From the NCBI RefSeq assembly GCF_003014475.1, contig NZ_PYGJ01000003.1, forward strand, positions 310,001 to 374,000: a DNA stretch of 64,000 bases. Direction: 5' to 3'. The notes under the pieces are model-generated. The model made no database searches and was not told the origin of the DNA. It worked only from the letters and a program-made list of their open reading frames with translations. Made by a program: the position numbers and the translations under genes. This DNA is from Shimia abyssi. GTDB lineage: Bacteria; Pseudomonadota; Alphaproteobacteria; Rhodobacterales; Rhodobacteraceae. Below, one piece after another: positions 1 to 64,000 of the stretch (its first letter is position 1; every line of letters begins with the position of its first letter).

Positions 1-254
1 TTGAGTACTTCGGCTTCGCCCTGGCTCTGGTGGTGATAGGATTTCACGCTGATGGTGTCGACGGTGCGGATGTCGAGCTCGCGGCTGACAATCATCGCTG
101 GGGCCATGCCGCCACGGGTAATAGCCACAACAGCTTTCCACGCGCCATTGTCAGGGCCCTGGCCATCCAGCCGCCACGCCAGTGCACGGCTGTCGCGGTG
201 GATCTGGTCCCAGCTGATGTGGAAGCCTTTTTCGTGGGGCAGACGTTCGCTCAT
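1..254 (-). CDS. gpt: Xanthine phosphoribosyltransferase, N-terminal part (runs off the window start)
   Basis: The reverse strand reads [20 protein letters not shown] and continues with [20 protein letters not shown], the N-terminus of type I xanthine/guanine phosphoribosyltransferases. These enzymes salvage xanthine and guanine using PRPP in the cytoplasm. The ATG at 254 gives 84 complete codons before the contig edge, so the PRPP-binding loop lies outside. The 275 nt between it and the next gene (255-529) hold nothing I can name. Family assignment rests on recognition of the N-terminal sequence only. Confidence 0.85.
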
Positions 255-529
255 CTTGGTGTCATCCTTGCCTTCGATCTGAGTTGCGCCCTTCTATCAG
301 AAGAAACCTGCAGCGCAAATGGAACCGTTTTCTGGCTGGTGCGGCGGGTTTTCGGGTTGCGCTATGTCAACGTGGCCAACGGGGTGGTGGCGTATACTTG
401 ATGGGTAAGAGCGGTTTTGTGAGCGGACTTAACGTCTGACACTTGGCCGGGCAGAGTGTCCGGTATCATCGCGATATGCGGCGTTGCGCATCGCTCCCGA
501 ACCGCCTTCGGCACAGTGGGAGATGAGAT

Positions 530-976
530 ATGTTCAAGACAATTGTTGTGGGGCTCGACGGGTCGGAGACGTCGGACAGGGCCATGCGTGTGGCGTGTGA
601 TCTGGCGAAAACCTATGATGCGACGCTGCATCTGGTGCATTCGCCGCAGCCACAAACGGTGGCTTTTGCGACCGGAGCTATAGCGGGGTATCATATGGTC
701 ACAACGATGCCGTCCGAAAAGGTGGTTCGCGCTGCGGCCGAAAAAGTGATGGACGCGGCGCGCGAGATTGCGCGGGATGTTGGTGTAACTGTTGGAGAAA
801 CCCGCACTGATCGGGGCGACCCGGTGGCTCAGATTATCGATTGCGCCGAAGGGCTTGACGCCGATCTAATTGTGACCGGTCGTCGGGGGCTTGGAAGCTT
901 GGGGGCATTGGTGCAGGGCAGCACGTCTTTGGGTGTTAGTCACAAGGCGCATTGTGCTTGTCTTTCAATTGTTTAG
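530..976 (+). CDS. Universal stress protein, UspA family
   Basis: This 148-residue single-domain protein starts with the Usp beta-strand MFKTIVVGLDGSETSDRAM and ends with the family ATP-binding signature TGRRGLGSLGALVQGSTS, close to the usual G-2x-G-9x-G(S/T) pattern. Usp proteins are cytoplasmic nucleotide-binding stress proteins that dimerise. A GGGAGA ribosome-binding site lies just upstream of the ATG. It stands alone, with no operon partner. Length matches the family. Confidence 0.9.
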   Translation: MFKTIVVGLDGSETSDRAMRVACDLAKTYDATLHLVHSPQPQTVAFATGAIAGYHMVTTMPSEKVVRAAAEKVMDAAREIARDVGVTVGETRTDRGDPVAQIIDCAEGLDADLIVTGRRGLGSLGALVQGSTSLGVSHKAHCACLSIV

Positions 977-1092
977 AAGGCGATGTTCATTTTGGATGCC
1001 ATCCGTTCAGTTGAGAGTTCGGTGCGAGACTTGCAATGTCTGGCCAAGCCTGTAGCTGTTGACGCAACAAGGTTTGTTCCAGAGGCGGTTAT

Positions 1093-1701
1093 ATGGTGTT
1101 TTGGAAATGGTGCGGCGCGGGCTTGGCGGTTTTGCTGTCTGGCTGTGGGTTTGGCGGCTATGATCCGGTACAGTTTGAGGTGAATGGCGAAGCGATTGTG
1201 GCGCGTGGGGTCATTGATGCGTCAACGCTGCGTGCGTTTGACGAGATCACGGCGCAGTACCCGGACAACAAGGTGCTGGTTTTGCAGAATGTTCCGGGCT
1301 CGGCAGATGATGAAGCCAATCTGGTTCTTGCTCAGAAAGTGCGGGCGCGAGGGTTCAACACGGTGGTACCTGCCAGCGGAATGGTTGCATCTGGGGGGAC
1401 GGATTTGTTTGTGGCCGGGGTGAACCGGGAACTGAAAGCGGGGGCCTGTGTCGGTGTACATAGTTGGGCCACGATTTTTTACGAGGGGCGCGATCTGGAT
1501 CGGGATGATCCGGATCACCAGCCTTATCTTGATTTCTATGACGTCATGGGCATTCCGCAGTCATTCTATTGGTACACGCTGGATGTGGCTTCGGTGGATG
1601 ACATTCACTGGATGACGGCGACGGAGGCGGACCAGTATCGAATGACGACCAGAGGTGGTGGCGCGTTGGGAGCAGATGCCAGTTGCGAGGCGCGGTTCTG
1701 A
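1093..1701 (+). CDS. Secreted lipoprotein with a ClpP/crotonase-like fold (COG3904-like)
   Basis: A 202-residue protein whose N-terminus ends in a lipobox (LLSGCG, Cys about residue 18), so it is probably a lipid-anchored envelope protein. The body has the strand-helix spacing of periplasmic ClpP-like proteins: a segment LVLQNVPGSADDE, then ARGFNTVVPASGMVASGGTDLFVAG where the serine-containing loop would lie, then a Cys-Val-Gly-Val-His-Ser stretch (near residue 119). Whether it is a protease is unclear, because the usual Ser/Lys or Ser/His dyad cannot be assigned with certainty. Monocistronic. The lipoprotein call is firmer than the fold. Confidence 0.6.
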   Translation: MVFWKWCGAGLAVLLSGCGFGGYDPVQFEVNGEAIVARGVIDASTLRAFDEITAQYPDNKVLVLQNVPGSADDEANLVLAQKVRARGFNTVVPASGMVASGGTDLFVAGVNRELKAGACVGVHSWATIFYEGRDLDRDDPDHQPYLDFYDVMGIPQSFYWYTLDVASVDDIHWMTATEADQYRMTTRGGGALGADASCEARF

Positions 1702-1802
1702 TTTGGCGTAAAAACACCAGCGTTGCGTTGTTGGTGCTGCGCTGACAAGCTGATCCCATTCGCCGCGCCACCGGGGTGCGGCATTTCAGATTAGGATTGT
1801 AT

Positions 1803-2138
1803 ATGCCTTACCCCAAGTTCATTACAGACTTTCCCAGCATTGATGTACCGTTTCCCGAAGACGTTGTTGAAACGGCGGTAATCCGGTCTGACCAGGGGTT
1901 GGTCGCATTCTTCACCTTTCTCAAGGACATGGAATTGCCAACGCATTCGCATGGCGCGCAGTGGGGGACGGTTGTTGAGGGGGAAATTGAGCTGACCATT
2001 GGGGATGTGACCAAGGTGTATCGCGCAGGCGACAGTTATGACATTCCGGCCGGCGTGGAGCATGGGGCCAAGATCACGGCGGGTGCGCGGGTAATTGACG
2101 TGTTTGTAGAGGCGGATCGCTATCCGCTGAAAGAGTGA
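1803..2138 (+). CDS. Small cupin-domain protein
   Basis: A 111-residue single cupin. Motif 1 is visible as LPTHSHGAQWGTVVEGEIEL (two His plus a Gln/Glu position, residues about 44-63) and motif 2 as GDSYDIPAGVEHGAKI, giving a probable metal site. The start at 1803 was chosen over the in-frame ATG at 1776 because an AGGA ribosome-binding site lies about 7 nt upstream. Substrate cannot be predicted from a lone cupin. It precedes a GNAT gene by about 30 nt and may be co-transcribed with it. Confidence 0.75.
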   Translation: MPYPKFITDFPSIDVPFPEDVVETAVIRSDQGLVAFFTFLKDMELPTHSHGAQWGTVVEGEIELTIGDVTKVYRAGDSYDIPAGVEHGAKITAGARVIDVFVEADRYPLKE

Positions 2139-2169
2139 TGTTGAGCGCTAGTCGCGAGGGATGCCGCGC

Positions 2170-2682
2170 ATGAGCTTTAGGCTGGAATTTGTTGATACAT
2201 TGCCTGACATACGCGCATTTGAGGCGCTGATGGTTGAATATTACCAAGTGATGGCGGGCAAGGTGGCCGCCATTGGCGGGCCGGTTTTGTCCGCACAGGA
2301 GATTGCGGCGGATACGATTGCGCATTTGCCCGAGATGACGCCGCCGGATGGGCGTTTATTACTCGCGATCTCGGATGAGGGCGCGTTGATCGGGTGCGGC
2401 GTGATCCGGCGGGTTCGCCCGGATGCAGCGGAGTTGAAACGCATGTATGTGCGCCCAGAGGCGCAAGGTTTGGGGCTTGGTCGACAGTTGTTTGAGATGC
2501 GTATCAATGAGGCGCGCAGAATGGGGTGCACAACCCTCTATGCCGATACGGTCAAGGGCAATCGGGCCATGTTAGCGATGTATGAAGGATATGGGTTCCG
2601 CTATATCCCTCGCTATGCAGAAAACGCCAATGGCCCGAAATTTGAGCCGTGGTTGGTGTATCTGGAGTACCGCTTGGATTAA
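2170..2682 (+). CDS. GNAT family N-acetyltransferase
   Basis: This 170-residue protein carries the GNAT acetyl-CoA motif: LKRMYVRPEAQGLGLGRQLF contains the Q/R-x-x-G-x-G/A signature. A later segment, CTTLYADTVKGNRAMLAMYEGYGF, is the usual C-terminal half (motif B). The ATG at 2170 has GAGGG 9 nt upstream, whereas the upstream ATG at 2161 abuts it. Its stop overlaps the stop of the convergent L,D-transpeptidase gene by 4 nt. The acceptor substrate is unknown. Confidence 0.85.
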   Translation: MSFRLEFVDTLPDIRAFEALMVEYYQVMAGKVAAIGGPVLSAQEIAADTIAHLPEMTPPDGRLLLAISDEGALIGCGVIRRVRPDAAELKRMYVRPEAQGLGLGRQLFEMRINEARRMGCTTLYADTVKGNRAMLAMYEGYGFRYIPRYAENANGPKFEPWLVYLEYRLD

Positions 2683-3422
2683 CGGGTCGCGACCAAGTAG
2701 CGCCCGTCAGTCACGGAGATTTGGGGCGGTATGCCGGTTGCCTCAAAACGGGCATAAGCCGGGGCGAGAGATTGCCAGAAGTCGAACCATTGGTGGGTTT
2801 TGGCCTGCGCCATTCGTTCGCTGGTCATGCGAAACGGAAAGGCGTGCACCGGAACATGGGCCTGTCCGCCGTTCAGGGCGGCCTCGACCAAGATATAGAT
2901 TTCCTCGATCCCGGCGTCAGTCATGGCGTAACACCCCACCGAGACGCAATTGCCGTGCACCATGAGGTAGCTGCCGGTGCGCCCTTGAGCGCGGTCAAAG
3001 CTGTTTGGGAAGCCGAGGTTGAAGGAGAGATGAAAGCGGCTGTTGGGGTTTAGTGCGGATTTGGCGACGCGGTAGAACCCTTCGGGCGATTGGTGATCGT
3101 CCTCGGCGAGTTTGGGGCCAAGCGTGCCGGAATAGTTGCAGATATCGTAGCTGCGAAAGAGCTGGAACCGGTCGCCTGCGTCGACCCAGAGTTCAAGTTC
3201 GCTGGTTTCCTTGAAAATACGAATATAGACCGGTGCGCCAATGCGGAGGTTTTGTGCCGACAGGGCTGTCGAGAGGCGGGGCGTCTGGAACGCGCGCACC
3301 TCGGCAATGTTGGCGCGTGGACGCAAGGGTTCGGTTATTTGTGGCGGCAGATGGTCGCGCAAAATAAAGGCCCCGCCGATGGCGAGGCCCAAGAAAACAA
3401 GGAACCGCAGCAGCCAACGCAT
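2679..3422 (-). CDS. L,D-transpeptidase (YkuD/YafK-type murein enzyme)
   Basis: A 247-residue protein with an N-terminal hydrophobic segment (residues 3-21) that acts as signal or anchor, placing it in the periplasm. The catalytic motif HGNCVSVGCYAMTD (near residue 153) is the YkuD HGxx...S-x-G-C signature with the nucleophilic cysteine. Such enzymes form 3-3 peptidoglycan cross-links or attach or release proteins from murein. It lies 12 nt downstream of fabI on the same strand, so the two are probably co-transcribed. Confidence 0.85.
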   Translation of the reverse strand: MRWLLRFLVFLGLAIGGAFILRDHLPPQITEPLRPRANIAEVRAFQTPRLSTALSAQNLRIGAPVYIRIFKETSELELWVDAGDRFQLFRSYDICNYSGTLGPKLAEDDHQSPEGFYRVAKSALNPNSRFHLSFNLGFPNSFDRAQGRTGSYLMVHGNCVSVGCYAMTDAGIEEIYILVEAALNGGQAHVPVHAFPFRMTSERMAQAKTHQWFDFWQSLAPAYARFEATGIPPQISVTDGRYLVATR

Positions 3423-3434
3423 CGGCGCGCGCGC

Positions 3435-4244
3435 TTATTTACCGGCGTCGATGTCAGGCGCGTCGACGGCCTTCATGCCAACAACATGGTAGCCTGCATC
3501 CACGTGCAGGTTTTCGCCTGTCACACCACCGCCAAGATCGGAGAGCAGATAGAGCGCCGAATTGCCGACATCGTCGATCGTCACGTTGCGGCGCAGGGGC
3601 GAGTTCAGCTCGTTCCATTTCAGGATATAGCGGAAATCGCCAATGCCGGACGCGGCCAGTGTTTTGATCGGGCCTGCCGAAATGGCGTTGACGCGGATAC
3701 CGTCTTTGCCGAGGTCTTCGGCGAGATATTTGACGGACGCCTCGAGCGCGGCCTTGGCCACACCCATGACGTTATAATGCGGCATGACCTGTTCTGCACC
3801 GTAATAGGTGAGGGTGAGGGCAGAGCTGCCTTCGCCCATCAACTTTTCGGCGCGTTGCATCACGGCGGTAAAGGAATAGACCGAGATGTCCATGGTCATC
3901 AGGAAGTTGTCTTTGGACGTGTCGACATAGCGCCCGCGCAGCTCGTTCTTGTCGGAAAAGCCGATGGCATGCACGATAAAGTCGATCTTGCCCCATTTGG
4001 CTTCGATCTCGGCAAAGGCGGCATCGATTGAGGCGGGATCAGACACATCGCAGTCGATCAGCGTTTCAACGCCCAACTTCTCCGCGAGCGGCACAACCCG
4101 TTTTTTGAAAGCGTCGCCCATATAAGAGAAGGCCAGCTCTGCGCCAGCGTCGGCACAGGCTTTGGCGATGCCCCAGGCGATTGATTTGTCGTTGGCCAGT
4201 CCCATGATCAGGCCACGCTTGCCCGCCATCAGTTGATTTGACAT
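3435..4244 (-). CDS. fabI: Enoyl-ACP reductase [NADH] FabI
   Basis: A 269-residue SDR-fold protein. N-terminal GLANDKSIAWGIAKACADAGAE is the FabI-type nucleotide-binding region (the family has no classical GxxxGxG). The segment ALTLTYYGAEQVMPHYNVMGVAKAALE holds the Tyr-x6-Lys catalytic pair, and RVNAISAGPIKTLAASGI follows. It performs the last reduction in each cycle of type II fatty-acid elongation. The ATG at 4244 has a GGAG site 8 nt upstream; the in-frame start nine bases further out is GTG. Probable operon with the L,D-transpeptidase. Confidence 0.95.
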   Translation of the reverse strand: MSNQLMAGKRGLIMGLANDKSIAWGIAKACADAGAELAFSYMGDAFKKRVVPLAEKLGVETLIDCDVSDPASIDAAFAEIEAKWGKIDFIVHAIGFSDKNELRGRYVDTSKDNFLMTMDISVYSFTAVMQRAEKLMGEGSSALTLTYYGAEQVMPHYNVMGVAKAALEASVKYLAEDLGKDGIRVNAISAGPIKTLAASGIGDFRYILKWNELNSPLRRNVTIDDVGNSALYLLSDLGGGVTGENLHVDAGYHVVGMKAVDAPDIDAGK

Positions 4245-4392
4245 CCCGTCCACTCCGTCTTTTGTGCGTTGCTGGGCCAGAGAAATTGGTCCAGATCATG
4301 TTCGGTCCCGTTTAGGCGATAGTATCTGTTGCTTCAAGGGTCGTGACCTGCATGAGTGACCTTAAGGCAAACTGTAGCGTGGAGAACAGTGT

Positions 4393-4998
4393 ATGAGTGA
4401 AAGAACAGGAATATTCGCCGGCGACGATCCGTTCGCGATTGCGCGCAGCTGGCTGGCGGAGGCCGAAAAGAGCGAACCCAACGATCCGAATGCGATTGCA
4501 TTGTCGACGGTGGATGCAGACGGTTTGCCAAACGCGCGAATGGTTTTGTTGAAGGATATCGAGGACGCGGCGTTTGTGTTCTATACAAATTACGGCAGCG
4601 CGAAAGCACAGGAAATCGATGCGTCTGGAAAGGCGGCATTTGTCATGCATTGGAAGTCATTGCGCCGCCAAATCAGGGTGCGCGGAGTGGTCGAGAAAGA
4701 AGAGGGGCCGCAGGCGGATGCCTATTACGCATCTCGATCGCTGAAAAGTCGACTCGGTGCATGGGCTTCGCGCCAGTCAGAGCCGCTGTCATCGCGCAGT
4801 TCGTTGATGGCAGATGTAGCAAAAATAACAGCCAAGCTGGGGCCCAATCCCGAGCGTCCGCCGTATTGGGGTGGTTTTCGTATCACACCTGTCGAAATCG
4901 AGTTTTGGGCTGATGGGGCGTTTCGGTTGCACGACCGTTTCCGTTGGCGGCGCGAAGGCTCTGAAAAGGCATGGGAAATTCACCGATTGAACCCATGA
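4393..4998 (+). CDS. pdxH: Pyridoxamine/pyridoxine 5'-phosphate oxidase
   Basis: This 201-residue FMN flavoprotein oxidises PNP or PMP to pyridoxal 5'-phosphate in the cytoplasm. Recognisable blocks are [21 protein letters not shown] near residues 40-60 (FMN phosphate binding), [13 protein letters not shown], and the C-terminal [17 protein letters not shown], which carries substrate-binding Arg and His residues. Length is within the normal range. It is divergent from fabI across about 150 nt and is followed by tandem stem-loops. Confidence 0.95.
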
Positions 4999-5044
4999 CA
5001 TTCACGTAACGTGAATGACAACGCCTTGAAGGGGCGTTGTTTTT
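4999..5044 (+). terminator. Tandem stem-loops after pdxH, the second a Rho-independent terminator
   Basis: Immediately after the pdxH stop is an inverted repeat CATTCACG-TAA-CGTGAATG (4999-5017). It is followed by ACAACGCC-TTGAAGG-GGCGTTGT and a run of T (5018-5044). The second is a standard intrinsic terminator. The first could be an upstream hairpin or a protein site. Confidence 0.8.
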
Positions 5045-5100
5045 CCGCTTGCCGCGCCGGATCAATTGCCGCAGAGTCTTTGTCATCATGGGGATGATAT

Positions 5101-5667
5101 ATGACTAAGGTAAACGTTTTGACGGCAGATGATGATGGCGTCACGAGAATCTTTGGTGAGGTTAAGTGGTTCGATCCGGTAAAAGGTTTTGGGTTCGTCG
5201 TGTCAGAAGAAGGTGGGCCGGATATTTTGCTACACGCAAATGTCCTGCGCAACTATGGACAGAGTTCGGTCGCGGATGCGGCCAGAGTAGAGATCGGGAT
5301 TCAGGAAACGGATCGCGGTGTGCAAGCGGTGGAAGTGTATCGAATAGATCCGCCCACGCAACAATTGGCGATCCCGTTGTCGGATTTTCAGGATCTGGAC
5401 GAGGAAACCATTCGCTCGGCTCCGCTGGAACCGGCTCGAGTGAAGTGGTTCGACAAGGGCAAGGGGTTTGGGTTTGCAAACGTGTTTGGCAACTCGGACG
5501 ACATTTTCCTGCATATCGAAGTGCTGAGACGGTCGGGGCTGGCGGACCTGCAACCGGGCGAGGCGCTTGCTTTGCGGGTGATCGAAGGACGTCGGGGCAG
5601 CATGGCGACCGAAGTGCAGGCCTGGGAAAATGCGGCGATCCTGGATGGGGACATGTTCGAGGATTGA
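5101..5667 (+). CDS. Double cold-shock-domain protein
   Basis: A 188-residue protein with two complete cold-shock domains, residues about 18-80 and 112-175. Each has the RNP1-like core: KWFDPVKGFGFVV in the first and KWFDKGKGFGFAN in the second. RNP2-like elements are DILLHANVL and DIFLHIEVL. It should bind single-stranded RNA or DNA, and the acidic linker (about residues 95-110) separates the domains. Most bacterial Csp proteins have a single domain of about 70 residues, but double-domain versions are common in Alphaproteobacteria. Its stop overlaps the next start by one base (TGATG), indicating translational coupling. Confidence 0.92.
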   Translation: MTKVNVLTADDDGVTRIFGEVKWFDPVKGFGFVVSEEGGPDILLHANVLRNYGQSSVADAARVEIGIQETDRGVQAVEVYRIDPPTQQLAIPLSDFQDLDEETIRSAPLEPARVKWFDKGKGFGFANVFGNSDDIFLHIEVLRRSGLADLQPGEALALRVIEGRRGSMATEVQAWENAAILDGDMFED

Positions 5668-6167
5668 TGCGCCTGACATTGTACTGGCGGCGCACAGTCG
5701 CGCCGCTGGGAGCATTGATTCTGGCGATTGGCCTGAGTGCAGGGACCAGTGACGCGGCTTGTTCCGACGCGTCGTTAGAAATTCGCGGCGACTGGGGACA
5801 AGCGCGGTTTTCCGTGGAAGTTGCCGATACCGAGCGTTTGCGCAATATCGGTCTGATGCACCGCACACAAATGCCGAGCAGTGCCGGAATGCTGTTTGTC
5901 TATGACAGACCGGGACCGGTGTCTTTCTGGATGCGTAATACACTTATTCCCTTGGACATGTTGTTTGCAGATGAGACCGGAGTGGTGCGCCGCGTGCATT
6001 CGCGCGCTGTCCCGTTGGATGAGACAGCGATTCCCGGTGGGAATAAGATACAGTATGTCCTTGAGATTAATGGTGGATTGGCCGAAGCGATGGGAATCGT
6101 GGAAGGTAGCCAGATGCGCCACCCTGCGATAGCGGGTGATGTCGCGGCGTGGCCTTGTGGCGAATAA
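5667..6167 (+). CDS. Secreted DUF192 family protein
   Basis: A 166-residue protein with an N-terminal signal sequence (hydrophobic residues about 10-28, processing near DAA). The DUF192 signature is clear: RLRNIGLMHRTQMP, then GMLFVYDRPGPVSFWMRNT, then IPLDMLFAD. Function of DUF192 is not established. It is translationally coupled to the double cold-shock gene, an arrangement worth noting. The ATG used lies on the last base of the upstream stop codon. Confidence 0.85.
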   Translation: MRLTLYWRRTVAPLGALILAIGLSAGTSDAACSDASLEIRGDWGQARFSVEVADTERLRNIGLMHRTQMPSSAGMLFVYDRPGPVSFWMRNTLIPLDMLFADETGVVRRVHSRAVPLDETAIPGGNKIQYVLEINGGLAEAMGIVEGSQMRHPAIAGDVAAWPCGE

Positions 6168-6259
6168 GGCCAAAACAAACTTTCTCGAAAAATTCTTTCG
6201 ACAGGCGCGATTTGGGGCTTTTCATTCCGCAAGTGCAGCGCTAAACACCCGCCACGGTC

Positions 6260-6336
6260 CGGGGCGTAGCGCAGTCTGGTAGCGCACCTGTTTTGGGTAC
6301 AGGGGGTCGCAAGTTCGAATCTTGCCGTCCCGACCA
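6260..6336 (+). tRNA. tRNA-Pro (anticodon TGG)
   Basis: The 77-nt sequence folds as a tRNA. The acceptor stem is CGGGGCG with CGTCCCG, the D arm follows (GTAGCGCAGTCTGGTAGCGC), and the anticodon loop is CTGTTTTGGGTACAG with TGG. The T arm is GCAAGTTCGAATCTTGC and CCA is encoded. One G-T wobble occurs in the acceptor stem. Confidence 0.97.
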
Positions 6337-6359
6337 TTTTCTACAAGAATACAACGTCG

Positions 6360-6384
6360 GTGGGTGTCAGTTTCTGACACCCAC
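6360..6384. terminator. Strong stem-loop between tRNA-Pro and the convergent phosphoesterase
   Basis: GTGGGTGTCAG-TTT-CTGACACCCAC is a perfect 11-bp stem with a 3-nt loop. It overlaps the last codons and stop of the minus-strand phosphoesterase gene and lies 24 nt past tRNA-Pro. T residues are sparse on either side, so it may be a weak bidirectional terminator. Confidence 0.55.
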
Positions 6385-7155
6385 GTCGTATTTGCAGAAC
6401 TGCGTATATTGCAGAACAACGCTGTCATCTTCGATATGCAACACACCGTAGTGCGGTGGTTCCTGTGCGGGTTCGAAGCTGTTCCAATCCCATTCCGGCC
6501 GTGGCGGCGGTGCCTGAATTGACAAGGCGCCAAGTGTGGCAAATGGAATACCGCGTACTGTGCCGGCGGTGGGGCGATGAACATGTCCGGCAAAGAGGTG
6601 TTTGACGTGATTGTGTCTCGCAAGCAGGCCGAGCAGGGAATCGGCTTCCTCCAGCATGATCTCATCCTGTTTGGGCAGGTGTAGCGCCAGTGGCGGGTGA
6701 TGCATGAAGATATACGCGGGTTTATCAGCGGAGTGGGTGAGCACGTCATCAAGCCACGCAAGGCGCGTCGCACAATAGGTGCCAGCGTCTGAACCGGGCT
6801 TGTGGGTATCCAGACAGAGTATCGTACAATCGGGGAGTTCGACGACGAATTGCACGAATTCCGACGTTGTGGTTTCCGGCAACGTCAGGTTTCTGCGCAA
6901 TGCCGGGCGATCATCATGATTCCCCATCATTGGATAGAAAGGGATGGCGGAGGCGTTTAGATGTATTGCGAGACTTTGATAGTCACGCTCAATGTCGTCG
7001 CCCACCAGATCACCGGATAAGACAATAAGGGCTGCGTCGGCGTGATGAGTATTTGCATGCTCGATGGCGGCCTCGAGGCGGGTGCGTGGGTTGAGACCCC
7101 TGATTGTGCCTTCGGTCTGAAAATGCGGATCGGTCATCCAGATCAGTTTGGTCAT
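6367..7155 (-). CDS. Metallophosphoesterase, CpdA-like 3',5'-cyclic nucleotide phosphodiesterase
   Basis: A 262-residue calcineurin-like phosphoesterase. Metal ligands are visible in order: MTDPHFQTEG (D-x-H), VLSGDLVGDD (GD-x-x-D), YPMMGNHDDR (GNHD), then FMHHPPL and FAGHVHRP (GHxH). The length and order fit the CpdA class that hydrolyses cAMP or related substrates. The ATG at 7155 was preferred to longer starts because GAGG sits just ahead of it and the conserved domain begins there. Specific substrate is inferred from family only. Confidence 0.88.
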   Translation of the reverse strand: MTKLIWMTDPHFQTEGTIRGLNPRTRLEAAIEHANTHHADAALIVLSGDLVGDDIERDYQSLAIHLNASAIPFYPMMGNHDDRPALRRNLTLPETTTSEFVQFVVELPDCTILCLDTHKPGSDAGTYCATRLAWLDDVLTHSADKPAYIFMHHPPLALHLPKQDEIMLEEADSLLGLLARHNHVKHLFAGHVHRPTAGTVRGIPFATLGALSIQAPPPRPEWDWNSFEPAQEPPHYGVLHIEDDSVVLQYTQFCKYDVGVRN

Positions 7156-7577
7156 GTGGGCCTCTATATGTTGTGGCTGGATCGCGGAATTGTCAGATGT
7201 GTGCGCTGGTAGGATGTGGAGGAGGCTGCCGCAATTTTGAGCAGAGCGGAAGGGCGCAACGGACCATACGCCAGCGAATCGCAATGAGGTGGTTGGTGGT
7301 ATTGTGTCGTTGTCGCAACGTTAGGGTAAATGTTGTATGCAGTAGAATTTTATCCCCAGATGTTGTGGGGAATTAGGGCAGGGTTTATGCCTCAACTCGT
7401 TTTTTTCTTGTGCCACAAGGCATTCCGCGACGGTCCTGAAACAGGTAGGGCACGCGCGTTAATCACCCGTTAACTTTTGGAATCGCAAACACCGTCCGAG
7501 CGGCATGGCACGGCGAAGTGGTCAACCGGGAAAATCTTACCGAATCGAAAATAAAGGCGTTGACCAAATGCGCGGTG
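7156..7577. other. Long intergenic region upstream of nrdJ, no gene seen
   Basis: About 420 nt between the divergent phosphoesterase and nrdJ promoter regions. I see no convincing coding frame. A small CCCCAGATGTTGTGGGG stem-loop occurs near 7354-7370. A short T-rich stretch follows near 7400. Confidence 0.5.
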
Positions 7578-7625
7578 ATACGTCAGATTGTGGGGGCGGT
7601 TCAGCACAGCCACAAGATATAGTGG
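7578..7625 (+). promoter_or_regulatory. Two candidate NrdR boxes 32 bp apart upstream of nrdJ
   Basis: The downstream site CCACAAGATATAGTGG (7610-7625) is a near-palindrome and matches the NrdR consensus (CAC-n-A-n-AT-n-T-n-GTG). The upstream site ATACGTCAGATTGTGG (7578-7593) is weaker but aligns in the same register, with its right half GTGG intact. The 32-bp repeat distance is about three helical turns, the spacing NrdR uses for cooperative binding. NrdR represses ribonucleotide reductase genes when dATP is plentiful, so the position fits. Confidence 0.7.
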
Positions 7626-7806
7626 TTTCGAGCCAGGCAGGGACGGGTATCCAGTGAACTCCGGTAAGTCCGGAAGAAGGCCATCGGCAGCGTAAAGCTT
7701 TGCCGTGCCGGAAGAGTTTTCCTTGCCGCCACGTGAGTGGACCGTTCGCAACGCACACGCAATGACGTGGGCCGGGGACTATGACAGCTGGATTAATGGG
7801 GCAGCA

Positions 7807-10800
7807 ATGAAAATTGAACGTAGATTCACCAAGGCAGGGCAGGACGCTTACACAGAGCTGGATTTTGTGACCACAGAGTCCGAAATCCGCAACCCGGATG
7901 GGACCATTGTGTTCCGGCTGGACGAAGTAGAAGTTCCCGCGCGCTGGAGCCAAGTGGCCAGCGATGTGATTGCGCAGAAGTATTTCCGCAAGGCAGGTGT
8001 GCCCAGCGAAATGAAGAAAGTGCGCGAAAAGGGCGTGCCTGAGTTTCTGTGGCGCTCGGTTCCGGCCAATGACGATGTTGAGATCGGTGGCGAAACCAGC
8101 GCCAAGCAGGTGTTTGACCGTCTGGCAGGGGCATGGACCTATTGGGGCTGGAAGGGTGGCTATTTCACCACCGAAGAAGATGCCCGCGCCTATTTTGACG
8201 AGATGCGCTATATGTTGGCGACACAGCGTGCGGCGCCAAACTCGCCCCAGTGGTTCAACACAGGTCTGCATTGGGCCTATGGGATCGATGGACCGGCGCA
8301 GGGGCATTATTATGTCGACTACAAGAGCGGCAAGCTGACCAAATCCAAGTCGAGCTATGAGCATCCTCAGCCGCACGCCTGTTTCATTCAGTCGGTTGCT
8401 GACGATCTGGTGGGTGATGGCGGCATTATGGACCTGTGGGTGCGTGAAGCGCGGCTGTTCAAATATGGGTCTGGTACAGGCACAAACTTTTCCTCCTTGC
8501 GCGCTGATGGCGAGAACCTTTCGGGCGGCGGCAAGTCGAGCGGGTTGATGGGTTTTCTCAAGATCGGGGACCGGGCGGCAGGCGCGATCAAGTCGGGCGG
8601 CACCACACGCCGCGCGGCCAAGATGGTGATCGTCGATGCGGATCACCCCGATATCGAGGAATACATCAACTGGAAGGTCAAAGAAGAACAGAAGGTTGCC
8701 TCAATCGTGGCAGGTTCAAAAATGCACGAGCAAAAGCTCAACGGCATTTTTGCAGCGATCAAGGCGTGGGATGGGGCCGAGGTTGACGCCTATGATCCCA
8801 AGGTCAACGACACGCTGAAAGCGGCCATTCGCGATGCGAAAAAGGTCATGATTCCAGAGACATATGTCAAACGCGTACTGGACTATGCCAAGCAAGGTTA
8901 TGCCAGCATCGAGTTCCCGACCTATGACACGGATTGGGACTCTGAGGCTTATGCATCTGTGTCGGGTCAGAACTCGAACAACTCGATCCGGGTGACGGAT
9001 GCATTTCTGAAAGCTGTGAAAGACGATGCAGACTGGGAACTGATCCGCCGTACGGATGGAACGGTTGCCAAGACGATCAAGGCACGCAAGCTGTGGGAAG
9101 ATGTGGGACACGCTGCATGGGCCTGTGCCGACCCCGGTATTCAGTATCATGATACGGTGAACGCATGGCACACATGCCCCGAAGATGGCGAGATTCGCGG
9201 ATCGAACCCGTGTTCGGAATACATGTTCCTGGACGATACGGCCTGTAACCTTGCGTCGATGAACCTGTTGGCGTTCCTCAAGGATGGGGAGTTTCAAGCA
9301 GAGGATTACATCCACGCCACACGCCTGTGGACGGTTACGCTGGAGATTTCGGTGACGATGGCGCAGTTCCCGTCCAAGGAAATCGCGCAATTGTCCTATG
9401 ATTTCCGTACCTTGGGGCTAGGATACGCCAATATCGGTGGCCTGTTGATGAACATGGGCCATGGATATGACAGCGACGAAGGCCGGGCGATGGCCGGGGC
9501 ATTGACAGCGATCATGACCGGTGTGGCCTATGCCACCTCGGCGGAGATGGCCGGTGAGCTGGGCGCGTTTGACGGGTATGCCCGCAACGCCGAGCACATG
9601 AAGCGGGTGATCCGCAACCACCGGCGCGCCGCGTATGGTCATACCGAAGGGTACGAGGATCTGGCGGTGAAGCCGGTTGCGCTGGATATTAGTAACTGTC
9701 CGGATCAAACGCTGGTGGCGTTGGCGAAGTCAGCGTGGGACGAGGCGCTGAGCCTTGGCGAGAAAAATGGTTACCGGAACGCGCAGACATCTGTCATCGC
9801 GCCGACGGGTACGATTGGTCTGGTCATGGATTGTGACACGACCGGGATCGAGCCTGACTTTGCGCTGGTGAAGTTCAAGAAGCTAGCGGGCGGCGGCTAT
9901 TTCAAGATCATCAACCGGTCTGTGCCAGCCGCACTTGAGAACCTTGGCTATTCCAGCGCGCAGATCGAAGAGATCGTGTCTTATGCGGTGGGACATGGCA
10001 GCATTGGTAATGCGCCGGGCATCAACCACACGTCATTGATTGGGCACGGGTTTGGCCAGAACGAGATCGACAAGGTTGAGGCGTCGCTGGCGTCGGCCTT
10101 TGATATCCGGTTCGTGTTCAACCAGTGGACACTGGGCGAGGCGTTCTGCACCAATGTGCTGGGCATTCCGACCGAGAAGCTGAACGATGCGGGATTTGAT
10201 CTGCTCACGCATCTCGGGTTTTCGAAGAAAGATATCGACGCAGCCAATGACCACGTCTGTGGGACAATGACGCTTGAGGGCGCGCCGTTCCTGAAGAAAG
10301 AGCATTATCACATCTTTGATTGCGCGAACCCTTGCGGGAAAAAAGGCAAGCGTTATCTAAGTGTTGACAGCCACATCACTATGATGGCCGCTGCGCAGTC
10401 GTTTATTTCGGGTGCGATTTCCAAGACGATCAATATGCCAAATGACGCCACAATCGAGGATTGTCAGCAGGCCTATGAATTGTCGTGGTCGTTGGGTGTG
10501 AAGGCCAATGCGCTGTATCGAGACGGTTCAAAACTGTCGCAGCCATTGGCGGCGGCGCTGGTCGAGGATGACGACGACGCGGCGGAAATTCTGGAAAGCG
10601 GATCGATGACCGAAAAGGCCGCGGTGCTGGCTGAAAAGATTGTCGAGAAGATCGTCGTTAAAGAAGTGGCCCGTGGCCGCGAAAAGATGCCGGAGCGCCG
10701 CAAAGGCTATACCCAAAAAGCGGTTGTTGGCGGGCACAAAGTGTACCTGCGCACGGGTGAATATTCGGACGGATCTTTGGGCGAAATCTTTATTGATATG

Positions 10801-11475
10801 CACAAAGAAGGTGCCGGTTTCCGGGCGATGATGAACAACTTTGCCATCGCGGTGTCGGTTGGGCTTCAGTATGGTGTGCCGCTGGAAGAGTTCGTGGACG
10901 CGTTCACGTTCACCAAGTTTGAACCGGCGGGCATGGTTCAGGGCAATGACAGCATCAAGAATGCGACCTCGATCCTGGACTATATCTTCCGCGAGTTGGC
11001 GGTGAGCTATCTGGACCGGACCGATCTGGCGCATATCAAACCGGAAGGAACGTCGTTTGACGATCTGGGCCGTGGCGAAGAAGAAGGTGTGTCCAACGTG
11101 TCAGAGCTGAGCGAAAGCACGGCGACGCGGTCTTTGGAAGTGCTTAAGCAGATTTCGTCGACCGGATATCTGCGCAAGCGTCTGCCACAAGAGCTGGTGG
11201 TGCTGAACGGGGGCGCTGGTGCGACCGCGCTAAGCAGTGCGGCGGATCCTGTGGCGACATTGGAGACATTGGTGCCGGAAACCGCGACGTCAACAACAAC
11301 AGCTGCTTTGTCTGGCACAACGGTGGCGAGCTCGGGCGGTATGGACGCACGGGTCAAGGCCAAGATGCAGGGCTATGAGGGCGAAGCCTGTGGCGACTGT
11401 GGAAATTACACGCTGGTGCGCAACGGCACCTGTATGAAATGTAACACTTGCGGGGCAACCAGCGGGTGCAGCTGA
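7807..11475 (+). CDS. nrdJ: Adenosylcobalamin-dependent ribonucleoside-diphosphate reductase (class II)
   Basis: A 1222-residue NrdJ of the long proteobacterial type. It makes deoxyribonucleotides from ribonucleotides and needs no oxygen, using coenzyme B12 to generate the thiyl radical. Visible blocks include [30 protein letters not shown], the active-site region [19 protein letters not shown] with its cysteine, and [20 protein letters not shown]. The C-terminal tail has the zinc-finger-like [22 protein letters not shown] cysteines, which re-reduce the active site. The ATG at 7807 begins the conserved part; an in-frame start at 7705 would add 34 unconserved residues. Followed by terminator-like hairpins. 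Confidence 0.96.
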
Positions 11476-11926
11476 TCCTGGGGGAGGACCTTGGGTAGGG
11501 GGCTCCGGCCCCCGACGAAACAAAGAGACACGGAGCGGGTGCGCTCGCTTCGACGACATTCAGGCCGCAGGCAAAAAACATCGAGCGGTAATATAGAGTG
11601 AGCCTGAATGGCGAAACTGGGGGGCTGGATAGCCCCCCATTTTTTTGCCGACTCGAAATGGCGATGTGGCGGTGGCTTGCCGATGGTGGTTTGGGGCTGT
11701 TCTTGGCAGGGAATGGCCCGTTTTGAGCGAGCAGGTTGCCGGGATTTCGCCGAAATGGCCGAGACGCATTTGCGCAGGCGTGGCACCGCGCATGGTTTGC
11801 TGGGTTAACGGCAATTATTGGCGGGAAATGGTGTGGTTGGCGATTCCGGTGTGACGAATGTGCGGCGGAGTGGTGTGACTGAGGGCGTCCGGACACGACA
11901 CATACAGTCATATAGGAGAACCAGAC
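11476..11926. other. Intergenic region after nrdJ
   Basis: 450 nt without a credible gene. A GC-rich stem GGGGGCTCCGGCCCCC (11498-11513) follows nrdJ, the T-tailed terminator comes at 11619, and the final 280 nt before the EF-hand gene show nothing I recognise apart from an AGGAG ribosome-binding site near 11913. Confidence 0.5.
11619..11647 (+). terminator. Rho-independent terminator downstream of nrdJ
   Basis: GGGGGGCT-GGAT-AGCCCCCC followed by ATTTTTTT, an 8-bp GC stem with a 4-nt loop and T run. Confidence 0.85.
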
Positions 11927-12172
11927 ATGACTATGATAAAACCCGTATTGGGCACCGCCCTGACCCTGATCATTGCCGCATCTGTGCACGCACAATCAAA
12001 CGCGGATGCAAATGGTGACGGGCTTTTGACCATTGAAGAGGTGGTTGCGGTTTACCCTGATCTGACCAATGACGTCTTTTCTGCGATGGACACCAATGGC
12101 GACGGTGTTTTGGATGCGGATGAGGTCGGGGCCGCACAGGACGCGGGCCTGATGCCGCCAGCGGACGGCTAA
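11927..12172 (+). CDS. Small secreted EF-hand protein
   Basis: An 81-residue protein with a signal peptide (hydrophobic residues 4-20, cleavage after VHA) and two EF-hand loops. The loops are DANGDGLLTIEE (about residues 27-38) and DTNGDGVLDADE (about 57-68), each with Asp at loop positions 1, 3 and 5 and Glu at 12. It should bind two Ca2+ ions in the periplasm. An AGGAG site precedes the ATG. Partner unknown; the gene is monocistronic and ends at a strong terminator. Confidence 0.85.
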   Translation: MTMIKPVLGTALTLIIAASVHAQSNADANGDGLLTIEEVVAVYPDLTNDVFSAMDTNGDGVLDADEVGAAQDAGLMPPADG

Positions 12173-12182
12173 CGAGAGACTG

Positions 12183-12217
12183 GCGGCGGTGGGGATTTCC
12201 TCACCGCCGCATTTTTT
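12183..12217 (+). terminator. Rho-independent terminator after the EF-hand gene
   Basis: GCGGCGGTG...CACCGCCGC stem followed by ATTTTTT. It lies between the EF-hand gene and the convergent mttB-like gene, only 7 nt from the end of the latter. Confidence 0.88.
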
Positions 12218-12223
12218 GTGGGT

Positions 12224-13762
12224 TTACGCGGGCAGATGGATATTGAACCGGCGGCGCAACGCATGATCCAGAATCGGATCAAAGCGGGCGGTTGACGGTT
12301 CGGACAACATTTTCTGTTTGCGCGTAGTGGCGTTTGTGATCAGGTCAGGTTTGTCTTTTTCGGCCCATTCTTTGGGTGAGGTTCGATCTCCAAGTGTAGG
12401 ATAAACATGATCAATCTGCATTCGGCTAAGGGTGGCGTCCGTACCAAGATAGTGACCCGGCCCGCCGACGCAAACCTCGCGGATTTGTTCGAGCGCAAGC
12501 GTGGCGTCGTCGACCTCGATCCCGCGCACACAGCGCAGGGCCTGTCCGATCAGATCATCGCCTAGGATCAGGGATTCGTGGCAAAATCCCAGCAGTGAGG
12601 CGTGCATCCCGGCGGCTTCGTAGACCATGTTGAGACCGGAAAGACCGGCCATCACATTAGAACACATCTGTTCCCAACCGGCCTGCATGTCGGGCAGTTT
12701 TGAATCGCTGGCCCCGGCAGCGGCACCGCCGGGCAGGCCGTAGAATTTGTGCATCTGCGCGCAACCCGCCGAAAGCAAAGCCTGCTCGCCGGACCCGACG
12801 CTCATTGCGCCAGTCCGCAGGTCAAGGCCAAACGGCCATGTGCCAAAGATCGCCGGATGCCCGGGTTGAATCGCGTTGACATAGACCAGACCAGCAAGGC
12901 ATTCGGCGGTGGCCTGAACGATGGCCCCGGCGATGGTAGAGGGCGCGGTGGCACCTGCCATTCCGGCAGAGAGCAGGAGCACGGGCATACCACCGCGTAT
13001 GCATGCCTCCATCACCTCGCAGGATTCGGTGGCAAATTTCATCGGCGGCACGACGAAGCAATTGGAATTGCTCAAAAAAGGCCGCTCGCGCCATTTGTCT
13101 TCTCCGCCCGCGATCATGTATAGCATTTCAAGCGCGTCGGGGATGTAGGCCGGGTCAGTAAAGGAGGTGCCAATGTGTTTGGTGGTGCCAGAGCAGCACG
13201 CGTAGATGGTGTTGAGGTCCATCTCGCGGTTGTCGACCACGTCGCGTGCGACCATGGGGCGCTGGAGGAAGTGGATATTGTCGAGCTGATCGGTGATGCG
13301 GGCCGCGTCGTGCAGGTCCTGGAGGGTGCTTTCGCGGTAGGTGCGTCCGTCGGGTTCGACCATATGCACGGCAGCGCCCGCCGTACCATAATGCACGCGG
13401 TGGCCCGATAGATGCATATCATTGGCTGGGTCACGACCCGGTAAAGTGATGTCTTTACAGGCAATTGCGAGCGTGTCTTCGACCAGCGCACGCGGAAAAC
13501 GCAAGCGTCCGTCATCGCCGAGAATGGCACCTGCGGCCGTCATGATGTCGATGCCGCTTTGGGGGGCGTCGATCAGGCCGATCTGTTCAAGCGCGTCCAT
13601 TGCCGTTTCGTGGATACGCTGCATATCGGCGTCGCTGAGGGTGCGCAGGGTGCCGCCCTCCATACCGGGACGAATGGGGCGGATATCCTGGGCGAGCGGG
13701 GCAGCACGAGCGGCGCGACGCGCGGCGCGGCCTCCGGAACGACGGGTAGCGGGTGATGTCAT
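12224..13762 (-). CDS. MttB-family (trimethylamine/quaternary amine) methyltransferase, non-pyrrolysine type
   Basis: A 512-residue member of the MttB superfamily, whose members move a methyl group from a methylamine or quaternary amine to a corrinoid protein. Blocks RIHETAMDALEQIGLIDAP, HLSGHRVHYGTAGAAVHMVE and LPGGAAAGASDSKLPDMQAG fit the family. The frame is open throughout with no internal TAG, so it lacks the pyrrolysine of archaeal MttB. By analogy with characterised non-Pyl members (for example glycine-betaine:corrinoid methyltransferases) a quaternary amine is the likely substrate. No corrinoid protein gene is adjacent. The N-terminal 20 residues are Arg-rich. Start taken at ATG 13762, where the conserved region begins; the frame is open to 13852. 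Confidence 0.85.
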   Translation of the reverse strand: MTSPATRRSGGRAARRAARAAPLAQDIRPIRPGMEGGTLRTLSDADMQRIHETAMDALEQIGLIDAPQSGIDIMTAAGAILGDDGRLRFPRALVEDTLAIACKDITLPGRDPANDMHLSGHRVHYGTAGAAVHMVEPDGRTYRESTLQDLHDAARITDQLDNIHFLQRPMVARDVVDNREMDLNTIYACCSGTTKHIGTSFTDPAYIPDALEMLYMIAGGEDKWRERPFLSNSNCFVVPPMKFATESCEVMEACIRGGMPVLLLSAGMAGATAPSTIAGAIVQATAECLAGLVYVNAIQPGHPAIFGTWPFGLDLRTGAMSVGSGEQALLSAGCAQMHKFYGLPGGAAAGASDSKLPDMQAGWEQMCSNVMAGLSGLNMVYEAAGMHASLLGFCHESLILGDDLIGQALRCVRGIEVDDATLALEQIREVCVGGPGHYLGTDATLSRMQIDHVYPTLGDRTSPKEWAEKDKPDLITNATTRKQKMLSEPSTARFDPILDHALRRRFNIHLPA

Positions 13763-13943
13763 GTGAGTTAAGGTCCTGTTCTGTCTGATAAAACTAAATT
13801 TCTTCAGACAGTCAGGGGCGCCCACGCGCTGCACGACCGCGTTCGGCCCCAATGGTGATGACCACCAGCTGAATTTTACAGCGAATACCCTGCATCACGT
13901 CTCCCTTGGGTGAACTGTGCGGGGGCGTAGGGGAGCTGTCTTA

Positions 13944-13971
13944 TCCAAAAGCGACATATGTCGCTTTTGGA
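13944..13971. promoter_or_regulatory. Perfect 28-bp palindrome between the aminotransferase and mttB-like genes
   Basis: The half-site TCCAAAAGCGACAT is followed directly by its exact reverse complement, with no loop. It lies 14 nt past the aminotransferase stop and about 180 nt upstream of the mttB-like start. No T tract follows on either strand. The loop-free geometry fits an operator for a dimeric regulator better than a terminator. Confidence 0.65.
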
Positions 13972-13985
13972 CCAGCTTACATAGG

Positions 13986-15176
13986 TTACGAGGCGTTTGC
14001 AGAGGGTACTGCAAGGGTTTGGGCAAACGTCACAAGGGTCTGCAAAGATTTGGTGAACTTGGAGTCTTCGACCGTCATGGCTACACGTATGTGGCCCGCC
14101 GCAGATTTGCCAAAGCTTTCGCCGGGCATAACGGCGATGTGGTGGGTATCCAGCAGGGCATTGGCGAAGTCTTCGCCGCTGAGACCGGTTGGGCGGATAT
14201 CGAGCATGAGGTACATTGCGCCCTGCGCCGGGATCAGGCTAACCGTGTTTTGACCGGCAATAATGTCACGCGCCAAGGCGCGGCGGCGGCGGAAAGGTTC
14301 GGCTATTTTTGCTTCAAGGTCAGGGCCTTGGGTCAAGGCGTACTCGGCTGCATCCTGAATAAAGCCGGGCACGCCGTAGGTGGTGTGCGTGGCGAGGTTT
14401 GCCAGGTGGTCGATTACCTCATCCGGGGCACATATCCAGCCGATGCGGGAGCCGGTCATGGCGTGGGATTTGGACATGGAGCCCACCACGAGCGTGCGCT
14501 TGGCCATGTCGGGTAGCGCGCGGGGCGAGATGTGTTCACCTTGCCAGACCTGAGTGTCATAAACCTCATCCGAGATCAGCCATAGATCATGCTCGCGGCA
14601 AGTCTGGGCGATGCCTTCGAGGGTTTCACGGCTGTAGACCACGCCAGTTGGATTATTGGGGCTGTTGATCAAGAGAGAGCTGGCGCCTGCGGCCTCGGCG
14701 GCGATGTCTTCTGCGCGCGGTTGGAACGCTTCGTGCGCGCGGGTGGGGATGGCGACAGGGATGGCCCCTACGCCGCGGATCGTACCGGGGTAAGTGGCAT
14801 AATAGGGGGCAATGTAGAGGGCGCGGCCGCCGGGTGAGCACGTTGCCATATGGGCTGCAAACAAGGCCGACTGACCGCCGGGTGTGATCAGAATATTTCG
14901 GCTAGTGGTTGGCACGCCGGTGCGGTCCTGAATGCGGGCGGCGACCGTGTCGCGCAAGGTTTGGATGCCGGGCACAATGGCGTAGCCGGTGTGCCCACCT
15001 GTCGCGGCACGATCCATCGCGGCAAGGATCGTGGGATCGGTGCGGATATCGTGTTCGCCAATGGTCAGTTCGGTGACGGGCACGCCGTCTGCGATCATGC
15101 GGCGGGCCTTGTAAAACACGTCCCAGCCGTCAGAGCCGCCGCCGGTTATATTGGAAATGCGTTGAGATATCTGCAT
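13986..15176 (-). CDS. Pyridoxal-phosphate aminotransferase, class I/II
   Basis: A 396-residue fold-type I aminotransferase. Seen in order: TGYAIVPGIQTLRDTVAARI, SLLINSPNNPTGVVYS (the SPNNPTG motif), LWLISDEVYD (Asp that pairs with the pyridine nitrogen), and VGSMSKSHAMTGSRIGW with the PLP-binding lysine in SMSKSHAMTG. It is annotated in this family as aspartate/aromatic-type, but the amino-donor is unknown. The ATG at 15176 begins the conserved N-terminus. It lies upstream of the mttB-like gene on the same strand, separated by the palindrome, so shared control is possible. Confidence 0.88.
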   Translation of the reverse strand: MQISQRISNITGGGSDGWDVFYKARRMIADGVPVTELTIGEHDIRTDPTILAAMDRAATGGHTGYAIVPGIQTLRDTVAARIQDRTGVPTTSRNILITPGGQSALFAAHMATCSPGGRALYIAPYYATYPGTIRGVGAIPVAIPTRAHEAFQPRAEDIAAEAAGASSLLINSPNNPTGVVYSRETLEGIAQTCREHDLWLISDEVYDTQVWQGEHISPRALPDMAKRTLVVGSMSKSHAMTGSRIGWICAPDEVIDHLANLATHTTYGVPGFIQDAAEYALTQGPDLEAKIAEPFRRRRALARDIIAGQNTVSLIPAQGAMYLMLDIRPTGLSGEDFANALLDTHHIAVMPGESFGKSAAGHIRVAMTVEDSKFTKSLQTLVTFAQTLAVPSANAS

Positions 15177-15263
15177 GGTCGTCGTGCCTTGAGAAATGGT
15201 CGATTGACCGAGTGGGTCAGAGCGCGTGAGATTCGTCAAATGAGAAATTGAAGGCGCGGTGTT

Positions 15264-15324
15264 TTGGGGGCACTGCCCCCCATCGCCATGGCGATGTCCC
15301 CCGGGATATTTGGGCGAAAGGAAG
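15264..15324 (+). repeat. Dispersed hairpin repeat, copy A
   Basis: TGGGGGCACTGCCCCCCA hairpin, a short CGCCATGGCG palindrome, then the conserved tail CCCCCGGGATATTTGGGCG ending in AAAGGAAG. Two more copies occur at 21650 and 26609 in the same orientation. Copy A lies between soxR and the aminotransferase gene. Confidence 0.8.
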
Positions 15325-15520
15325 GGCAGGGTTGCGTGTGCGTTTGAAGCTTTCGGAATTGGCGTGAATGGGCGGCGCAATGCGGATGTGGAGATAAAAG
15401 GCGATTTCTGCGCGGTTGGATTGGAAGATGTGCAAAGGGCAGATGACGGCGTGCAGTGGACTGAAGGCCGCAGTGCATTCAGACTGGCAAGCACGCCGAC
15501 CTTGAGCAGGTCGTGCAAGA

Positions 15521-15997
15521 TTATTTTCCCACGTCTGAGGGCGTGTCGCCCATGAGGTAGCGCGGGCCGGTGCCACGGGAATGTGCGCGGTCGTCTGGGT
15601 TGTAGAGCTTGCATTTTTGTAGCGAAAGACAGCCGCAGCCGATGCAACCATCCAGTGTGTCGCGCAGTTTTTGCATTTGCGCGATGCGTTGATCGAGGTG
15701 GCGGCGAAAGCGGGCAGAAATGCGTTCCCAGTCGCGTTTGGTGGGTGTGCGGTTTTGCGGCAAAGTGGAGAGCGCGCTGCGGATTTCGGAGATTGTGAAG
15801 CCAAGATTCTGTGAAATTCGCACAAAGGAAAGGCGGCGGATATCGGCGCGTTCGAACCGGCGCTGTCCGGAGGCGGTGCGTGTGGGGTGCACGAGGCCTT
15901 CGTCTTCGTAGAATCGGATAGCGGATTGGGCGAGGCCCGTGCGGGCCGAAATATCGCCAATTGTCAGGCCGCGTGTGGCAAGTGGTTTGATTTGCAT
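15521..15997 (-). CDS. soxR: Redox-sensitive regulator SoxR (MerR family)
   Basis: A 158-residue MerR-type activator. The N-terminal winged helix reads LTIGDISARTGLAQSAIRFYEDEGL, followed by a dimerisation helix and the C-terminal CIGCGCLSLQKC (C-x2-C-x-C-x5-C), the [2Fe-2S] ligand set of SoxR. Oxidation of the cluster by redox-cycling compounds activates transcription. The ATG at 15997 was taken as start; an upstream in-frame ATG at 16009 would lie almost on the SoxR box. It is divergent from a VOC gene with a perfect SoxR operator between them. Confidence 0.95.
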   Translation of the reverse strand: MQIKPLATRGLTIGDISARTGLAQSAIRFYEDEGLVHPTRTASGQRRFERADIRRLSFVRISQNLGFTISEIRSALSTLPQNRTPTKRDWERISARFRRHLDQRIAQMQKLRDTLDGCIGCGCLSLQKCKLYNPDDRAHSRGTGPRYLMGDTPSDVGK

Positions 15998-16009
15998 GAT
16001 TAAAATCAT

Positions 16010-16040
16010 TTGACCTCAAGTTAACTTGAGGAATTAGGAT
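16010..16040 (+). promoter_or_regulatory. SoxR-controlled promoter with perfect SoxR box
   Basis: CCTCAAGTTAACTTGAGG (16014-16031) is a perfect 18-bp palindrome like the E. coli soxS operator. It sits inside a promoter with -35 TTGACC (16010-16015) and -10 TAGGAT (16035-16040). The spacer is 19 bp, the overlong spacing on which MerR-type activators act by untwisting DNA. It faces the VOC gene. Confidence 0.93.
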
Positions 16041-16076
16041 AGTGTCATATCAAGTTCAGGAAAAGGAAAAATTGAA

Positions 16077-16451
16077 ATGAGACTGGAACATGTGAACGTG
16101 ACCGTGCCCGACCCCAAAACCTGTGCAGCAGTTTTGTGTGAGGTATTTGGGTGGCACGTACGCTGGGAAGGGGAAGCCAAGGATCAGGGCTTTACGGTGC
16201 ATGTGGGGGATGCGGACAGTTATCTCGCGCTATATGCGCCAAATGCGGAGTTGCAACCGATGGGTAACACCTATGTCCGCGTTGGCGGGTTTAATCACGT
16301 GGGCGTGGTGGTGGATGATCTGGCGGCGACCGAAGCACGGGTGAAGGCGGCGGGGTTTGAGCCGCATAGCCATGGAGATTATGAGCCGGGGACGCGGTTT
16401 TACTTCGATGGCCCGCATGGGATCGAGTTTGAGGTGGTGCATTATGATTAG
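16077..16451 (+). CDS. VOC (glyoxalase/dioxygenase-fold) family protein, predicted SoxR target
   Basis: A 124-residue single-module vicinal-oxygen-chelate protein. The pattern MRLEHVNVTVPDPKTCA opens the first beta-alpha-beta unit; FNHVGVVVDDLAATEARVKAAGF opens the second, and GPHGIEFEVVHYD ends it with the metal-ligand Glu. Such proteins include glyoxalases, fosfomycin/bleomycin-resistance proteins and epimerases. Control by SoxR suggests a role in detoxifying redox-active or electrophilic compounds. GGAAAAGGAAA precedes the start. The last bases overlap a short reading frame. Confidence 0.88.
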   Translation: MRLEHVNVTVPDPKTCAAVLCEVFGWHVRWEGEAKDQGFTVHVGDADSYLALYAPNAELQPMGNTYVRVGGFNHVGVVVDDLAATEARVKAAGFEPHSHGDYEPGTRFYFDGPHGIEFEVVHYD

Positions 16452-16551
16452 TGTATTCAGGCGCTTTCAACGCTGGATGGGTGCACCGTTTTTGAACCCG
16501 ATCGGGCGGCGAACGCGCGGGCGGCTTTATGCAAGGTGCTCTGGCTGTTAG
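16444..16551 (+). CDS. Possible 35-residue basic peptide overlapping the VOC gene
   Basis: An ATG (16444) lies inside the last VOC codons, in another frame, and opens a 35-codon frame (MISVFRRFQRWMGAPFLNPI...) that ends CSGC. The predicted product is very basic and has an amphipathic start, features of small inner-membrane or nucleic-acid-binding peptides. Coupling by overlap with the SoxR-driven gene would place it under the same promoter. No independent ribosome-binding site is clear, and chance cannot be excluded. Confidence 0.25.
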   Translation: MISVFRRFQRWMGAPFLNPIGRRTRGRLYARCSGC

Positions 16552-16892
16552 GTGCGTGGCGCGAGCGTGGCTTGAAGCTTTTTGGTCAGGCTTGAACGGA
16601 TGATGTCGTAAGATATGGCGATCCGGTGGGTGAGTTCCGCCGGGTCGCTGTCGAGTGGAAGATGGATCCAGCTGCGATGAAAATAGGGGGCCTTGATGCC
16701 GATACCCGCGTCGATCAGCATTTGGGCAGTGTCGGTATCTGGGGTTTTGACAGAAACGCCAGTGCCCGCGCTGCCGATGCATGCAAACATCTTGCCGCCC
16801 ACTTTCCATGCGTCGTGACCACCACCGAAAGGATCGGAACATTCGGTGCCGGGTAGGGATGCACAGATCTGGTTAACGGTTTCGCGGCTCAT
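16548..16892 (-). CDS. MmcQ/YjbR family protein
   Basis: A 114-residue protein with the YjbR/MmcQ pattern: MSRETVNQICASLPGTECSD, then WKVGGKMFACIG, then APYFHRSWIHLPLDS. The fold resembles a double-wing DNA-binding domain, but the function of the family is not settled. The start at 16892 begins the conserved domain; an upstream ATG (16928) adds 12 residues. Monocistronic, its end meeting the short frame of the previous entry. Confidence 0.8.
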   Translation of the reverse strand: MSRETVNQICASLPGTECSDPFGGGHDAWKVGGKMFACIGSAGTGVSVKTPDTDTAQMLIDAGIGIKAPYFHRSWIHLPLDSDPAELTHRIAISYDIIRSSLTKKLQATLAPRT

Positions 16893-16933
16893 GCGGGCAG
16901 AGTGCCGCGACAAGGTGGGAGACGTCAACAGGG

Positions 16934-16962
16934 TTGACCCTCTGAAGTCGCCTGCCTATGGT
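16934..16962 (+). promoter_or_regulatory. Predicted sigma-70-type promoter of the cysS leader
   Basis: -35 TTGACC (16934-16939), 17-bp spacer, -10 TATGGT (16957-16962). Transcription would start at about 16968-16971, exactly at the ATG of the Cys-rich leader frame. Confidence 0.6.
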
Positions 16963-16969
16963 CGCCGTC

Positions 16970-17014
16970 ATGAACACGCTGTGCACCATCATTATTTGCT
17001 GCATTCCCTGCTGA
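16970..17014 (+). CDS. Cys-rich leader peptide of cysS (14 residues, probably leaderless)
   Basis: The frame MNTLCTIIICCIPC has four Cys codons in its last ten positions, including a Cys-Cys pair, and stops at 17012-17014, about 100 nt before cysS. A 4-codon longer version starts at ATG 16958, but that ATG is part of the predicted -10 element. The ATG at 16970 coincides with the predicted transcription start, so translation would be leaderless, as is known for the trpL leader peptide in rhizobia. Enrichment of the very amino acid charged by the downstream synthetase suggests attenuation by ribosome stalling when Cys-tRNA is short. The inference rests on this one sequence. Confidence 0.6.
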   Translation: MNTLCTIIICCIPC

Positions 17015-17019
17015 GACAA

Positions 17020-17077
17020 CTCGGCGGGCCGTTCTTCTGTTTCCAACATGATCTGAAGTTGTTAAGCCCGCCGCGAG
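17020..17077 (+). promoter_or_regulatory. Stem-loop region between leader peptide and cysS (candidate attenuator)
   Basis: CTCGGCGGGC (17020-17029) can pair with GCCCGCC-GC-GAG (17066-17077) through a two-base bulge, closing a loop of about 36 nt that contains a smaller CAAC/GTTG stem. Moderate T content follows (CCTTTTATCC, 17088-17097). Whether this is a terminator or a ribosome-binding-site-masking fold cannot be decided by eye. Confidence 0.45.
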
Positions 17078-17115
17078 GTTAACTGTGCCTTTTATCCGGC
17101 GCGTGAGGACGAGAT

Positions 17116-18492
17116 ATGACGACGATCAGACTGCATAACACCAAGACCCGCAAGAAAGAGGTTTTTGAGCCGATTGAGCCGGAAAATGTGCGGATGTATG
17201 TCTGTGGGCCGACGGTGTATGACCGCGCCCATATCGGCAATGCGCGCCCGGTGGTGGTGTTTGATGTGCTCTATCGTTTGTTGCGCCATGTTTACGGTGC
17301 CCAGCATGTGACTTATGTGCGCAATTTCACGGATGTGGATGACAAGATCAACGCGCGCGCAGCCGAGAGCGGGCGCTCGATCGGGGAGATCACGGCTGAG
17401 ACAAGTCAGTGGTATCTGGACGATATGGGTGCGTTGGGTGCGTTAGAGCCGGATCATATGCCGCGTGCGACCGCGTATATCGCGCCCATGGTGGCCATGA
17501 TCGAAAAGCTGATCCAAGATGGGTTTGCCTATGCGCGTGATGGGCATGTTTTGTTCCGGGTGCGGGCATATAAGCATTACGGCGCGCTATCGGGGCGCTC
17601 GGTTGATGACATGATCGCCGGGGCGCGGGTTGAGGTGGCGCCCTATAAGGAAGATCCGATGGATTTTGTGCTGTGGAAGCCGTCGAGCGACGATTTGCCG
17701 GGATGGGGCAGTCCCTGGGGGCGTGGGCGTCCCGGTTGGCATATCGAGTGTTCGGCCATGGCAAAGGATCTGCTGGGCGAGACTTTCGACATTCACGGCG
17801 GCGGCAACGATCTGCAATTCCCGCACCATGAAAACGAAATTGCGCAGAGCTGCTGTGCCTCGGGTCATGCCGAGGATGGTGAGGGCTTTGCCAATTACTG
17901 GCTGCATAATGAGATGTTGCAGGTCGAGGGTAAGAAAATGTCCAAGTCTTTGGGCAATTTCTTTACCGTGCGCGATTTGCTGGATCAGGGTTTTGCTGGG
18001 GAAGTGGTGCGGTTTGTGTTTTTGAGCACGCATTATGGCAAGCCGATGGATTGGACGGCCAAGAAGGCGGGCGAGGCAGAGGCGACGTTGCGCAAGTGGC
18101 GGACGCTGACCGAGGGCGTCGAGCCCTCGGACAACGTGCCCGCGCAGATTGTGGCGGCTTTGGCGTATGATCTGAACACGGCAGGGGCCATTGTTGAATT
18201 GCATAAACTGGCGAACGCGGGCGATGGTGCGACGTTATTGGCGGGTGCCGGGCTGCTTGGGCTGTTGGGCGAGGAGATGGGCGACTGGGCGCGGGGTGTT
18301 GATCTGAGCGCGTATGCCGATGCTTTGGCCGTTGCGCGGGAGGCAGCGATGGCGAGCAAGGATTTTGGGGAAGTGGATCGGCTTAAGGCGGCGTTTGTGG
18401 CCGCTGGGGTTGAAGTGCGTATGAGCAAGGCTGGTGTGGAGCTGTTGCCGGCCGCTGGGTTTGATGCGGGCAAGCTGGAAGGGGTGCTGTGA
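17116..18492 (+). CDS. cysS: Cysteinyl-tRNA synthetase
   Basis: A 458-residue class I synthetase. [19 protein letters not shown] gives the zinc-ligand Cys and the HIGH-type motif (HIGN). [18 protein letters not shown] and [14 protein letters not shown] supply the other zinc ligands, and KKMSKSLGN is the KMSKS loop. It charges tRNA-Cys in the cytoplasm. GAGGA precedes the ATG. It is the first gene of a tight run with cimA (1-nt overlap), a methyltransferase (1-nt overlap) and a phytoene-synthase-like gene (4-nt overlap). Confidence 0.97.
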
Positions 18493-20123
18493 TGAGCAAA
18501 GAGCGCCTTTATCTTTATGACACCACGCTGCGAGATGGGCAGCAGACACAGGGGGTACAGTTTTCCACCGGGGAAAAGGCGCAGATCGCCGATGTGCTGG
18601 ACGCCTTGGGGGTGGATTATGTCGAGGGCGGCTGGCCCGGTGCCAATCCGACCGATAGCGAATTTTTCGAGAGCAAGCCAAAGCTGAAAGCGACATTTGC
18701 GGCCTTTGGCATGACCAAGCGGGCGGGCATGTCGGCGGAGAATGACGATGTGCTGGCGGCTGTAATGAACGCCGGAACGCAAGCGGTGTGTCTGGTGGGC
18801 AAGACCCATGATTTCCATGTAGAAACCGCGCTGGGGATCACGTTGGCCGAAAATGCCGAGAATATCGCCAAATCGGTAGCGTATCTGGTGGCGCAGGGGC
18901 GAGAGGCCCTCTTTGATGCCGAGCATTTTTTTGACGGGTACAAGGCCAATCCCACCTATGCGCTGGAGGCGGCAAAGGCAGCTTATGACACGGGCGCGCG
19001 CTGGGTTGTGTTATGCGACACCAATGGTGGCACGCTGCCCAGTGAGATTGGCGAGATCACGGCGGCGGTGATTGCGGCGGGGATACCGGGGGATCACCTG
19101 GGCATTCACACCCATAATGATACAGAAAACGCGGTGGCCGGGTCACTCGCAGCGATTGACGCGGGCGCGCGGCAGGTGCAGGGCACGTTGAACGGGCTGG
19201 GCGAGCGGTGCGGCAACGCCAATCTGACCACGTTGATCCCGACTTTGCTGCTGAAAGAACCCTATCGCAGTCGGTTTGAAACTGGTGTGAAGGTTGAAGC
19301 GTTGGCGGGGCTGACACAGGCGAGCCGGTTGCTGGATGATATCCTGAATCGGGTGCCGATGCGGCAAGCGCCTTATGTGGGGGCGAGTGCCTTTGCCCAT
19401 AAGGCGGGGCTGCATGCCAGTGCGATCCTGAAAGACCCGACAACTTATGAACATATTGCGCCGGATGTGGTGGGCAATGCGCGCATCATTCCGATGTCGA
19501 ACCAGGCCGGGCAATCAAACCTGCGCCGTCGTCTGAGCGAGGCGGGGTTGGTTGTAGAAAAGGGTGATCCTGCCCTGGGGCGAATTCTGGATGTGATCAA
19601 AGCGCGCGAGGCCGAAGGGTATAGTTATGACACTGCGCAGGCGAGTTTCGAGCTGTTGGCGCGTGATGAGCTGGGCCTGAGCGAGCGGTTTTTTGATGTG
19701 GAACGCTATCGGGTGATTTCAGAGCGGCGGCGAAATGCACGCGGCAATCTGGTAGTGGAGTCCGAGGCGGTGGTGACGGTGCAATTGCCAAGCGGGTCCA
19801 AGCGCAGTTCGTTCTATAAGAATGAACATGCCGACGAGATGAGTGATGATGGTCCGGTGAACGCGCTTTGGCAGGCCTTGAAACAGGATCTGGGGCCGTA
19901 TCAGGAAAAGATTGCCGATGTGCGGCTGGTCGATTTCAAGGTGCGCATCACCAATGGCGGCACGGAGGCGGTCACGCGTGTGATCATAGATTTCGAGGAT
20001 GACACAGGGCGGCGATGGGCCACGGTGGGCGTATCGGCCAATATTGTGGATGCCTCGTTTGAGGCCTTGCTGGCGGCGCTGAACTGGAAATTGACCAAAG
20101 ACGGAGCCGTGCGGGCAGGGTGA
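18492..20123 (+). CDS. cimA: (R)-citramalate synthase
   Basis: A 543-residue DRE-TIM metallolyase family enzyme. The N-terminus LYDTTLRDGQQTQGVQFS holds the catalytic Arg-Asp; GIHTHNDTENAVAGSLAAIDAGARQVQGTLNGLGERCGN contains the HxHxD metal site and GxGERxGN motif. A C-terminal allosteric domain (about 380-530) resembles the LeuA dimer regulatory domain. It condenses pyruvate and acetyl-CoA to citramalate, a threonine-independent route to isoleucine. The annotation as CimA rather than 2-isopropylmalate synthase rests on the N-terminal block and length. Start ATG sits on the last base of the cysS stop. Confidence 0.9.
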   Translation: MSKERLYLYDTTLRDGQQTQGVQFSTGEKAQIADVLDALGVDYVEGGWPGANPTDSEFFESKPKLKATFAAFGMTKRAGMSAENDDVLAAVMNAGTQAVCLVGKTHDFHVETALGITLAENAENIAKSVAYLVAQGREALFDAEHFFDGYKANPTYALEAAKAAYDTGARWVVLCDTNGGTLPSEIGEITAAVIAAGIPGDHLGIHTHNDTENAVAGSLAAIDAGARQVQGTLNGLGERCGNANLTTLIPTLLLKEPYRSRFETGVKVEALAGLTQASRLLDDILNRVPMRQAPYVGASAFAHKAGLHASAILKDPTTYEHIAPDVVGNARIIPMSNQAGQSNLRRRLSEAGLVVEKGDPALGRILDVIKAREAEGYSYDTAQASFELLARDELGLSERFFDVERYRVISERRRNARGNLVVESEAVVTVQLPSGSKRSSFYKNEHADEMSDDGPVNALWQALKQDLGPYQEKIADVRLVDFKVRITNGGTEAVTRVIIDFEDDTGRRWATVGVSANIVDASFEALLAALNWKLTKDGAVRAG

Positions 20124-20854
20124 TGGATTGGGACGCTTTCTTTGCGGTGCACAAGGACCTGCCACGCGAGGGGCCGGGATCGGATAGGGATGTAGCCTGG
20201 GCGCTGGCTTTGGCAGAGTTGCCAGAGGGTGCGTCTATTTGCGATGCCGGTTCAGGGCCGGGGGGCGATGTGGCTGCATTGTTGCGGGCACCGGACGCGC
20301 GGGTTCTTGCGGTCGATAAATTTGAGAGTTTTGTAGCGCAGGCGGCAGCGCGGTACCGGGATACGCCGCGTGTACAGGCCGTGGTTGGCGATATGGGCGC
20401 GTTGGAGCAGTTGAACAGCGCGCCGTTTGATCTGATCTGGTGCGCCGGGGCCCTTTATTTCTATGGTATCGAAGAAGGTTTGCAGCGGTTTTCCAAGGCG
20501 TTGAAACCGAAGGGCGTGGTTGCCTTTTCCGAGCCGTGTTTCTTTGTTGATGCACCGTCGGAGCGGGCGGTTGCGTTCTGGGATGGATACGAAGCCGGTT
20601 CGGTGGATGCGGTGCTGTCGCGGGTGGCGGCGCAAGGGTTTGAAGTTTTGGGACACCGCGCAGTGTCTGATGCGGGATGGGAGGCGTATTTTCAGCCGAT
20701 GGAGGCCCGGATTGCCGGTTTGCGGGATGTCGCGGATGCCCGTTTGAGAGAGATGCTGGATATCTGCGCTGAGGAAGCGATGCATTGGCGAGAGGTGCGC
20801 AAGGAAACCGGTTATGTGTTGGTGGTAGCGCGTAAATGTGAGGCGACATCGTGA
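20123..20854 (+). CDS. Class I SAM-dependent methyltransferase
   Basis: A 243-residue protein. SAM-binding motif I is CDAGSGPGGDVAALL (about residues 40-54), an acidic motif II end follows in VLAVDKFESF, and FDLIWCAGALYFYGIEEGL is motif IV. The substrate is unknown. It is embedded in the cysS-cimA operon with overlaps on both sides, so it is expressed with them. A GTG codon directly upstream (20120) is an alternative start. Confidence 0.85.
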   Translation: MDWDAFFAVHKDLPREGPGSDRDVAWALALAELPEGASICDAGSGPGGDVAALLRAPDARVLAVDKFESFVAQAAARYRDTPRVQAVVGDMGALEQLNSAPFDLIWCAGALYFYGIEEGLQRFSKALKPKGVVAFSEPCFFVDAPSERAVAFWDGYEAGSVDAVLSRVAAQGFEVLGHRAVSDAGWEAYFQPMEARIAGLRDVADARLREMLDICAEEAMHWREVRKETGYVLVVARKCEATS

Positions 20855-21636
20855 GCGACGTTGATATGGCGTCCTGTGCTGGGATTGTTGAGCGTGGCGA
20901 TCCGGACCGGTTCATAGCAGTGATGGCGGCAGCGCCCGCAGCGCGAGAGACGCTATTTCCGATTTATGCCTTTAATGTCGAAGTGGCGCGCGCGCCTTGG
21001 GTGACGCAGGAAACCATGATTGCTGAGATGCGGTTGCAATGGTGGGCGGATGCCCTGGGCGAGATCGCAGAAGGACCTACAGAAGAGCGTTTAGTGCGCC
21101 GCCATGAGGTGATAACACCCATGGCGGCGGTTGTGGATGCGACCGGAGCAAAAGTGCTGCAGTCGCTGGTCGAGGCGCGGCGCTGGGATATCTATAAGGA
21201 TCCGTTTGAGGATGAGGCGCATTTTGAGCGGTATCTTCAGGCCACGGCAGGTGGTTTGATGTTTGTCGCAGCGCGCGCCTTGGGGGACGTGCCTGAAGAG
21301 GTTGCGCGCGATGTGGGCTATGCGCAAGGGCTGGCCAATTGGTTGCGTGCCATTCCGGCGCTGGAGGCGGAGAAGCGGATACCGTTGGTTGATGGGCGCG
21401 AGGAGCCTGTGGCGCGTTTGGCCGCAAGTGGTTTGGAACGTCTGAAACGCGCGCGGTCGCGTCGGTCGGCTGTGAGCAGAGCGGCGCGAACTGCGTTTTT
21501 GGCGGCATGGCAAGCGGGCGCGATATTGCAGCAAGCAGCAAACGAGCCGCAGCGCGTGGGTGCCGGGGCGCTTGGGCAGAGCGAGTTCGCCCGTAAGGGT
21601 GGCTTGATGCTGAAGGCGATGACAGGACGCTGGTAA
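20851..21636 (+). CDS. Squalene/phytoene synthase family protein (NDUFAF6-like)
   Basis: A 261-residue protein with GTG start, overlapping the previous gene by 4 nt. AARETLFPIYAFNVEVARAP and EMRLQWWADALGEIAEG fit the squalene/phytoene synthase fold. The classical DxxxD pairs are incomplete, which is typical of the noncatalytic NDUFAF6-like subgroup (a mitochondrial complex I assembly factor) found in Alphaproteobacteria. A true prenyl synthase is less likely. No carotenoid genes are nearby. Confidence 0.75.
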   Translation: MSDVDMASCAGIVERGDPDRFIAVMAAAPAARETLFPIYAFNVEVARAPWVTQETMIAEMRLQWWADALGEIAEGPTEERLVRRHEVITPMAAVVDATGAKVLQSLVEARRWDIYKDPFEDEAHFERYLQATAGGLMFVAARALGDVPEEVARDVGYAQGLANWLRAIPALEAEKRIPLVDGREEPVARLAASGLERLKRARSRRSAVSRAARTAFLAAWQAGAILQQAANEPQRVGAGALGQSEFARKGGLMLKAMTGRW

Positions 21637-21649
21637 AAGAGCCGGGTGT

Positions 21650-21714
21650 GGGGGCGCTGCCCCCTCTTGGCACCAGGGCCAATTCACCCCCGGGATATTT
21701 TGGGCGAAAGGAAG
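21650..21714 (+). repeat. Dispersed hairpin repeat, copy B
   Basis: GGGGGCGCTGCCCCC hairpin (21650-21664), a smaller CTTGGCACCAGGGCCAA fold, then the tail CCCCCGGGATATTTTGGGCG plus AAAGGAAG. It lies between the convergent phytoene-synthase-like gene and the MFS transporter gene, 14 nt after the former and 21 nt from the latter. Confidence 0.85.
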
Positions 21715-21735
21715 ATATGGGCGCTTGAGGAGGGG

Positions 21736-22956
21736 TTATGCCTCTTTCGGGCGCAGCATCAGCCAAAGCAGGGAGCCGCCGGCGAGCATCAACAGGGGAG
21801 CCATGGCGAGGTTGACAGATGTCCAGCCAGCCACCGCGCTTCCGCCTGAACAATTCATCAGGCCGCCTGAGGCCAGCGACGCGACGGTGACCCCGCCAAA
21901 GACGATGACGTCGTTGAGGCCTTGAATGCGCCCCTGTTCTTCGGGTTTGTGTGCGGCTGCGAGCATGGCGGTGGCGCCGATGAAGCCGAAATTCCAGCCA
22001 ATGCCCAGCAGAATCAGGGCGAGGAAGAAATTTTCCAGTTCGACTCCTTGAAGGGCGACGGCCCCGGCTGCGGCGAGAATGATCAGGCCGGTGCCGACGA
22101 TTTTTTCAACGCCAAAGCGGGCAATCAGGTGACCGGTGAAGAAAGACGGCGCGAACATTGCAAGTACGTGACCGGTGACAATATCGGCGGCGTTGTTCTG
22201 GTCAAATCCACAGCCCACCACAGCCAGCGGTGTGGATGTCATAACAAGGTTCATGAGCGCGTATGTCACCATGGCACAAATGACGGCCACCGCGATACGG
22301 GGTGTGGTGATCAGCTGCCAACGGGTACGGCCCTTGGGGCTGTCGGCGCTTGCTGGGGTGGGAGGCGGAATGTTGATGAACAGGAATAGCGCCGAGCCGA
22401 CCACATTGATCACGATCACGGCAAGGTAGGCGCCGAGAAAGGGTATGATCATGGCGTCAGCCGTGACCTTGACCAGCTGCGGCCCGATGATAGCGGCGGC
22501 CAAACCGCCGGCCATGACATAAGAAATCGCCTTAGGGCGGAATTCTGGTGTGGCGGTATCGGCGGCGGCAAAGCGGTAAAAACCTTGCGCGCTCATGTAG
22601 ATACCGGTCAGGAACGAGCCCGCGAGGAAGACAGGAAACGAGCTTAGGTAAAGGCCATAAGCCCCGACGGCACCGCCAAGCGCGCCGCCCAAAGTGCCGA
22701 CCATAAAGCCGACGCGGCGGCCATAACGCTGCATGATGGCCGAGATGGGGGTGGCCGAAACCATTGAGCCAAGAACAATCAGCGAGATCGGCAAGGTGGC
22801 GAAGCACACATTGGACGCCAGCGACTGGCCGGCAAGGCCGCCAATGGTAAAAATCATCGGCATCTGCGCGCCCAAAAGCGCTTGGGCCAGCACGAGAATG
22901 ATCACGGTGCGGCGGGCGGTTGTGTCGTTTGAGCGGGCGTCAGGAATTGCTGTCAT
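21736..22956 (-). CDS. Major facilitator superfamily transporter
   Basis: A 406-residue integral membrane protein with about twelve hydrophobic segments. Conserved MFS-like loop AIMQRYGRRVGFMVGTLGGALGG (residues about 74-96) is the G-x3-D/R-R-x-G-R-R motif A form. The C-terminal half has FLALILLGIGWNFGFIGATAML. It should export or import a small molecule by proton coupling; the substrate is unknown. The start ATG at 22956 avoids 18 unconserved residues. Monocistronic. Confidence 0.85.
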   Translation of the reverse strand: MTAIPDARSNDTTARRTVIILVLAQALLGAQMPMIFTIGGLAGQSLASNVCFATLPISLIVLGSMVSATPISAIMQRYGRRVGFMVGTLGGALGGAVGAYGLYLSSFPVFLAGSFLTGIYMSAQGFYRFAAADTATPEFRPKAISYVMAGGLAAAIIGPQLVKVTADAMIIPFLGAYLAVIVINVVGSALFLFINIPPPTPASADSPKGRTRWQLITTPRIAVAVICAMVTYALMNLVMTSTPLAVVGCGFDQNNAADIVTGHVLAMFAPSFFTGHLIARFGVEKIVGTGLIILAAAGAVALQGVELENFFLALILLGIGWNFGFIGATAMLAAAHKPEEQGRIQGLNDVIVFGGVTVASLASGGLMNCSGGSAVAGWTSVNLAMAPLLMLAGGSLLWLMLRPKEA

Positions 22957-23051
22957 GGGCAAAGCGTTAACTTGTTCACAGAGCAAGGTCCAGTGCTTGC
23001 GATCAGGCACGGTACCAACGTAGTGTGGCGCGTATAAAAGTGGGGCGCGCC

Positions 23052-23684
23052 ATGTCGGTTGGACGGATTATTAAGAGCGATGCCTGTGTGGCGGAAGGTG
23101 CGGCATGGCTGGCCGATCGAGACGTGCGATTTGCCCGCGCGTTGGAGGAAACCGGGCCGTTGCCGTTGCGATTGCGCGCGGATGGGTTCGCGCAATTGCT
23201 GAGCGCGATTGTCAGCCAGCAGATCAGTGTTGCGTCGGCCAATGCGGTGTGGGGACGCCTTAAGGAGGCCAAACTGACCGGGCCCCGCAAAATCATGTGG
23301 GCCAGTGATGAGGATTTGCAGGCCTGTGGCCTTAGTCGTCAGAAAATCCGCTATGCGCGGGCCTTGGCCGAGGCGCGGATCAACTATCGCGCATTGCGCT
23401 CAGCGCCCAGTGATCAGGTGATTGCAACCCTGACCGAGGTCAGCGGGATTGGGGCATGGACCGCCGAAGTGTACGCGATGTTTTCGTTGGGGCGGGCGGA
23501 TGTGTTTGCGCCGGGGGATCTGGCGCTTCAGGAATCGGCGCGGATTTTGTTTGAGTTGGACGCGCGCCCCAAGGAGCGGGCGTTTCGTGACATGGCCGAA
23601 GATTGGGCGCCGTGGCGATCGGTGGCGGCGCGGCTCTTGTGGTCATACTACCGTGTGGCCAAGGCGCGTGACGGGATCAGGTAA
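23052..23684 (+). CDS. DNA-3-methyladenine glycosylase II-like (AlkA/HhH-GPD) protein
   Basis: A 210-residue HhH-GPD glycosylase. IVSQQISVASANAVWGRL is the N-terminal helix block, and LTEVSGIGAWTAEVYAMFSL is the helix-hairpin-helix, followed by the Asp-bearing VFAPGDLALQESARILF. It excises alkylated bases in base-excision repair. The start at 23052 begins the conserved N-terminus; an upstream in-frame start (23025) adds nine residues. It is divergent from the transporter gene and about 65 nt ahead of an esterase gene. Confidence 0.9.
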   Translation: MSVGRIIKSDACVAEGAAWLADRDVRFARALEETGPLPLRLRADGFAQLLSAIVSQQISVASANAVWGRLKEAKLTGPRKIMWASDEDLQACGLSRQKIRYARALAEARINYRALRSAPSDQVIATLTEVSGIGAWTAEVYAMFSLGRADVFAPGDLALQESARILFELDARPKERAFRDMAEDWAPWRSVAARLLWSYYRVAKARDGIR

Positions 23685-23750
23685 GCCCTTGCAACCCGGG
23701 ATCAGAGCGGGCAGGACGGTGCGCAAGTCTGAGACAAGAAAGGGATGGCC

Positions 23751-24419
23751 ATGACACGGGTTTTGAATACGCAGCGCCGCGAGCCGGTTTCCGGTGATAC
23801 ACGCTCGGCAGTGATCTTTCTGCACGGCTATGGCGCGAATGGCGCGGACCTGATGGGGCTGGCGGATCCGTTGGCGGAGCATCTGCCCGATACGTTGTTT
23901 CTGTCGCCGGATGCACCTGAAGAAATACCGGGCATGCCTATGGGGCGGCAATGGTTCCCGATCCCGTGGATCGACAATTCGTCGGAAGAAGAAAGCGAGC
24001 GCGGGATGCGCGCTGCGGTGGATGATCTGAATGCGTTTCTGGATGCGGTGATGGTTGACGAAGACCTGTTGCCGGAACAGGTTGTGCTGTTCGGGTTCAG
24101 TCAGGGCAGCATGATGAGCCTGCATGTGGGACCACGGCGCGAAGATGAGCTGGCCGGGATCGTGGCGTTCTCGGGGCGGTTGTTGTCGCCGGACCTGCTG
24201 GAGGATGAGGTGGTCAGTATGCCGCCGATCCTTTTGGTACATGGGGACCAGGACGACGTGGTGCCAGTGCAATCCTTGCCTGAGGCGGCAGAGGCCCTGC
24301 AAAAGGCCGGGTTTAAGGACGTTTACGCCCATATCATGAAGGGCACCGCACATGGGATCGCACCGGATGGCCTGAGCGTGGCGCTCGCGTTCATGCGTGA
24401 CAAGTTGCATTTGGGTTAA
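23751..24419 (+). CDS. Alpha/beta-hydrolase, phospholipase/carboxylesterase family
   Basis: A 222-residue serine hydrolase. The oxyanion block IFLHGYGANGADLMGLA opens it, the nucleophile elbow is LFGFSQGSMMS, and the catalytic Asp and His lie in HGDQDDVVP and GTAHGIAPDG. This group has esterase activity on short acyl chains; physiological substrate is unknown. AAAGG lies 7 nt before ATG 23751, and an alternative ATG is at 23745. Its stop overlaps the end of the convergent LysR gene by 4 nt. Confidence 0.9.
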   Translation: MTRVLNTQRREPVSGDTRSAVIFLHGYGANGADLMGLADPLAEHLPDTLFLSPDAPEEIPGMPMGRQWFPIPWIDNSSEEESERGMRAAVDDLNAFLDAVMVDEDLLPEQVVLFGFSQGSMMSLHVGPRREDELAGIVAFSGRLLSPDLLEDEVVSMPPILLVHGDQDDVVPVQSLPEAAEALQKAGFKDVYAHIMKGTAHGIAPDGLSVALAFMRDKLHLG

Positions 24420-25255
24420 TCCATGCGCGACGTTTTCAACGCCTGACACATGCGTTCGATTGCCGCGCGAACACCGGGCAAGTGGCGGTCATCATTGTGA
24501 GTGACAAGCCATTGATCATGGCTTAGTTCTTCGATGATGTTGTCTTTGCGTTCAAGTACCGGAAAGGCGTCACCAATGAAGGTGGGTAAAAGCGCGATGC
24601 CATGGCCTTGTATTGCGAGGTCGAGGCTATTGCGTGGTGTGTTGACTTCGCATCCAAACCGGTCGGCGCCGTGCCGTGCCAGCCATCGCGCCGATGGAGT
24701 TTCTGCCAGCACATTGATCCATAAAGGTGAAGCATTTTCAGTGCCGTATGGCGCAAAGCTAATCTTTGATAAGCGGCGGCTGGCGAGGTTGCCACCAGTT
24801 GGGCGCTCGTTTCGAAACCCGATTACGATCTCGCGTCGCGTGAGGCTGAGTTTTTCTTCAGACGCAAAGAAGCGCAGGCGGATATCTGGGGGTGAGCCGA
24901 GAATGTTGTTAATGTTGTTGAGCAATGCGAGCGATGTCCATGAGCCGGCAGACACCTTGACCAGTGGGAGTGCGTCCTGTTTTGCGGGTGCGAGAATGCG
25001 GGCAAGACGCGGTTCCAGATCTGTCAGATCGCTCAACAGCGTTTGGCCCTGGGCTGTTAAAGTATATCCTCGGTCGTGGCGGTGAAACAGGTCGCGCGCC
25101 AGTCGTTGTTCTAGTGCCATCATGCGTCGCCCCAGTGTGGCGGGGCTGTTGCCGGTTTCACGGGCGGCGGGAGAGAGCCCGCGATGGCGGGCCACCGCGA
25201 GAAATAAGCGCAAATCATCCCAGTTTTCTGAATTCATCATGTTCTTTTCATCCAT
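24416..25255 (-). CDS. LysR-family transcriptional regulator
   Basis: A 279-residue protein with an N-terminal LysR helix-turn-helix (WDDLRLFLAVARHRGLSPAARETGNSPATLGRRMMALEQRL, residues about 11-50) and a substrate-binding C-terminal domain. Starts at 25255, 25240 and 25237 are all possible; the helix begins soon after each. No divergent target gene is adjacent, since the region upstream looks decayed, so the regulated gene cannot be named. Confidence 0.85.
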   Translation of the reverse strand: MDEKNMMNSENWDDLRLFLAVARHRGLSPAARETGNSPATLGRRMMALEQRLARDLFHRHDRGYTLTAQGQTLLSDLTDLEPRLARILAPAKQDALPLVKVSAGSWTSLALLNNINNILGSPPDIRLRFFASEEKLSLTRREIVIGFRNERPTGGNLASRRLSKISFAPYGTENASPLWINVLAETPSARWLARHGADRFGCEVNTPRNSLDLAIQGHGIALLPTFIGDAFPVLERKDNIIEELSHDQWLVTHNDDRHLPGVRAAIERMCQALKTSRMD

Positions 25256-25563
25256 GAAACGATCTTTGCATTTTGTTTCGTTTCGTTGTGGCACGATGCT
25301 CGCTAGATCTAGGGGCGGTCAAGGGTTTATTAGAGCCGGGACGTTAAGAGGTGTTTAGAGATTGTTTCCGCAATCAGTGTCCATTCCCTGAGGCGCGGCC
25401 AGCTGTCGAGCTGTTGCGCGAAGATGCGTTTATGGAATGCCACGGGAGTGCGGGGAGTGTGATGGTTTGGCGAATTGTTCAAGTTCCCGAAAATCTGATT
25501 GGGCTAATCCGTATTGTGGGGCGTAGGTGTGTGAAACGGTGCAAGGCACGGTTCGTCTGATAG
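25256..25563. other. Intergenic, possibly decayed region upstream of the LysR gene
   Basis: About 300 nt with short frames only. A 69-codon frame at 25351-25560 (MFRDCFRNQCPF...) has an unusual Cys/Arg-rich composition and no recognisable domain, and is probably not a gene. Confidence 0.4.
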
Positions 25564-25833
25564 GCGTTTTGGGGATCTTCACTCAGAAAAGCTGAACTGA
25601 AAGCAGCGCGTTTAGAATGGCTGTCGGAGAATCCTACGGTTGATCCGACCTTGGTGGCGATACAGTTCAATCAATATCTGATCGGCACTAACGTGCGGCT
25701 ATTGGATCAGGGTAGCATCAACCTGTTCACGATGTTGGCGTGCATTTTTTGAGCAGATCGGCTTGTGGATAAGTGTCATGGGAGCGTTACGTAACCGGGA
25801 TAGGCATTTTGCTGTGCCTACATTATCGTGAGA
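25564..25833 (+). pseudogene. Remnant of a gene with a frameshift in a T6 run
   Basis: One frame encodes protein-like sequence (RLEWLSENPTVDPTLVAIQF, then NQYLIGTNVRLLDQGSINLF) with no start codon and a stop directly after a run of six T (25745-25750). Removing one T would continue the reading as EQIGLWISVMGALRNRDRHF to a stop near 25833. The composition looks coding, but I do not recognise the family. It may be the 3' part of a gene whose 5' end has been lost in the preceding region. Confidence 0.35.
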
Positions 25834-25952
25834 CTTGCCAGAGGCTTGCCACGAGATATAGTGGACGAAACTGCAAGGGCGAGTGCTCTCGCCCTCGAAT
25901 GGGATACCGGCAATTGGCGGCCGGAGTTCGAAGGGGCAAAAGGCTACGCGAT

Positions 25953-26537
25953 ATGGACGGCGATTTCAGGACAGAATTTACCAGACAACCCGCCGGTGCG
26001 CGGCAACATCCGGCATTGGTGTTAAACGCGGATTATCGCCCATTATCCTATTATCCATTGTCGCTGTGGCCGTGGCAGGATGCGGTCAAGGCAGCCTATA
26101 TGGACCGGGTCGATATTGTGGCTGAGTATGACGAGGTGGTGCGTAGCCCGTCGACGGTGATACGCATACCCAGTGTGGTGGTTCTGAAAGACTATGTGAA
26201 ACCTCAAAAGCGCGTGGCCTTCACGCGCTTTAATTTATTTCTGAGGGACGAATTTTGCTGTCAGTATTGTGGGAGCAAGGGGGATCTGACGTTTGATCAT
26301 GTGGTGCCGCGCGCGGCGGGCGGTGTGACCAGTTGGCAGAATGTGGTGGCTGCGTGCAGCCCGTGTAACCTCAGGAAAGGGTCCAAAAGCCTGCGACGCG
26401 CGGGTATGAGCCTGCGCAAGCCGCCACGTCAGCCGGGCGCAGAGGAGCTACGCAATATGGGGCGCAAGTTCCCGCCGAATTTCCTGCATGAGAGCTGGAT
26501 GGATTTTCTCTATTGGGACGCCGAGCTGGACGCGTGA
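25953..26537 (+). CDS. HNH endonuclease-domain protein
   Basis: A 194-residue protein. The N-terminal half begins VLNADYRPLSYYPLSLWPWQ, typical of the alphaproteobacterial HNH family. The nuclease motif is FCCQYCGSKGDLTFDHVVPR, then NVVAACSPCNLRKGSKS, with two Cys pairs and the D-H...N...H/N-type ββα-metal core. Likely a DNA endonuclease, target unknown. The start at 25953 follows AAAGG; longer frames would run into the decayed region. Ends near the third hairpin repeat. Confidence 0.85.
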   Translation: MDGDFRTEFTRQPAGARQHPALVLNADYRPLSYYPLSLWPWQDAVKAAYMDRVDIVAEYDEVVRSPSTVIRIPSVVVLKDYVKPQKRVAFTRFNLFLRDEFCCQYCGSKGDLTFDHVVPRAAGGVTSWQNVVAACSPCNLRKGSKSLRRAGMSLRKPPRQPGAEELRNMGRKFPPNFLHESWMDFLYWDAELDA

Positions 26538-26608
26538 ATTGGGAACCTGACCCCAAATGAGCGCCCGGGTGCCCGGGCGCGCAGGATGTGGCGCTGGCGC
26601 GCCGGAAT

Positions 26609-26671
26609 GGGGGCGCTGCCCCCGTTACAGCAAAGCTCTGACGCCCCCGGGATATTTTGGGCGAAAGGAAG
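26609..26671 (+). repeat. Dispersed hairpin repeat, copy C
   Basis: GGGGGCGCTGCCCCC hairpin (26609-26623), 20-nt spacer, then CCCCCGGGATATTTTGGGCG and AAAGGAAG. It is identical to copy B in hairpin and tail and, like B, lies between convergent genes just past the downstream gene's stop. A separate GCGCCCGGGTGCCCGGGCGC hairpin precedes it (26562-26581). Confidence 0.85.
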
Positions 26672-26683
26672 CGATGGTGTTCG

Positions 26684-27730
26684 TTAGGCCTTGGCCCGCG
26701 TGAGCATGCCATAGAGATCGCGGGGATCGTCCGGGTCGGCGAGCATGTCGAGATCGATGTGGAACGGGGTATCTGCCACCTTGTCGCGGATGTATCGCAG
26801 GGCGGAGAAATCCTCTATGGCGAAGCCAACGCTATCAAACAGAGTGATTTGGCGCTGATCGGTGCGCCCTTGTGTGGCGCCGGTGATCACTTGCCAGAGT
26901 TCGGTGACAGGGTGATCTGGGGCAAGTTGTTGAATTTCGCCTTCGATCCGGGTTTGAGGGGGGTATTCCACAAAGATGTCGGAGCGGGTGAGAATGCCGG
27001 AGGCCAGTTCAGTTTTGCCAGGGCAGTCGCCACCTATCGCGTTAATGTGCACGCCTGATCCAACCATATTGTCGCTGAGTATGGTGGCGTTTTGTTTGTC
27101 GGCTGTGCAGGTTGTGAGTATCTGCGCGCCTTCAATTGCCTGTTCCGGCGAAGTGCAGGGGATGACTGTAAGGCCGGTGTGCGCGAGGTTGGCGGCGCAT
27201 TTGCGGGTTGCGGCCGGGTCTTTGTCATAAAGGCGCACGGTATTGAGGCCAATGATGGCTTTCATCGCCAGGGTCTGGAACTCGGATTGAGCGCCATTGC
27301 CGATCATCGCCATGGTGTGGCTGCCCTTGGGGGCAAGGTGTTTGGCGGCGACGGCGGACATCGCAGCTGTACGCAGGGCGGTGAGGATTGTCATTTCCGT
27401 GAGCAGCACCGGGTAGCCGGTGTAAACATTGGCCAGAAGGCCAAAGGCGGTCACGGTTTGCAGGCCTTCGGATGTGTTCTTGGGGTGGCCGTTGACATAT
27501 TTGAAGCCATAGGATTCGCCATCGGAGGTTGGCATAAGCTCGATCACACCGACGTCGGAATGGCTGGCGACCCGTGGGGTTTTGTCGAAAAGTTCCCAGC
27601 GGCGGAAATCTTCTTCGATGTAATCCGCCAGATCACGCAGCACGGTTTCGATGCCAATGTGATGCACAAGGCGCATCATGTTGTCGACGGATACGAAGGG
27701 AACGAGGGCTTTTTCAGAGGGGGGGAGCAT
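26684..27730 (-). CDS. Ornithine cyclodeaminase
   Basis: A 348-residue member of the ornithine cyclodeaminase/mu-crystallin family. The NAD-binding core is HTMAMIGNGAQSEFQTLAMK. LTEMTILTALRTAAMSAVAAKHLAPKG is the conserved substrate-side helix. The enzyme converts ornithine to proline and ammonia. It follows ctlX and arginase on the same strand with no gap, completing arginine to ornithine to proline. Last gene of the operon; the hairpin repeat C is directly downstream. Confidence 0.93.
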   Translation of the reverse strand: MLPPSEKALVPFVSVDNMMRLVHHIGIETVLRDLADYIEEDFRRWELFDKTPRVASHSDVGVIELMPTSDGESYGFKYVNGHPKNTSEGLQTVTAFGLLANVYTGYPVLLTEMTILTALRTAAMSAVAAKHLAPKGSHTMAMIGNGAQSEFQTLAMKAIIGLNTVRLYDKDPAATRKCAANLAHTGLTVIPCTSPEQAIEGAQILTTCTADKQNATILSDNMVGSGVHINAIGGDCPGKTELASGILTRSDIFVEYPPQTRIEGEIQQLAPDHPVTELWQVITGATQGRTDQRQITLFDSVGFAIEDFSALRYIRDKVADTPFHIDLDMLADPDDPRDLYGMLTRAKA

Positions 27731-28654
27731 TCAGGATATCCTCGGGTTGCGATGGGTCAGGTGGATGCCAGCCAGCATACAGCGTACGGATCCACCTGCG
27801 GTTTCGATTGTAGGAATGGAAAGGGGAATTGGTTGGGCCGATGTCTCGATTGTGGTGATTTGATCGGGGCGCAGCGCATCAAGCGCGCGCGAGGAGAGAG
27901 CAAGGATGCGATGGGTGCCGGAGAGCTCTAGCGCATTGCCTGCAAAATGCGCGATCTGGTCACGGGAAAGATCAATAACCTGGCGGCCGGATTGTTCCAG
28001 ACGTTCGGTGATAACGGTGCGGCGGCACGGGTCGACGATCATGTCGAGGCAGATCAGCGCGTAGTTGGTGCCAATGCCCATCATCACATTGGTGTGGTAG
28101 ACCGCATGACCATTGGCGTCGCGGGCCTCAAATGCGATGGGTTCATAGTTGAAGTGCGTGCAAAATCGTTCGAGCAGTACCGGATCTGCGCGGTTGGATT
28201 GTACGGTATAAGCGACGCGCTCGATGTGATCGAGTACCATGGCTCCGGTACCTTCCAGCGCGAGGTCGTCGGCCTCGAGCCCGGAAAAGTCAATCACGTC
28301 TTGTACGCGATAGTCGCGTTTGAGCATCTCGATAATGTCATAGCGCCTCTCAAGGCGGCGGTTTTGAGCAAACATCGGGTAAATGGCGACATGGCCCCCG
28401 GCGTGGGTCGAAAACCAGTTGTTGGGAAAAACGCTGTCTGGTGTGTCGGTGGAGGTGTCGTCAAAGACATGTACAATGACACCGGCACGGCGCAGGGTTG
28501 CGACAGCGTGGTCAAATTCACGGAGCGCGGTCTTGGCAATGTCAGGCGATGCATCAGTAGTTTGAAACGCATTATCGCCCGAAGTTTCGGGGTTGGAACA
28601 AAAATTGTGTGGGCGCACCATCACAACTGCATTTGGGGCTTGCATCGTCGTCAT
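27731..28654 (-). CDS. ctlX: CtlX-type citrulline utilisation hydrolase (amidinotransferase fold)
   Basis: A 307-residue pentein-fold protein. The N-terminus VVMVRPHNFCSNPETSGDNA is the CtlX/arginine-deiminase-like signature, VFPNNWFSTH and EGTGAMVLDH follow, and a Cys in the C-terminal segment SVRCMLAGIHL is the nucleophile. CtlX proteins act on citrulline-type guanidino/ureido substrates. In this operon it would feed ornithine alongside arginase. Its start overlaps the arginase stop by 4 nt. The substrate assignment follows family naming and was not tested. Confidence 0.85.
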   Translation of the reverse strand: MTTMQAPNAVVMVRPHNFCSNPETSGDNAFQTTDASPDIAKTALREFDHAVATLRRAGVIVHVFDDTSTDTPDSVFPNNWFSTHAGGHVAIYPMFAQNRRLERRYDIIEMLKRDYRVQDVIDFSGLEADDLALEGTGAMVLDHIERVAYTVQSNRADPVLLERFCTHFNYEPIAFEARDANGHAVYHTNVMMGIGTNYALICLDMIVDPCRRTVITERLEQSGRQVIDLSRDQIAHFAGNALELSGTHRILALSSRALDALRPDQITTIETSAQPIPLSIPTIETAGGSVRCMLAGIHLTHRNPRIS

Positions 28655-29574
28655 GAGAAGCTCCGGGTAGGGCGGTCAAAGACGCGGCGACCAAGAGCAG
28701 AGGCGGCGAGATCGACCATGAGTTTGGCGGTTCGGCCACGCTCATCAAGGAAGGGGTTCAATTCAACAAGATCCATCGAGGTGACGAGGCCGCTGTCATG
28801 AAGCAGTTCCATGACGAGATGTGCCTCCCGCACGGTGGCCCCACCCGGGACGGTGGTGCCGACGGCGGGGGCGACGGATGGATCAAGGAAGTCCACATCG
28901 AGCGAGACATGCAGCATGCCGTTTTGGGCGGCGACATCGGACAAAAAGGCAGTGAGAGGTTTGCTAATACCGAATTCGTCAATCTCGCGCATGTCATGGG
29001 TGCGGATGCGGGTTTGCTGGATGGCGTGGCGTTCGGCTGTATCGACCGAGCGCAGGCCTAGCAGACAGATATTTTCTTGTGGCACCGGATCAGCGACCGG
29101 TGGGAACTCATCAAAACCAGCACAGCCCGAAAAATACGCCACTGGTGTGCCATGCAGATTGCCCGAGGAGGTTGAATGCGGTGTGTGAAAGTCGGTATGG
29201 GCGTCAAGCCAGAGCACAAATTGCGGGCGGTTCTGGCTGGCTGCAAAATTTGCCACACCGGTGACTGTGCCTGCAGAGAGGCTGTGATCGCCGCCCAGAA
29301 ATACCGGCGTGCCGCGCTCCATTGCCGATCGGGCAGCTTTGGTCAGGGCCTTGGTCCATGCAACGGTTTCGTTTAGGGCGAATGTTTGCACATCATTCGT
29401 ATCGGGTTCAAATGGGGCCGGGGTCACATTGCCGAGGTCCTGTACGGTGTGTCCCAAGTCGGTAAGGCTCTGTTCAAGGCCGGCGGTGCGATAGGCATCT
29501 GGGCCCATGAGGCAGCCGCGTCTGCGTTTTCCCGAGTCAACGGGGGCTCCGATCAAAAGGCAAGTAGTGGTCAT
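28651..29574 (-). CDS. rocF: Arginase
   Basis: A 307-residue ureohydrolase. Manganese-binding blocks are FLGGDHS, LWLDAHTDFHTP and SLDVDFLDPSVAPAVGT. The protein cleaves arginine to ornithine and urea. It is the first gene of the rocF-ctlX-ocd operon, read divergently from an Lrp/AsnC regulator gene across about 110 nt. Confidence 0.95.
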   Translation of the reverse strand: MTTTCLLIGAPVDSGKRRRGCLMGPDAYRTAGLEQSLTDLGHTVQDLGNVTPAPFEPDTNDVQTFALNETVAWTKALTKAARSAMERGTPVFLGGDHSLSAGTVTGVANFAASQNRPQFVLWLDAHTDFHTPHSTSSGNLHGTPVAYFSGCAGFDEFPPVADPVPQENICLLGLRSVDTAERHAIQQTRIRTHDMREIDEFGISKPLTAFLSDVAAQNGMLHVSLDVDFLDPSVAPAVGTTVPGGATVREAHLVMELLHDSGLVTSMDLVELNPFLDERGRTAKLMVDLAASALGRRVFDRPTRSFS

Positions 29575-29683
29575 TTTTGTATCCGGTTCGCAATGGGTTA
29601 TCCATTTGTGTCTCCGTAATGGGTTGAGTTACAGTGCCAATTTTGAGCATTATGAGCGCATTATTTACAAAACGGATGCAAAA

Positions 29684-30118
29684 ATGGCCATAATGGATGA
29701 CGTGGATCAAAGGCTGATTTCAGCGCTGCGCCATGATGCGCGCGCGTCGCTTTCTGATCTTGCGATTCTGCTAGGTGTGTCGCGCACGACAGTGCGCGGA
29801 CGGATCGAGAAATTGCGACAGCGCGGGGATATCGTCGGGTTCACAGTCGTTCTTCAGGGCGACACCAAGCGTGATCCTGTGCGCGGACTGATGATGATCG
29901 GGATCGAAGGGCGCGGGGCGGATAGGATTTCGCGCCAGCTGGCTGGTTTAACGGCGGTACGGGCGATCCATTCGACCAATGGGCGCTGGGATCTGATATT
30001 GGAAATCGGCACCGACACGCTTGAGGAGCTGGACGCGGTACTGGAGCGCATTCGGCGGCTGGATGGCATCGCCAATAGCGAGACTAACTTGCTTTTGGCG
30101 ACAAAGAAGGCGGGTTAG
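29684..30118 (+). CDS. Lrp/AsnC-family regulator
   Basis: A 144-residue protein: N-terminal HTH DVDQRLISALRHDARASLSD LAILLGVSRTTVRGRIEKL, then a RAM domain with the AIHSTNGRWDLILEIGT strand. The start at 29684 was preferred to longer frames as conserved sequence begins there. Its divergence from arginase predicts control of that operon, probably with arginine or ornithine as effector. Its stop overlaps the dsbB stop by 4 nt (convergent). Confidence 0.92.
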   Translation: MAIMDDVDQRLISALRHDARASLSDLAILLGVSRTTVRGRIEKLRQRGDIVGFTVVLQGDTKRDPVRGLMMIGIEGRGADRISRQLAGLTAVRAIHSTNGRWDLILEIGTDTLEELDAVLERIRRLDGIANSETNLLLATKKAG

Positions 30119-30582
30119 GTGCGCATGCGGGCGGCGTAGAGCCAGAGAATTGCTGCGCCAAGTGAGAATATCGCGTTTAGGTTGGCCATGGTAAGGCCGA
30201 GCATTTCCCACGGTATTTCATCACAGCGCACCATGGGGGCGGTCATAATCTGGTTGAACAGTTCGTCCGCAGAGAGGTTTTCGATGCTGCCAGAGGTGCA
30301 TGTTGAGGGACCTTCCCAGAGGCCGCGCTCGACACCGCTGTGAAAAACACCGATGGCGCCGGTGGTGGCAGCGGCGAGGGCGGCGAGATAGGGCAGGGCG
30401 ACGCCGCTAAACAGTAGGGCAAGGATACCAAAGCCCGCTGCGCCCCAATGTGGGTAGCGTTGGTAATAGCAGAGTTTGCAGGGCGGATACCCGCCGATAT
30501 ATTGAAACGCCCAAGCACCAAGGATCATCGAGACCGAAAAGGCGGTGAGCAGCAGGATCAGGGTACGGCGCGAGATCATCAT
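30115..30582 (-). CDS. dsbB: Disulfide bond formation protein B (DsbB family)
   Basis: A 155-residue, four-TM membrane protein. The first periplasmic cysteine pair is GGYPPCKLCYYQRYP, and the second pair is represented by Cys in GPSTCTSGS and MVRCDEIPW. It re-oxidises DsbA using quinone. The start overlaps the yqaA stop by 4 nt (ATGA), so both are probably one operon. Confidence 0.92.
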   Translation of the reverse strand: MMISRRTLILLLTAFSVSMILGAWAFQYIGGYPPCKLCYYQRYPHWGAAGFGILALLFSGVALPYLAALAAATTGAIGVFHSGVERGLWEGPSTCTSGSIENLSADELFNQIMTAPMVRCDEIPWEMLGLTMANLNAIFSLGAAILWLYAARMRT

Positions 30583-31157
30583 AGATACCTTACGAGCATA
30601 AAGCCGCCAAAGAGCAGCACGAGAAAGAGCGTGGCGACCAGCCCGAGGCGCTTTTCAATAAAGTCGCGCACGGGTTCGCCAAATTTCCACAACAGCCCTG
30701 CGACAAGAAAGAAGCGGATACCGCGCGCAAGGATGGATGTCATAAAGAAGGTCATGATTGGCATTCCGGTCCAGCCGGACATTATGGTGATGACCTTGTA
30801 AGGAAAGGGCGTGATGCCTGCACCGAGAACGGCCCAAAAGCCGAAGTCATTGAAGCGGGTCGAAAATTCGGCCATGGCGTGCTCCTTGCCCAGAGAGGCA
30901 AGGATCGGCTGGCCGATCTGTTCAAAAGCAAATGCACCAATCGCGTATCCCAAAAGACCGCCCAGCACGGACGACACCAGCGCCACCAGCGCGATCAGCC
31001 ATGCGCGGGATGGCCGGGCGAGAATCATCGGGATCATCAGGATATCGGGCGGGATTGGGAAAAACGAGCTTTCCATAAAGCTGATGATCGCGAGCGCCCA
31101 GAGCGCGAGGGGATGATCCGCGAGCCGCATTGTCCAGTTGTAGAGCCCTTGCAACAT
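30579..31157 (-). CDS. YqaA/DedA-type inner-membrane protein
   Basis: A 192-residue protein with about five hydrophobic segments. Motif-like segments are ESSFFPIPPDILMIP and GAGITPFPYKVITIMSG, which match the YqaA branch of the VTT/DedA family (membrane integrity, lipid handling). The start at 31157 begins the conserved helix; an upstream in-frame ATG adds 19 residues. First gene of the yqaA-dsbB pair. Confidence 0.85.
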   Translation of the reverse strand: MLQGLYNWTMRLADHPLALWALAIISFMESSFFPIPPDILMIPMILARPSRAWLIALVALVSSVLGGLLGYAIGAFAFEQIGQPILASLGKEHAMAEFSTRFNDFGFWAVLGAGITPFPYKVITIMSGWTGMPIMTFFMTSILARGIRFFLVAGLLWKFGEPVRDFIEKRLGLVATLFLVLLFGGFMLVRYL

Positions 31158-31288
31158 TGGATTTCTGACCTCTTGATATGATGTCTTGGGTAGGGGATTG
31201 CGCGCGAAGTGCAAGCAAAATTTGTTGCGTCTTTTTGTGCCTTTTTGGGCTGGACGTCGCCCGCAGGCTTGGGTAGATCAAGGGCGTT

Positions 31289-31374
31289 GCCCAAGTGGCG
31301 GAATGGTAGACGCAGGGGATTCAAAATCCCCCGTCCTAGCGGACGTGCCGGTTCGAGTCCGGCCTTGGGTACCA
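31289..31374 (+). tRNA. tRNA-Leu (anticodon CAA)
   Basis: 86-nt class II tRNA: acceptor GCCCAAG with CTTGGGT (one terminal G-T pair), D arm with GGAATGGTAGACGC, anticodon stem-loop GGGGATTCAAAATCCCC, a long variable arm CGTCCTAGCGGACG, T arm GCCGGTTCGAGTCCGGC, encoded CCA. Confidence 0.97.
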
Positions 31375-31380
31375 TGGAAA

Positions 31381-31419
31381 AGGCAGAACGCGGTGAAAGC
31401 CGGTTCTGCCTTTTTCTTT
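31381..31419 (+). terminator. Rho-independent terminator of tRNA-Leu
   Basis: AGGCAGAAC...GTTCTGCCT followed by TTTTCTTT, directly after the tRNA. Confidence 0.9.
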
Positions 31420-31737
31420 GGTGTGCTTGCTTCTTTACTGGCGTAACTCCAGCTGCTGACCAAAGAAAATAATATGAGCCAACAGGTGATTGAGTGGTGC
31501 GCCGAGAGAGTGCGTGGCTTGACTCTTTCCAAGCCAAGGGTGCGGGCTAATGCCTCTCTGTGCAGACCACGAAAGCAACACGCTGCTTGACACGTCCAAA
31601 ATGCTTCACCTAATTTGATCCGGTCTGGGCAGGGCTTTTCAGAAAAAAAGGCTGCCGTAAGCTGCATGGCACATAGCTTAATCCGACAGGGCCGATCCGC
31701 GACTTTTTGTTGCGCGTCTGTTCGAAAGGATAAAAAA
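31420..31737. other. Intergenic region upstream of the oxygenase gene
   Basis: 318 nt. A 38-codon frame (31474-31590, MSQQVIEWCAERVRG...) is the longest short frame but has no ribosome-binding site or recognisable domain. An AAAGGA ribosome-binding site lies just before the next gene. Confidence 0.4.
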
Positions 31738-32715
31738 ATGGACACATTGGTCTCAATCAACATCGCCGCCCTGTTCGAGGATAGCCATTCTGCGCGGCGC
31801 GCTGTCGATGCACAGATCGCTGACGCGATCCAGCGACATGGCGGATTCGTTATTTCGGATTACCCTGGTGCGAAAGACATCGATCGCTGTGCAGAAGAGA
31901 TGTTGCGGTATTTCGATCTTGACGACGTTGAGAAGCTGAAAACGGCAAAAATCTGCACAAGGGCGGACGCGCCCAATATCTATCGCGGTTACGAGTCGAA
32001 CCTTAAGCCAGGCGGTTTTGCGTATAACGAGATGTTTGACGTTGGTCCCAAAAGCCCGTCAGCCGCGCCTACTTTAGGGGCGCTTCCATTTGCCGAAGAA
32101 AACGTTTGGCCTGAGACTGATCCTACGTCCGGCTGGCGGCAAGCGATGGACTGGTATTATGAGACGTCTCATTCTGTTGCGATGGCGGTGCTTCATTCGG
32201 TGGGGCGGTCGATTGATCTCCCGGCCGCGACGCTGGAAAAGATCTTTTCAACGGGCAATTCGACATTGCGCCTGATCAACTATCCGCTCCCACCGGAGAG
32301 AGAGGCTGTTTCGCGCGAAAGCAACCCGGACGGTTTGATCATCTCAACCTCGTCGCACACAGATGGTTCAGGTTTGTCTATTTTGTGGTCTGCTCAGCGC
32401 GGGCTACAGGCTTGTTCTCCGGAAGGAGTTTGGCGCGATGTTCCGCAGCAGGCCAATTGCCTGTCTGTGCATCTGGGAGATGTTGTCGATGCGATGAGTG
32501 ATGGGCGTATACCCGCAACGCCGCATCGCGTGGTTGGCCACGGGGTCCAGCGACGGTCTGTCGGATTTTTCCTCGAGCCGCGATTGGATGCGCAGCTGGG
32601 GTCTGCCGCCTTTGCAGGAACGATTGATGATATTCGAAACAGTTATGGTTGGATGCTGCAAAAACGCTTTAGCCGCTATGAAGGATATCAGGGTATTATT
32701 GAAGCGCCGGATTGA
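31738..32715 (+). CDS. 2-oxoglutarate/Fe(II)-dependent oxygenase (isopenicillin N synthase-like)
   Basis: A 325-residue protein of the IPNS/2OG oxygenase type. The N-terminal DIOX_N-like part is AIQRHGGFVISDYPGA. The iron ligands are His and Asp in ISTSSHTDGSGLSILW and a distal His in GRIPATPHRVVGHG, while GVQRRSVGFFLEP holds the Arg-x-Ser that would bind 2-oxoglutarate. Many relatives hydroxylate small molecules; the substrate is unknown. ATG at 31738 follows AAAGGA. Convergent with the multicopper oxidase gene. Confidence 0.9.
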   Translation: MDTLVSINIAALFEDSHSARRAVDAQIADAIQRHGGFVISDYPGAKDIDRCAEEMLRYFDLDDVEKLKTAKICTRADAPNIYRGYESNLKPGGFAYNEMFDVGPKSPSAAPTLGALPFAEENVWPETDPTSGWRQAMDWYYETSHSVAMAVLHSVGRSIDLPAATLEKIFSTGNSTLRLINYPLPPEREAVSRESNPDGLIISTSSHTDGSGLSILWSAQRGLQACSPEGVWRDVPQQANCLSVHLGDVVDAMSDGRIPATPHRVVGHGVQRRSVGFFLEPRLDAQLGSAAFAGTIDDIRNSYGWMLQKRFSRYEGYQGIIEAPD

Positions 32716-32815
32716 CCAGTTTCCCCTTTTTGATTTTCACGCTGGCCGCGCACAGAGGAAGGTGAGCCAATCGCTGATGCGCCGGTGACGGTGTTGTATG
32801 CACCATATTTGCGGT

Positions 32816-34282
32816 TCAGGTGACAGTGAACTGTCCCATCATGCCGCAATCTTCGTGTTCAAGGATGTGGCAGTGATACATGTATGGCGCGTCGGCGTTG
32901 GCCTGATAGTCGAACTTTACCAGAACCTCGGACCAGCCTTCTTCGACATGCACCATGTCTTTCCAACCTTGTGCATAGTTGGGCGGGGGGGCGCCGTTTT
33001 GCGTTAGAATGCGGAAAGAGCAGCCGTGGATATGAAATGGATGCAACATGTCATCCACGCTGATCCGCCAGATTTCGGTGTCGCCTTTGCGCACTTGTTC
33101 GTCGATCCGGTCCATTTTCATCGGCTGCCCGTTGATGCCCATTACACCTTCGCCACACACATTGCCCCATGCGAGAGCGAGCGCGGCGAGGTCTGCGTTT
33201 CCGTCCATATTGAGCTGGAAGCTACGCGTGACAGTCGCCTGTGACGGGTCAGGCGAGGACAGGTTTGCAAGCCGGTTAGGCATTGTATCTGCGGCGCCTT
33301 TGGTCCCGTTTGAGATTAGCGAGAGCGCGGTGAGGGTTTGATCGCCTCCGAAAAGGTTGGCAAGGAAGCCACCATTGCCACCGTTTAGGTTTACTTCAAG
33401 GGCATTGGCCCCAAAGGCTGCCATGTCCACCAGCACTTCGTAGCGTTCGCCGGGCGACATAAGAATGCTGTCAGCTTCGACCGGTGACGGCAGGAAGCCG
33501 CCATCCGAAGCGATAACGGTGATCGGGCCGGATGCCATGGACAGCCCCAGAAAGCGCGCGTTGCAGGCGTTGAGGATACGCAGACGGACGAGGCCTGTTG
33601 GAACTGGCTGGGACACTGGCGCGATCGCACCATTAACGATCAGCGTGTCACCTTCGAATCCGTCTTCAAAGACTTCGCCAGTCAGTACGTATGACATTTT
33701 TCCGTTTGAATCGAAGGTCTTGTCCTGAAGGACAAGCGTGAAGTCATCGACACCATATGTCTTGGGAAGGTCAGCCGAGAGGCTGGCGTCGTCTTCGATC
33801 AGCATGACGCCAGCCAGCCCCTTGTATGTCTGTTGGGCTGTGTTTCCGTGCATGTGGGAATGAAACCAGTTCATCGAGGCGTGCTGGACAATTGGGACAT
33901 CAGGCGACCATGTCGCATTCGGTGCGATTTCCTGGTGAGGGCCACCGTCTACGTCGCCGGGAATGTGCAGGCCGTGCCAGTGGAGTGTTGACGTCTCGCC
34001 AATGCCGTTTGTGATGTCAAACGGCAGAGTTTGCCCCTGTTTCACTCGGATCACGGGGCCCAGGTAGCTGTTATTGATGCCAAATGCTTGACTGGCCGCG
34101 CCATTGCCAAAGTCATGCGTGGTATTTGAGAGGCTCAGTGCGATGCGTCCATCTATGCCGTCAATCAGGTCAGTCATCTGGATTTTTGGAAGCGGTCGTG
34201 TGCCCGATTGCGCCCAAGAAACAGTGCCTCCGGCGAGAATAATCCCGGCGCTGGTTGTTTTTAGAAACCCTCGGCGATTCAT
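32816..34282 (-). CDS. Tat-exported multicopper oxidase
   Basis: A 488-residue cupredoxin-type oxidase. The N-terminal MNRRGFLKTTSAGI is a twin-arginine signal, giving the start at 34282 (an upstream in-frame start adds seven residues). Copper ligands are in LHWHGLHIPG and WFHSHMHGNT near the N-terminus and LHPFHIHGCSF and YHCHILEHEDCGMM at the C-terminus. Covers the type 1 site and trinuclear cluster, so it should oxidise metals (Cu+ or similar) or phenols with O2. It is divergent from a MarR gene over tandem operators, so it is probably MarR-controlled. Confidence 0.93.
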   Translation of the reverse strand: MNRRGFLKTTSAGIILAGGTVSWAQSGTRPLPKIQMTDLIDGIDGRIALSLSNTTHDFGNGAASQAFGINNSYLGPVIRVKQGQTLPFDITNGIGETSTLHWHGLHIPGDVDGGPHQEIAPNATWSPDVPIVQHASMNWFHSHMHGNTAQQTYKGLAGVMLIEDDASLSADLPKTYGVDDFTLVLQDKTFDSNGKMSYVLTGEVFEDGFEGDTLIVNGAIAPVSQPVPTGLVRLRILNACNARFLGLSMASGPITVIASDGGFLPSPVEADSILMSPGERYEVLVDMAAFGANALEVNLNGGNGGFLANLFGGDQTLTALSLISNGTKGAADTMPNRLANLSSPDPSQATVTRSFQLNMDGNADLAALALAWGNVCGEGVMGINGQPMKMDRIDEQVRKGDTEIWRISVDDMLHPFHIHGCSFRILTQNGAPPPNYAQGWKDMVHVEEGWSEVLVKFDYQANADAPYMYHCHILEHEDCGMMGQFTVT

Positions 34283-34295
34283 TGAGCTCTCCAGT

Positions 34296-34356
34296 TTTGT
34301 CAATTATGGTTGATAAAGTGGCGTGTTGGAAAGGTTTGTCAACTGTGATTGATAAA
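34296..34356. promoter_or_regulatory. Two matching MarR-type operators between the multicopper oxidase and MarR genes
   Basis: TTTGTCAA-N6-TTGATAAA occurs twice (34296-34317 and 34335-34356), 39 bp apart. Each is a near-perfect inverted repeat with the same half-sites. The first lies 14 nt upstream of the oxidase start codon. Confidence 0.75.
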
Positions 34357-34392
34357 AAAGACAGCGATTTTCTAGGGCAAAATATCAAGGGC

Positions 34393-34788
34393 ATGATGAT
34401 GGTGCTGATCGCGCAGTGGAATGCTGAGATGGATGGCGCACGGGCAGACACCGAGTTTGCGGCGGTGCGCCCGGCTGATATTCGTGTATTTGCCCAGCTG
34501 CGCGGGCGGGATATCAAACTATCAGACATTCACCGCGAAATGGGGTTCTCGCGTCAGGCGGCGCAACAGGCGGTGGATCGGTTAGTGTCCCAGGATATGC
34601 TGACGGTCAGTTCGGTACCGGGCAGTAAACGTGATAAGGTGGTGTCGATTACCGAAAAGGGCCAGCGCTGGCGCACGATTGCGGCCAGCCAGATCCGTCG
34701 GATCGAAGCACGCATTGCGGATGCGCTAGGGGAATGTGGCAAGGAAGAGCTGCGGCAAGGTCTGATCACATTGATGAAACAGTCCTGA
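34393..34788 (+). CDS. MarR-family regulator
   Basis: A winged-helix protein of about 131 residues from this start. HTH and wing lie in KLSDIHREMGFSRQAAQQAVDRLVSQDMLTVSS and PGSKRDKVVSITEKGQ. The start is uncertain: ATG 34306 and GTG 34345 give longer forms that would overlap the operators. From 34393 three ATGs in a row occur behind AAGGG, the third being best spaced. MarR proteins bind phenolic or metal effectors and repress divergent neighbours, here the multicopper oxidase. Confidence 0.8.
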   Translation: MMMVLIAQWNAEMDGARADTEFAAVRPADIRVFAQLRGRDIKLSDIHREMGFSRQAAQQAVDRLVSQDMLTVSSVPGSKRDKVVSITEKGQRWRTIAASQIRRIEARIADALGECGKEELRQGLITLMKQS

Positions 34789-34796
34789 CTTCGGAC

Positions 34797-35333
34797 TCAG
34801 GCAGCCATGTTGACGATTTTGCTGACGGATTGGCCCAGGTTGGCCGCACTGTAAGTCGCGCGTAAAGGTCGGCTTGTGACGTCGACCTCGCGCTTGATCC
34901 AGCTGTGAATTTCCATTTGTTTCAGGGCGAGCGACAGGGACCTGTCGGTGATCGCGCCCAGATCATGTTTTATCTGGCCAAAGAGTTTTGGAGAATGCGT
35001 GACCGAAAGAATTGGAACCGTCCAATTCTTGCGCAGCAATGCGAACGCTTTTTCGCCCGGCGCGAGTGCTACAATATCATGCGCGATTTTTGCATAATGC
35101 GCGCCCTTTACTGTCAGACGAAACTCCGGGCGCAATGGGTGGCCGTGACCGGGGTTTCGTTCCAGCAACTGCAATTCGATGAGGTGTTGTAAGCTGGCCC
35201 CAAACGATGTGCGTCCGGCGGCGGTTGCCGCAAGCAAAGGGGCCTGTCGTCCGGCTACACCTGTGTGAAGTAGCGCCAGAATTTTTAGCGACCATGCGCG
35301 CGACGTCAGGTTGACAAGCAGATTAATGTCCAT
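34797..35333 (-). CDS. HxlR-like winged-helix regulator
   Basis: A 178-residue protein. Its first half (RAWSLKILALLHTGVAGRQAP) and second half (LLRKNWTVPILSVTHSPKLFGQIKHDL) each contain an HxlR-type winged-helix pattern, with a duplicated appearance. No effector domain is seen. It is divergent from a VOC gene and the short gap holds a TATAG/CTATA palindrome, suggesting autoregulation and control of the VOC gene. Confidence 0.75.
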   Translation of the reverse strand: MDINLLVNLTSRAWSLKILALLHTGVAGRQAPLLAATAAGRTSFGASLQHLIELQLLERNPGHGHPLRPEFRLTVKGAHYAKIAHDIVALAPGEKAFALLRKNWTVPILSVTHSPKLFGQIKHDLGAITDRSLSLALKQMEIHSWIKREVDVTSRPLRATYSAANLGQSVSKIVNMAA

Positions 35334-35337
35334 AAAG

Positions 35338-35350
35338 TATAGTAACTATA
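35338..35350. promoter_or_regulatory. Near-palindrome TATAGTAACTATA between the HxlR-like and VOC genes
   Basis: Two TATAG half-sites around a central TAA in the 38-nt gap between divergent genes. Its position overlaps where promoter elements should lie. Confidence 0.5.
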
Positions 35351-35371
35351 TTTTTGAAAAGGAAAAGCGTG

Positions 35372-35749
35372 ATGTCTGTCGTTTCACTGGAAAATACGAT
35401 CACTTTAGCCATTTCTGTTAAGGATCGGCACGCAAGTGCGAATTGGTACAGTGAAATGTTGGGGTTTGAGGTGCTGCACCACTTTGATGAGGCGGGTTGG
35501 AGTGAAATGCTCACCAAGACAGCGGGCGTTACTTTGGGGCTGGGCGAGCAGGTCGAGCCGACACCGGGCAATTCGGTGCCTGTCTTTGGGATTGGTGACA
35601 TCGCAACGGCGCGGCGCGATTTGGAGGCAGCTGGTGTCAAGTTTGACGGGGAAACAGAAACCGTAGAAGGCATGGTCAGTACCGCGACGTTTTTTGATCC
35701 TGACGGGAACGCCATGATGCTGGCGCAGGATTTGTCGGGGGGCACCTGA
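35372..35749 (+). CDS. VOC family protein
   Basis: A 125-residue glyoxalase/bleomycin-resistance fold protein: NTITLAISVKDRHASANWYSEMLGF, then a second half ending SGGT, with GMVSTATFFDPDGNAMMLAQ carrying the metal Glu/Gln position. Start ATG 35372 has AAAAGG before it; an upstream TTG at 35354 is weaker. Substrate unknown. Likely regulated by the adjacent HxlR-like protein. Confidence 0.85.
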   Translation: MSVVSLENTITLAISVKDRHASANWYSEMLGFEVLHHFDEAGWSEMLTKTAGVTLGLGEQVEPTPGNSVPVFGIGDIATARRDLEAAGVKFDGETETVEGMVSTATFFDPDGNAMMLAQDLSGGT

Positions 35750-35816
35750 CCCAAACTTTCGGCGATCTGGAGCGAGCAGTTAAGGGCGCTCTGATCGCAA
35801 TGCTGCGTTAGGCCAC

Positions 35817-35853
35817 AAGAAAAACCGGTGCGTAGAGCGGCACCGGTTTTTCT
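35817..35853. terminator. Bidirectional terminator between the VOC gene and the Rap1a-like gene
   Basis: AAAAACCGGTGC-GTAGAGCG-GCACCGGTTTTT, a strong stem with A/T tracts on both sides, positioned between converging genes. Confidence 0.9.
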
Positions 35854-35868
35854 AGAATATTTGAAACC

Positions 35869-36225
35869 CTAGTTACAGGGAAACGCCTCTTTCATGGTTT
35901 CCATTAGTGCCTCTGACGCATGCATCTCGCGGCGAGGGCTGAAATCCTGATGCACCCAACGCATGAAGGCCCAGCGAACCTCGTCCGGGGTGTTTTGTTC
36001 TGGGGGACAAATCATGCTGCCAGCTCCGGCGTTTCCGGTGGCCTTGAGAGCTGCGACAAAACCGTTGATGTATTGTTCGCACTCTGTCTCGGCGGCTTCG
36101 CCCCAGCGGGCAGAATTATCGGCCTCCTGACAGGGCGACATCAGGTCCATCGCCTTGTAATTGTCTGCCTGAGCCGCGCCAGTAATTCCGGCTGTAGCGA
36201 TGGCAGCGATGAGAACTGAACGCAT
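35869..36225 (-). CDS. Secreted Rap1a/Tai-family-like small protein
   Basis: A 118-residue protein with a signal peptide (hydrophobic residues 3-19, cut near AQA). Pattern: Cys at residue 32, TECEQYINGFVAALK, MICPPEQNTPDEV, FMRWVHQDF..., and C-terminal EAFPCN. This spacing (C...C-x2-Y-I-x-G...C-P...A-F-P-C) resembles the Rap1a/Tai domain, best known as a T6SS immunity fold. No effector or T6SS gene is nearby. It lies 60 nt after the dodecahaem cytochrome gene on the same strand, with AGAGGAG before it, so a role with that cytochrome is more likely here. Confidence 0.7.
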   Translation of the reverse strand: MRSVLIAAIATAGITGAAQADNYKAMDLMSPCQEADNSARWGEAAETECEQYINGFVAALKATGNAGAGSMICPPEQNTPDEVRWAFMRWVHQDFSPRREMHASEALMETMKEAFPCN

Positions 36226-36285
36226 TGTTCTACTCCTCTGGTGAAAGGGTGCGGCCCGACCAGAAAGGCCGGGCCGGCGTGTGGC

Positions 36286-38640
36286 TTAATCGACGGCCTG
36301 TTCGGCAGCGTAGGCACGTAGAGCGGCGTCCATGACGGCTTTGTGCTTATCGTTGGTCACAAAGTCGTCCTTGTTCACCTTGGCCCAGAGCTCTTCGTCA
36401 GCCATATTCTGGTGACAACCCATACACAGGCCGGTGCGTTCGATGCGCTCGCGCATTTCCTGCGGCAGCGGGCCGGTAAGATCCCAGTGGGAGCCAACCG
36501 AGACCAGCTGTTTGCCGTCCTCGGTCACGATCCGGCTGAGGTCATGATCAAGGCTTGGGATCGCCTGAGACTGAATTTTGGTCTGCTGAGGGATCAGCTG
36601 GCCGTCTTCAGTTTTCAGATCGATCGTAAAGCCTTTGTCGTAGCCTTGCAGGAAGCGACCACCGCTGATGCCGTACCCAAGTGCCTTAGGATTATCATGG
36701 CAGCTTTCGCAGGTGCGGGCCTCGCGACCAGCAGTGTGGGGCTGCACAGCAGCATGTTCGGTCCCTTTGGTCCCTCCGGCGTCCGGTGTCATCCAGGTTT
36801 CGTTCTGAACAATCGTGTTGCCGTCTTTGTCGATCACCGTGGTGATGACCTGGCAACCCGGCATGAGCGGCGAAACGCGACCCTCACCGTTGATGCCCAG
36901 TGTGGGCTCTTCCCAGCGCAGATAGCTGCGTGTTTCAGAGACCTTGCCGGGGCTTGTCAAACCGTTTGTCCCAAGTCCTGCATCCGCCGTAAGACCATCT
37001 TCGCCGCGCGAGTTGGCGTTGGTGATCCAGTCGACATCTGTCTTGCCTTCGGAATAGTCCACCGTCACGTGACAGCCATAGCACTGTGGTGCCCAGTCAG
37101 CGTGGCAAGCATAACATTCCATGCTTTCCATGTGCTGGCTGACCGAAGCCATGGCGACCTTGGCATTGGGTGATTTCCATGTTCCGTCTGTCGCAATTTG
37201 CTTTAGAACAGGGACTTCGAAATCCAGTCCGCTGGCCGAGTGCATGATGACCTTGGTGCCCGATTTCACAACGTTGCCAAACGGGTTGCCGCGGGTGGTC
37301 AGCAGATAGCCGTCCTGTGCGTCGTATTCGTAGGCAAAATATTGTTCGTCGGTCAGATCTTCGGTCAGGCCCCGGGCCGTATTGTCCGCCAGTTCGGTTC
37401 CGAACTCTTCTCCATAACCAATAGGCAGATCCCAAGGGAATTTGGAGACGGTGCCGTGACAGTCTTCACACTCGATTTCCACCTGAGCCAGCGTGGTGCC
37501 GGGCAAGTTACCATCGCCATGCATGTCAATGGTTGTGTGACAGTCCTGACAGAGCAGGCCACCTTGGGGGTTCTCTGGGCGCGACTCGGTCGAGTGGTGC
37601 AGGTCTTCCTTGATGTAGAGGTAGTTCTTGGTGTGAAGTTTCGGCTGTTTGCCGCCCTTTTCATCGTAAGGAGAGCCATACGGGAATTCCATGATGCCCT
37701 GATAGCTGACGCCAATCCGCTTGCCGCGGTTGTGGCAGCTGACGCAGGATTCAGTTGGAATACCGGAATACTCGATGTCACCATGTTTGACCTTGGATTT
37801 CCGGGTTGCCTGCAATTGATGTGTCAGCAGTTTTCCGGGTTGTTCCTTGGAAATGGTGGGGTCGCCGCCTTCGTAAAGACCTTCGTTCGAGTATGGCACG
37901 TGGCACGATGAACAGCCGGCGCCGCGATAGTCACCGCGTTTCTCACGACCGTTCACACCCACGTGGCAGCGCTGACACTGCTGGCGTGAATAGGTGATAC
38001 CGGCGAGATTGGGGTGTTCGGAAATCGCGTCCACATCCACTTCAGGTACCTGCTCCATGGAGTCAGGGATCTGATCTGGATGGGCTTCAGCATAGGCTGT
38101 CATGTATTCTTTGTACTTTTCGGTACCAACAGAAGGTGTTTTGCCGTCTTCGTCGACGAGGTCATAGTTGCCGTAAACAGCGCGCCGTGTGTCAATGACA
38201 CCCCAGCTCCACAGGTTGCCCTGTAGTTTGCCTGCCTCGGTGTTCATCAAAGAGAGCGTTAGTCTCTCGGCGTAGCCATCGTGACACTGACCACAGGCCT
38301 TCTCGGCCACCGGAAGCGCGCCCGGATCGGGGTAGAACGTGTGGGGGCCACCGGCCTCGGTCAATTCGGGATGCGCTCCTGCGTGCGCCTCTTCTTTTGT
38401 CAATCCGGCGGCATTGCCGCCGTGACAGACCACGCAGCCGCCCGGATCACCGTAATCCGGGCCCATGCTGACGATGGTTTCCATCATCACCCCCTGGGTG
38501 AAGTCCTCGATCCCTTCGTGACAGGAAAGGCAACCCTTTTCCTGAGCGACGGCGGGGTCGACGGTTTCGGGCACGCCTTGGGCGTTGGCGATGCCGACAA
38601 GCCCAATCGTGACCAAAGTTGCGTACATTAAGTGTTTCAC
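36286..38640 (-). CDS. Periplasmic dodecahaem c-type cytochrome (12 CXXCH)
   Basis: A 784-residue protein with a signal peptide (residues 1-20, processing before QGV) and no other membrane segment. CXXCH motifs begin at residues 37, 69, 116, 222, 243, 299, 364, 391, 509, 520, 644 and 739; motifs nine and ten are six residues apart. Only one additional Cys (596) exists and no CXXCK or CX15CH motif, so every haem site is canonical. The start is GTG with GGAGGAG about 9 nt upstream. It is larger than octahaem hydroxylamine or tetrathionate enzymes; I could not name the family. Neighbours are a Rap1a-like protein, an FNR-type regulator and a CcmFHI set. A function as a multihaem reductase or electron-transfer hub is inferred. 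Confidence 0.9.
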   Translation of the reverse strand: MKHLMYATLVTIGLVGIANAQGVPETVDPAVAQEKGCLSCHEGIEDFTQGVMMETIVSMGPDYGDPGGCVVCHGGNAAGLTKEEAHAGAHPELTEAGGPHTFYPDPGALPVAEKACGQCHDGYAERLTLSLMNTEAGKLQGNLWSWGVIDTRRAVYGNYDLVDEDGKTPSVGTEKYKEYMTAYAEAHPDQIPDSMEQVPEVDVDAISEHPNLAGITYSRQQCQRCHVGVNGREKRGDYRGAGCSSCHVPYSNEGLYEGGDPTISKEQPGKLLTHQLQATRKSKVKHGDIEYSGIPTESCVSCHNRGKRIGVSYQGIMEFPYGSPYDEKGGKQPKLHTKNYLYIKEDLHHSTESRPENPQGGLLCQDCHTTIDMHGDGNLPGTTLAQVEIECEDCHGTVSKFPWDLPIGYGEEFGTELADNTARGLTEDLTDEQYFAYEYDAQDGYLLTTRGNPFGNVVKSGTKVIMHSASGLDFEVPVLKQIATDGTWKSPNAKVAMASVSQHMESMECYACHADWAPQCYGCHVTVDYSEGKTDVDWITNANSRGEDGLTADAGLGTNGLTSPGKVSETRSYLRWEEPTLGINGEGRVSPLMPGCQVITTVIDKDGNTIVQNETWMTPDAGGTKGTEHAAVQPHTAGREARTCESCHDNPKALGYGISGGRFLQGYDKGFTIDLKTEDGQLIPQQTKIQSQAIPSLDHDLSRIVTEDGKQLVSVGSHWDLTGPLPQEMRERIERTGLCMGCHQNMADEELWAKVNKDDFVTNDKHKAVMDAALRAYAAEQAVD

Positions 38641-39041
38641 TTGGAATCACTCCTCCGTTTTAACCGTCGTGGTTATGGAGGAATCTTAGCGAGGGGGGGT
38701 GGTCGGCTTCCCTGACAAAAGTCAGGTTTGATCACTTTGACCTCACGCATACCGGTGATTTGTAGGGGAATTCAGGCGCCGATGTGTCAGATGTTGTCCA
38801 TCTGATCGAAACGATCGTTCATCATGATTCAAATCAAAGATGTGTGCGCTTGACTGGAATATGCTGACTTCATCGCGTTTCTGGAGAACGTAGCTTCACT
38901 CATACGCCAATTCGCCCAATTCGCCCGGGGCGATCTCAGGGCAGTTATGTCTTGGGCTCGGCATTGTGTGGCTAAGCTTTGTTCAGAAGAGCTTGAACCA
39001 AGGAGCTAATTCAAGGTGGCTCGATAGGGAGAGTACCGCTG
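38641..39041. other. 400-nt divergent control region between the cytochrome and FNR-type genes
   Basis: Contains the FNR-like box at 38824-38837 and a strong ribosome-binding site for the cytochrome (GGAGGAG on the minus strand, near 38650). No coding frame is convincing. Promoter -10 elements could not be assigned with confidence. Confidence 0.55.
38824..38837 (-). promoter_or_regulatory. FNR/CRP-type box, TTGATTTGAATCAT on the minus strand
   Basis: Nine of ten consensus bases of TTGAT-N4-ATCAA are present. It lies between the divergent cytochrome and fnr-like genes, 184 nt from the former and 205 nt from the latter. Confidence 0.65.
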
Positions 39042-39815
39042 ATGTATGATGTCGCCGGAGCCAAAAAGGCCGTGCCAGCACCAGACTCGGGTTTGTGCGA
39101 CGGGTGTAGGCAGGGGGTGTGTGCGCTCAGTCATCTGCAAAAAGACTTGCCCGATCGCCGCTTTATCAACCTTGCAAAAGGTGGGCGGCTGGAAGCCACC
39201 GGCCCGTATGACTGTATGCAATTCTGGATTGTAACCAAGGGCACGGCGGCCAGTTGTACAACCTTTGCCGACGGGCGACGCCAGATTGTGGGGATCGAAT
39301 ATACCGGTGATGTGGTGTGCGGGTTGATGTCAGCGCCCAGCACGCAACACTGGCTGGAGGCGCTGGAAGAATGTGAGGTCTGCCAATTTGACCTGACGCG
39401 ACGTGCCAATGCCCTGCGCCATGATCCCGAGTTTCTGGCCGCTACGTTCGCCATTGTGCACCGTCGGCTGACTGTCTCGCAGGATCGCATTTCGATGCTG
39501 GGGCGGCTGGACAGCCAAGAACGGGTACTTCTTTTTCTGGCGGAACTGGTGCAGCGACACACAGCATTAGACCCGATGGCACCTGTTACTGCACTGAGTA
39601 TGTCACGCGAAGATATTGCTGATTATCTCGGCCTCAATGCCGAGACCGTGTCGCGCGTCCTGACCAGGATCAAGAAATCGGGATTGGTGAAATTCCTGAA
39701 CCGTACCGAATATGTCATGCCTGATTTTGAAGCCGTTCGCCGCCGTGTTCCCGTCGAAATTCCAATGCCGCATGGCGCCTGCAATGCGCGCATTCTGATG
39801 GAGGCCTTCAAATGA
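39042..39815 (+). CDS. FNR-type Crp/Fnr regulator with [4Fe-4S] cysteine pattern
   Basis: A 257-residue protein. N-terminal CDGCRQGVC places Cys at 19, 22 and 27; Cys 114 (in LEALEECEVCQFDL) aligns with the fourth FNR ligand (Cys 122 of E. coli FNR). The cNMP-like beta-roll follows, then the HTH SMSREDIADYLGLNAETVSR, whose E-x-x-S-R matches the FNR recognition helix for TTGAT. An oxygen-sensing activator is the likely role. It overlaps the CcmF-like gene by 4 nt (ATGA), an unusual coupling of regulator and haem lyase. Confidence 0.9.
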   Translation: MYDVAGAKKAVPAPDSGLCDGCRQGVCALSHLQKDLPDRRFINLAKGGRLEATGPYDCMQFWIVTKGTAASCTTFADGRRQIVGIEYTGDVVCGLMSAPSTQHWLEALEECEVCQFDLTRRANALRHDPEFLAATFAIVHRRLTVSQDRISMLGRLDSQERVLLFLAELVQRHTALDPMAPVTALSMSREDIADYLGLNAETVSRVLTRIKKSGLVKFLNRTEYVMPDFEAVRRRVPVEIPMPHGACNARILMEAFK

Positions 39816-41791
39816 TCGTCGAACTTGGACATTTTGCGCTGTGCCTGGCGCTGGCGGCTGCGATTGTTCAGTCGGTTGTACCGCTGGTGGGGGCCTTGCG
39901 TGGCTCAGCGTCTGGAATGCGGGTGGCGGACACGGCGGCTCAAGTGCAGTTTCTGGGCGCGGCGGGGGCCTTTGCTGCGCTGACTTATGGCTTTGTTGTT
40001 TCAGACTTTTCCCTCAGGGTTGTGGCGCTGAATTCGCATTCGGCGAAGCCGATGCTTTACAAAGTGACGGGAGTTTGGGCCAACCACGAAGGCTCGATGC
40101 TGCTTTGGGTGGTGATGCTGGCGCTGTTTGGGGTGATGATCTCGGTCTTTGGCAAGATGATCCACACTCCGGTCCGTGCAATTGTGCTGGCCGTGCAAGC
40201 GATGATCGGGGTGGGCTTTTACCTGTTCATTTTGCTCACTTCGAACCCGTTTGACCGTTTGCCGATGCCACCTTTGGACGGGCAGGGCATGAACCCTTTG
40301 TTGCAGGATCCCGGTGTCGCGTTTCACCCGCCGCTGCTTTATCTGGGCTATGTCGGTTTTTCGACAGCGTTTAGTTTTGCAGTAGCGGCGTTAATTACCG
40401 GCCGGATTGATCCAGCATGGGCGCGCTGGATGCGGCCTTGGGTGCTGATTGCGTGGTCGGGCCTGACCGCTGGCATCGCGCTGGGGTCTTGGTGGGCCTA
40501 TTATGAGCTGGGCTGGGGTGGGTTCTGGTTCTGGGATCCAGTTGAAAATGCGTCCTTTATGCCGTGGTTAATTGGCACGGCGCTGCTGCACTCGGCCATT
40601 GTTGTGGAAAAGCGGAACGCCTTGCTGACATGGACAATATTGCTCGCGATCCTGACGTTCTCACTCTCTTTGATTGGCACGTTCCTTGTACGTTCGGGTA
40701 TCCTGACATCTGTACATGCCTTTGCGACCGATCCCGAGCGTGGTGCCTTTATCCTCTTGTTGCTGTTCCTTGCCATTGGCGGCGCTTTGACGTTGTTTGC
40801 ATGGCGCGCAAACAAGATTGGCGAGGGTGGCGTTTTTGCGCTCTGGTCGCGAGAGACTGGTCTGTTGGTGAACAACCTTTTGCTAACTGCGGCCTGTGGT
40901 GTCGTGTTTGTCGGTACTCTTTATCCGCTTGCTCTGGAGATGGTAACAGGCGACAAGATCACCGTGGGCGCGCCCTATTTCAACCAGACATTCCTGCCGA
41001 TATTTGCCTTCACCATGCTGGCGGCATCTGTGGGCCCGTTCCTGAGCTGGAAACGGGCGCGCAAGGACGTCGTGTTGCGCCGATTGGTAGTGACATTGGC
41101 TGTCTCTGTATCGGGTACGCTTAGTATGAGTTTTGTTTGGCTGGGTTTTGATGCCGTCGGTCTGTTTGGCGTTTTTGTCGCCGTATTCCTTTTGGTGGCG
41201 ACGCTACAGGATCTGGCCGGGCGCATTGGGTTGCCGGGTGTTCCGGCGTCGGTCGCGCTACGTCGGTTGATGGGGCTGCCACGGTCAGCATGGGGCCTGT
41301 ATTTGGGGCACACTGGGGTGGCGATTGCGGCGGCGGGTGTCGTCGTTGTGTCGATCTGGAGTTCCGAAGTGATCCTGACCGTGAAAAAGGGCGAACCGGT
41401 GCGGGTTGGCCCCTATGATTACACGCTCATGGATATCGAAAACACGACCGGGCCGAATTACCAGACCTCAATTGCATCCGTGCACGTATCGAAAAAAGGA
41501 GAGGCGCTAACGGTCCTTTTTCCAGAGCGGCGCTGGTATCCGGTAGAGCAAAAACCCACGACAGAGGCTGGCATAGAAACCCGATGGCACGGCGACTTGT
41601 ACGCGGTGCTGGGTGACCCGAACGGGCAGGGCGGATTTGTGGTTCGCTACTATTACAACCCTGGCGTGCCGTGGATGTGGTTGGGGGCGGTTTTGATGTC
41701 GCTTGCGGCACTGATCTCGCTGGCGGATCGCCGGTTGCGAATAGGGGCACCAGGCGGGCGCAAGCTGCCTATGCCTCAGCCTGCAGAATAA
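39812..41791 (+). CDS. CcmF/NrfE-type haem lyase membrane subunit
   Basis: A 659-residue polytopic membrane protein. It contains the WWD-like block GWGGFWFWDPVENASFMPWL (about residues 234-253), and other conserved segments KVTGVWANHEGSMLLWV and LLLTAACGVVFVGTLYPL. It loads haem from CcmE onto apocytochromes c in the periplasm with CcmH and CcmI. Being first in an fnr-ccmF-ccmH-ccmI run lacking ccmE it resembles NrfE rather than the general Ccm locus. Whether another copy exists elsewhere cannot be seen here. Confidence 0.92.
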   Translation: MIVELGHFALCLALAAAIVQSVVPLVGALRGSASGMRVADTAAQVQFLGAAGAFAALTYGFVVSDFSLRVVALNSHSAKPMLYKVTGVWANHEGSMLLWVVMLALFGVMISVFGKMIHTPVRAIVLAVQAMIGVGFYLFILLTSNPFDRLPMPPLDGQGMNPLLQDPGVAFHPPLLYLGYVGFSTAFSFAVAALITGRIDPAWARWMRPWVLIAWSGLTAGIALGSWWAYYELGWGGFWFWDPVENASFMPWLIGTALLHSAIVVEKRNALLTWTILLAILTFSLSLIGTFLVRSGILTSVHAFATDPERGAFILLLLFLAIGGALTLFAWRANKIGEGGVFALWSRETGLLVNNLLLTAACGVVFVGTLYPLALEMVTGDKITVGAPYFNQTFLPIFAFTMLAASVGPFLSWKRARKDVVLRRLVVTLAVSVSGTLSMSFVWLGFDAVGLFGVFVAVFLLVATLQDLAGRIGLPGVPASVALRRLMGLPRSAWGLYLGHTGVAIAAAGVVVVSIWSSEVILTVKKGEPVRVGPYDYTLMDIENTTGPNYQTSIASVHVSKKGEALTVLFPERRWYPVEQKPTTEAGIETRWHGDLYAVLGDPNGQGGFVVRYYYNPGVPWMWLGAVLMSLAALISLADRRLRIGAPGGRKLPMPQPAE

Positions 41792-41801
41792 GGAGAGCGT
41801 T

Positions 41802-42266
41802 ATGCGATTGATCCTGAGCGCCATTTTTGCGTTATTGGTCGCGATGCCTGTCTGGGCGGTTGATGCAGATGAAATGTTTGCAGATCCCGCACTGGAAGAA
41901 CGCGCACGCGAGGTCGGCCGACAGCTCCGTTGCCTGAAATGCCGCAATCAATCGATTTTTGACAGTAACGCCGGGATCGCCAAGGACCTGAGGGTGGCCG
42001 TGCGAGACCGTATGGTTGCGGGCGACAGCGATCAGGAGATCCTCGAATATGTGAGGGTGCGCTTTGGCGACTATGTGCTGATGAAGCCACCAGTTGAGGG
42101 GCATACCTATCTGTTGTGGATGACCCCAGTGGTTCTGATGCTGCTCGCCGGTGTCGGGTTTGCCGGGTACATGCGTGGCCGCTCGAGCGCGTGTGCAGAT
42201 CACACGCTGAGCGACACAGACCGCGCCGAGGCGCAACGCATTCTGAAAGAAGGAGGGGCTTCATGA
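41802..42266 (+). CDS. CcmH/NrfF-type thiol-disulfide haem lyase subunit
   Basis: A 154-residue protein: signal peptide, then the redox motif LRCLKCRNQSIFDSNAGIAK (LRCxxC), then DLRVAVRDRMVAGDSDQEILEYV and a C-terminal TM segment (about 107-124). It keeps CXXCH thiols reduced for haem attachment. AGGAG precedes the ATG, 10 nt after ccmF. The stop overlaps the next gene (ATGA). Confidence 0.93.
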   Translation: MRLILSAIFALLVAMPVWAVDADEMFADPALEERAREVGRQLRCLKCRNQSIFDSNAGIAKDLRVAVRDRMVAGDSDQEILEYVRVRFGDYVLMKPPVEGHTYLLWMTPVVLMLLAGVGFAGYMRGRSSACADHTLSDTDRAEAQRILKEGGAS

Positions 42267-43678
42267 CCCTTTGGAGTGTCATAACAGGTATTTCACTGGT
42301 GACGGGTGTTTGGATGGCGTGGCCTTTTCTGCGGGCGCGCAGCATGGAGATGAGCGGAGCTGAAGGTGCCATTTCGATTTATCGCGACCAGATGGACGAA
42401 ATTGAGCGGGATCGCCGGCAGGGACTGATCAATGAAACCGAAGCCGACGCTGCGCGCCAAGAGGTAGAACGTCGTGCGCTGTTTGCCGCGCGAAATCTAG
42501 ACAGTGGATTGGCCAGTTCAAGCCGATCGTGGCGCGGCGCTTTGAGCGTCGTGATTGTCGCCAGTGCCTGTGCCGTAGGGTTGTACGCCTATCTGGGCAA
42601 ACCAAACCTGCCGGATGCGCCCTTGGCCGAACGTCGCACCGAGGCGTTGATCAAAAGTGCAAATGCCGGTGATATCAACGCGCGTATCCAGATTTTGGTG
42701 AATCGAACCAAGGCAAATCCTGATGGCTTTGACGATTGGCTGAATCTGGCCCAGTCCTACGCGGCGGTGGGCAACCACGCCGCTTCGGTGGAGGCGTTTC
42801 AGGTTGCGGTTGTGCTAAGCGATGATCGCTCGGATGTCTTGTCAGGCTATGCCGAGGCGATGACGTTGGCCAATGGAAACAAGGTGCCTGGCGCAGCGAG
42901 GGTCATTTTTGAGCAGGTGGCGCAGCAGACGAACGATCCGCGCGCCGCTTACTATGTGGCATTGGCCAAGGCGCAGTCACAGGATTTTCTAGGCGCAATT
43001 GAGGGGTGGGCGGCGCTGGCGGCGGCGTCGCCCCCTGATGCGCCATGGATGGGGCTTGTGCGCCGCGATATCGTGAATATGGCGCGTTCATTAGAGGTGG
43101 ACGTGCGGGCCTATTTGCCAGCTGCTACGGCGGAAGAGATCGCGGTGGCTGATGGCCAACCAGCAGAAGGGCGCGCAACAAACAAAGACACGATTGCGTC
43201 GCTGGAACGGGCATTGATGAGTGAGCCAAAGGACTATGAAGGCTGGATTGCTCTGGCGGCGGCGCGGGCTGAAGACGGTGATGCGGAGGCCGCGCTTCGG
43301 GCGCTGACAGTGGGGCGCGAGCATTACGCTCTGGCGCCCTTTGTGCTTCAGAAGTTCGACGATGCAGAGCGGGCGCTGGGGTTGGATATTGTTACGCATG
43401 AACCGCGCGGGCCCGACGCCGAAGATATGGCAACTGCGGCAGAGTTGACCCAAGAGGAGCGTGACGCGATGATTGACGGCATGGTTGCAGGGTTGGCTGC
43501 ACGACTTGAGGATGAGCCGCGCGATCCGGATGGCTGGGTGATGTTGATCCGATCCTATGCCACTCTGGGCCAAGAAGATCAGGCGGCTGCCGCGCTTGGG
43601 CAGGCGCGCGAGACCTTCAAGGATAATCAGAACATACTGGCAGAGATGATGTCGAGCCTGTCAGATTTGGCGCTGTAA
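42263..43678 (+). CDS. CcmI/NrfG-type apocytochrome chaperone with TPR domain
   Basis: A 471-residue protein. N-terminal TM (about 1-21), then a cytoplasmic loop EIERDRRQGLINETEADAAR typical of CcmI, a second TM (about 93-112), and periplasmic TPR-like helices (for example DDWLNLAQSYAAVGNHAASVEAF and DYEGWIALAAARAEDGDAEA). It binds apocytochrome C-termini. Longer than E. coli NrfG and similar to rhodobacterial CcmI. Last gene of the run; the convergent asparagine-synthetase-like gene ends 15 nt after it. Confidence 0.9.
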   Translation: MTLWSVITGISLVTGVWMAWPFLRARSMEMSGAEGAISIYRDQMDEIERDRRQGLINETEADAARQEVERRALFAARNLDSGLASSSRSWRGALSVVIVASACAVGLYAYLGKPNLPDAPLAERRTEALIKSANAGDINARIQILVNRTKANPDGFDDWLNLAQSYAAVGNHAASVEAFQVAVVLSDDRSDVLSGYAEAMTLANGNKVPGAARVIFEQVAQQTNDPRAAYYVALAKAQSQDFLGAIEGWAALAAASPPDAPWMGLVRRDIVNMARSLEVDVRAYLPAATAEEIAVADGQPAEGRATNKDTIASLERALMSEPKDYEGWIALAAARAEDGDAEAALRALTVGREHYALAPFVLQKFDDAERALGLDIVTHEPRGPDAEDMATAAELTQEERDAMIDGMVAGLAARLEDEPRDPDGWVMLIRSYATLGQEDQAAAALGQARETFKDNQNILAEMMSSLSDLAL

Positions 43679-43693
43679 ATGTTTAGGAGTGCG

Positions 43694-45295
43694 TCAGGCG
43701 TTTGCAGCCTGACGGTATTCATTGATGCGCTCTTCGAGCAGATGTGTTGCGTTCACACCTTGGCGGCGGGATTGATAAGCCACCGGCCGGGCCAAGGGCA
43801 CCGCATGCATCGCTGGGTTGAGCTGGTTCATGATGTGGTCATAGAACCTAGTCTGTTGACGTTGACGCGCGGGCACCTGCATGGCCGTCTTAAAAATTAA
43901 CCGGTCACTGCCCGGTGCCACAAGGAACATTCGATTATACCCGTGGAAATTGGCCATTGGCGGTGCCGTTGTCAGGTCCATGTAGGTGAAGTCATGGAAA
44001 TGTCGTTCAAAATCATACTCAAAGCTTTTTGACCAAGCACGCAGTTGCTCCATCTTGCGCGCCCGGTCAGCGTCGTCGCCAAGGCCGACACGGATACGTT
44101 CCAGCGTGTAGTCCATGTCTTCTTCGTATGTGCCGGGGCGGCGGGGCCACCATCGGGCGGTAGCAATTTCGAGGAAGTTGCCGCGGATCCAGACACCGCC
44201 TTTGTCGAGCTTGCGAGCAAAACCGCGTTGCCACCAGTCGTCGCCCATATGCATCAAGCCGGTTGAAATCGCGAACTGATGGCGCAGTGGGATCGAACGA
44301 CGTTTGCGAGGAAGGAATGAGCCGCGAAACCCATCGTCAGGCACCTGGCCCAAGAGCGGTTGTCCAACGACTTCGGCAATCTCTTCAGCGACACGAAGGT
44401 CGAGTGTGGTGATGTAGTTATTGGCATAACAATAGAGCTTGATTCCAGAGTCGGTCAGGTCCGGGCTGGCGGCAAGCAACATGCGCGAGTCCCGCCCGCC
44501 GGAAATGGCAAAATACCCGTCGAGATTATTGCACAGCGCGCTCATTGTCTGGCGCATACGCCGGGTGATAATCTGCGCGGCCTTGCGCATCGAAATGGGT
44601 TCAAAATCTTCGTCACCGGGCCAGAAGCGATGTTCTTTGAAAGTGTCCAGATCGACATAGCGGTTCGCCAGCAGCCGACGTACACGCGCGTCCAGCGTTT
44701 CGCCGAAACCATAGCCACCGGCAGGCAAGTTTGGGTCAAAGTCCGGCAAGAGCGACGAGATTGTTTCATCGGCCATAACGTCGTCATGCGGGCGATAATT
44801 TGCGCTGGGGTCGATATCACGTTCGAGGCATAGAAACAGGCTGGAAGCCAGCACACGTGTTTCGGGGTCATAGACCAGACCAAAGGAGCCAACCGGATCG
44901 TGATAGGCCCGGCGTACAGGCGTTTGGGTCGGCAAGTCGAGCAGCAGCGCATAGCGCCCGCTGACCCATTTCACCCAGTTTTCCAACTTGTCAGCAAGTT
45001 CTGTATCATATGCAGAGAATTCGAGGCGATGCCTGTCTTTGAGCAAATTACCATCTGCGTCGACACCTTGTCCCAGAAGCAGCCCAAGCGGCGTGCCTTC
45101 GACCGAGGTAATCTCGCACAAGGCCAACTCAGGGCTGACATGCAAATAACGATCTGCAAAGCGGCGAATTCCAAAGCCGGGTAGGCGGCGTTGTTCGGGG
45201 CTGAGGACAAATTGGAAACGAAAGCTGTTCTCGAAATCGAGATTGAGGGCGTCACAATACTTTTGCCCCAACAGCAGGGAACTGGTGCCTGTCAT
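43694..45295 (-). CDS. Asparagine-synthetase-like ATP-pyrophosphatase without glutaminase cysteine
   Basis: A 533-residue protein. The C-terminal half has the PP-loop DGYFAISGGRDSRMLLAAS (S-G-G-x-D-S), the AMP-forming site of asparagine synthetase and beta-lactam synthetase families. The N-terminal half (about 60-180) resembles the glutaminase domain in fold but the mature protein does not start with Cys, so it cannot use glutamine in the usual way. Relatives occur in surface-polysaccharide and natural-product loci; role unknown here. The start at ATG 45295 removes 36 unconserved residues. Convergent with ccmI. Confidence 0.75.
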   Translation of the reverse strand: MTGTSSLLLGQKYCDALNLDFENSFRFQFVLSPEQRRLPGFGIRRFADRYLHVSPELALCEITSVEGTPLGLLLGQGVDADGNLLKDRHRLEFSAYDTELADKLENWVKWVSGRYALLLDLPTQTPVRRAYHDPVGSFGLVYDPETRVLASSLFLCLERDIDPSANYRPHDDVMADETISSLLPDFDPNLPAGGYGFGETLDARVRRLLANRYVDLDTFKEHRFWPGDEDFEPISMRKAAQIITRRMRQTMSALCNNLDGYFAISGGRDSRMLLAASPDLTDSGIKLYCYANNYITTLDLRVAEEIAEVVGQPLLGQVPDDGFRGSFLPRKRRSIPLRHQFAISTGLMHMGDDWWQRGFARKLDKGGVWIRGNFLEIATARWWPRRPGTYEEDMDYTLERIRVGLGDDADRARKMEQLRAWSKSFEYDFERHFHDFTYMDLTTAPPMANFHGYNRMFLVAPGSDRLIFKTAMQVPARQRQQTRFYDHIMNQLNPAMHAVPLARPVAYQSRRQGVNATHLLEERINEYRQAANA

Positions 45296-45349
45296 ACTAA
45301 ATTTACCGCTCGTTTTTTTTGAACTGTGCCACAGGCTTGCAGTGTCGGC

Positions 45350-45382
45350 TAGAAAAAACTGCGCAGTTTTCAGTGACTGCGC
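45350..45382 (-). terminator. Rho-independent terminator of the MobA/MocA-like gene
   Basis: On the minus strand GCGCAGT-CACTGAAA-ACTGCGC is followed by AGTTTTTTCT; it overlaps the stop codon. Confidence 0.8.
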
Positions 45383-45963
45383 CTTGCGCGCCACGCGGCC
45401 CATTCTTCGGGGGTGTCGAGATCCGTCAGGGCGTTGTTGGCAGGAAGGGCAACCATTTGTATGTCACCAGTAAAGGCGCGGATCACGGGTTTTGCGCCTT
45501 CATCGCCGGCTAAATTGGCGATGTCGGCAAAGCAGTTGCGCGGAAAGATAACTGGATGGCCAGGTTTTCCATCGGCGCTGGTGCCGCGAAGGATCGCGTC
45601 AGGCGCGGTATGATGGGTGGCAATCATAACGTTCATATCCTCCGTGGTGATGTCGGGCATGTCAGCAGGAAGCACCATGGCGGCCGTGGCGGTCTCTGGC
45701 AGCGCGTTGATCCCGGTGCGGATGGAAAGGGACATGCCAAGATCGGTATCCGGGACTGGGACAATGTTGAGGGGCAGGTTGATGATTGACTGGTGGCGCG
45801 CCCCAGCATCGACAGGCAATGTGACTGTGACCGTGTGATCGGTGGCAAGAGCACGTTTGCACATGGTATTGATCAGTGACCTGTTATCAACGAGCTGCAT
45901 AAGCTTGTCCGCCCCGCGCATCCGCGAAGAACGTCCAGCGGCGAGAAGAAGGATATGAAGCAT
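45370..45963 (-). CDS. MobA/MocA-like nucleotidyltransferase
   Basis: A 197-residue NTP transferase. The N-terminal LLLAAGRSSRMRGADKLM is the nucleotide-binding signature, and VLPADMPDITTED the metal-binding acidic block; PGHPVIFP follows. MocA relatives transfer CMP or GMP to molybdopterin. The family fit is good, the nucleotide is uncertain. Confidence 0.82.
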   Translation of the reverse strand: MLHILLLAAGRSSRMRGADKLMQLVDNRSLINTMCKRALATDHTVTVTLPVDAGARHQSIINLPLNIVPVPDTDLGMSLSIRTGINALPETATAAMVLPADMPDITTEDMNVMIATHHTAPDAILRGTSADGKPGHPVIFPRNCFADIANLAGDEGAKPVIRAFTGDIQMVALPANNALTDLDTPEEWAAWRARRSH

Positions 45964-45987
45964 GGCGAAGGGGCCTTTGGCGCGTTT

Positions 45988-46024
45988 CCGGAGGCACGGT
46001 TGGATGCCTCCGGCGGGGGTATTT
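45988..46024 (+). repeat. Hairpin CCGGAGGCA / TGCCTCCGG with a GGGGGTATTTGCGG tail
   Basis: A 9-bp GC-rich stem followed by CGGGGGTATTTGCGG. It resembles the dispersed hairpin-plus-tail repeats in layout but has its own sequence. It lies between the DMGDH-like and MobA/MocA-like genes. Confidence 0.5.
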
Positions 46025-46083
46025 GCGGAACATTGAGAAATGTAGGGCCTTTGCGCCGATGAGGGAAGGCGATTTGGGGAGTG

Positions 46084-48501
46084 TTAGCCGCGCATTCGGA
46101 TGCCTTCGGGATCAAACAGGGGCGCGTTGAGGATGCGGGCCCGGTGCATTTGGCCAAGGATCTCGATTTCGACCGTAAGGTCATCAGCGATCATGTAGGT
46201 GGGTACAAACCCCAGCGCGATGGATTTTTTGGCGTAGTGGCTATAGCCACCTGATGTGCAGAAGCCGACCACGTCGCCATCGAGCCAGATGGGTTCATAT
46301 GCGTTAACATCGGTGTCCTGTGCATCAACCTCGAACGCGCAGAGGCGGCGGGCGGGGCCCGTGTTGCGTTCCGCCTCAGCGGCGTTTCTTCCAATGAAAT
46401 CAGTATTTTTCTTGAAAGAGATAAAGCGATCAAGGCCGGTTTCTGAGGCAGTGTAGTCGGGTGAAAACTCGCTGAGCCACGAGCCAAAGAATTTGTCCAG
46501 CCTGAGGGACATCATGGCCCGCATGCCAAATGGTTTCATGCCGTGTGGTTGACCTGCGTCCCAAAGAGTGGACCAGAGTGTGCGTTGTGCCATGGGGTCG
46601 CAATAGATTTCGTAGCCAAGATCGCCGGTATATGAAACCCTTTGCACAAGGCAGTCGACCATACCGACCGTCAGGTGGCGCAGGTCCATGAAACGCATGT
46701 CGGACAGGTCGGTACGGGTGCACGCCTGCAAGACATCACGCGACTTCGGGCCAGCGATCTGAAAGCCGTTGAGCTGATCGGAGATGTTTTCGACGGTCAC
46801 GCCGTCGGCTTCGTTCTTTTCAAACCAACGCATGTGAAACGCCTGGCTGCCGTAAGACGCTGTAAGCTGGAACGCAGTGTCGGACAGGCATGAAATGGTG
46901 AAATCACCAATCAGGCGGCCTTTGGGCGACAGCATGGGGGTGAGAGAAAGCCGGCCCGGTTTGGGTACGCGACCTGCCATAATGCGATCAAGCCACTCTC
47001 GCGCACCGGGGCCGGTGACGAGGTATTTTCCAAAATTGTGAACCTCATTGATTCCAACCGCTTGGCGAACGGCATTCACCTCGCGCGCGGTGGCCTCAAA
47101 GGCGTTGGAGCGGCGGAATGACGGTGTTTCATAGCGGGGTTCATCTTCAATCGCAAAGTAATTGGGGACTTCAAGTCCGTATTGCTGGCCCCAAACGGCG
47201 CCCATTTGATCGAAAACGTCATACATCGGGGTTTGGCGGAATGGCCGGGCGGCAGGGAGTTCTTCGTTCGGGTAGGAGACTGAAAAACGCTTCTGATAGT
47301 TTTCGATCACCTTTGGTCGGGTATATCCGGGGGTGATCCAGTCGCCGAAGCGGGCGCAGTCCATGGCGAAGGTGTCGCGTTCGCACTCGCCTTCGACCAT
47401 CCATTGGGCAAGCATCAGGCCAACGCCACCGCCCTGAGAGAAGCCTGCCATCACGGCACAGGCGGACCAGTAGTTGCGCATGCCCGGCACCGGGCCAACA
47501 AGAGGGTTGCCGTCTGGTGCAAAGGTGAATGGGCCGTGGATCACAGATTTGATGCCTGCCTGTTCCAGTGCGGGGAAACGCTGATAGGCGAATTCAATCG
47601 AGGATTCGATCTTGTCAAAGTCATCCGGCAGCAATTCATGGCCAAAATCCCAAGGGGTGCCGTCGACCGCCCAAGGGCGGCAGGGCTGTTCGTAAAAACC
47701 GATGCAGAGGCCGCGACCTTCCTGACGCAGATAGCTTTCGCCGGCGGGGTCCATGACATGGGGATGTTCGCCGCCAGCATCGATGATTTCAGCAATCATC
47801 GGCACCTCTTCGGTCACGAGGTATTGGTGTTCCATCGGGTGCAGCGGGAAATAGACCCCGGCCATGGCACCCACTTCGCGCGCCCATAGACCGGCGGCGT
47901 TGACGATGTGTTCGGCGTGGATAGAGCCTTTGTTGGTAACAATGTCCCATGTGCCATCTGCGCGCTGGTTGGTTTCAAGAACCTTGCAGTGGGTTTCGAT
48001 GGTTGCACCGCCCATACGCGCGGCTTTGGCATAGGCGTGGGTGGTGCCGGACGGGTCGAGATGCCCGTCAAGTGGATCGTAGAGACCGCCGATAATGCCG
48101 TCTGTGTTGGTGACAGGAGCAATTGTCTTGATTTCGTCGGGGGTGACGATTTCGGTTTCCAGCCCCATGAAGCGGTGCTTGGCCCGTTCGGCAACCAGCA
48201 TATCAAATCGGTCCTGATTGTCCGCAAGAGTCACCCCGCCCACGTGGTGCAACCCGCAGGACATCCCGGTGATTTCTTCGAGTTCTTTGTAAAGTCGGAT
48301 CGTATAGCCCTGAAGCGCGGCCATATTGGTGTCGCCGTTCAGCGTGTGAAAGCCCCCAGCGGCGTGCCATGTGCTGCCTGACGTCAGTTCGGAGCGTTCC
48401 AACAGCATAACGTCGGACCAACCGAGCTTGGTCAGGTGGTACAGAACTGAACAGCCGACAACACCGCCGCCGATCACGGCGACTCTTGTGGTGGTTTGCA
48501 T
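46084..48501 (-). CDS. Dimethylglycine dehydrogenase-like FAD/GcvT-domain protein
   Basis: An 805-residue two-domain enzyme. The N-terminal DAO half has the dinucleotide site VAVIGGGVVGCSVLYHLTKLG and the GSTWHAAGG block that binds FAD covalently in DMGDH and sarcosine dehydrogenases. The C-terminal half (about 430-800) is a GcvT/aminomethyltransferase fold that hands formaldehyde to tetrahydrofolate. It should demethylate dimethylglycine or sarcosine. Monocistronic; divergent from a phosphotransferase gene. It would complement the mttB-like gene at 12 kb in quaternary-amine breakdown. Confidence 0.9.
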   Translation of the reverse strand: MQTTTRVAVIGGGVVGCSVLYHLTKLGWSDVMLLERSELTSGSTWHAAGGFHTLNGDTNMAALQGYTIRLYKELEEITGMSCGLHHVGGVTLADNQDRFDMLVAERAKHRFMGLETEIVTPDEIKTIAPVTNTDGIIGGLYDPLDGHLDPSGTTHAYAKAARMGGATIETHCKVLETNQRADGTWDIVTNKGSIHAEHIVNAAGLWAREVGAMAGVYFPLHPMEHQYLVTEEVPMIAEIIDAGGEHPHVMDPAGESYLRQEGRGLCIGFYEQPCRPWAVDGTPWDFGHELLPDDFDKIESSIEFAYQRFPALEQAGIKSVIHGPFTFAPDGNPLVGPVPGMRNYWSACAVMAGFSQGGGVGLMLAQWMVEGECERDTFAMDCARFGDWITPGYTRPKVIENYQKRFSVSYPNEELPAARPFRQTPMYDVFDQMGAVWGQQYGLEVPNYFAIEDEPRYETPSFRRSNAFEATAREVNAVRQAVGINEVHNFGKYLVTGPGAREWLDRIMAGRVPKPGRLSLTPMLSPKGRLIGDFTISCLSDTAFQLTASYGSQAFHMRWFEKNEADGVTVENISDQLNGFQIAGPKSRDVLQACTRTDLSDMRFMDLRHLTVGMVDCLVQRVSYTGDLGYEIYCDPMAQRTLWSTLWDAGQPHGMKPFGMRAMMSLRLDKFFGSWLSEFSPDYTASETGLDRFISFKKNTDFIGRNAAEAERNTGPARRLCAFEVDAQDTDVNAYEPIWLDGDVVGFCTSGGYSHYAKKSIALGFVPTYMIADDLTVEIEILGQMHRARILNAPLFDPEGIRMRG

Positions 48502-48562
48502 TGGGAACCTCCTCGTTTGTTGTGCATATGTGAAACTGGCCAGGCAGATGTGGCAAGTCGGA

Positions 48563-49417
48563 ATGCGACGAGATCTGTCGTTTTCCGAAGATCAATGGTG
48601 GCCATCGCCTCTTCTTGCTTTGACAAGCATGGACAGCTCATCTTTGCGGTCGTTTGGAGATGTTGTGCAACCGCTGGGACTTGGTCAAAACTGGCCGGGT
48701 TTACCGGAAGGGAAAGTGATGCCGCCGATTGAGAGATGGAACATTTCTGCGCCGTTGAGGCCGCTGGCAGGCGGGTTTCGCAATGTCGTGTTGCGCACGG
48801 TTGGTTTGAATCGCGAGTTGGTTTTTAAGACGACGCTGCGGTCTGAGGACGCGATGGTATGGGTGAGTGAGGTTCAAGACGTCGCGCGCGGTTGTGGCCT
48901 TGTCGTGCCTCAAATGGTTCAGAGCACAAGCGGGCAGTTCGTGGAGGAGGGGTGGGTTTGCGAAGCATTCAGTGACGGGGCATCGGCGAAGGCGGAGGAT
49001 ATGACTACCATGACGCCGATGATGAGCGCGTTTCACGCGCGGACATCGGCGGTTTTTCAGCGGCCCGGTTTTTTGTCATCGACCGAACTGTTGGATTCGG
49101 AACGAGGTGGTGACGTCGATCTGAGCGGTATGCCGCAGCAGTTGGTCGAGATCTGTCGCGCAGCGTGGGAGGCAGTGGTGCAGACGCAAGAGGCCGTGGT
49201 GCATGGAGATATCAACGTCAATAACCTGTTGCGTTGCCCGGATGGGCGGTTAGTGCTTTTGGATTGGGACGAGTGTCGCTTTGACAAGGTGCTGTTTGAT
49301 CTGGCTGCACTTGGAGAGGTCAGTCCAGCGGAACGACGTGCGGCACTTGCGTGGGAGGTTGCCTGTTCGTGGCAGATTGAACCCGAGCATGCGCAAGCCT
49401 TGGCGGCGCGTCTTTGA
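48563..49417 (+). CDS. APH-type phosphotransferase family protein
   Basis: A 284-residue protein from this start (alternative ATG 48629). Kinase-like motifs: VVHGDINVNNLLR (HGD-x4-N, catalytic loop) and LVLLDWDECRFDKVLFDLAAL (metal-binding D-W-D-E). It resembles aminoglycoside phosphotransferase/choline kinase-like enzymes; the N-terminus is poorly conserved and the start uncertain. Substrate unknown; no resistance inference should be drawn. Convergent with fur. Confidence 0.78.
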   Translation: MRRDLSFSEDQWWPSPLLALTSMDSSSLRSFGDVVQPLGLGQNWPGLPEGKVMPPIERWNISAPLRPLAGGFRNVVLRTVGLNRELVFKTTLRSEDAMVWVSEVQDVARGCGLVVPQMVQSTSGQFVEEGWVCEAFSDGASAKAEDMTTMTPMMSAFHARTSAVFQRPGFLSSTELLDSERGGDVDLSGMPQQLVEICRAAWEAVVQTQEAVVHGDINVNNLLRCPDGRLVLLDWDECRFDKVLFDLAALGEVSPAERRAALAWEVACSWQIEPEHAQALAARL

Positions 49418-49420
49418 AGG

Positions 49421-49837
49421 CTATTTACGGATCGGCACACCGTAAAGTTCGAGCTTGTGCCCCTTGAGTTTGTAGCCCAGTTTTTCAGCGATCTTTTCCT
49501 GCAAGGCTTCGATCTCGGGATCGACAAATTCGATGACCTCGCCCGAGTTAATGTCGATCAGGTGGTCATGATGTTCGCGCTCGGCATCTTCGTAACGCGC
49601 GCGTCCGTCGCCAAATTCGAGCTTATCCAGAATGCGTGCTTCTTCGAACAATTTGACGGTGCGATAGACCGTCGCAAGCGAAATCCCCGCGTCGCGGGCC
49701 GAGGCGCGAGCATAAAGCTCTTCTACGTCTGGGTGATCTTTGCTTTCTTGCAGAACACCGGCAATGATACGGCGTTGTTCGGTCATGCGCAGCCCTTTGG
49801 CTTCGCAACGTGCAAGGATAGTATCGTTTTTGCCCAT
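49421..49837 (-). CDS. fur: Fur-family metal regulator (Fur/Mur type)
   Basis: A 138-residue protein. The winged helix is KGLRMTEQRRIIAGVLQES and SLATVYRTVKLFEEA; metal-site residues are in EREHHDHLIDINSGEVIEF. C-terminal CxxC pairs of many Fur proteins are missing, as in alphaproteobacterial Fur/Mur, which often senses Mn or Fe. The start ATG 49837 has AGGA nearby; the open frame extends upstream but without conserved sequence. It reads away from the helicase gene. Confidence 0.9.
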   Translation of the reverse strand: MGKNDTILARCEAKGLRMTEQRRIIAGVLQESKDHPDVEELYARASARDAGISLATVYRTVKLFEEARILDKLEFGDGRARYEDAEREHHDHLIDINSGEVIEFVDPEIEALQEKIAEKLGYKLKGHKLELYGVPIRK

Positions 49838-50191
49838 GTTCGATCCTGGCTGTCTTTGAGGGACCTGTTTAGCCAATGCACGGGGCGCTGGCCACAGGTT
49901 TTGGCGGCTTGTCCACAGGGAAATGACCTTGACACTTTGACGGCGAGACGCCATGTGATGCGCAACGCCTACTGCCGCGTGAGCAGCGGGGCCGCCTTTT
50001 GATGTCGCGAAGCGATGTGTGCGGTCCGTTTCAGGCAAAGATTTGATCCCAATATCACGCGTGGGGCCAGGGTTTTGATCGGCTGATTTGCATGTGGCAA
50101 GCGGTTGGGATCGGGGCCTACCACCAAACGCCCGACGGATCGGGCATGTACAGGGTTCTGCGCATGGGCGCGGGGCCGGAAAGATAGTATT
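49838..50191. other. Intergenic region between fur and the helicase gene
   Basis: 354 nt between divergent genes. I see no gene, no clear Fur/Mur box and no strong promoter; ORFs through it are extensions of the flanking frames. Confidence 0.4.
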
Positions 50192-51487
50192 TTGACGACG
50201 TTTAATGATTTGGGCCTGCCCGAAAAGATGGTGAGCCGACTGGACGAACTCGGGCTGACCACACCAACACCTATTCAGGAACGTGCCATTCCTCACGCCC
50301 TTGATGGACAGGACGTGATGGGGCTTGCCCAGACCGGGACAGGCAAGACGCTGGCCTTTGGTCTGCCTCTGATTGCGCGGATGCAATCTTATGGACAAAA
50401 GCCTGAACGCAAGACCGTACGCGGGCTGGTTCTGGCGCCGACACGCGAGCTGGCTGCTCAGATATGCCACAGCCTTCGAGAGCAGGTTGACGGCACGCCT
50501 TTTAAGGTGGGCCTTGTGGTAGGGGGTGTCGGCATCAACCCACAGATCAAGCGGTTGGAAAAGGGCACGGATATTCTGGTGGCAACACCGGGCCGTCTGA
50601 TCGACCTTTTGGATCGTCGCGCACTCACCTTACAAAGCACGGATTTTCTTGTGTTAGATGAAGCCGACCAGATGCTGGATATGGGCTTTATCCATGATCT
50701 GCGCAAGATCGTGCAATGGCTGCCCGAAGAGCGTCAGACCGTGCTGTTCTCAGCAACCATGCCCAAACTGATGAACGAGATTGCGGATGCCTATTTGCAA
50801 AACCCGGTCAAGGTACAGGTGTCGCCCCCGGGCAAGGCGGCGGACAAAATCACGCAGGAACTGCATTACATTGCCAAGGCAGAAAAGACGTCGCTGTTGA
50901 TCGAGCTGTTGGACAAGCACCGTGACGAAGCGGCGATTGTGTTTGGACGCACCAAACACGGTTCTGAGCGTCTGATGAAAGCGCTGGTCAAGGCGGGTTA
51001 TGCCGCAGCTTCGGTGCATGGCAACAAGAGCCAGGGACAGCGTGAGCGCGCGATCAAGGCGTTCCGCGAAGGCGAGATCATGGTACTGGTTGCCACCGAT
51101 GTGGCGGCGCGCGGATTGGATATTCCACAGGTGCGGCATGTCTATAACTTTGATTTGCCAAACGTGCCCGAAAACTATGTGCACCGGATCGGCCGCACCG
51201 CGCGCGCGGGGATGGACGGTGCAGCCGTTGCATTCTGTGCACCTGACGAAGTGGACGAGCTGAAGGCCATTCAGAAAGTTATGAAGATCTCCATTCCCGT
51301 CGCCTCGGGCAGCCCATGGATGGGTATGGACGAACCCGCCAAAAAGGGCGGTGGACGTGTTCGCGGCCGTGGGCGTGGTGGACCACGTGGTGGCGGTGGC
51401 GACAACGCGGGGCAGAAGCCCGGTGGCGGCCAGCGCAACAAACGTCGCGGTCCTCCGCGCGGAAAACGGGGCCCCAAGGCGGCTTAA
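50192..51487 (+). CDS. DEAD-box ATP-dependent RNA helicase (RhlE-like)
   Basis: A 431-residue helicase. In order: Q motif GLTTPTPIQERAIPH, motif I AQTGTGKTLAFG, motif II VLDEADQMLD, motif III FSATMP, motif IV AIVFGRTKHG, motif V ATDVAARGLDIP and motif VI HRIGRTARAG. The C-terminal tail is Gly/Arg/Lys-rich, as in RhlE proteins. The start is read as TTG at 50192, where the conserved MTTFNDLGLP-type N-terminus begins behind GGAAAGA; longer starts add only unlikely sequence. Cold-adapted RNA remodelling is the usual role. Confidence 0.92.
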   Translation: MTTFNDLGLPEKMVSRLDELGLTTPTPIQERAIPHALDGQDVMGLAQTGTGKTLAFGLPLIARMQSYGQKPERKTVRGLVLAPTRELAAQICHSLREQVDGTPFKVGLVVGGVGINPQIKRLEKGTDILVATPGRLIDLLDRRALTLQSTDFLVLDEADQMLDMGFIHDLRKIVQWLPEERQTVLFSATMPKLMNEIADAYLQNPVKVQVSPPGKAADKITQELHYIAKAEKTSLLIELLDKHRDEAAIVFGRTKHGSERLMKALVKAGYAAASVHGNKSQGQRERAIKAFREGEIMVLVATDVAARGLDIPQVRHVYNFDLPNVPENYVHRIGRTARAGMDGAAVAFCAPDEVDELKAIQKVMKISIPVASGSPWMGMDEPAKKGGGRVRGRGRGGPRGGGGDNAGQKPGGGQRNKRRGPPRGKRGPKAA

Positions 51488-52326
51488 TACACCAGTTTAC
51501 CTTGCATTGTTCGCACGGCGTGGCCAGAGATAGTCACGCCGTTTGCATTGGTGGCAAGGGTGATCACGCTGGGGCGACCCATGTCGTCGCCCTGATGAAT
51601 GGTCAGGGTCTGATCCGTGCCCATAACCTCGGTCAAAAGCGCGCCAAGTGTGGCACACGCACTGCCTGTGGCGGGATCTTCCGGGATATTATCGAGCGGT
51701 GCGAACATACGGGCGTGGATTGTGTTGCCGTCGCGCACATAGGCAAATTGCGCAAAGTCCAGACTGGATGGATAGGCGTCACGTCCACGGCGAAACGCGC
51801 CAACATCCGGTGTTAGCTTCGCCAGAGACTGGCGGCTGTTGAGTTCGGTGATGGTAAAGGCCAGCCCCAGCGACGCCATGGTCGGCGGATGGTTGGAATG
51901 CACGATGTTTGAGATATCCGTGCCAAGAGTTTCAGCAACAAGCGCGGGGTCGGGCGTATACATGTGCTCAAGTTGGGCCGATGTCGTGAACTTGGCAGTC
52001 CCATTTTGGGCATGGCAATTCAGCGGGCCTATGCCCAACTCCAACACCATATCCGGCCCCAAGCCCGCATCCGCCAGCGCGACACAAGTGCCCACCACCG
52101 GATGTCCAGCAAAGGGTATTTCCATCGTGGGCGTAAAGATGCGGACCTGTGCCGTGTGAGAGGCATCTTTGGGTGGGTACACGAAAGTGGTCTCGGAAAA
52201 ATTGAATTCGCGCGCGATGCGCTGAAGGTCATCCTCGGGCAGATTTGTTGCATCAGGAATGATTGCCAACTGATTGCCACCAAAAGGCTTTTGGGAAAAA
52301 ACGTCATAGACGAGATAATCGGTCAT
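51484..52326 (-). CDS. PhzF-family isomerase/epimerase
   Basis: A 280-residue protein of the PhzF fold. The N-terminal YLVYDVFSQKPFGGNQLAII is diagnostic; FNFSETTFVYPP follows with the catalytic Glu in SETTF, and IPEDPATGSACATLG is the second hallmark. Substrate unknown; the family includes phenazine isomerase, but no phenazine genes are present. Just 4 nt upstream the antiporter gene ends, so both may be co-transcribed. Confidence 0.9.
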   Translation of the reverse strand: MTDYLVYDVFSQKPFGGNQLAIIPDATNLPEDDLQRIAREFNFSETTFVYPPKDASHTAQVRIFTPTMEIPFAGHPVVGTCVALADAGLGPDMVLELGIGPLNCHAQNGTAKFTTSAQLEHMYTPDPALVAETLGTDISNIVHSNHPPTMASLGLAFTITELNSRQSLAKLTPDVGAFRRGRDAYPSSLDFAQFAYVRDGNTIHARMFAPLDNIPEDPATGSACATLGALLTEVMGTDQTLTIHQGDDMGRPSVITLATNANGVTISGHAVRTMQGKLVY

Positions 52327-52330
52327 GGTT

Positions 52331-53590
52331 TTACATCAACTCCGGTTCGCGGCCAACTTTTCTGGCCAGTGGGGCCACGGTCAGACCTTGGACAACAATC
52401 GAGAAAATCACCACTACATAAGTGGCGGTCAGGATTACGGGCTTCCATTCACCATCTGGCAGCGACAAGGCCAGAGCAACGGATATCCCGCCTTTGAGGC
52501 CGCCCCATGTCATAATGGGCACCACACCACGGCTGAAATCGCGGAAGGGTTTGAGCATCAGAACCGGCACCGCCACTGCGGCCAAGCGGGCGACCAGAGC
52601 AAGGCCAATCGCTATGACCCCGGCCACAAGGAAGTGGGTTTCAAAGGCGATTGCAAAGACTTCGAACCCGATCAACAGGAACAGTACAGCGTTCAGGATT
52701 TCGTCGATCAGTTTCCAGAAACTGTCAACATATTCGCGTGTTTGGGCGCTCATCCCGTGTTTTGTGCCGATGTCACCTATCAACAGGCCAGCACAGACGG
52801 CCATGATTGGGGCAGAGACATGCAGCGCGACGGCCAGCTCGTAGCCGCCAAAAGCGAGACCAAGCGTTAGCAGCACTTCCAGCGAATAATCATCAATCAG
52901 GCGCATGACGCGAAACGTCAACCAGCCCAGTGCAATGCCCAATACCGCGCCGCCAAATGCCTCTTGCACGAAGAGGATGGCCGCGTCGTCAAGCTCAGAC
53001 GCGCCGTGATCTGTGCCATGGGATGCGCTGGTAAACGCAATGCCAGAGAGGACAAGGAAGACGACATAGCCGACGCCATCGTTGAACAGGCTCTCTCCGG
53101 CGATCTTGGTTTCCAGCGACTTTTGCAAGTTCGCTTCGCGCAGCACGCCAAGCACCGCGACCGGATCCGTGGGCGATATCAACGACCCAAACACCAGCGC
53201 AATCATGAGCGGCATACCCGTGATCCAGCTGAACCCAACCCCAACGATTAGCGTGGAAAGGCCAACGCCTAGCGTTGCCATCAGCGCCACAGGTACCCAT
53301 TGGGCGCGCAAGTCCGCCAATTTGACATGCAGCGCCCCGGCAAAAAGCAAGAGTCCCAACATGCCTTCGAGTAGGGCGTCAGAAAAGTCGATGCCGATGA
53401 TGACATGTCGGGCACTGTCTGCAATTTCCAGAGCTGGCCAGATCAGGTCGACGATCAGCACGCCAAACGACGCAAACAACGCTACGACAAGGATGCCAAT
53501 GGCGGAGGGGAGCTTGAGAAACAGATAATTGATGGCACCAAAAACGCCAGCCAAAACAATAAGTAACGATGTGATCTGAAGAATATTCAT
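52331..53590 (-). CDS. Cation:proton antiporter (CPA1 / NhaP type)
   Basis: A 419-residue membrane protein with about 12 TM segments. The ion-site motif is VFGSLISPTDPVAVLGVLREA (TDPV), a CPA1 hallmark, and SLFNDGVGYVVFL follows (NDG). It exchanges Na+ or K+ for H+ across the inner membrane. No cytoplasmic TrkA domain. Start ATG 53590. Possible operon with phzF-like gene. Confidence 0.9.
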   Translation of the reverse strand: MNILQITSLLIVLAGVFGAINYLFLKLPSAIGILVVALFASFGVLIVDLIWPALEIADSARHVIIGIDFSDALLEGMLGLLLFAGALHVKLADLRAQWVPVALMATLGVGLSTLIVGVGFSWITGMPLMIALVFGSLISPTDPVAVLGVLREANLQKSLETKIAGESLFNDGVGYVVFLVLSGIAFTSASHGTDHGASELDDAAILFVQEAFGGAVLGIALGWLTFRVMRLIDDYSLEVLLTLGLAFGGYELAVALHVSAPIMAVCAGLLIGDIGTKHGMSAQTREYVDSFWKLIDEILNAVLFLLIGFEVFAIAFETHFLVAGVIAIGLALVARLAAVAVPVLMLKPFRDFSRGVVPIMTWGGLKGGISVALALSLPDGEWKPVILTATYVVVIFSIVVQGLTVAPLARKVGREPELM

Positions 53591-53646
53591 GCCAGTAACC
53601 CGTGGATCCAAATTCCAAATTGCCTAGCACGACCCAAATGGTATGG

Positions 53647-54339
53647 CTAGGCCGCGGCGAGGTCGATGGAAACGGGCAGGTGATCAGAAGCAATGGCCGC
53701 CGGGCGACGTGCGTGTACCCGGTGATCGAGCACACGTAGCTCATTGCTCAGAGCAAAACTATCGAGGGAAGCAATGGGACGCGCCGCCGGAAAGCTGTGT
53801 CCAGGATTAACAAAGTTCAGGCCCGGCGTTGCCGCGTCGAGCGCGGTTTTTGGGCCCCATTCGTTGAAATCCCCGGCCAAAACTGTTGGCATTTCAGGGA
53901 GTTGGCGCAAGGTTCGAGTGATCGCCATAAGCTGCAACAACCGATAGCGGCGCATCAGGCCAAGGTGAACACCAACCACTCTGAGCGGCCCAATTGTGGT
54001 ATCAAACTCGGCACGAACCGCGCCCCGAGGTTCCAGACCCGGCAGTTCAAGCCGCGAAGTTGTGCGGAGCGTGACCGAAGGGCGGATCAGCATGGCATTG
54101 CCGTGAAACCCCAGTGAGCCACTCGGCTGGCCAAAATCGACGGCCGTGTACCCGCGCGTTTCGATCATCTCGAAGGGCAATGCCGTGGGGCGGGGAGGCA
54201 GGCGCTTGTCCGCCTCTTGCAACACCACGACGTCGGCGCGCAATGACCGGATAACCACCATGGTGCGATCCGGGCGGCGCTGCATGTCCAGACCGACGCA
54301 TTTTTGCAGATTATAGCTGGCGAGGCGAAATAGGGTCAT
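53647..54339 (-). CDS. Endonuclease/exonuclease/phosphatase family protein
   Basis: A 230-residue EEP-fold protein. Metal and catalytic residues: ASYNLQKCVG (Asn), VVLQEADKR (Glu), VLAGDFNEWGP (D-x-N), and IASDHLPVSID (SDH). It should hydrolyse phosphodiesters (nucleic acid or lipid). Substrate unknown. 56 nt separates it from the antiporter. Confidence 0.88.
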   Translation of the reverse strand: MTLFRLASYNLQKCVGLDMQRRPDRTMVVIRSLRADVVVLQEADKRLPPRPTALPFEMIETRGYTAVDFGQPSGSLGFHGNAMLIRPSVTLRTTSRLELPGLEPRGAVRAEFDTTIGPLRVVGVHLGLMRRYRLLQLMAITRTLRQLPEMPTVLAGDFNEWGPKTALDAATPGLNFVNPGHSFPAARPIASLDSFALSNELRVLDHRVHARRPAAIASDHLPVSIDLAAA

Positions 54340-54378
54340 GAAGTGATTTTCATGTTAAATTTTATCTAAATCAATGTC

Positions 54379-55788
54379 TTATGTACCGCAAAACGTGGCG
54401 CGGACGCGTTCTGCTTCCTCTGGAGGCTTGCGCAAATCGGAATACGCCTCATTTGGTTCAAACGGGGCGGAATACGCCTGCATAAGGCGGTGGAACGGAT
54501 CATAATCCCCCTGAACAGCGGATTGGATCATCTGTTCGATCTGGTGGTTGCGCGGAATGAGCACAGGGTTGGCGGCGTCCATTGTTTCGGTTGGGGCGGT
54601 TGTTTCTTTAGCAAGGCGGGTGCGCCACCGGGTTTCCCACGCAAGAAATGCGTTGCGATTGGTGAAATGATCAACTGGAGAATCGCCGGATAGTGCTTTG
54701 AAACTATTTGTGAAATCCAGACGATCTTGAGCCATCAGCGACAGAACGTCAGAGATGAGCTCGGCATCGCCCTGCAATTCGGAGGTCAGTCCGATCTTGG
54801 CCCCGAACCGGTTCAGCCAATACCCTTCGATTTTCTTGGGCATGGCGTGCACGGCAGAAGTGAACTCTTCCACGGCAGCCTCTGCATCAGGCATCAGAGG
54901 GATCAGGGCTGTGGCCAACTGGGCCATGTTCCAAACGATAATCTGCGGCTGATTGGAGAAGGCATAGCGCCCTTGCCGGTCGATAGAGGAGAACACCGTC
55001 TCGGGGTGGTAGGTGTCCATGTAGGCGCAGGGGCCATAGTCGATGGTTTCCCCTGAAATCGCGCAATTGTCGGTATTCATGACACCGTGGATAAAGCCGA
55101 CAGACATCCACGCCGCAATCAGTTGTGCCTGTTTGTCGATCACTGCTCTTAGGAAATCTGTCGGCGTTTGCGCGTCTGGGTAATGCCTGGAAATGGCGTG
55201 TTCGAACAAAGCCTTTAGCCCGCTAAGATCTTGTCTGGCGGCGAGTATTTGGAAAGTGCCCACGCGAAGGTGGCTGGAAGCAACGCGGGTAAGGACTGCA
55301 CCGGGAAGCGCACTTTCACGGTAGACATCTTCGCCGGTTTCCACTGCGGCCAAGGCGCGGGTCGTGGGGATGCCCAGTGCGTGCATCGCCTCGGACACAA
55401 CATATTCGCGTAAAACTGGTCCGAGCCACGCGCGGCCATCACCGCGCCGTGCGTATGGGGTCGGGCCGGATCCCTTTAACTGAATATCGTAACCTTTTGC
55501 TTCCCCTAGTAAAATCGCGCGCCCGTCGCCCAGTTGAGGGTTCCAGTTTCCAAATTGATGCCCGGCATAAAGTTGGGCCAGAGGTTCGGCGCCCGGTGGC
55601 AAAGTATTGCCTGAGAAGATCATCGCCAAAGTGTCATCATCAGCGTCACCGGTGATGCCAAGTTGTTCGGCCAGCGCGCGGTTGAACGCAACGAGGCGCG
55701 GCGCGGCTACAGAGGTTGGCGCGTGTTTGCTAAATAGCTGTGCGGGCAGGCGCGCATAGCTGTTGTCAAAGGGGATGTGCAGGTTCAT
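54379..55788 (-). CDS. selO: Protein adenylyltransferase SelO (YdiU/UPF0061)
   Basis: A 469-residue pseudokinase-fold AMPylase. The signature blocks are GEAKGYDIQLKGSGPTPYAR, GDGRAWLGPVLREYVVSEAM and FIHGVMNTDNCAISGETIDY (catalytic Asp/Asn), and the C-terminus ends FCGT with the conserved Cys that is selenocysteine in eukaryotes. It transfers AMP to target proteins, linked to redox stress. ATG 55788 chosen because the conserved N-terminus starts there. Confidence 0.95.
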   Translation of the reverse strand: MNLHIPFDNSYARLPAQLFSKHAPTSVAAPRLVAFNRALAEQLGITGDADDDTLAMIFSGNTLPPGAEPLAQLYAGHQFGNWNPQLGDGRAILLGEAKGYDIQLKGSGPTPYARRGDGRAWLGPVLREYVVSEAMHALGIPTTRALAAVETGEDVYRESALPGAVLTRVASSHLRVGTFQILAARQDLSGLKALFEHAISRHYPDAQTPTDFLRAVIDKQAQLIAAWMSVGFIHGVMNTDNCAISGETIDYGPCAYMDTYHPETVFSSIDRQGRYAFSNQPQIIVWNMAQLATALIPLMPDAEAAVEEFTSAVHAMPKKIEGYWLNRFGAKIGLTSELQGDAELISDVLSLMAQDRLDFTNSFKALSGDSPVDHFTNRNAFLAWETRWRTRLAKETTAPTETMDAANPVLIPRNHQIEQMIQSAVQGDYDPFHRLMQAYSAPFEPNEAYSDLRKPPEEAERVRATFCGT

Positions 55789-55854
55789 GTGGGAAAGATA
55801 GAGGTTGGGCGCGAGAATACCAGTACCAGAATGCGCCAATCGACCGGGTTTTTG

Positions 55855-56307
55855 TCAGCTGACCCGACGGGTCATCAGCGTGTATCGGTCGCGTCTTTCA
55901 AACCCCGCACGGGCATAAAGTCTTTGAGTATCAGTGTCTTGTTTATCGACCTCAAGGTGAAACGCGCGAATGCCAGCGCTGGCCAAGGCCTTGGGCAGTG
56001 CGCTGAGGACATCGCCACCTACACCGCGACGGCGCACACCGGGGCGTATAAAAATTTCATCAATGAAGGCGTCCAGCCCGCCAAACTCAACAGACCAACC
56101 AAACGTGACCACAACATAGCCAATAGGCGCGCGCCGGGGCCCTGCGAGATAGCAGACGCCGTAGGGCGAGCCATCGAGCAACGGATAGATCGCGTTCTGA
56201 CGAGTTTCGTCAGCCTGCTCGATCTGCATTTCCGCGTGAAAGGCTGTGACCAGCTTGAGCAGCGGCGCAAGATCGTCCGGTCCGGCGAGGTGAAGGGCGG
56301 TGCTCAT
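55855..56307 (-). CDS. GNAT family N-acetyltransferase
   Basis: A 150-residue GNAT. Motif A is IFIRPGVRRRGVGGDVLSAL (R/Q-x-x-G-x-G), and LYARAGFERRDRYTLM the C-terminal part. Substrate unknown. It overlaps the nucleoside hydrolase gene by 4 nt downstream of it, so the pair is co-transcribed. Confidence 0.88.
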   Translation of the reverse strand: MSTALHLAGPDDLAPLLKLVTAFHAEMQIEQADETRQNAIYPLLDGSPYGVCYLAGPRRAPIGYVVVTFGWSVEFGGLDAFIDEIFIRPGVRRRGVGGDVLSALPKALASAGIRAFHLEVDKQDTDTQRLYARAGFERRDRYTLMTRRVS

Positions 56308-57245
56308 AAGCGGGCAAGTCTTTCTGTCAGAAGCGAAAAGAAGCCATCAGCATCCACATCACCCATAAACATAGCGTTTGGGTCGCGGTCGGTGACGCCC
56401 CACCAGTCGGCAACTGTCATGCCCATGGTGAGTTCGGAGTGGGTCTCGATCTCGACGTTGATGTGTCGACCAGAGAACAGTTCGGGGCGGATCAGGTATG
56501 CAGTTACACATGGATCATGCAAGGGCGCGCCGATGGAACCGTATTTCTCCTTGTCGAATCTCTCAAAGAAATCAGTCATTTCCGCGACAGCGATACCCAC
56601 GGGGGTGCCGATATTGCGGAAAGCATCATTGCGGGGTTTTGTGACCAGCGCCTTGTGGGTTACATCCAGCGGCATGACAACAATAGGCGCGCCTGAGCGG
56701 AACACGATGTTTGCAGCTTGCGGGTCAACATAAATGTTGAATTCCGCAGCTGGGGTAATATTGCCCACCTCAAAATAGGCGCCGCCCATTAAGACGATTT
56801 CTTGAACCTTTTCAATGATATCCGGGGCTTTCTCAAAGGCCATTGCGATGTTGGTTACCGGCCCAAGCGGGCAAAGGGTCACGGTGCCGGACGGGTGCGC
56901 GCGTAGCGTTTCGATGATGAAGTCGACGGCGTGCTGTTCCTGCAAAGGCATGGTGGGGTCAGGCAGAGACGGTCCGTCAAGGCCAGTCTTGCCGTGAACA
57001 TGTTCCGCTGTGACAAGTTCGCGGCCCAAGGGACGGTCGCACCCGGCAAAAACTCTAACATCTGCTTTGCCTGCTAACTCGCAGATAATACGAGAGTTTT
57101 TGCTGGTCAGTGATAGCGGAACGTTGCCCGCGACTGCCGTGATTCCGAGAACATCGATATCTTCGGGGCTGGCCAGTGCCAACAGGATTGCAACCGCGTC
57201 ATCCTGTCCGGGATCGGTGTCGATAATGATTTTGCGCGCGCTCAT
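56304..57245 (-). CDS. Nucleoside hydrolase (inosine-uridine preferring type)
   Basis: A 313-residue IunH-fold enzyme. The N-terminal IIIDTDPGQDDAVAILLAL is the diagnostic D-T-D-P-G-x-D-D motif binding Ca2+. FNIYVDPQAANIVFRSGAP and DPCVTAYLI carry substrate residues. It cleaves ribonucleosides to base and ribose. First gene with the downstream GNAT. Confidence 0.93.
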   Translation of the reverse strand: MSARKIIIDTDPGQDDAVAILLALASPEDIDVLGITAVAGNVPLSLTSKNSRIICELAGKADVRVFAGCDRPLGRELVTAEHVHGKTGLDGPSLPDPTMPLQEQHAVDFIIETLRAHPSGTVTLCPLGPVTNIAMAFEKAPDIIEKVQEIVLMGGAYFEVGNITPAAEFNIYVDPQAANIVFRSGAPIVVMPLDVTHKALVTKPRNDAFRNIGTPVGIAVAEMTDFFERFDKEKYGSIGAPLHDPCVTAYLIRPELFSGRHINVEIETHSELTMGMTVADWWGVTDRDPNAMFMGDVDADGFFSLLTERLARL

Positions 57246-57340
57246 GACTGTCCTCGTCGGTGTGTTGCGGACACAGTGTCAAGGGTGTGCGGGGATGGCA
57301 AGCGAATGCGCCATGCGGGGCGGAAAACCGCAAAAATGCT

Positions 57341-57384
57341 ACGTCGGCATAGCGTCGGTATTACGTCGGTATTGCGTCGGTGTG
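57341..57384. repeat. Four tandem 11-bp repeats (N-CGTCGGTATT type)
   Basis: ACGTCGGCATA, GCGTCGGTATT, ACGTCGGTATT, GCGTCGGTGTG lie in succession with no gap. One unit is about one helical turn, so repeated contacts would lie on one face of the DNA. The block lies in the 303-nt gap (57246-57548) between the nucleoside hydrolase and cobW-like genes; the rest of the gap shows only the Zur-like palindrome. Confidence 0.75.
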
Positions 57385-57452
57385 GTTTTCGGTGAGTAGC
57401 GAGGAATGTTGGGCGACTACATTGCCGAAAACCGTGTTGCGGTCGCTAAATG

Positions 57453-57468
57453 TAATGTTATAACATTA
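57453..57468. promoter_or_regulatory. Zur-like perfect palindrome TAATGTTATAACATTA
   Basis: A 16-bp perfect palindrome of the TGTTATAACA type used by alphaproteobacterial Zur. It lies 80 nt upstream of the cobW-like gene, a typical Zur target. Confidence 0.78.
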
Positions 57469-57548
57469 TAATGCAAATTCGCGCTGGTTGGGCAATCACG
57501 TGCTGACCGCAACACGGCGCACATGCTTTGATAAAGGATATTTGACCG

Positions 57549-58760
57549 ATGACAGACAACCGCCTTCCTGTAACTGTGCTCTCTGGCTTTTTGGGGGCCG
57601 GTAAGACAACGCTGCTCAATCGCGTTCTCAATAACCGGGACGGGCGCCGGGTTGCTGTGATTGTGAATGACATGTCCGAGGTGAACATCGACGCGGATCT
57701 GGTGCGGGCGGACACCGAGCTGAGCCGGACAGATGAGACACTGGTTGAGATGTCCAACGGCTGCATCTGTTGTACGCTGCGCGATGATCTGTTGGACGAG
57801 GTGCGCCGACTGGCAGGCGAGGGTCGCTTTGATTACCTGTTGATTGAGTCCACGGGTATTTCCGAACCATTGCCTGTTGCGGCTACGTTTGAGTTTCGCG
57901 ACGAGGACGGCAACAGCCTTGAGGATGTGGCGCGGCTGGACACGATGGTGACAGTGGTGGATGCGGCTAATTTGCTTCGTGACTATTCCTCGCATGATTT
58001 TCTTAAGGACCATGGCGAAACCATGGGCGAGGAGGATGACCGAACACTGGTGCATTTGTTGACGGATCAGATCGAATTCGCCGATGTGGTGATCCTCAAC
58101 AAAGTTGACGATGCGGGACCGGAAAAGGTGGACGCGGCGCGCAAGATAATCCGCAGCCTTAATGCGGATGCAGAGATCATTGAGACCAATCAATCGAATG
58201 TGGCGGCTGAAAAGATACTCGATACCGGGTTGTTTGATTTTGAGCAGGCGCATGATCATCCAATGTGGGCCAAGGAGCTTTATGGCTTTGCGGACCATGT
58301 GCCGGAGACCGAAGAATATGGCGTTGCATCTTATGTGTACCGGGCGCGGCTTCCGTTTGTACCAGAGCGTATTCTGGACGTGCTGAACAGTGAGCTGCCC
58401 GGCGTGATCCGCGCAAAAGGGCATTTCTGGATCTCGACACGCCCTGATTGGGTGGCGGAGTTTTCGCTGGCGGGCGCGTTGTCGAGTGTCAAACCGCTGG
58501 GCACATGGTGGGCGTCGGTTCCCCAAGAGCAGCGGCCGATGCATGAGAGCGCGCAAGCCTATATGCAGGCCCATTGGCAGGAACCGTGGGGGGATCGCCG
58601 ACAGGAGATCGTATTTATCGGTGCCGGTATCGACTGGGCCGCGATCAAGGCGCGGTTGGATGCGTGCCTTGTGCCGATGGTTGCGGTGACGGGGCCGGAT
58701 AATTTGCCGGACTATCCTGACCCGTTCCCGATCTGGAAGCGGGCCGAGGACGCGGCATGA
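57549..58760 (+). CDS. CobW/G3E-family GTPase (probable zinc metallochaperone)
   Basis: A 403-residue GTPase. Walker [16 protein letters not shown], metal motif [13 protein letters not shown] (C-x-C-C), guanine motif LNKVD, and a C-terminal CobW_C domain (about 270-390). A His/Asp/Glu-rich patch ([16 protein letters not shown]) precedes the guanine motif. With a Zur-like site upstream it is predicted to distribute zinc under starvation, as ZNG1/YeiR-type proteins do. It overlaps the DUF1826 gene by 4 nt. Confidence 0.9.
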
Positions 58761-59431
58761 CGCGAGTGCAAAGCATTGTGGGGGCTGCGCCGGTGGGTGT
58801 GGATTACACGGATGAACCGGATTTGCTGTCAGCCATTGCAAAGCCCGGCACATCTGCGGTGATCTGGCGGCGGCAAATGCCTGGCTCAGTTCGGTCCTGG
58901 TTGAAGGGGCTGACGTCGGCGCATCTGCCATCCGGGCAGCTTGTTCTGCGACCAAATGCGGTGGCTGCTGCGGTGGCACAGCTGTGTGACATCTGCGGTA
59001 TGCCCAAAGGGCGCGAACGGGACTGGCTGGAGACAGATATCGCGTCGCTGGCTGATGTGTTCGGGCATGTCATGTCGACCGAGTATGTCAGGCTCAGGTT
59101 GGATGTGGTGCGCACCAACGCCTGTCGCAAATTCCACATGGATGCGGTTACGGCGCGGCTGGTATGCACCTATCGCGGAACCGGTACGCAATATGGCAAT
59201 TCGAACGACCGGAGCGATCCGGAGCGCATATTCACCGTTCAGACCGGGGCACCGGTGTTGTTGCGGGGAACGTTGTGGCCAAGCCGGTCGCGGGCCGGGC
59301 TATTGCATCGTTCGCCGCCGATTGAGGGCACGGGCGAGACGCGGTTGGTGTTGGTGATGGACCCGATGTCAGAGCCGTTTGAAGAAACGGAAAGGCCCCC
59401 ATTGGCGCGCACCGCACCTCGAGTGCACTAA
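58757..59431 (+). CDS. DUF1826 domain-containing protein
   Basis: A 224-residue protein. DUF1826 features are the Cys pair in [20 protein letters not shown] and the [19 protein letters not shown] and [14 protein letters not shown] blocks. Function unknown; the family commonly follows CobW-type GTPases. Overlap with the GTPase start-stop (ATGA) and the Zur-like site upstream point to a zinc-linked role. The Cys-His-Asp cluster KFHMDAV might be a metal site. Confidence 0.85.
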
Positions 59432-59453
59432 TTTTGGAGCAACGAGGTGGGCT

Positions 59454-60581
59454 TTATCCCGCCCGCCTCTCGTCTAAAAAGAGCGGCTTGTTGTTGGCCT
59501 GATGGCGGGCAACAAGATTGCGCATGCGCTTGCCTTTCTTGGGGATATGCCGGGCGGATGCTGCCGCGAAATCTGGTGTACAGATCTGTGGAAAAAGGTC
59601 GATAATTTCCTGACGCGCGGCAGGAGATACCGATTTGAGCGCCTCTGGACCGGTGAAGAGGCTTTCGGTTGGGGTGCCGTTGGACCAGACGATCTGATGG
59701 GTATCAAACAGTATGTGGAAATAGGTCACACCGCCCTGTGGGTCATCGAGTATGTCAACGCCAGCCAATGGAAGCAGTTTGTTGGCCGGGATCAGAACAT
59801 CGCGGCTGTTGAACATGCGCTGAGCAATCGCGGAGGAGACCAGAACGCGGTGTTGCGGCGAGACGATGAGGTCATGCTTGGGGAAGCCCGCGCCGAGCGC
59901 ATCGGCGCGGATGCGGATTGGCTTGAGCCTGGGCTTGGCGTCAAGCTGGCCCTTGGTCAGGGTGATGGAGCCGATCCAGCGAATGGGTTGAGGGCCGTGG
60001 TCGTAGGTGAGGATCAGATCGGCAACCTTTAGATCATCGATTGTGACCGGGCCATTGGCTGTCTCGATCCGCGTGCCCGAGGCAAAGCAGATGGCGTCTT
60101 CGATGTCGCCGCTGGCGTTGGTTGGGCCAGTCTGAAGCTGGTCGATCTCGATCGTATTGGTGCCGGTGTCATTCCATGCTGCTTGAATAGCTGCGGTGTT
60201 GACGCTCATCCCGTTGAAGAGTTCCAGCGGTTCAAGCGTGCCATTGTTGGCCTTTACCCCAAAGAACGAGATGGTCCCGTCCGGGTTAACTTCCAGACGA
60301 ACCACAGGAGAGCCATCTGAATTGCCAAGCTGCCAGACCGCGGGCGTGTTTATCTCGTATCGGTCGCCATCAGCAAAGCGGACCGTTTGACCGGGGGTGC
60401 TGGATATTTGGAATTCGGCTTCGTTTGGTGCACCGGCAGGCCCGCCAACAAACAATTCAACCCCGTTGATCTGAACGCTGAAGCTGTTGTCGAGAGATGC
60501 AAAATCGATGACGAACCCTGTGTTGGGTGTCGTGTCTGTGAAATCGGTAGAATCACCGTTACTGATACTAAAACTTGCCAT
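59454..60581 (-). CDS. Hint-domain (Hedgehog/intein) secreted-type protein
   Basis: A 375-residue protein. The N-terminal 165 residues are Asn/Asp/Thr-rich and beta-like. From about 168 the Hint module begins ICFASGTRIETANGPVTIDD (Cys 1 at block A), continues LILTYDHGPQPIRWIGS and ends SPQHRVLVSS. Such proteins are abundant in roseobacters and are thought to be secreted; autocatalytic cleavage at the Cys is conceivable but unproven. No T1SS gene is adjacent. Confidence 0.85.
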   Translation of the reverse strand: MASFSISNGDSTDFTDTTPNTGFVIDFASLDNSFSVQINGVELFVGGPAGAPNEAEFQISSTPGQTVRFADGDRYEINTPAVWQLGNSDGSPVVRLEVNPDGTISFFGVKANNGTLEPLELFNGMSVNTAAIQAAWNDTGTNTIEIDQLQTGPTNASGDIEDAICFASGTRIETANGPVTIDDLKVADLILTYDHGPQPIRWIGSITLTKGQLDAKPRLKPIRIRADALGAGFPKHDLIVSPQHRVLVSSAIAQRMFNSRDVLIPANKLLPLAGVDILDDPQGGVTYFHILFDTHQIVWSNGTPTESLFTGPEALKSVSPAARQEIIDLFPQICTPDFAAASARHIPKKGKRMRNLVARHQANNKPLFLDERRAG

Positions 60582-60821
60582 CGTGCCTTTGTGCGCTCGC
60601 TTAGACCCACATCAAATGTGAGGTCGCCTCTGTTGTCTTTGGATTTCTAGGTGCGAACTGGTGCCTTTCTTAGTTGGATCCGTGACAACTCTGTGTTTTT
60701 TTTGACATAGATTGCGCATTATTTCCGTGGGTTACAGAACGCCAGTTGGGCGCTGTTTTGCGGTTTTCGTCAGCGGAAATCTGTCAGAATTTGGCGTGGG
60801 TCGTGTGGTCGTTTCGCCAAC
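60582..60821. other. Intergenic region upstream of the Hint gene
   Basis: 240 nt containing the Hint gene promoter region, read on the minus strand; a T8 run occurs near 60697. No gene found. Confidence 0.4.
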
Positions 60822-60853
60822 AAAAAAAGCCCCCGCAGTTGTCTGCGAGGGCT
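60822..60853 (-). terminator. Rho-independent terminator of the iron-binding-protein gene
   Basis: On the minus strand AGCCCTCGCAG-ACAA-CTGCGGGGGCT then TTTTTTTG; located 26 nt past the gene stop. Confidence 0.92.
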
Positions 60854-60879
60854 ATCTATTTGCTTTTCGTTAACTGTGT

Positions 60880-61893
60880 TTAGCCGTCGAAATCGACTTC
60901 TTCGATCAGGCGCAGGGCGGTGGCGCGGTGGCCTGCTAGTGTCATCAGGTTCACTGGATCGGCCTCAAAGCTGCCCCAACCTTCGACCAGCGGATCGGCG
61001 CTGGTGCCGGGGGCGATGGGGTATTCGAAGTTGGCTTTGGCGTAGATTTCCTGAGCGGTGGGCGAGGTCAGGAATTCCATCAGCTTGAGGGCGTTTTCCT
61101 TGTTTGGGGCGGATTTGGTCATCGCGACGCCGGAGATGTTGACGTGGGTGCCGCTGTCCTCAAATGTCGGGAAAAGCACGTTTACGCTGTTGGCCCATTC
61201 CTTTTGCTCGTCGTCGGCCAGCATTTTGCCCATGTAATAAGTGTTGCCGATTGCGATGTCGCATTCACCAGCCCAGATCGCCTTGACCTGTGCGCGGTCG
61301 TTGCCTTGTGGTTTGCGGGCGAGGTTGTTTTTCACGCCTTCGAGCCACGTTTTTGCACCTTCTTCGCCGTGGTGTTCCACAACCGCAGAGGCCAGAGCGA
61401 CGTTATAGGCGTGGGTGCCGGAGCGGGTGCAGATGCGACCTTCCCACTTGGGATCGGCGAGGTCTTCGTAGGTGGTGACGTCGCCCTCGGCCACGCGGTC
61501 CTTGGAGGCGTAAACGATGCGGGCGCGGGTGGTCAGCCCGTACCAGTGGCCATCAGGATCCTGATACTGGGTCGGGACATTGGCACTGAGCGCGGCGCTT
61601 TCGACCGGCTGTGTCACACCAGCGGCGACCACGGCGGCAAGGCGCGAGATGTCGACGGTCAGAACCACGTCAGCCGGGGACCGGTCGCCTTCGGCAACGA
61701 GACGCTCGACCATTCCTTTGGAGAGGTAGGCGACGTTTACGTCGATACCGGTTTCGGCGGTGAAAGCATCGGTCAGCGGTTTGATCAGTTCGGGCTGGCG
61801 ATAGGAGTAGATGTTGACCTCGTCAGCGACGGCGGGTGCGGCGACCGCGATCAGCGTGGAGATGGCAGTGGCAGCTTTGGGAAGGTTGAACAT
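60880..61893 (-). CDS. Fe(3+) ABC transporter periplasmic binding protein (FbpA/FutA type)
   Basis: A 337-residue periplasmic protein with a signal peptide (about 1-23). EVNIYSYRQPELIKPLTDAF is the start of the mature FbpA-type lobe; ARIVYASKDRV, CTRSGTHAYNVALASAVVEHHGEE and GNTYYMGKML give the Tyr residues that coordinate ferric iron. Permease and ATPase genes are not adjacent. The promoter has an inverted repeat, suggesting iron control. Confidence 0.92.
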   Translation of the reverse strand: MFNLPKAATAISTLIAVAAPAVADEVNIYSYRQPELIKPLTDAFTAETGIDVNVAYLSKGMVERLVAEGDRSPADVVLTVDISRLAAVVAAGVTQPVESAALSANVPTQYQDPDGHWYGLTTRARIVYASKDRVAEGDVTTYEDLADPKWEGRICTRSGTHAYNVALASAVVEHHGEEGAKTWLEGVKNNLARKPQGNDRAQVKAIWAGECDIAIGNTYYMGKMLADDEQKEWANSVNVLFPTFEDSGTHVNISGVAMTKSAPNKENALKLMEFLTSPTAQEIYAKANFEYPIAPGTSADPLVEGWGSFEADPVNLMTLAGHRATALRLIEEVDFDG

Positions 61894-61928
61894 TGCAGGT
61901 CTCTTGTTGTTGCAAATCAGTTGCAGAG

Positions 61929-61957
61929 CTTAAACCTGAGTTTTTTGCTCGGGTCAA
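61929..61957 (-). promoter_or_regulatory. Promoter of the iron-binding-protein gene
   Basis: On the minus strand: -35 TTGACC (plus coordinates 61952-61957), 17-bp spacer, -10 TTTAAG (61929-61934). The predicted transcript starts about 30 nt ahead of the start codon. Confidence 0.7.
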
Positions 61958-61982
61958 TACCTGAATAAAATATTCAGGTATT
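61956..61982. promoter_or_regulatory. Inverted repeat AATACCTGAATA-AAA-TATTCAGGTATT
   Basis: A perfect 12-bp inverted repeat overlapping the -35 box and the mazG stop. A further half-site-like ACCTGA occurs in the promoter spacer (61934-61939), 25 bp from the first. Confidence 0.75.
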
Positions 61983-62806
61983 CATTTTGCCGCAGCTTTC
62001 TCCTCTGTTTTAATGGTGTTCCAGAGGTCATCCATCTCTTGTAATGTTGAATCTTCGGGGCGGGAGCCTTTGGCAGCGAGGCGGTTTTCGACCTCTTCAA
62101 AGCGGCGGATGAATTTCTGGTTGGTCCGGCGCAGCGCGGCCTCTGGGTCGACAGAAAGGTGGCGGGCGAGATTGGCGAGGACAAAGAGCAGATCGCCCAT
62201 TTCATCCTCGATCGCGTCCTGGGTCATGCTGTCTTTGGCCTCAACCAGCTCGTTTGCTTCTTCGGTGAGCTTGTCGAGCACCTGAAGGGTTTCGGGCCAG
62301 TCAAAGCCAACGCGGGCGGCGCGTTTTTGCAGTTTGACCGCGCGCAGAAGGGCAGGAAGACCAACGGCGACACCTTCGAGCGCGCCTTTTTGCGATTTGC
62401 CCGCGCGTTCCGCCGCCTTGATGGTTTCCCAGTCGCGGGTCTGCTGATCGGCGGATTTGTCGCGGGACTCGTCGCCAAACACATGTGGATGGCGGGCGAC
62501 CATCTTGTCCGACATCGTGTCGGCCACCTGATCAAAGGTGAACAGGCCCTGTTCGGTTGCCATTTGGGCGTGAAAGACGGATTGGAACAGCAAGTCGCCC
62601 AGTTCGCCCTTGAGCTCATCCCATGCGTGCCGCTCGATCGCGTCGGCAACCTCGTAGGCTTCTTCGATGGTGTAGGGGGCGATGGTGGCAAAGCTCTGCT
62701 CGATGTCCCACGGGCAGCCGGTTTCCGGATCACGAAGGCGGCGCATTATTTCGAGCAGGCGCGGCATTCCGCCGTTTGGATCGTGAACAAGCGTGTCGTC
62801 AGCCAT
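61982..62806 (-). CDS. mazG: Nucleoside triphosphate pyrophosphohydrolase MazG
   Basis: A 274-residue enzyme with tandem MazG domains. The first contains RLRDPETGCPWDIEQSFATI and YEVADAIERHAWDELKGELGDLLFQ (E-x-x-E...E-x-x-D), the second LTEEANELVEAKDSMTQDAI with EDEMGDLLFVLANLARHL. It hydrolyses NTPs and ppGpp-like compounds in housekeeping. ATG 62806 has AGGAG before it; the long frame upstream is unrelated. Divergent from the amidohydrolase gene. Confidence 0.94.
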   Translation of the reverse strand: MADDTLVHDPNGGMPRLLEIMRRLRDPETGCPWDIEQSFATIAPYTIEEAYEVADAIERHAWDELKGELGDLLFQSVFHAQMATEQGLFTFDQVADTMSDKMVARHPHVFGDESRDKSADQQTRDWETIKAAERAGKSQKGALEGVAVGLPALLRAVKLQKRAARVGFDWPETLQVLDKLTEEANELVEAKDSMTQDAIEDEMGDLLFVLANLARHLSVDPEAALRRTNQKFIRRFEEVENRLAAKGSRPEDSTLQEMDDLWNTIKTEEKAAAK

Positions 62807-62869
62807 TGCCGTGGGCTCCTTTTTTGGTTTGACTGCATCAAAGGCAAAGTTTGTGAGGGGAGTCCAGCC

Positions 62870-64000
62870 ATGCCTGTGGTGAATCGTATCGCCGATTACG
62901 GTGAAGAGATGAAAACGTGGCGCCGGTATTTGCACCAGCATCCTGAGCTGGAGTTTGCCTGTCATAAAACGGCGGCGTTTGTGGCCGAGCGGTTGCGAGA
63001 GTTTGGCGTCGACGAGATTCATGAGGGCATTGCTCAGACCGGGCTGGTGGCGATCATAAACGGGCAGGGGGATGGCCCGACCATTGGGTTACGCGCCGAT
63101 ATGGATGCGTTGCCGATGGAGGAAATGACGGGGGTTGACTATGCCTCGAAGGTGGAAGGGATGATGCATGCCTGTGGGCATGATGGGCATTCGGTGATGC
63201 TGTTGGGGGCGGCGAAGTATCTGGCCGAAACGCGGAAGTTTTCCGGGCGGGTGGCGTTAATTTTTCAACCGGCCGAAGAGGAGGGCGCTGGCGCCGAAGT
63301 GATGGTTGAAGAGGGCATCATGGAGCGGTTCGCGATTGGCGAGGTGTATGGGATACACAATATTCCGGGCATTGCCTTTGGCCAGTTTGAGACCAAGGCG
63401 GGCCCGATCATGGCGGCAGTGGATACGTTTACGGTGAATATTCAGGGGCGCGGCGGACATGGGGCCTATCCGCAGGAAACCTGTGATCCGGTGGTGGCCG
63501 CGGTAGCGATGGTGAATGCGATCCAGACAATCGTGAGCCGCAATCACGACACCCGCAAGCAGATCGTGGTGTCGGTGACGCAGATCCACGCGGGGACGGT
63601 GAACAATGTGATCCCAGATACTGGTATGATCAACGGCACCATTCGCACCTTTGAGAAAGATGTGCAGGAGATGGTGCATACCCGCTTGCGAGAGATTGTT
63701 GCGGGCACTGCGGCTGCCTATGGGCTGGAGGCGGAGGTTGACATTGTCGTGGGGTACCCGGCGACAGTGAACCACGCCGAACAGGTGGATTTTGCCGCAG
63801 ATGTCGCGCGCGATGTGTCAGGTGCAGAGGCAGTCCTGGCGGATGTGGATGTAGAGATGGGGGCAGAGGATTTCGCCTATATGCTGGAGGCGCGGCCAGG
63901 GGCGTATCTGTTTCTGGGCGCGGGTGAGGGTGCGGGGCTGCACCACCCGAAGTTTGATTTCAATGATGAGCTTTCGCCCATTGGTGCATCGTTTTTTGCA
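62870..64000 (+). CDS. M20-family amidohydrolase (hippurate/N-acyl amino acid hydrolase type), partial
   Basis: 377 codons before the window end, incomplete at the 3' end. Peptidase M20D/amidohydrolase hallmarks: LRADMDALPMEE, MHACGHDGHSVMLLGAA (zinc ligands), LIFQPAEEEGAGAE, GRGGHGAYPQ and AEDFAYMLEARPG. Cytoplasmic hydrolysis of N-acylated amino acids is expected; substrate unknown. Start ATG 62870 follows GAGGGGAG. Frame stays open throughout. Confidence 0.9.
   Translation, partial: MPVVNRIADYGEEMKTWRRYLHQHPELEFACHKTAAFVAERLREFGVDEIHEGIAQTGLVAIINGQGDGPTIGLRADMDALPMEEMTGVDYASKVEGMMHACGHDGHSVMLLGAAKYLAETRKFSGRVALIFQPAEEEGAGAEVMVEEGIMERFAIGEVYGIHNIPGIAFGQFETKAGPIMAAVDTFTVNIQGRGGHGAYPQETCDPVVAAVAMVNAIQTIVSRNHDTRKQIVVSVTQIHAGTVNNVIPDTGMINGTIRTFEKDVQEMVHTRLREIVAGTAAAYGLEAEVDIVVGYPATVNHAEQVDFAADVARDVSGAEAVLADVDVEMGAEDFAYMLEARPGAYLFLGAGEGAGLHHPKFDFNDELSPIGASFFA

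Follow-up and report, generated by a model that had tools for sequence, protein, structure and literature searches.

The cysteine-rich open reading frame that lies before cysS in Shimia abyssi raises the question of which amino acids its translation senses and which genes it controls. The window, the whole 64,000-nucleotide stretch of DNA that was analysed, contains the ORF MNTLCTIIICCIPC-TGA, which ends 101 nt ahead of the cysS start, and the four Cys codons in ten that drew the earlier note to it are present in codons 5-14. A divergent YjbR-family gene lies upstream. The best matches of the window cysS include those of Thiosulfatihalobacter marinus (85%) and Shimia haliotis (83%). Annotation of the window with NCBIfam profiles placed behind cysS a gene that was absent from the earlier note, cimA, whose start overlaps the cysS stop and whose product is responsible for the first step in the synthesis of isoleucine from pyruvate (Table 1). 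We propose, with a probability of roughly 0.65, that the leader acts as the sensor in a dual Cys/Ile ribosome-mediated attenuator of the cysS-cimA operon, a reading that draws on comparison of sequences.

Table 1. Features of the leader region and the cysS-cimA operon, numbered from the first letter of the window
Feature	Position	Strand	Basis and remarks
Promoter P1, TTGACC-17-TATGGT	16934..16962	+	Predicted from sequence; TTGACC 16934-16939, 17 nt spacer, TATGGT 16957-16962, 7 nt to leader ATG; layout kept in relatives
Leader ORF MNTLCTIIICCIPC-TGA	16970..17014	+	14 codons; predicted leaderless; conserved among relatives
Candidate terminator: hairpin 1:2, then interrupted T-rich stretch CCGTTCTTCTGTTT	17007..17042	+	Folding energy
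Hairpin 1:2 arms	arm 1 17007-17015 (last Cys codon and stop); arm 2 17020-17028	+	-13.7 kcal/mol
Candidate antiterminator 2:3, GGCGGGC (17023-17029) with GCCCGCC (17066-17072)	17023..17072	+	Exclusive with 1:2; -19.4 kcal/mol alone
Probable second promoter P2, TTTCCA-17-TAAGCC	17040..17068	+	Motif spacing in relatives
cysS, cysteine--tRNA ligase	17116..18492	+	TIGR00435, 411.8 bits against a cut-off of 340
cimA, citramalate synthase	18489..20123	+	TIGR00977, 583 bits against an NCBIfam cut-off of 450

A scan of the 64 kb for Cys-rich mini-ORFs returned 11 rows, two of which are the leader. As a single ORF of this kind is not beyond chance, the argument for its reality is its conservation upstream of cysS. 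We collected a first set of 80 cysS loci, the best 80 of 529 relatives, and a second set of 80 from the same family, in which weaker matches were spread over genera and closer matches left out at this stage; the search for the second set matched cysS in 289 of 292 genomes, and the two sets may contain some species twice. With the window added and one locus removed for its short upstream sequence (L078), 160 upstream regions were scored for Cys and Ile in the last nine codons of each mini-ORF, with a threshold of 6. Alignment of such regions had been proposed in the earlier note as a check, and the Cys-rich mini-ORF proved to be kept: 143 of the 160, the window included, hold a Cys/Ile-rich ATG mini-ORF scoring at least 6, a score that dinucleotide shuffles reach only 0.85 times per 160 regions. 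Four clear homologues were added by hand (L028, L118, L120, and L129) to give 147 leaders, of which 144 remained after identical or truncated ones were dropped. An Rfam search gave no match at the leader. A search of the same genome for a second copy returned a single confident match; the next, with an E value of 0.08 and neither cysS nor cimA within 1.5 kb, was taken as chance.

The arrangement of the promoter is also conserved. The earlier note had placed the ATG at the predicted start of a TTGACC-17-TATGGT promoter, and this promoter is present in the window. Between the end of the -10 box and the ATG there are 6-7 nt in 137 of the 144 leaders, a set that includes the window; 119 have a 17-nt spacer, and the -35 box opens with T in 142, followed by T in 120 and G in 143. 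A Shine-Dalgarno-like core occurs in seven of the 144. The mean promoter score was 11.4 at leader ATGs against 6.6 at 550 other ATGs of the same regions, although the former value is partly chosen, as for nine leaders the start was reset to whichever upstream in-frame ATG had the best promoter. From this spacing we predict that the transcript starts at the leader ATG, so that comparison of the leaders supports the leaderless Cys leader of the earlier note with a start that is itself predicted.

It is in what the peptide reads that our interpretation departs from the earlier note, for which Cys alone explained the peptide. This is insufficient because Ile codons are kept to a similar degree and cimA is part of the operon. 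Each of the 144 peptides has on average 3.8 Ile and 2.9 Cys, values that lean upward because leaders were first picked by their Cys plus Ile content, a bias on which the dinucleotide shuffles bear. At least two Ile are found in 139 leaders and at least two Cys in 139, five having fewer than two Cys; when this DNA is read in its two other frames, each residue makes up ~1% or less. Among 122 non-redundant leaders, Cys and Ile together account for 95, 95, 91, 75, 73, 66, 50, and 28% of codons at -3 to -10. The majority codon at -4 to -6 is TGC. Of the codons at least two bases removed from it, 35 of 38 at -4, 20 of 25 at -5, and 55 of 75 at -6 encode Ile. Replacement codons equally far from the majority are Cys or Ile less often elsewhere (1/6 at -3, 9/37 at -7, 13/33 at -8, and 21/53 at -9). 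The last codon behaves differently, being TGC in 82, CGC in 31, and GGC in 13 of the 144 leaders; this preference for NGC with a free residue fits RNA pairing rather than Cys as a residue.

The published view, an attenuator of cysS that senses Cys only (Brewer et al.), would treat cimA as a passenger and Ile as kept for another reason, for example as an unstructured AU-rich stretch. That cysS is the first gene and that tandem Cys codons occur in 100 of the 144 leaders (first CC at positions 7-11, and at 10-11 in the window; no CC in the other 44) would be expected on this view, as would the four cimA-linked leaders with fewer than two Ile (L104, L107, L129, and L157). The Ile codon at -3 (17003-17005 in the window) is ATT in 130 of the 144 leaders, though ATC is common further upstream, and this is narrower than the residue needs. 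Across all leaders, however, both ATT (320) and ATC (221) are used, with five ATA; Ile outnumbers Cys and stands in for it at -4 to -6; and Ile recurs in unrelated leaders before cysS-cimA, as described below. We therefore consider sensing of Cys alone rather unlikely.

A dual sensor can also be examined through the distribution of cimA, which follows cysS at 78 of 80 loci in the first set and 78 of 80 in the second. A raw table of 180 Rhodobacteraceae loci contained 152 linked to cimA with a leader, 13 linked without, four unlinked with, and 11 unlinked without (Fisher 2e-8). It did not count four duplicates, L078, the fragments L270-L274, or the fragment L277, in which the sequence is too short for cimA to be visible. 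Manual correction changed five rows: cimA is linked in L134 and L138, across gaps of 421 and 479 nt, the ORF of L261 appears spurious, and L056 and L059 have leaders. The corrected counts are 156, 11, 1, and 12 in the same order. L057, the sole unlinked leader in Rhodobacteraceae, has one Ile. In one genus of 20 genomes, cimA is linked in nine, eight of which have the leader, and unlinked in 11, none of which has a convincing leader by our own reading, with one ORF (L261) taken as spurious. On the tree, cimA linkage changes only five times, and a tree test of the link between leader and cimA was not significant because these changes are too few: two to three of four independent pairs agree and none or one disagrees.

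Leaders outside the family were sought in two ways. A covariance model run on a class-wide sample of 386 genomes matched all six of the family members listed and, as the one true match outside the family, G344, in which the leader MSNAHTIFICPIICR stands before cysS-cimA (L181). The other nine of the 10 weak model matches outside the family had no cysS within 1.5 kb and were taken as chance. One weak match (L179 and L183; G349:C25) reads MNHITCIISCI... and has no cysS within 1.5 kb. A class-wide cysS search matched 151 of 153 genomes; 40 of the nearest further loci were taken, and the orders of four of those genomes were then searched for further cysS loci. Leaders of unrelated sequence with both Cys and Ile stand before cysS-cimA in several of these: MTRCQNQICQICIGCICCQSIICG (L244), MSARIAQIIITAGNTCCCRSKICA (L194), MKTAATIWCICCTIIIS and its kin (L199, L246, L247, and L249), MLGSTFCIIDWIICDR (L187), and a weaker case at L201. 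Scores of at least 8 were seen seven times in 61 outside loci against 0.03 expected, four of the seven in one genus. In all, leaders rich in both residues precede nine of 27 cysS-cimA pairs, L181 (G344) included; by family they fall into five groups, L181, L187, L194 with L244, L199 with L246, L247, and L249, and L201. The scan found no leader at 18 of the 27 cimA-linked loci outside the family, a count to be read with the masking of the scan, which can hide some; it hid L181, L184, and L185, the evidence for which comes from separate reading.

One other family lacks cimA within ~1.5 kb behind cysS. Three of its genomes have ORFs ending in WCCA, CPCRCA, and LCCCA, with plausible Shine-Dalgarno sequences (by eye), no, one, and no Ile, respectively, and scores of 4, 7, and 6 that are singly near chance. 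Together with L057 these make four leaders before cysS without cimA, all with zero or one Ile. Short ORFs before cysS at L195, L208, and L211 (MDRRCAICYRSSAASGC, MDRSLPICYR, and MDPKCRICYR) have ICYR in common and may be another type of leader, a different frame of some upstream gene, or chance. In the order of G325, the mini-ORFs upstream of cysS (16 loci) were rejected; that of L189, read by eye, is another frame of the upstream coding sequence, which we take to be gltX. We regard as an even call the broader proposal that a dual Cys/Ile attenuator, leaderless in Rhodobacteraceae, was formed or rebuilt several times in Alphaproteobacteria before cysS-cimA, that cysS and cimA are switched by either shortage, and that the Ile codons or the whole leader are lost without cimA.

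Attenuation by translation of the leader would use two mutually exclusive RNA hairpins, one of them within reach of a stalled ribosome, and in silico the energies and arm swaps agree with such an arrangement. The GGCGGGC/GCCCGCC stem of the earlier note can form in the window. A 9-bp hairpin that the earlier note lacked, 1:2, competes with it; here the last codons of the leader and the stop can bind the CTCGGCGGG arm. In 137 of the 144 leaders, 1:2 folds more stably than its shuffled versions do on average, and the same is true of 2:3 in 130. In 48 aligned leaders, 85% of cells pair compared with 28-48% when slid. Compensatory changes in the stem had been suggested as a further check, but column covariation of 1:2 in these 48 leaders was not above that of shuffles; the arms hardly vary. 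Native arms did fit better than swapped ones, both for 1:2 (-10.8 versus -10.1, p 0.0004, better in 75 of 122) and for 2:3 (-19.2 versus -18.4, p 0.0007, better in 76 of 120), with p values that ignore relatedness. Overall, conservation, codon content, and arm swaps support the attenuation by a Cys-rich leader that the earlier note proposed. Other loci show different structures: leaders ending in IICCC-TAA (L017, L018, and L022) have an AU-rich hairpin past the stop in place of the GC-rich arms, and downstream of the leader MTRLICICC (L032) there is a compact GCCCGTCTTCGGGC hairpin of another kind.

Enrichment of T starts at about the fourth base after hairpin 1:2, in an interrupted tract. Arm 3 in the window has no T-run directly after it, a TTTT following some 17 nt later. 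Hairpin 1:2 is therefore the better candidate for a terminator, and the GGCGGGC/GCCCGCC stem, which competes with it and has no T-run directly after it, is more likely an antiterminator than a terminator. The T-tract is imperfect and set back from the hairpin, as might be expected if the same sensing acted through Rho-dependent termination or RNA stability downstream of the uORF with no intrinsic terminator; passages of PMC1262725 propose Rho for the Cys leaders of Actinobacteria and report that no conserved terminator hairpin was found for mycobacterial cys leaders. Yet conserved arms that fit their native partners better than swapped ones are most easily explained by competing hairpins, making this type of output improbable.

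In the attenuator that we favor, RNA from P1 would begin at the leader ATG, or no more than one base away, and would be translated without a Shine-Dalgarno sequence. With both charged tRNAs ample, the ribosome would finish and leave, arm 1 would pair with CTCGGCGGG, and RNA polymerase would stop in the T-rich stretch. When either Cys-tRNA or Ile-tRNA is short, the ribosome would stall at codons -3 to -6, those at which Cys and Ile are kept most strongly, and with a footprint that would hide arm 1 from these positions it would free GGCGGGC to pair with GCCCGCC, allowing transcription to enter cysS and cimA. A nascent-chain arrest peptide, in which IICCI would serve, for example, redox or cysteine sensing in the ribosome tunnel rather than a response to codon starvation, would suit the strong conservation of residues near the stop in Rhodobacteraceae but is hardly credible for peptides of 9-18 residues, short beside the longer arrest peptides that are known, in which Cys and Ile come in varying order and whose counterparts in other families are unrelated in sequence but share the two residues.

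Basal expression of cysS would come from a second promoter. A -10-like TANNNN motif is found at arm 3 in 108 of the 144 leaders, and in all of these a TT precedes it at the same distance, interpretable as the start of a hexamer with a 17-nt spacing to the motif. From this fixed distance we infer that P2 is probably a basal promoter before cysS, although shared descent without indels could also preserve the spacing. As arm 3 overlaps the -10 box of P2, we discarded the idea that the arm is kept only for RNA pairing. A similar element was read by eye in several loci without a leader. A control on 10 loci for loss of the T-tract and arm-3 motif along with the leader did not discriminate, T-runs and GC motifs failing to mark off loci without a leader.

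The leader is genuine, and a Cys leader of this kind before cysS is already in the literature. The earlier note knew of no such leader in this group; passages of Brewer et al. (2021, PMC8632094) report 145 examples of uORFC-8-2, all of them upstream of cysS in Rhodobacterales; its tandem Cys codons are mostly at 14 and 15, and attenuation is proposed. Like uORFC-8-2, the window leader is a uORF before cysS in Rhodobacterales with a conserved AUG and tandem Cys. The published motif has two stems, the first with the Cys codons, and a 3' U-run; set beside it by description, hairpin 1:2 of the window holds the last Cys codon and is followed by the T-rich tract. The Cys pair is at 10-11 in the window, or at 14-15 when counted from an ATG at 16958 inside the -10 box. 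Because 14-15 fits this ATG, and an ATG four codons upstream of the leader ATG is present in 16 of the 144 leaders, we suspect that the published start lies within the promoter. The passages on uORFC-8-2 speak of Cys only, and in them we found no leaderless start, Ile codons, cimA, second promoter, or other orders; searches of open-access papers brought up no apparent description of Ile sensing or cimA at a cysS leader. Beyond uORFC-8-2, the new elements, as predicted here from sequence, are the dual Cys/Ile reading with cimA, the leaderless layout, and the second promoter.

If the dual reading is correct, the published cysteine-only motif has been half-read, and the leader would also report isoleucine and control the citramalate route. 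It would supply a concrete rule for finding two-amino-acid attenuators, show leaderless initiation as part of an attenuator in marine bacteria, and raise the question of why the supplies of cysteine and isoleucine are linked. In Roseobacter denitrificans, according to passages of PMC2749216, ~80% of isoleucine is made via citramalate on pyruvate, cimA then being unannotated.

Besides uORFC-8-2, three known systems come close to this arrangement. In E. coli thrL, as proposed for the window leader, one peptide senses two amino acids, there Thr and Ile, and codons for both set the response, as indicated by the title of Lynn et al. 1987; thrL differs in its amino acid pair, its genes, and the presence of a ribosome-binding site (passages of PMC7041290). 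The polycysteine ORFs of mycobacteria are likewise leaderless and short, with contiguous Cys codons and a response to cysteine (Canestrari et al. 2020, as summarized in passages of the review PMC9031893), but precede other genes and are described there with no mention of Ile. In the trpL attenuator of Sinorhizobium, also an alphaproteobacterium, the RNA begins at the ATG of a 14-codon leader; this leader differs in sensing Trp ahead of trpE(G) and in having a peptide that also acts in trans (passages of PMC7298713).
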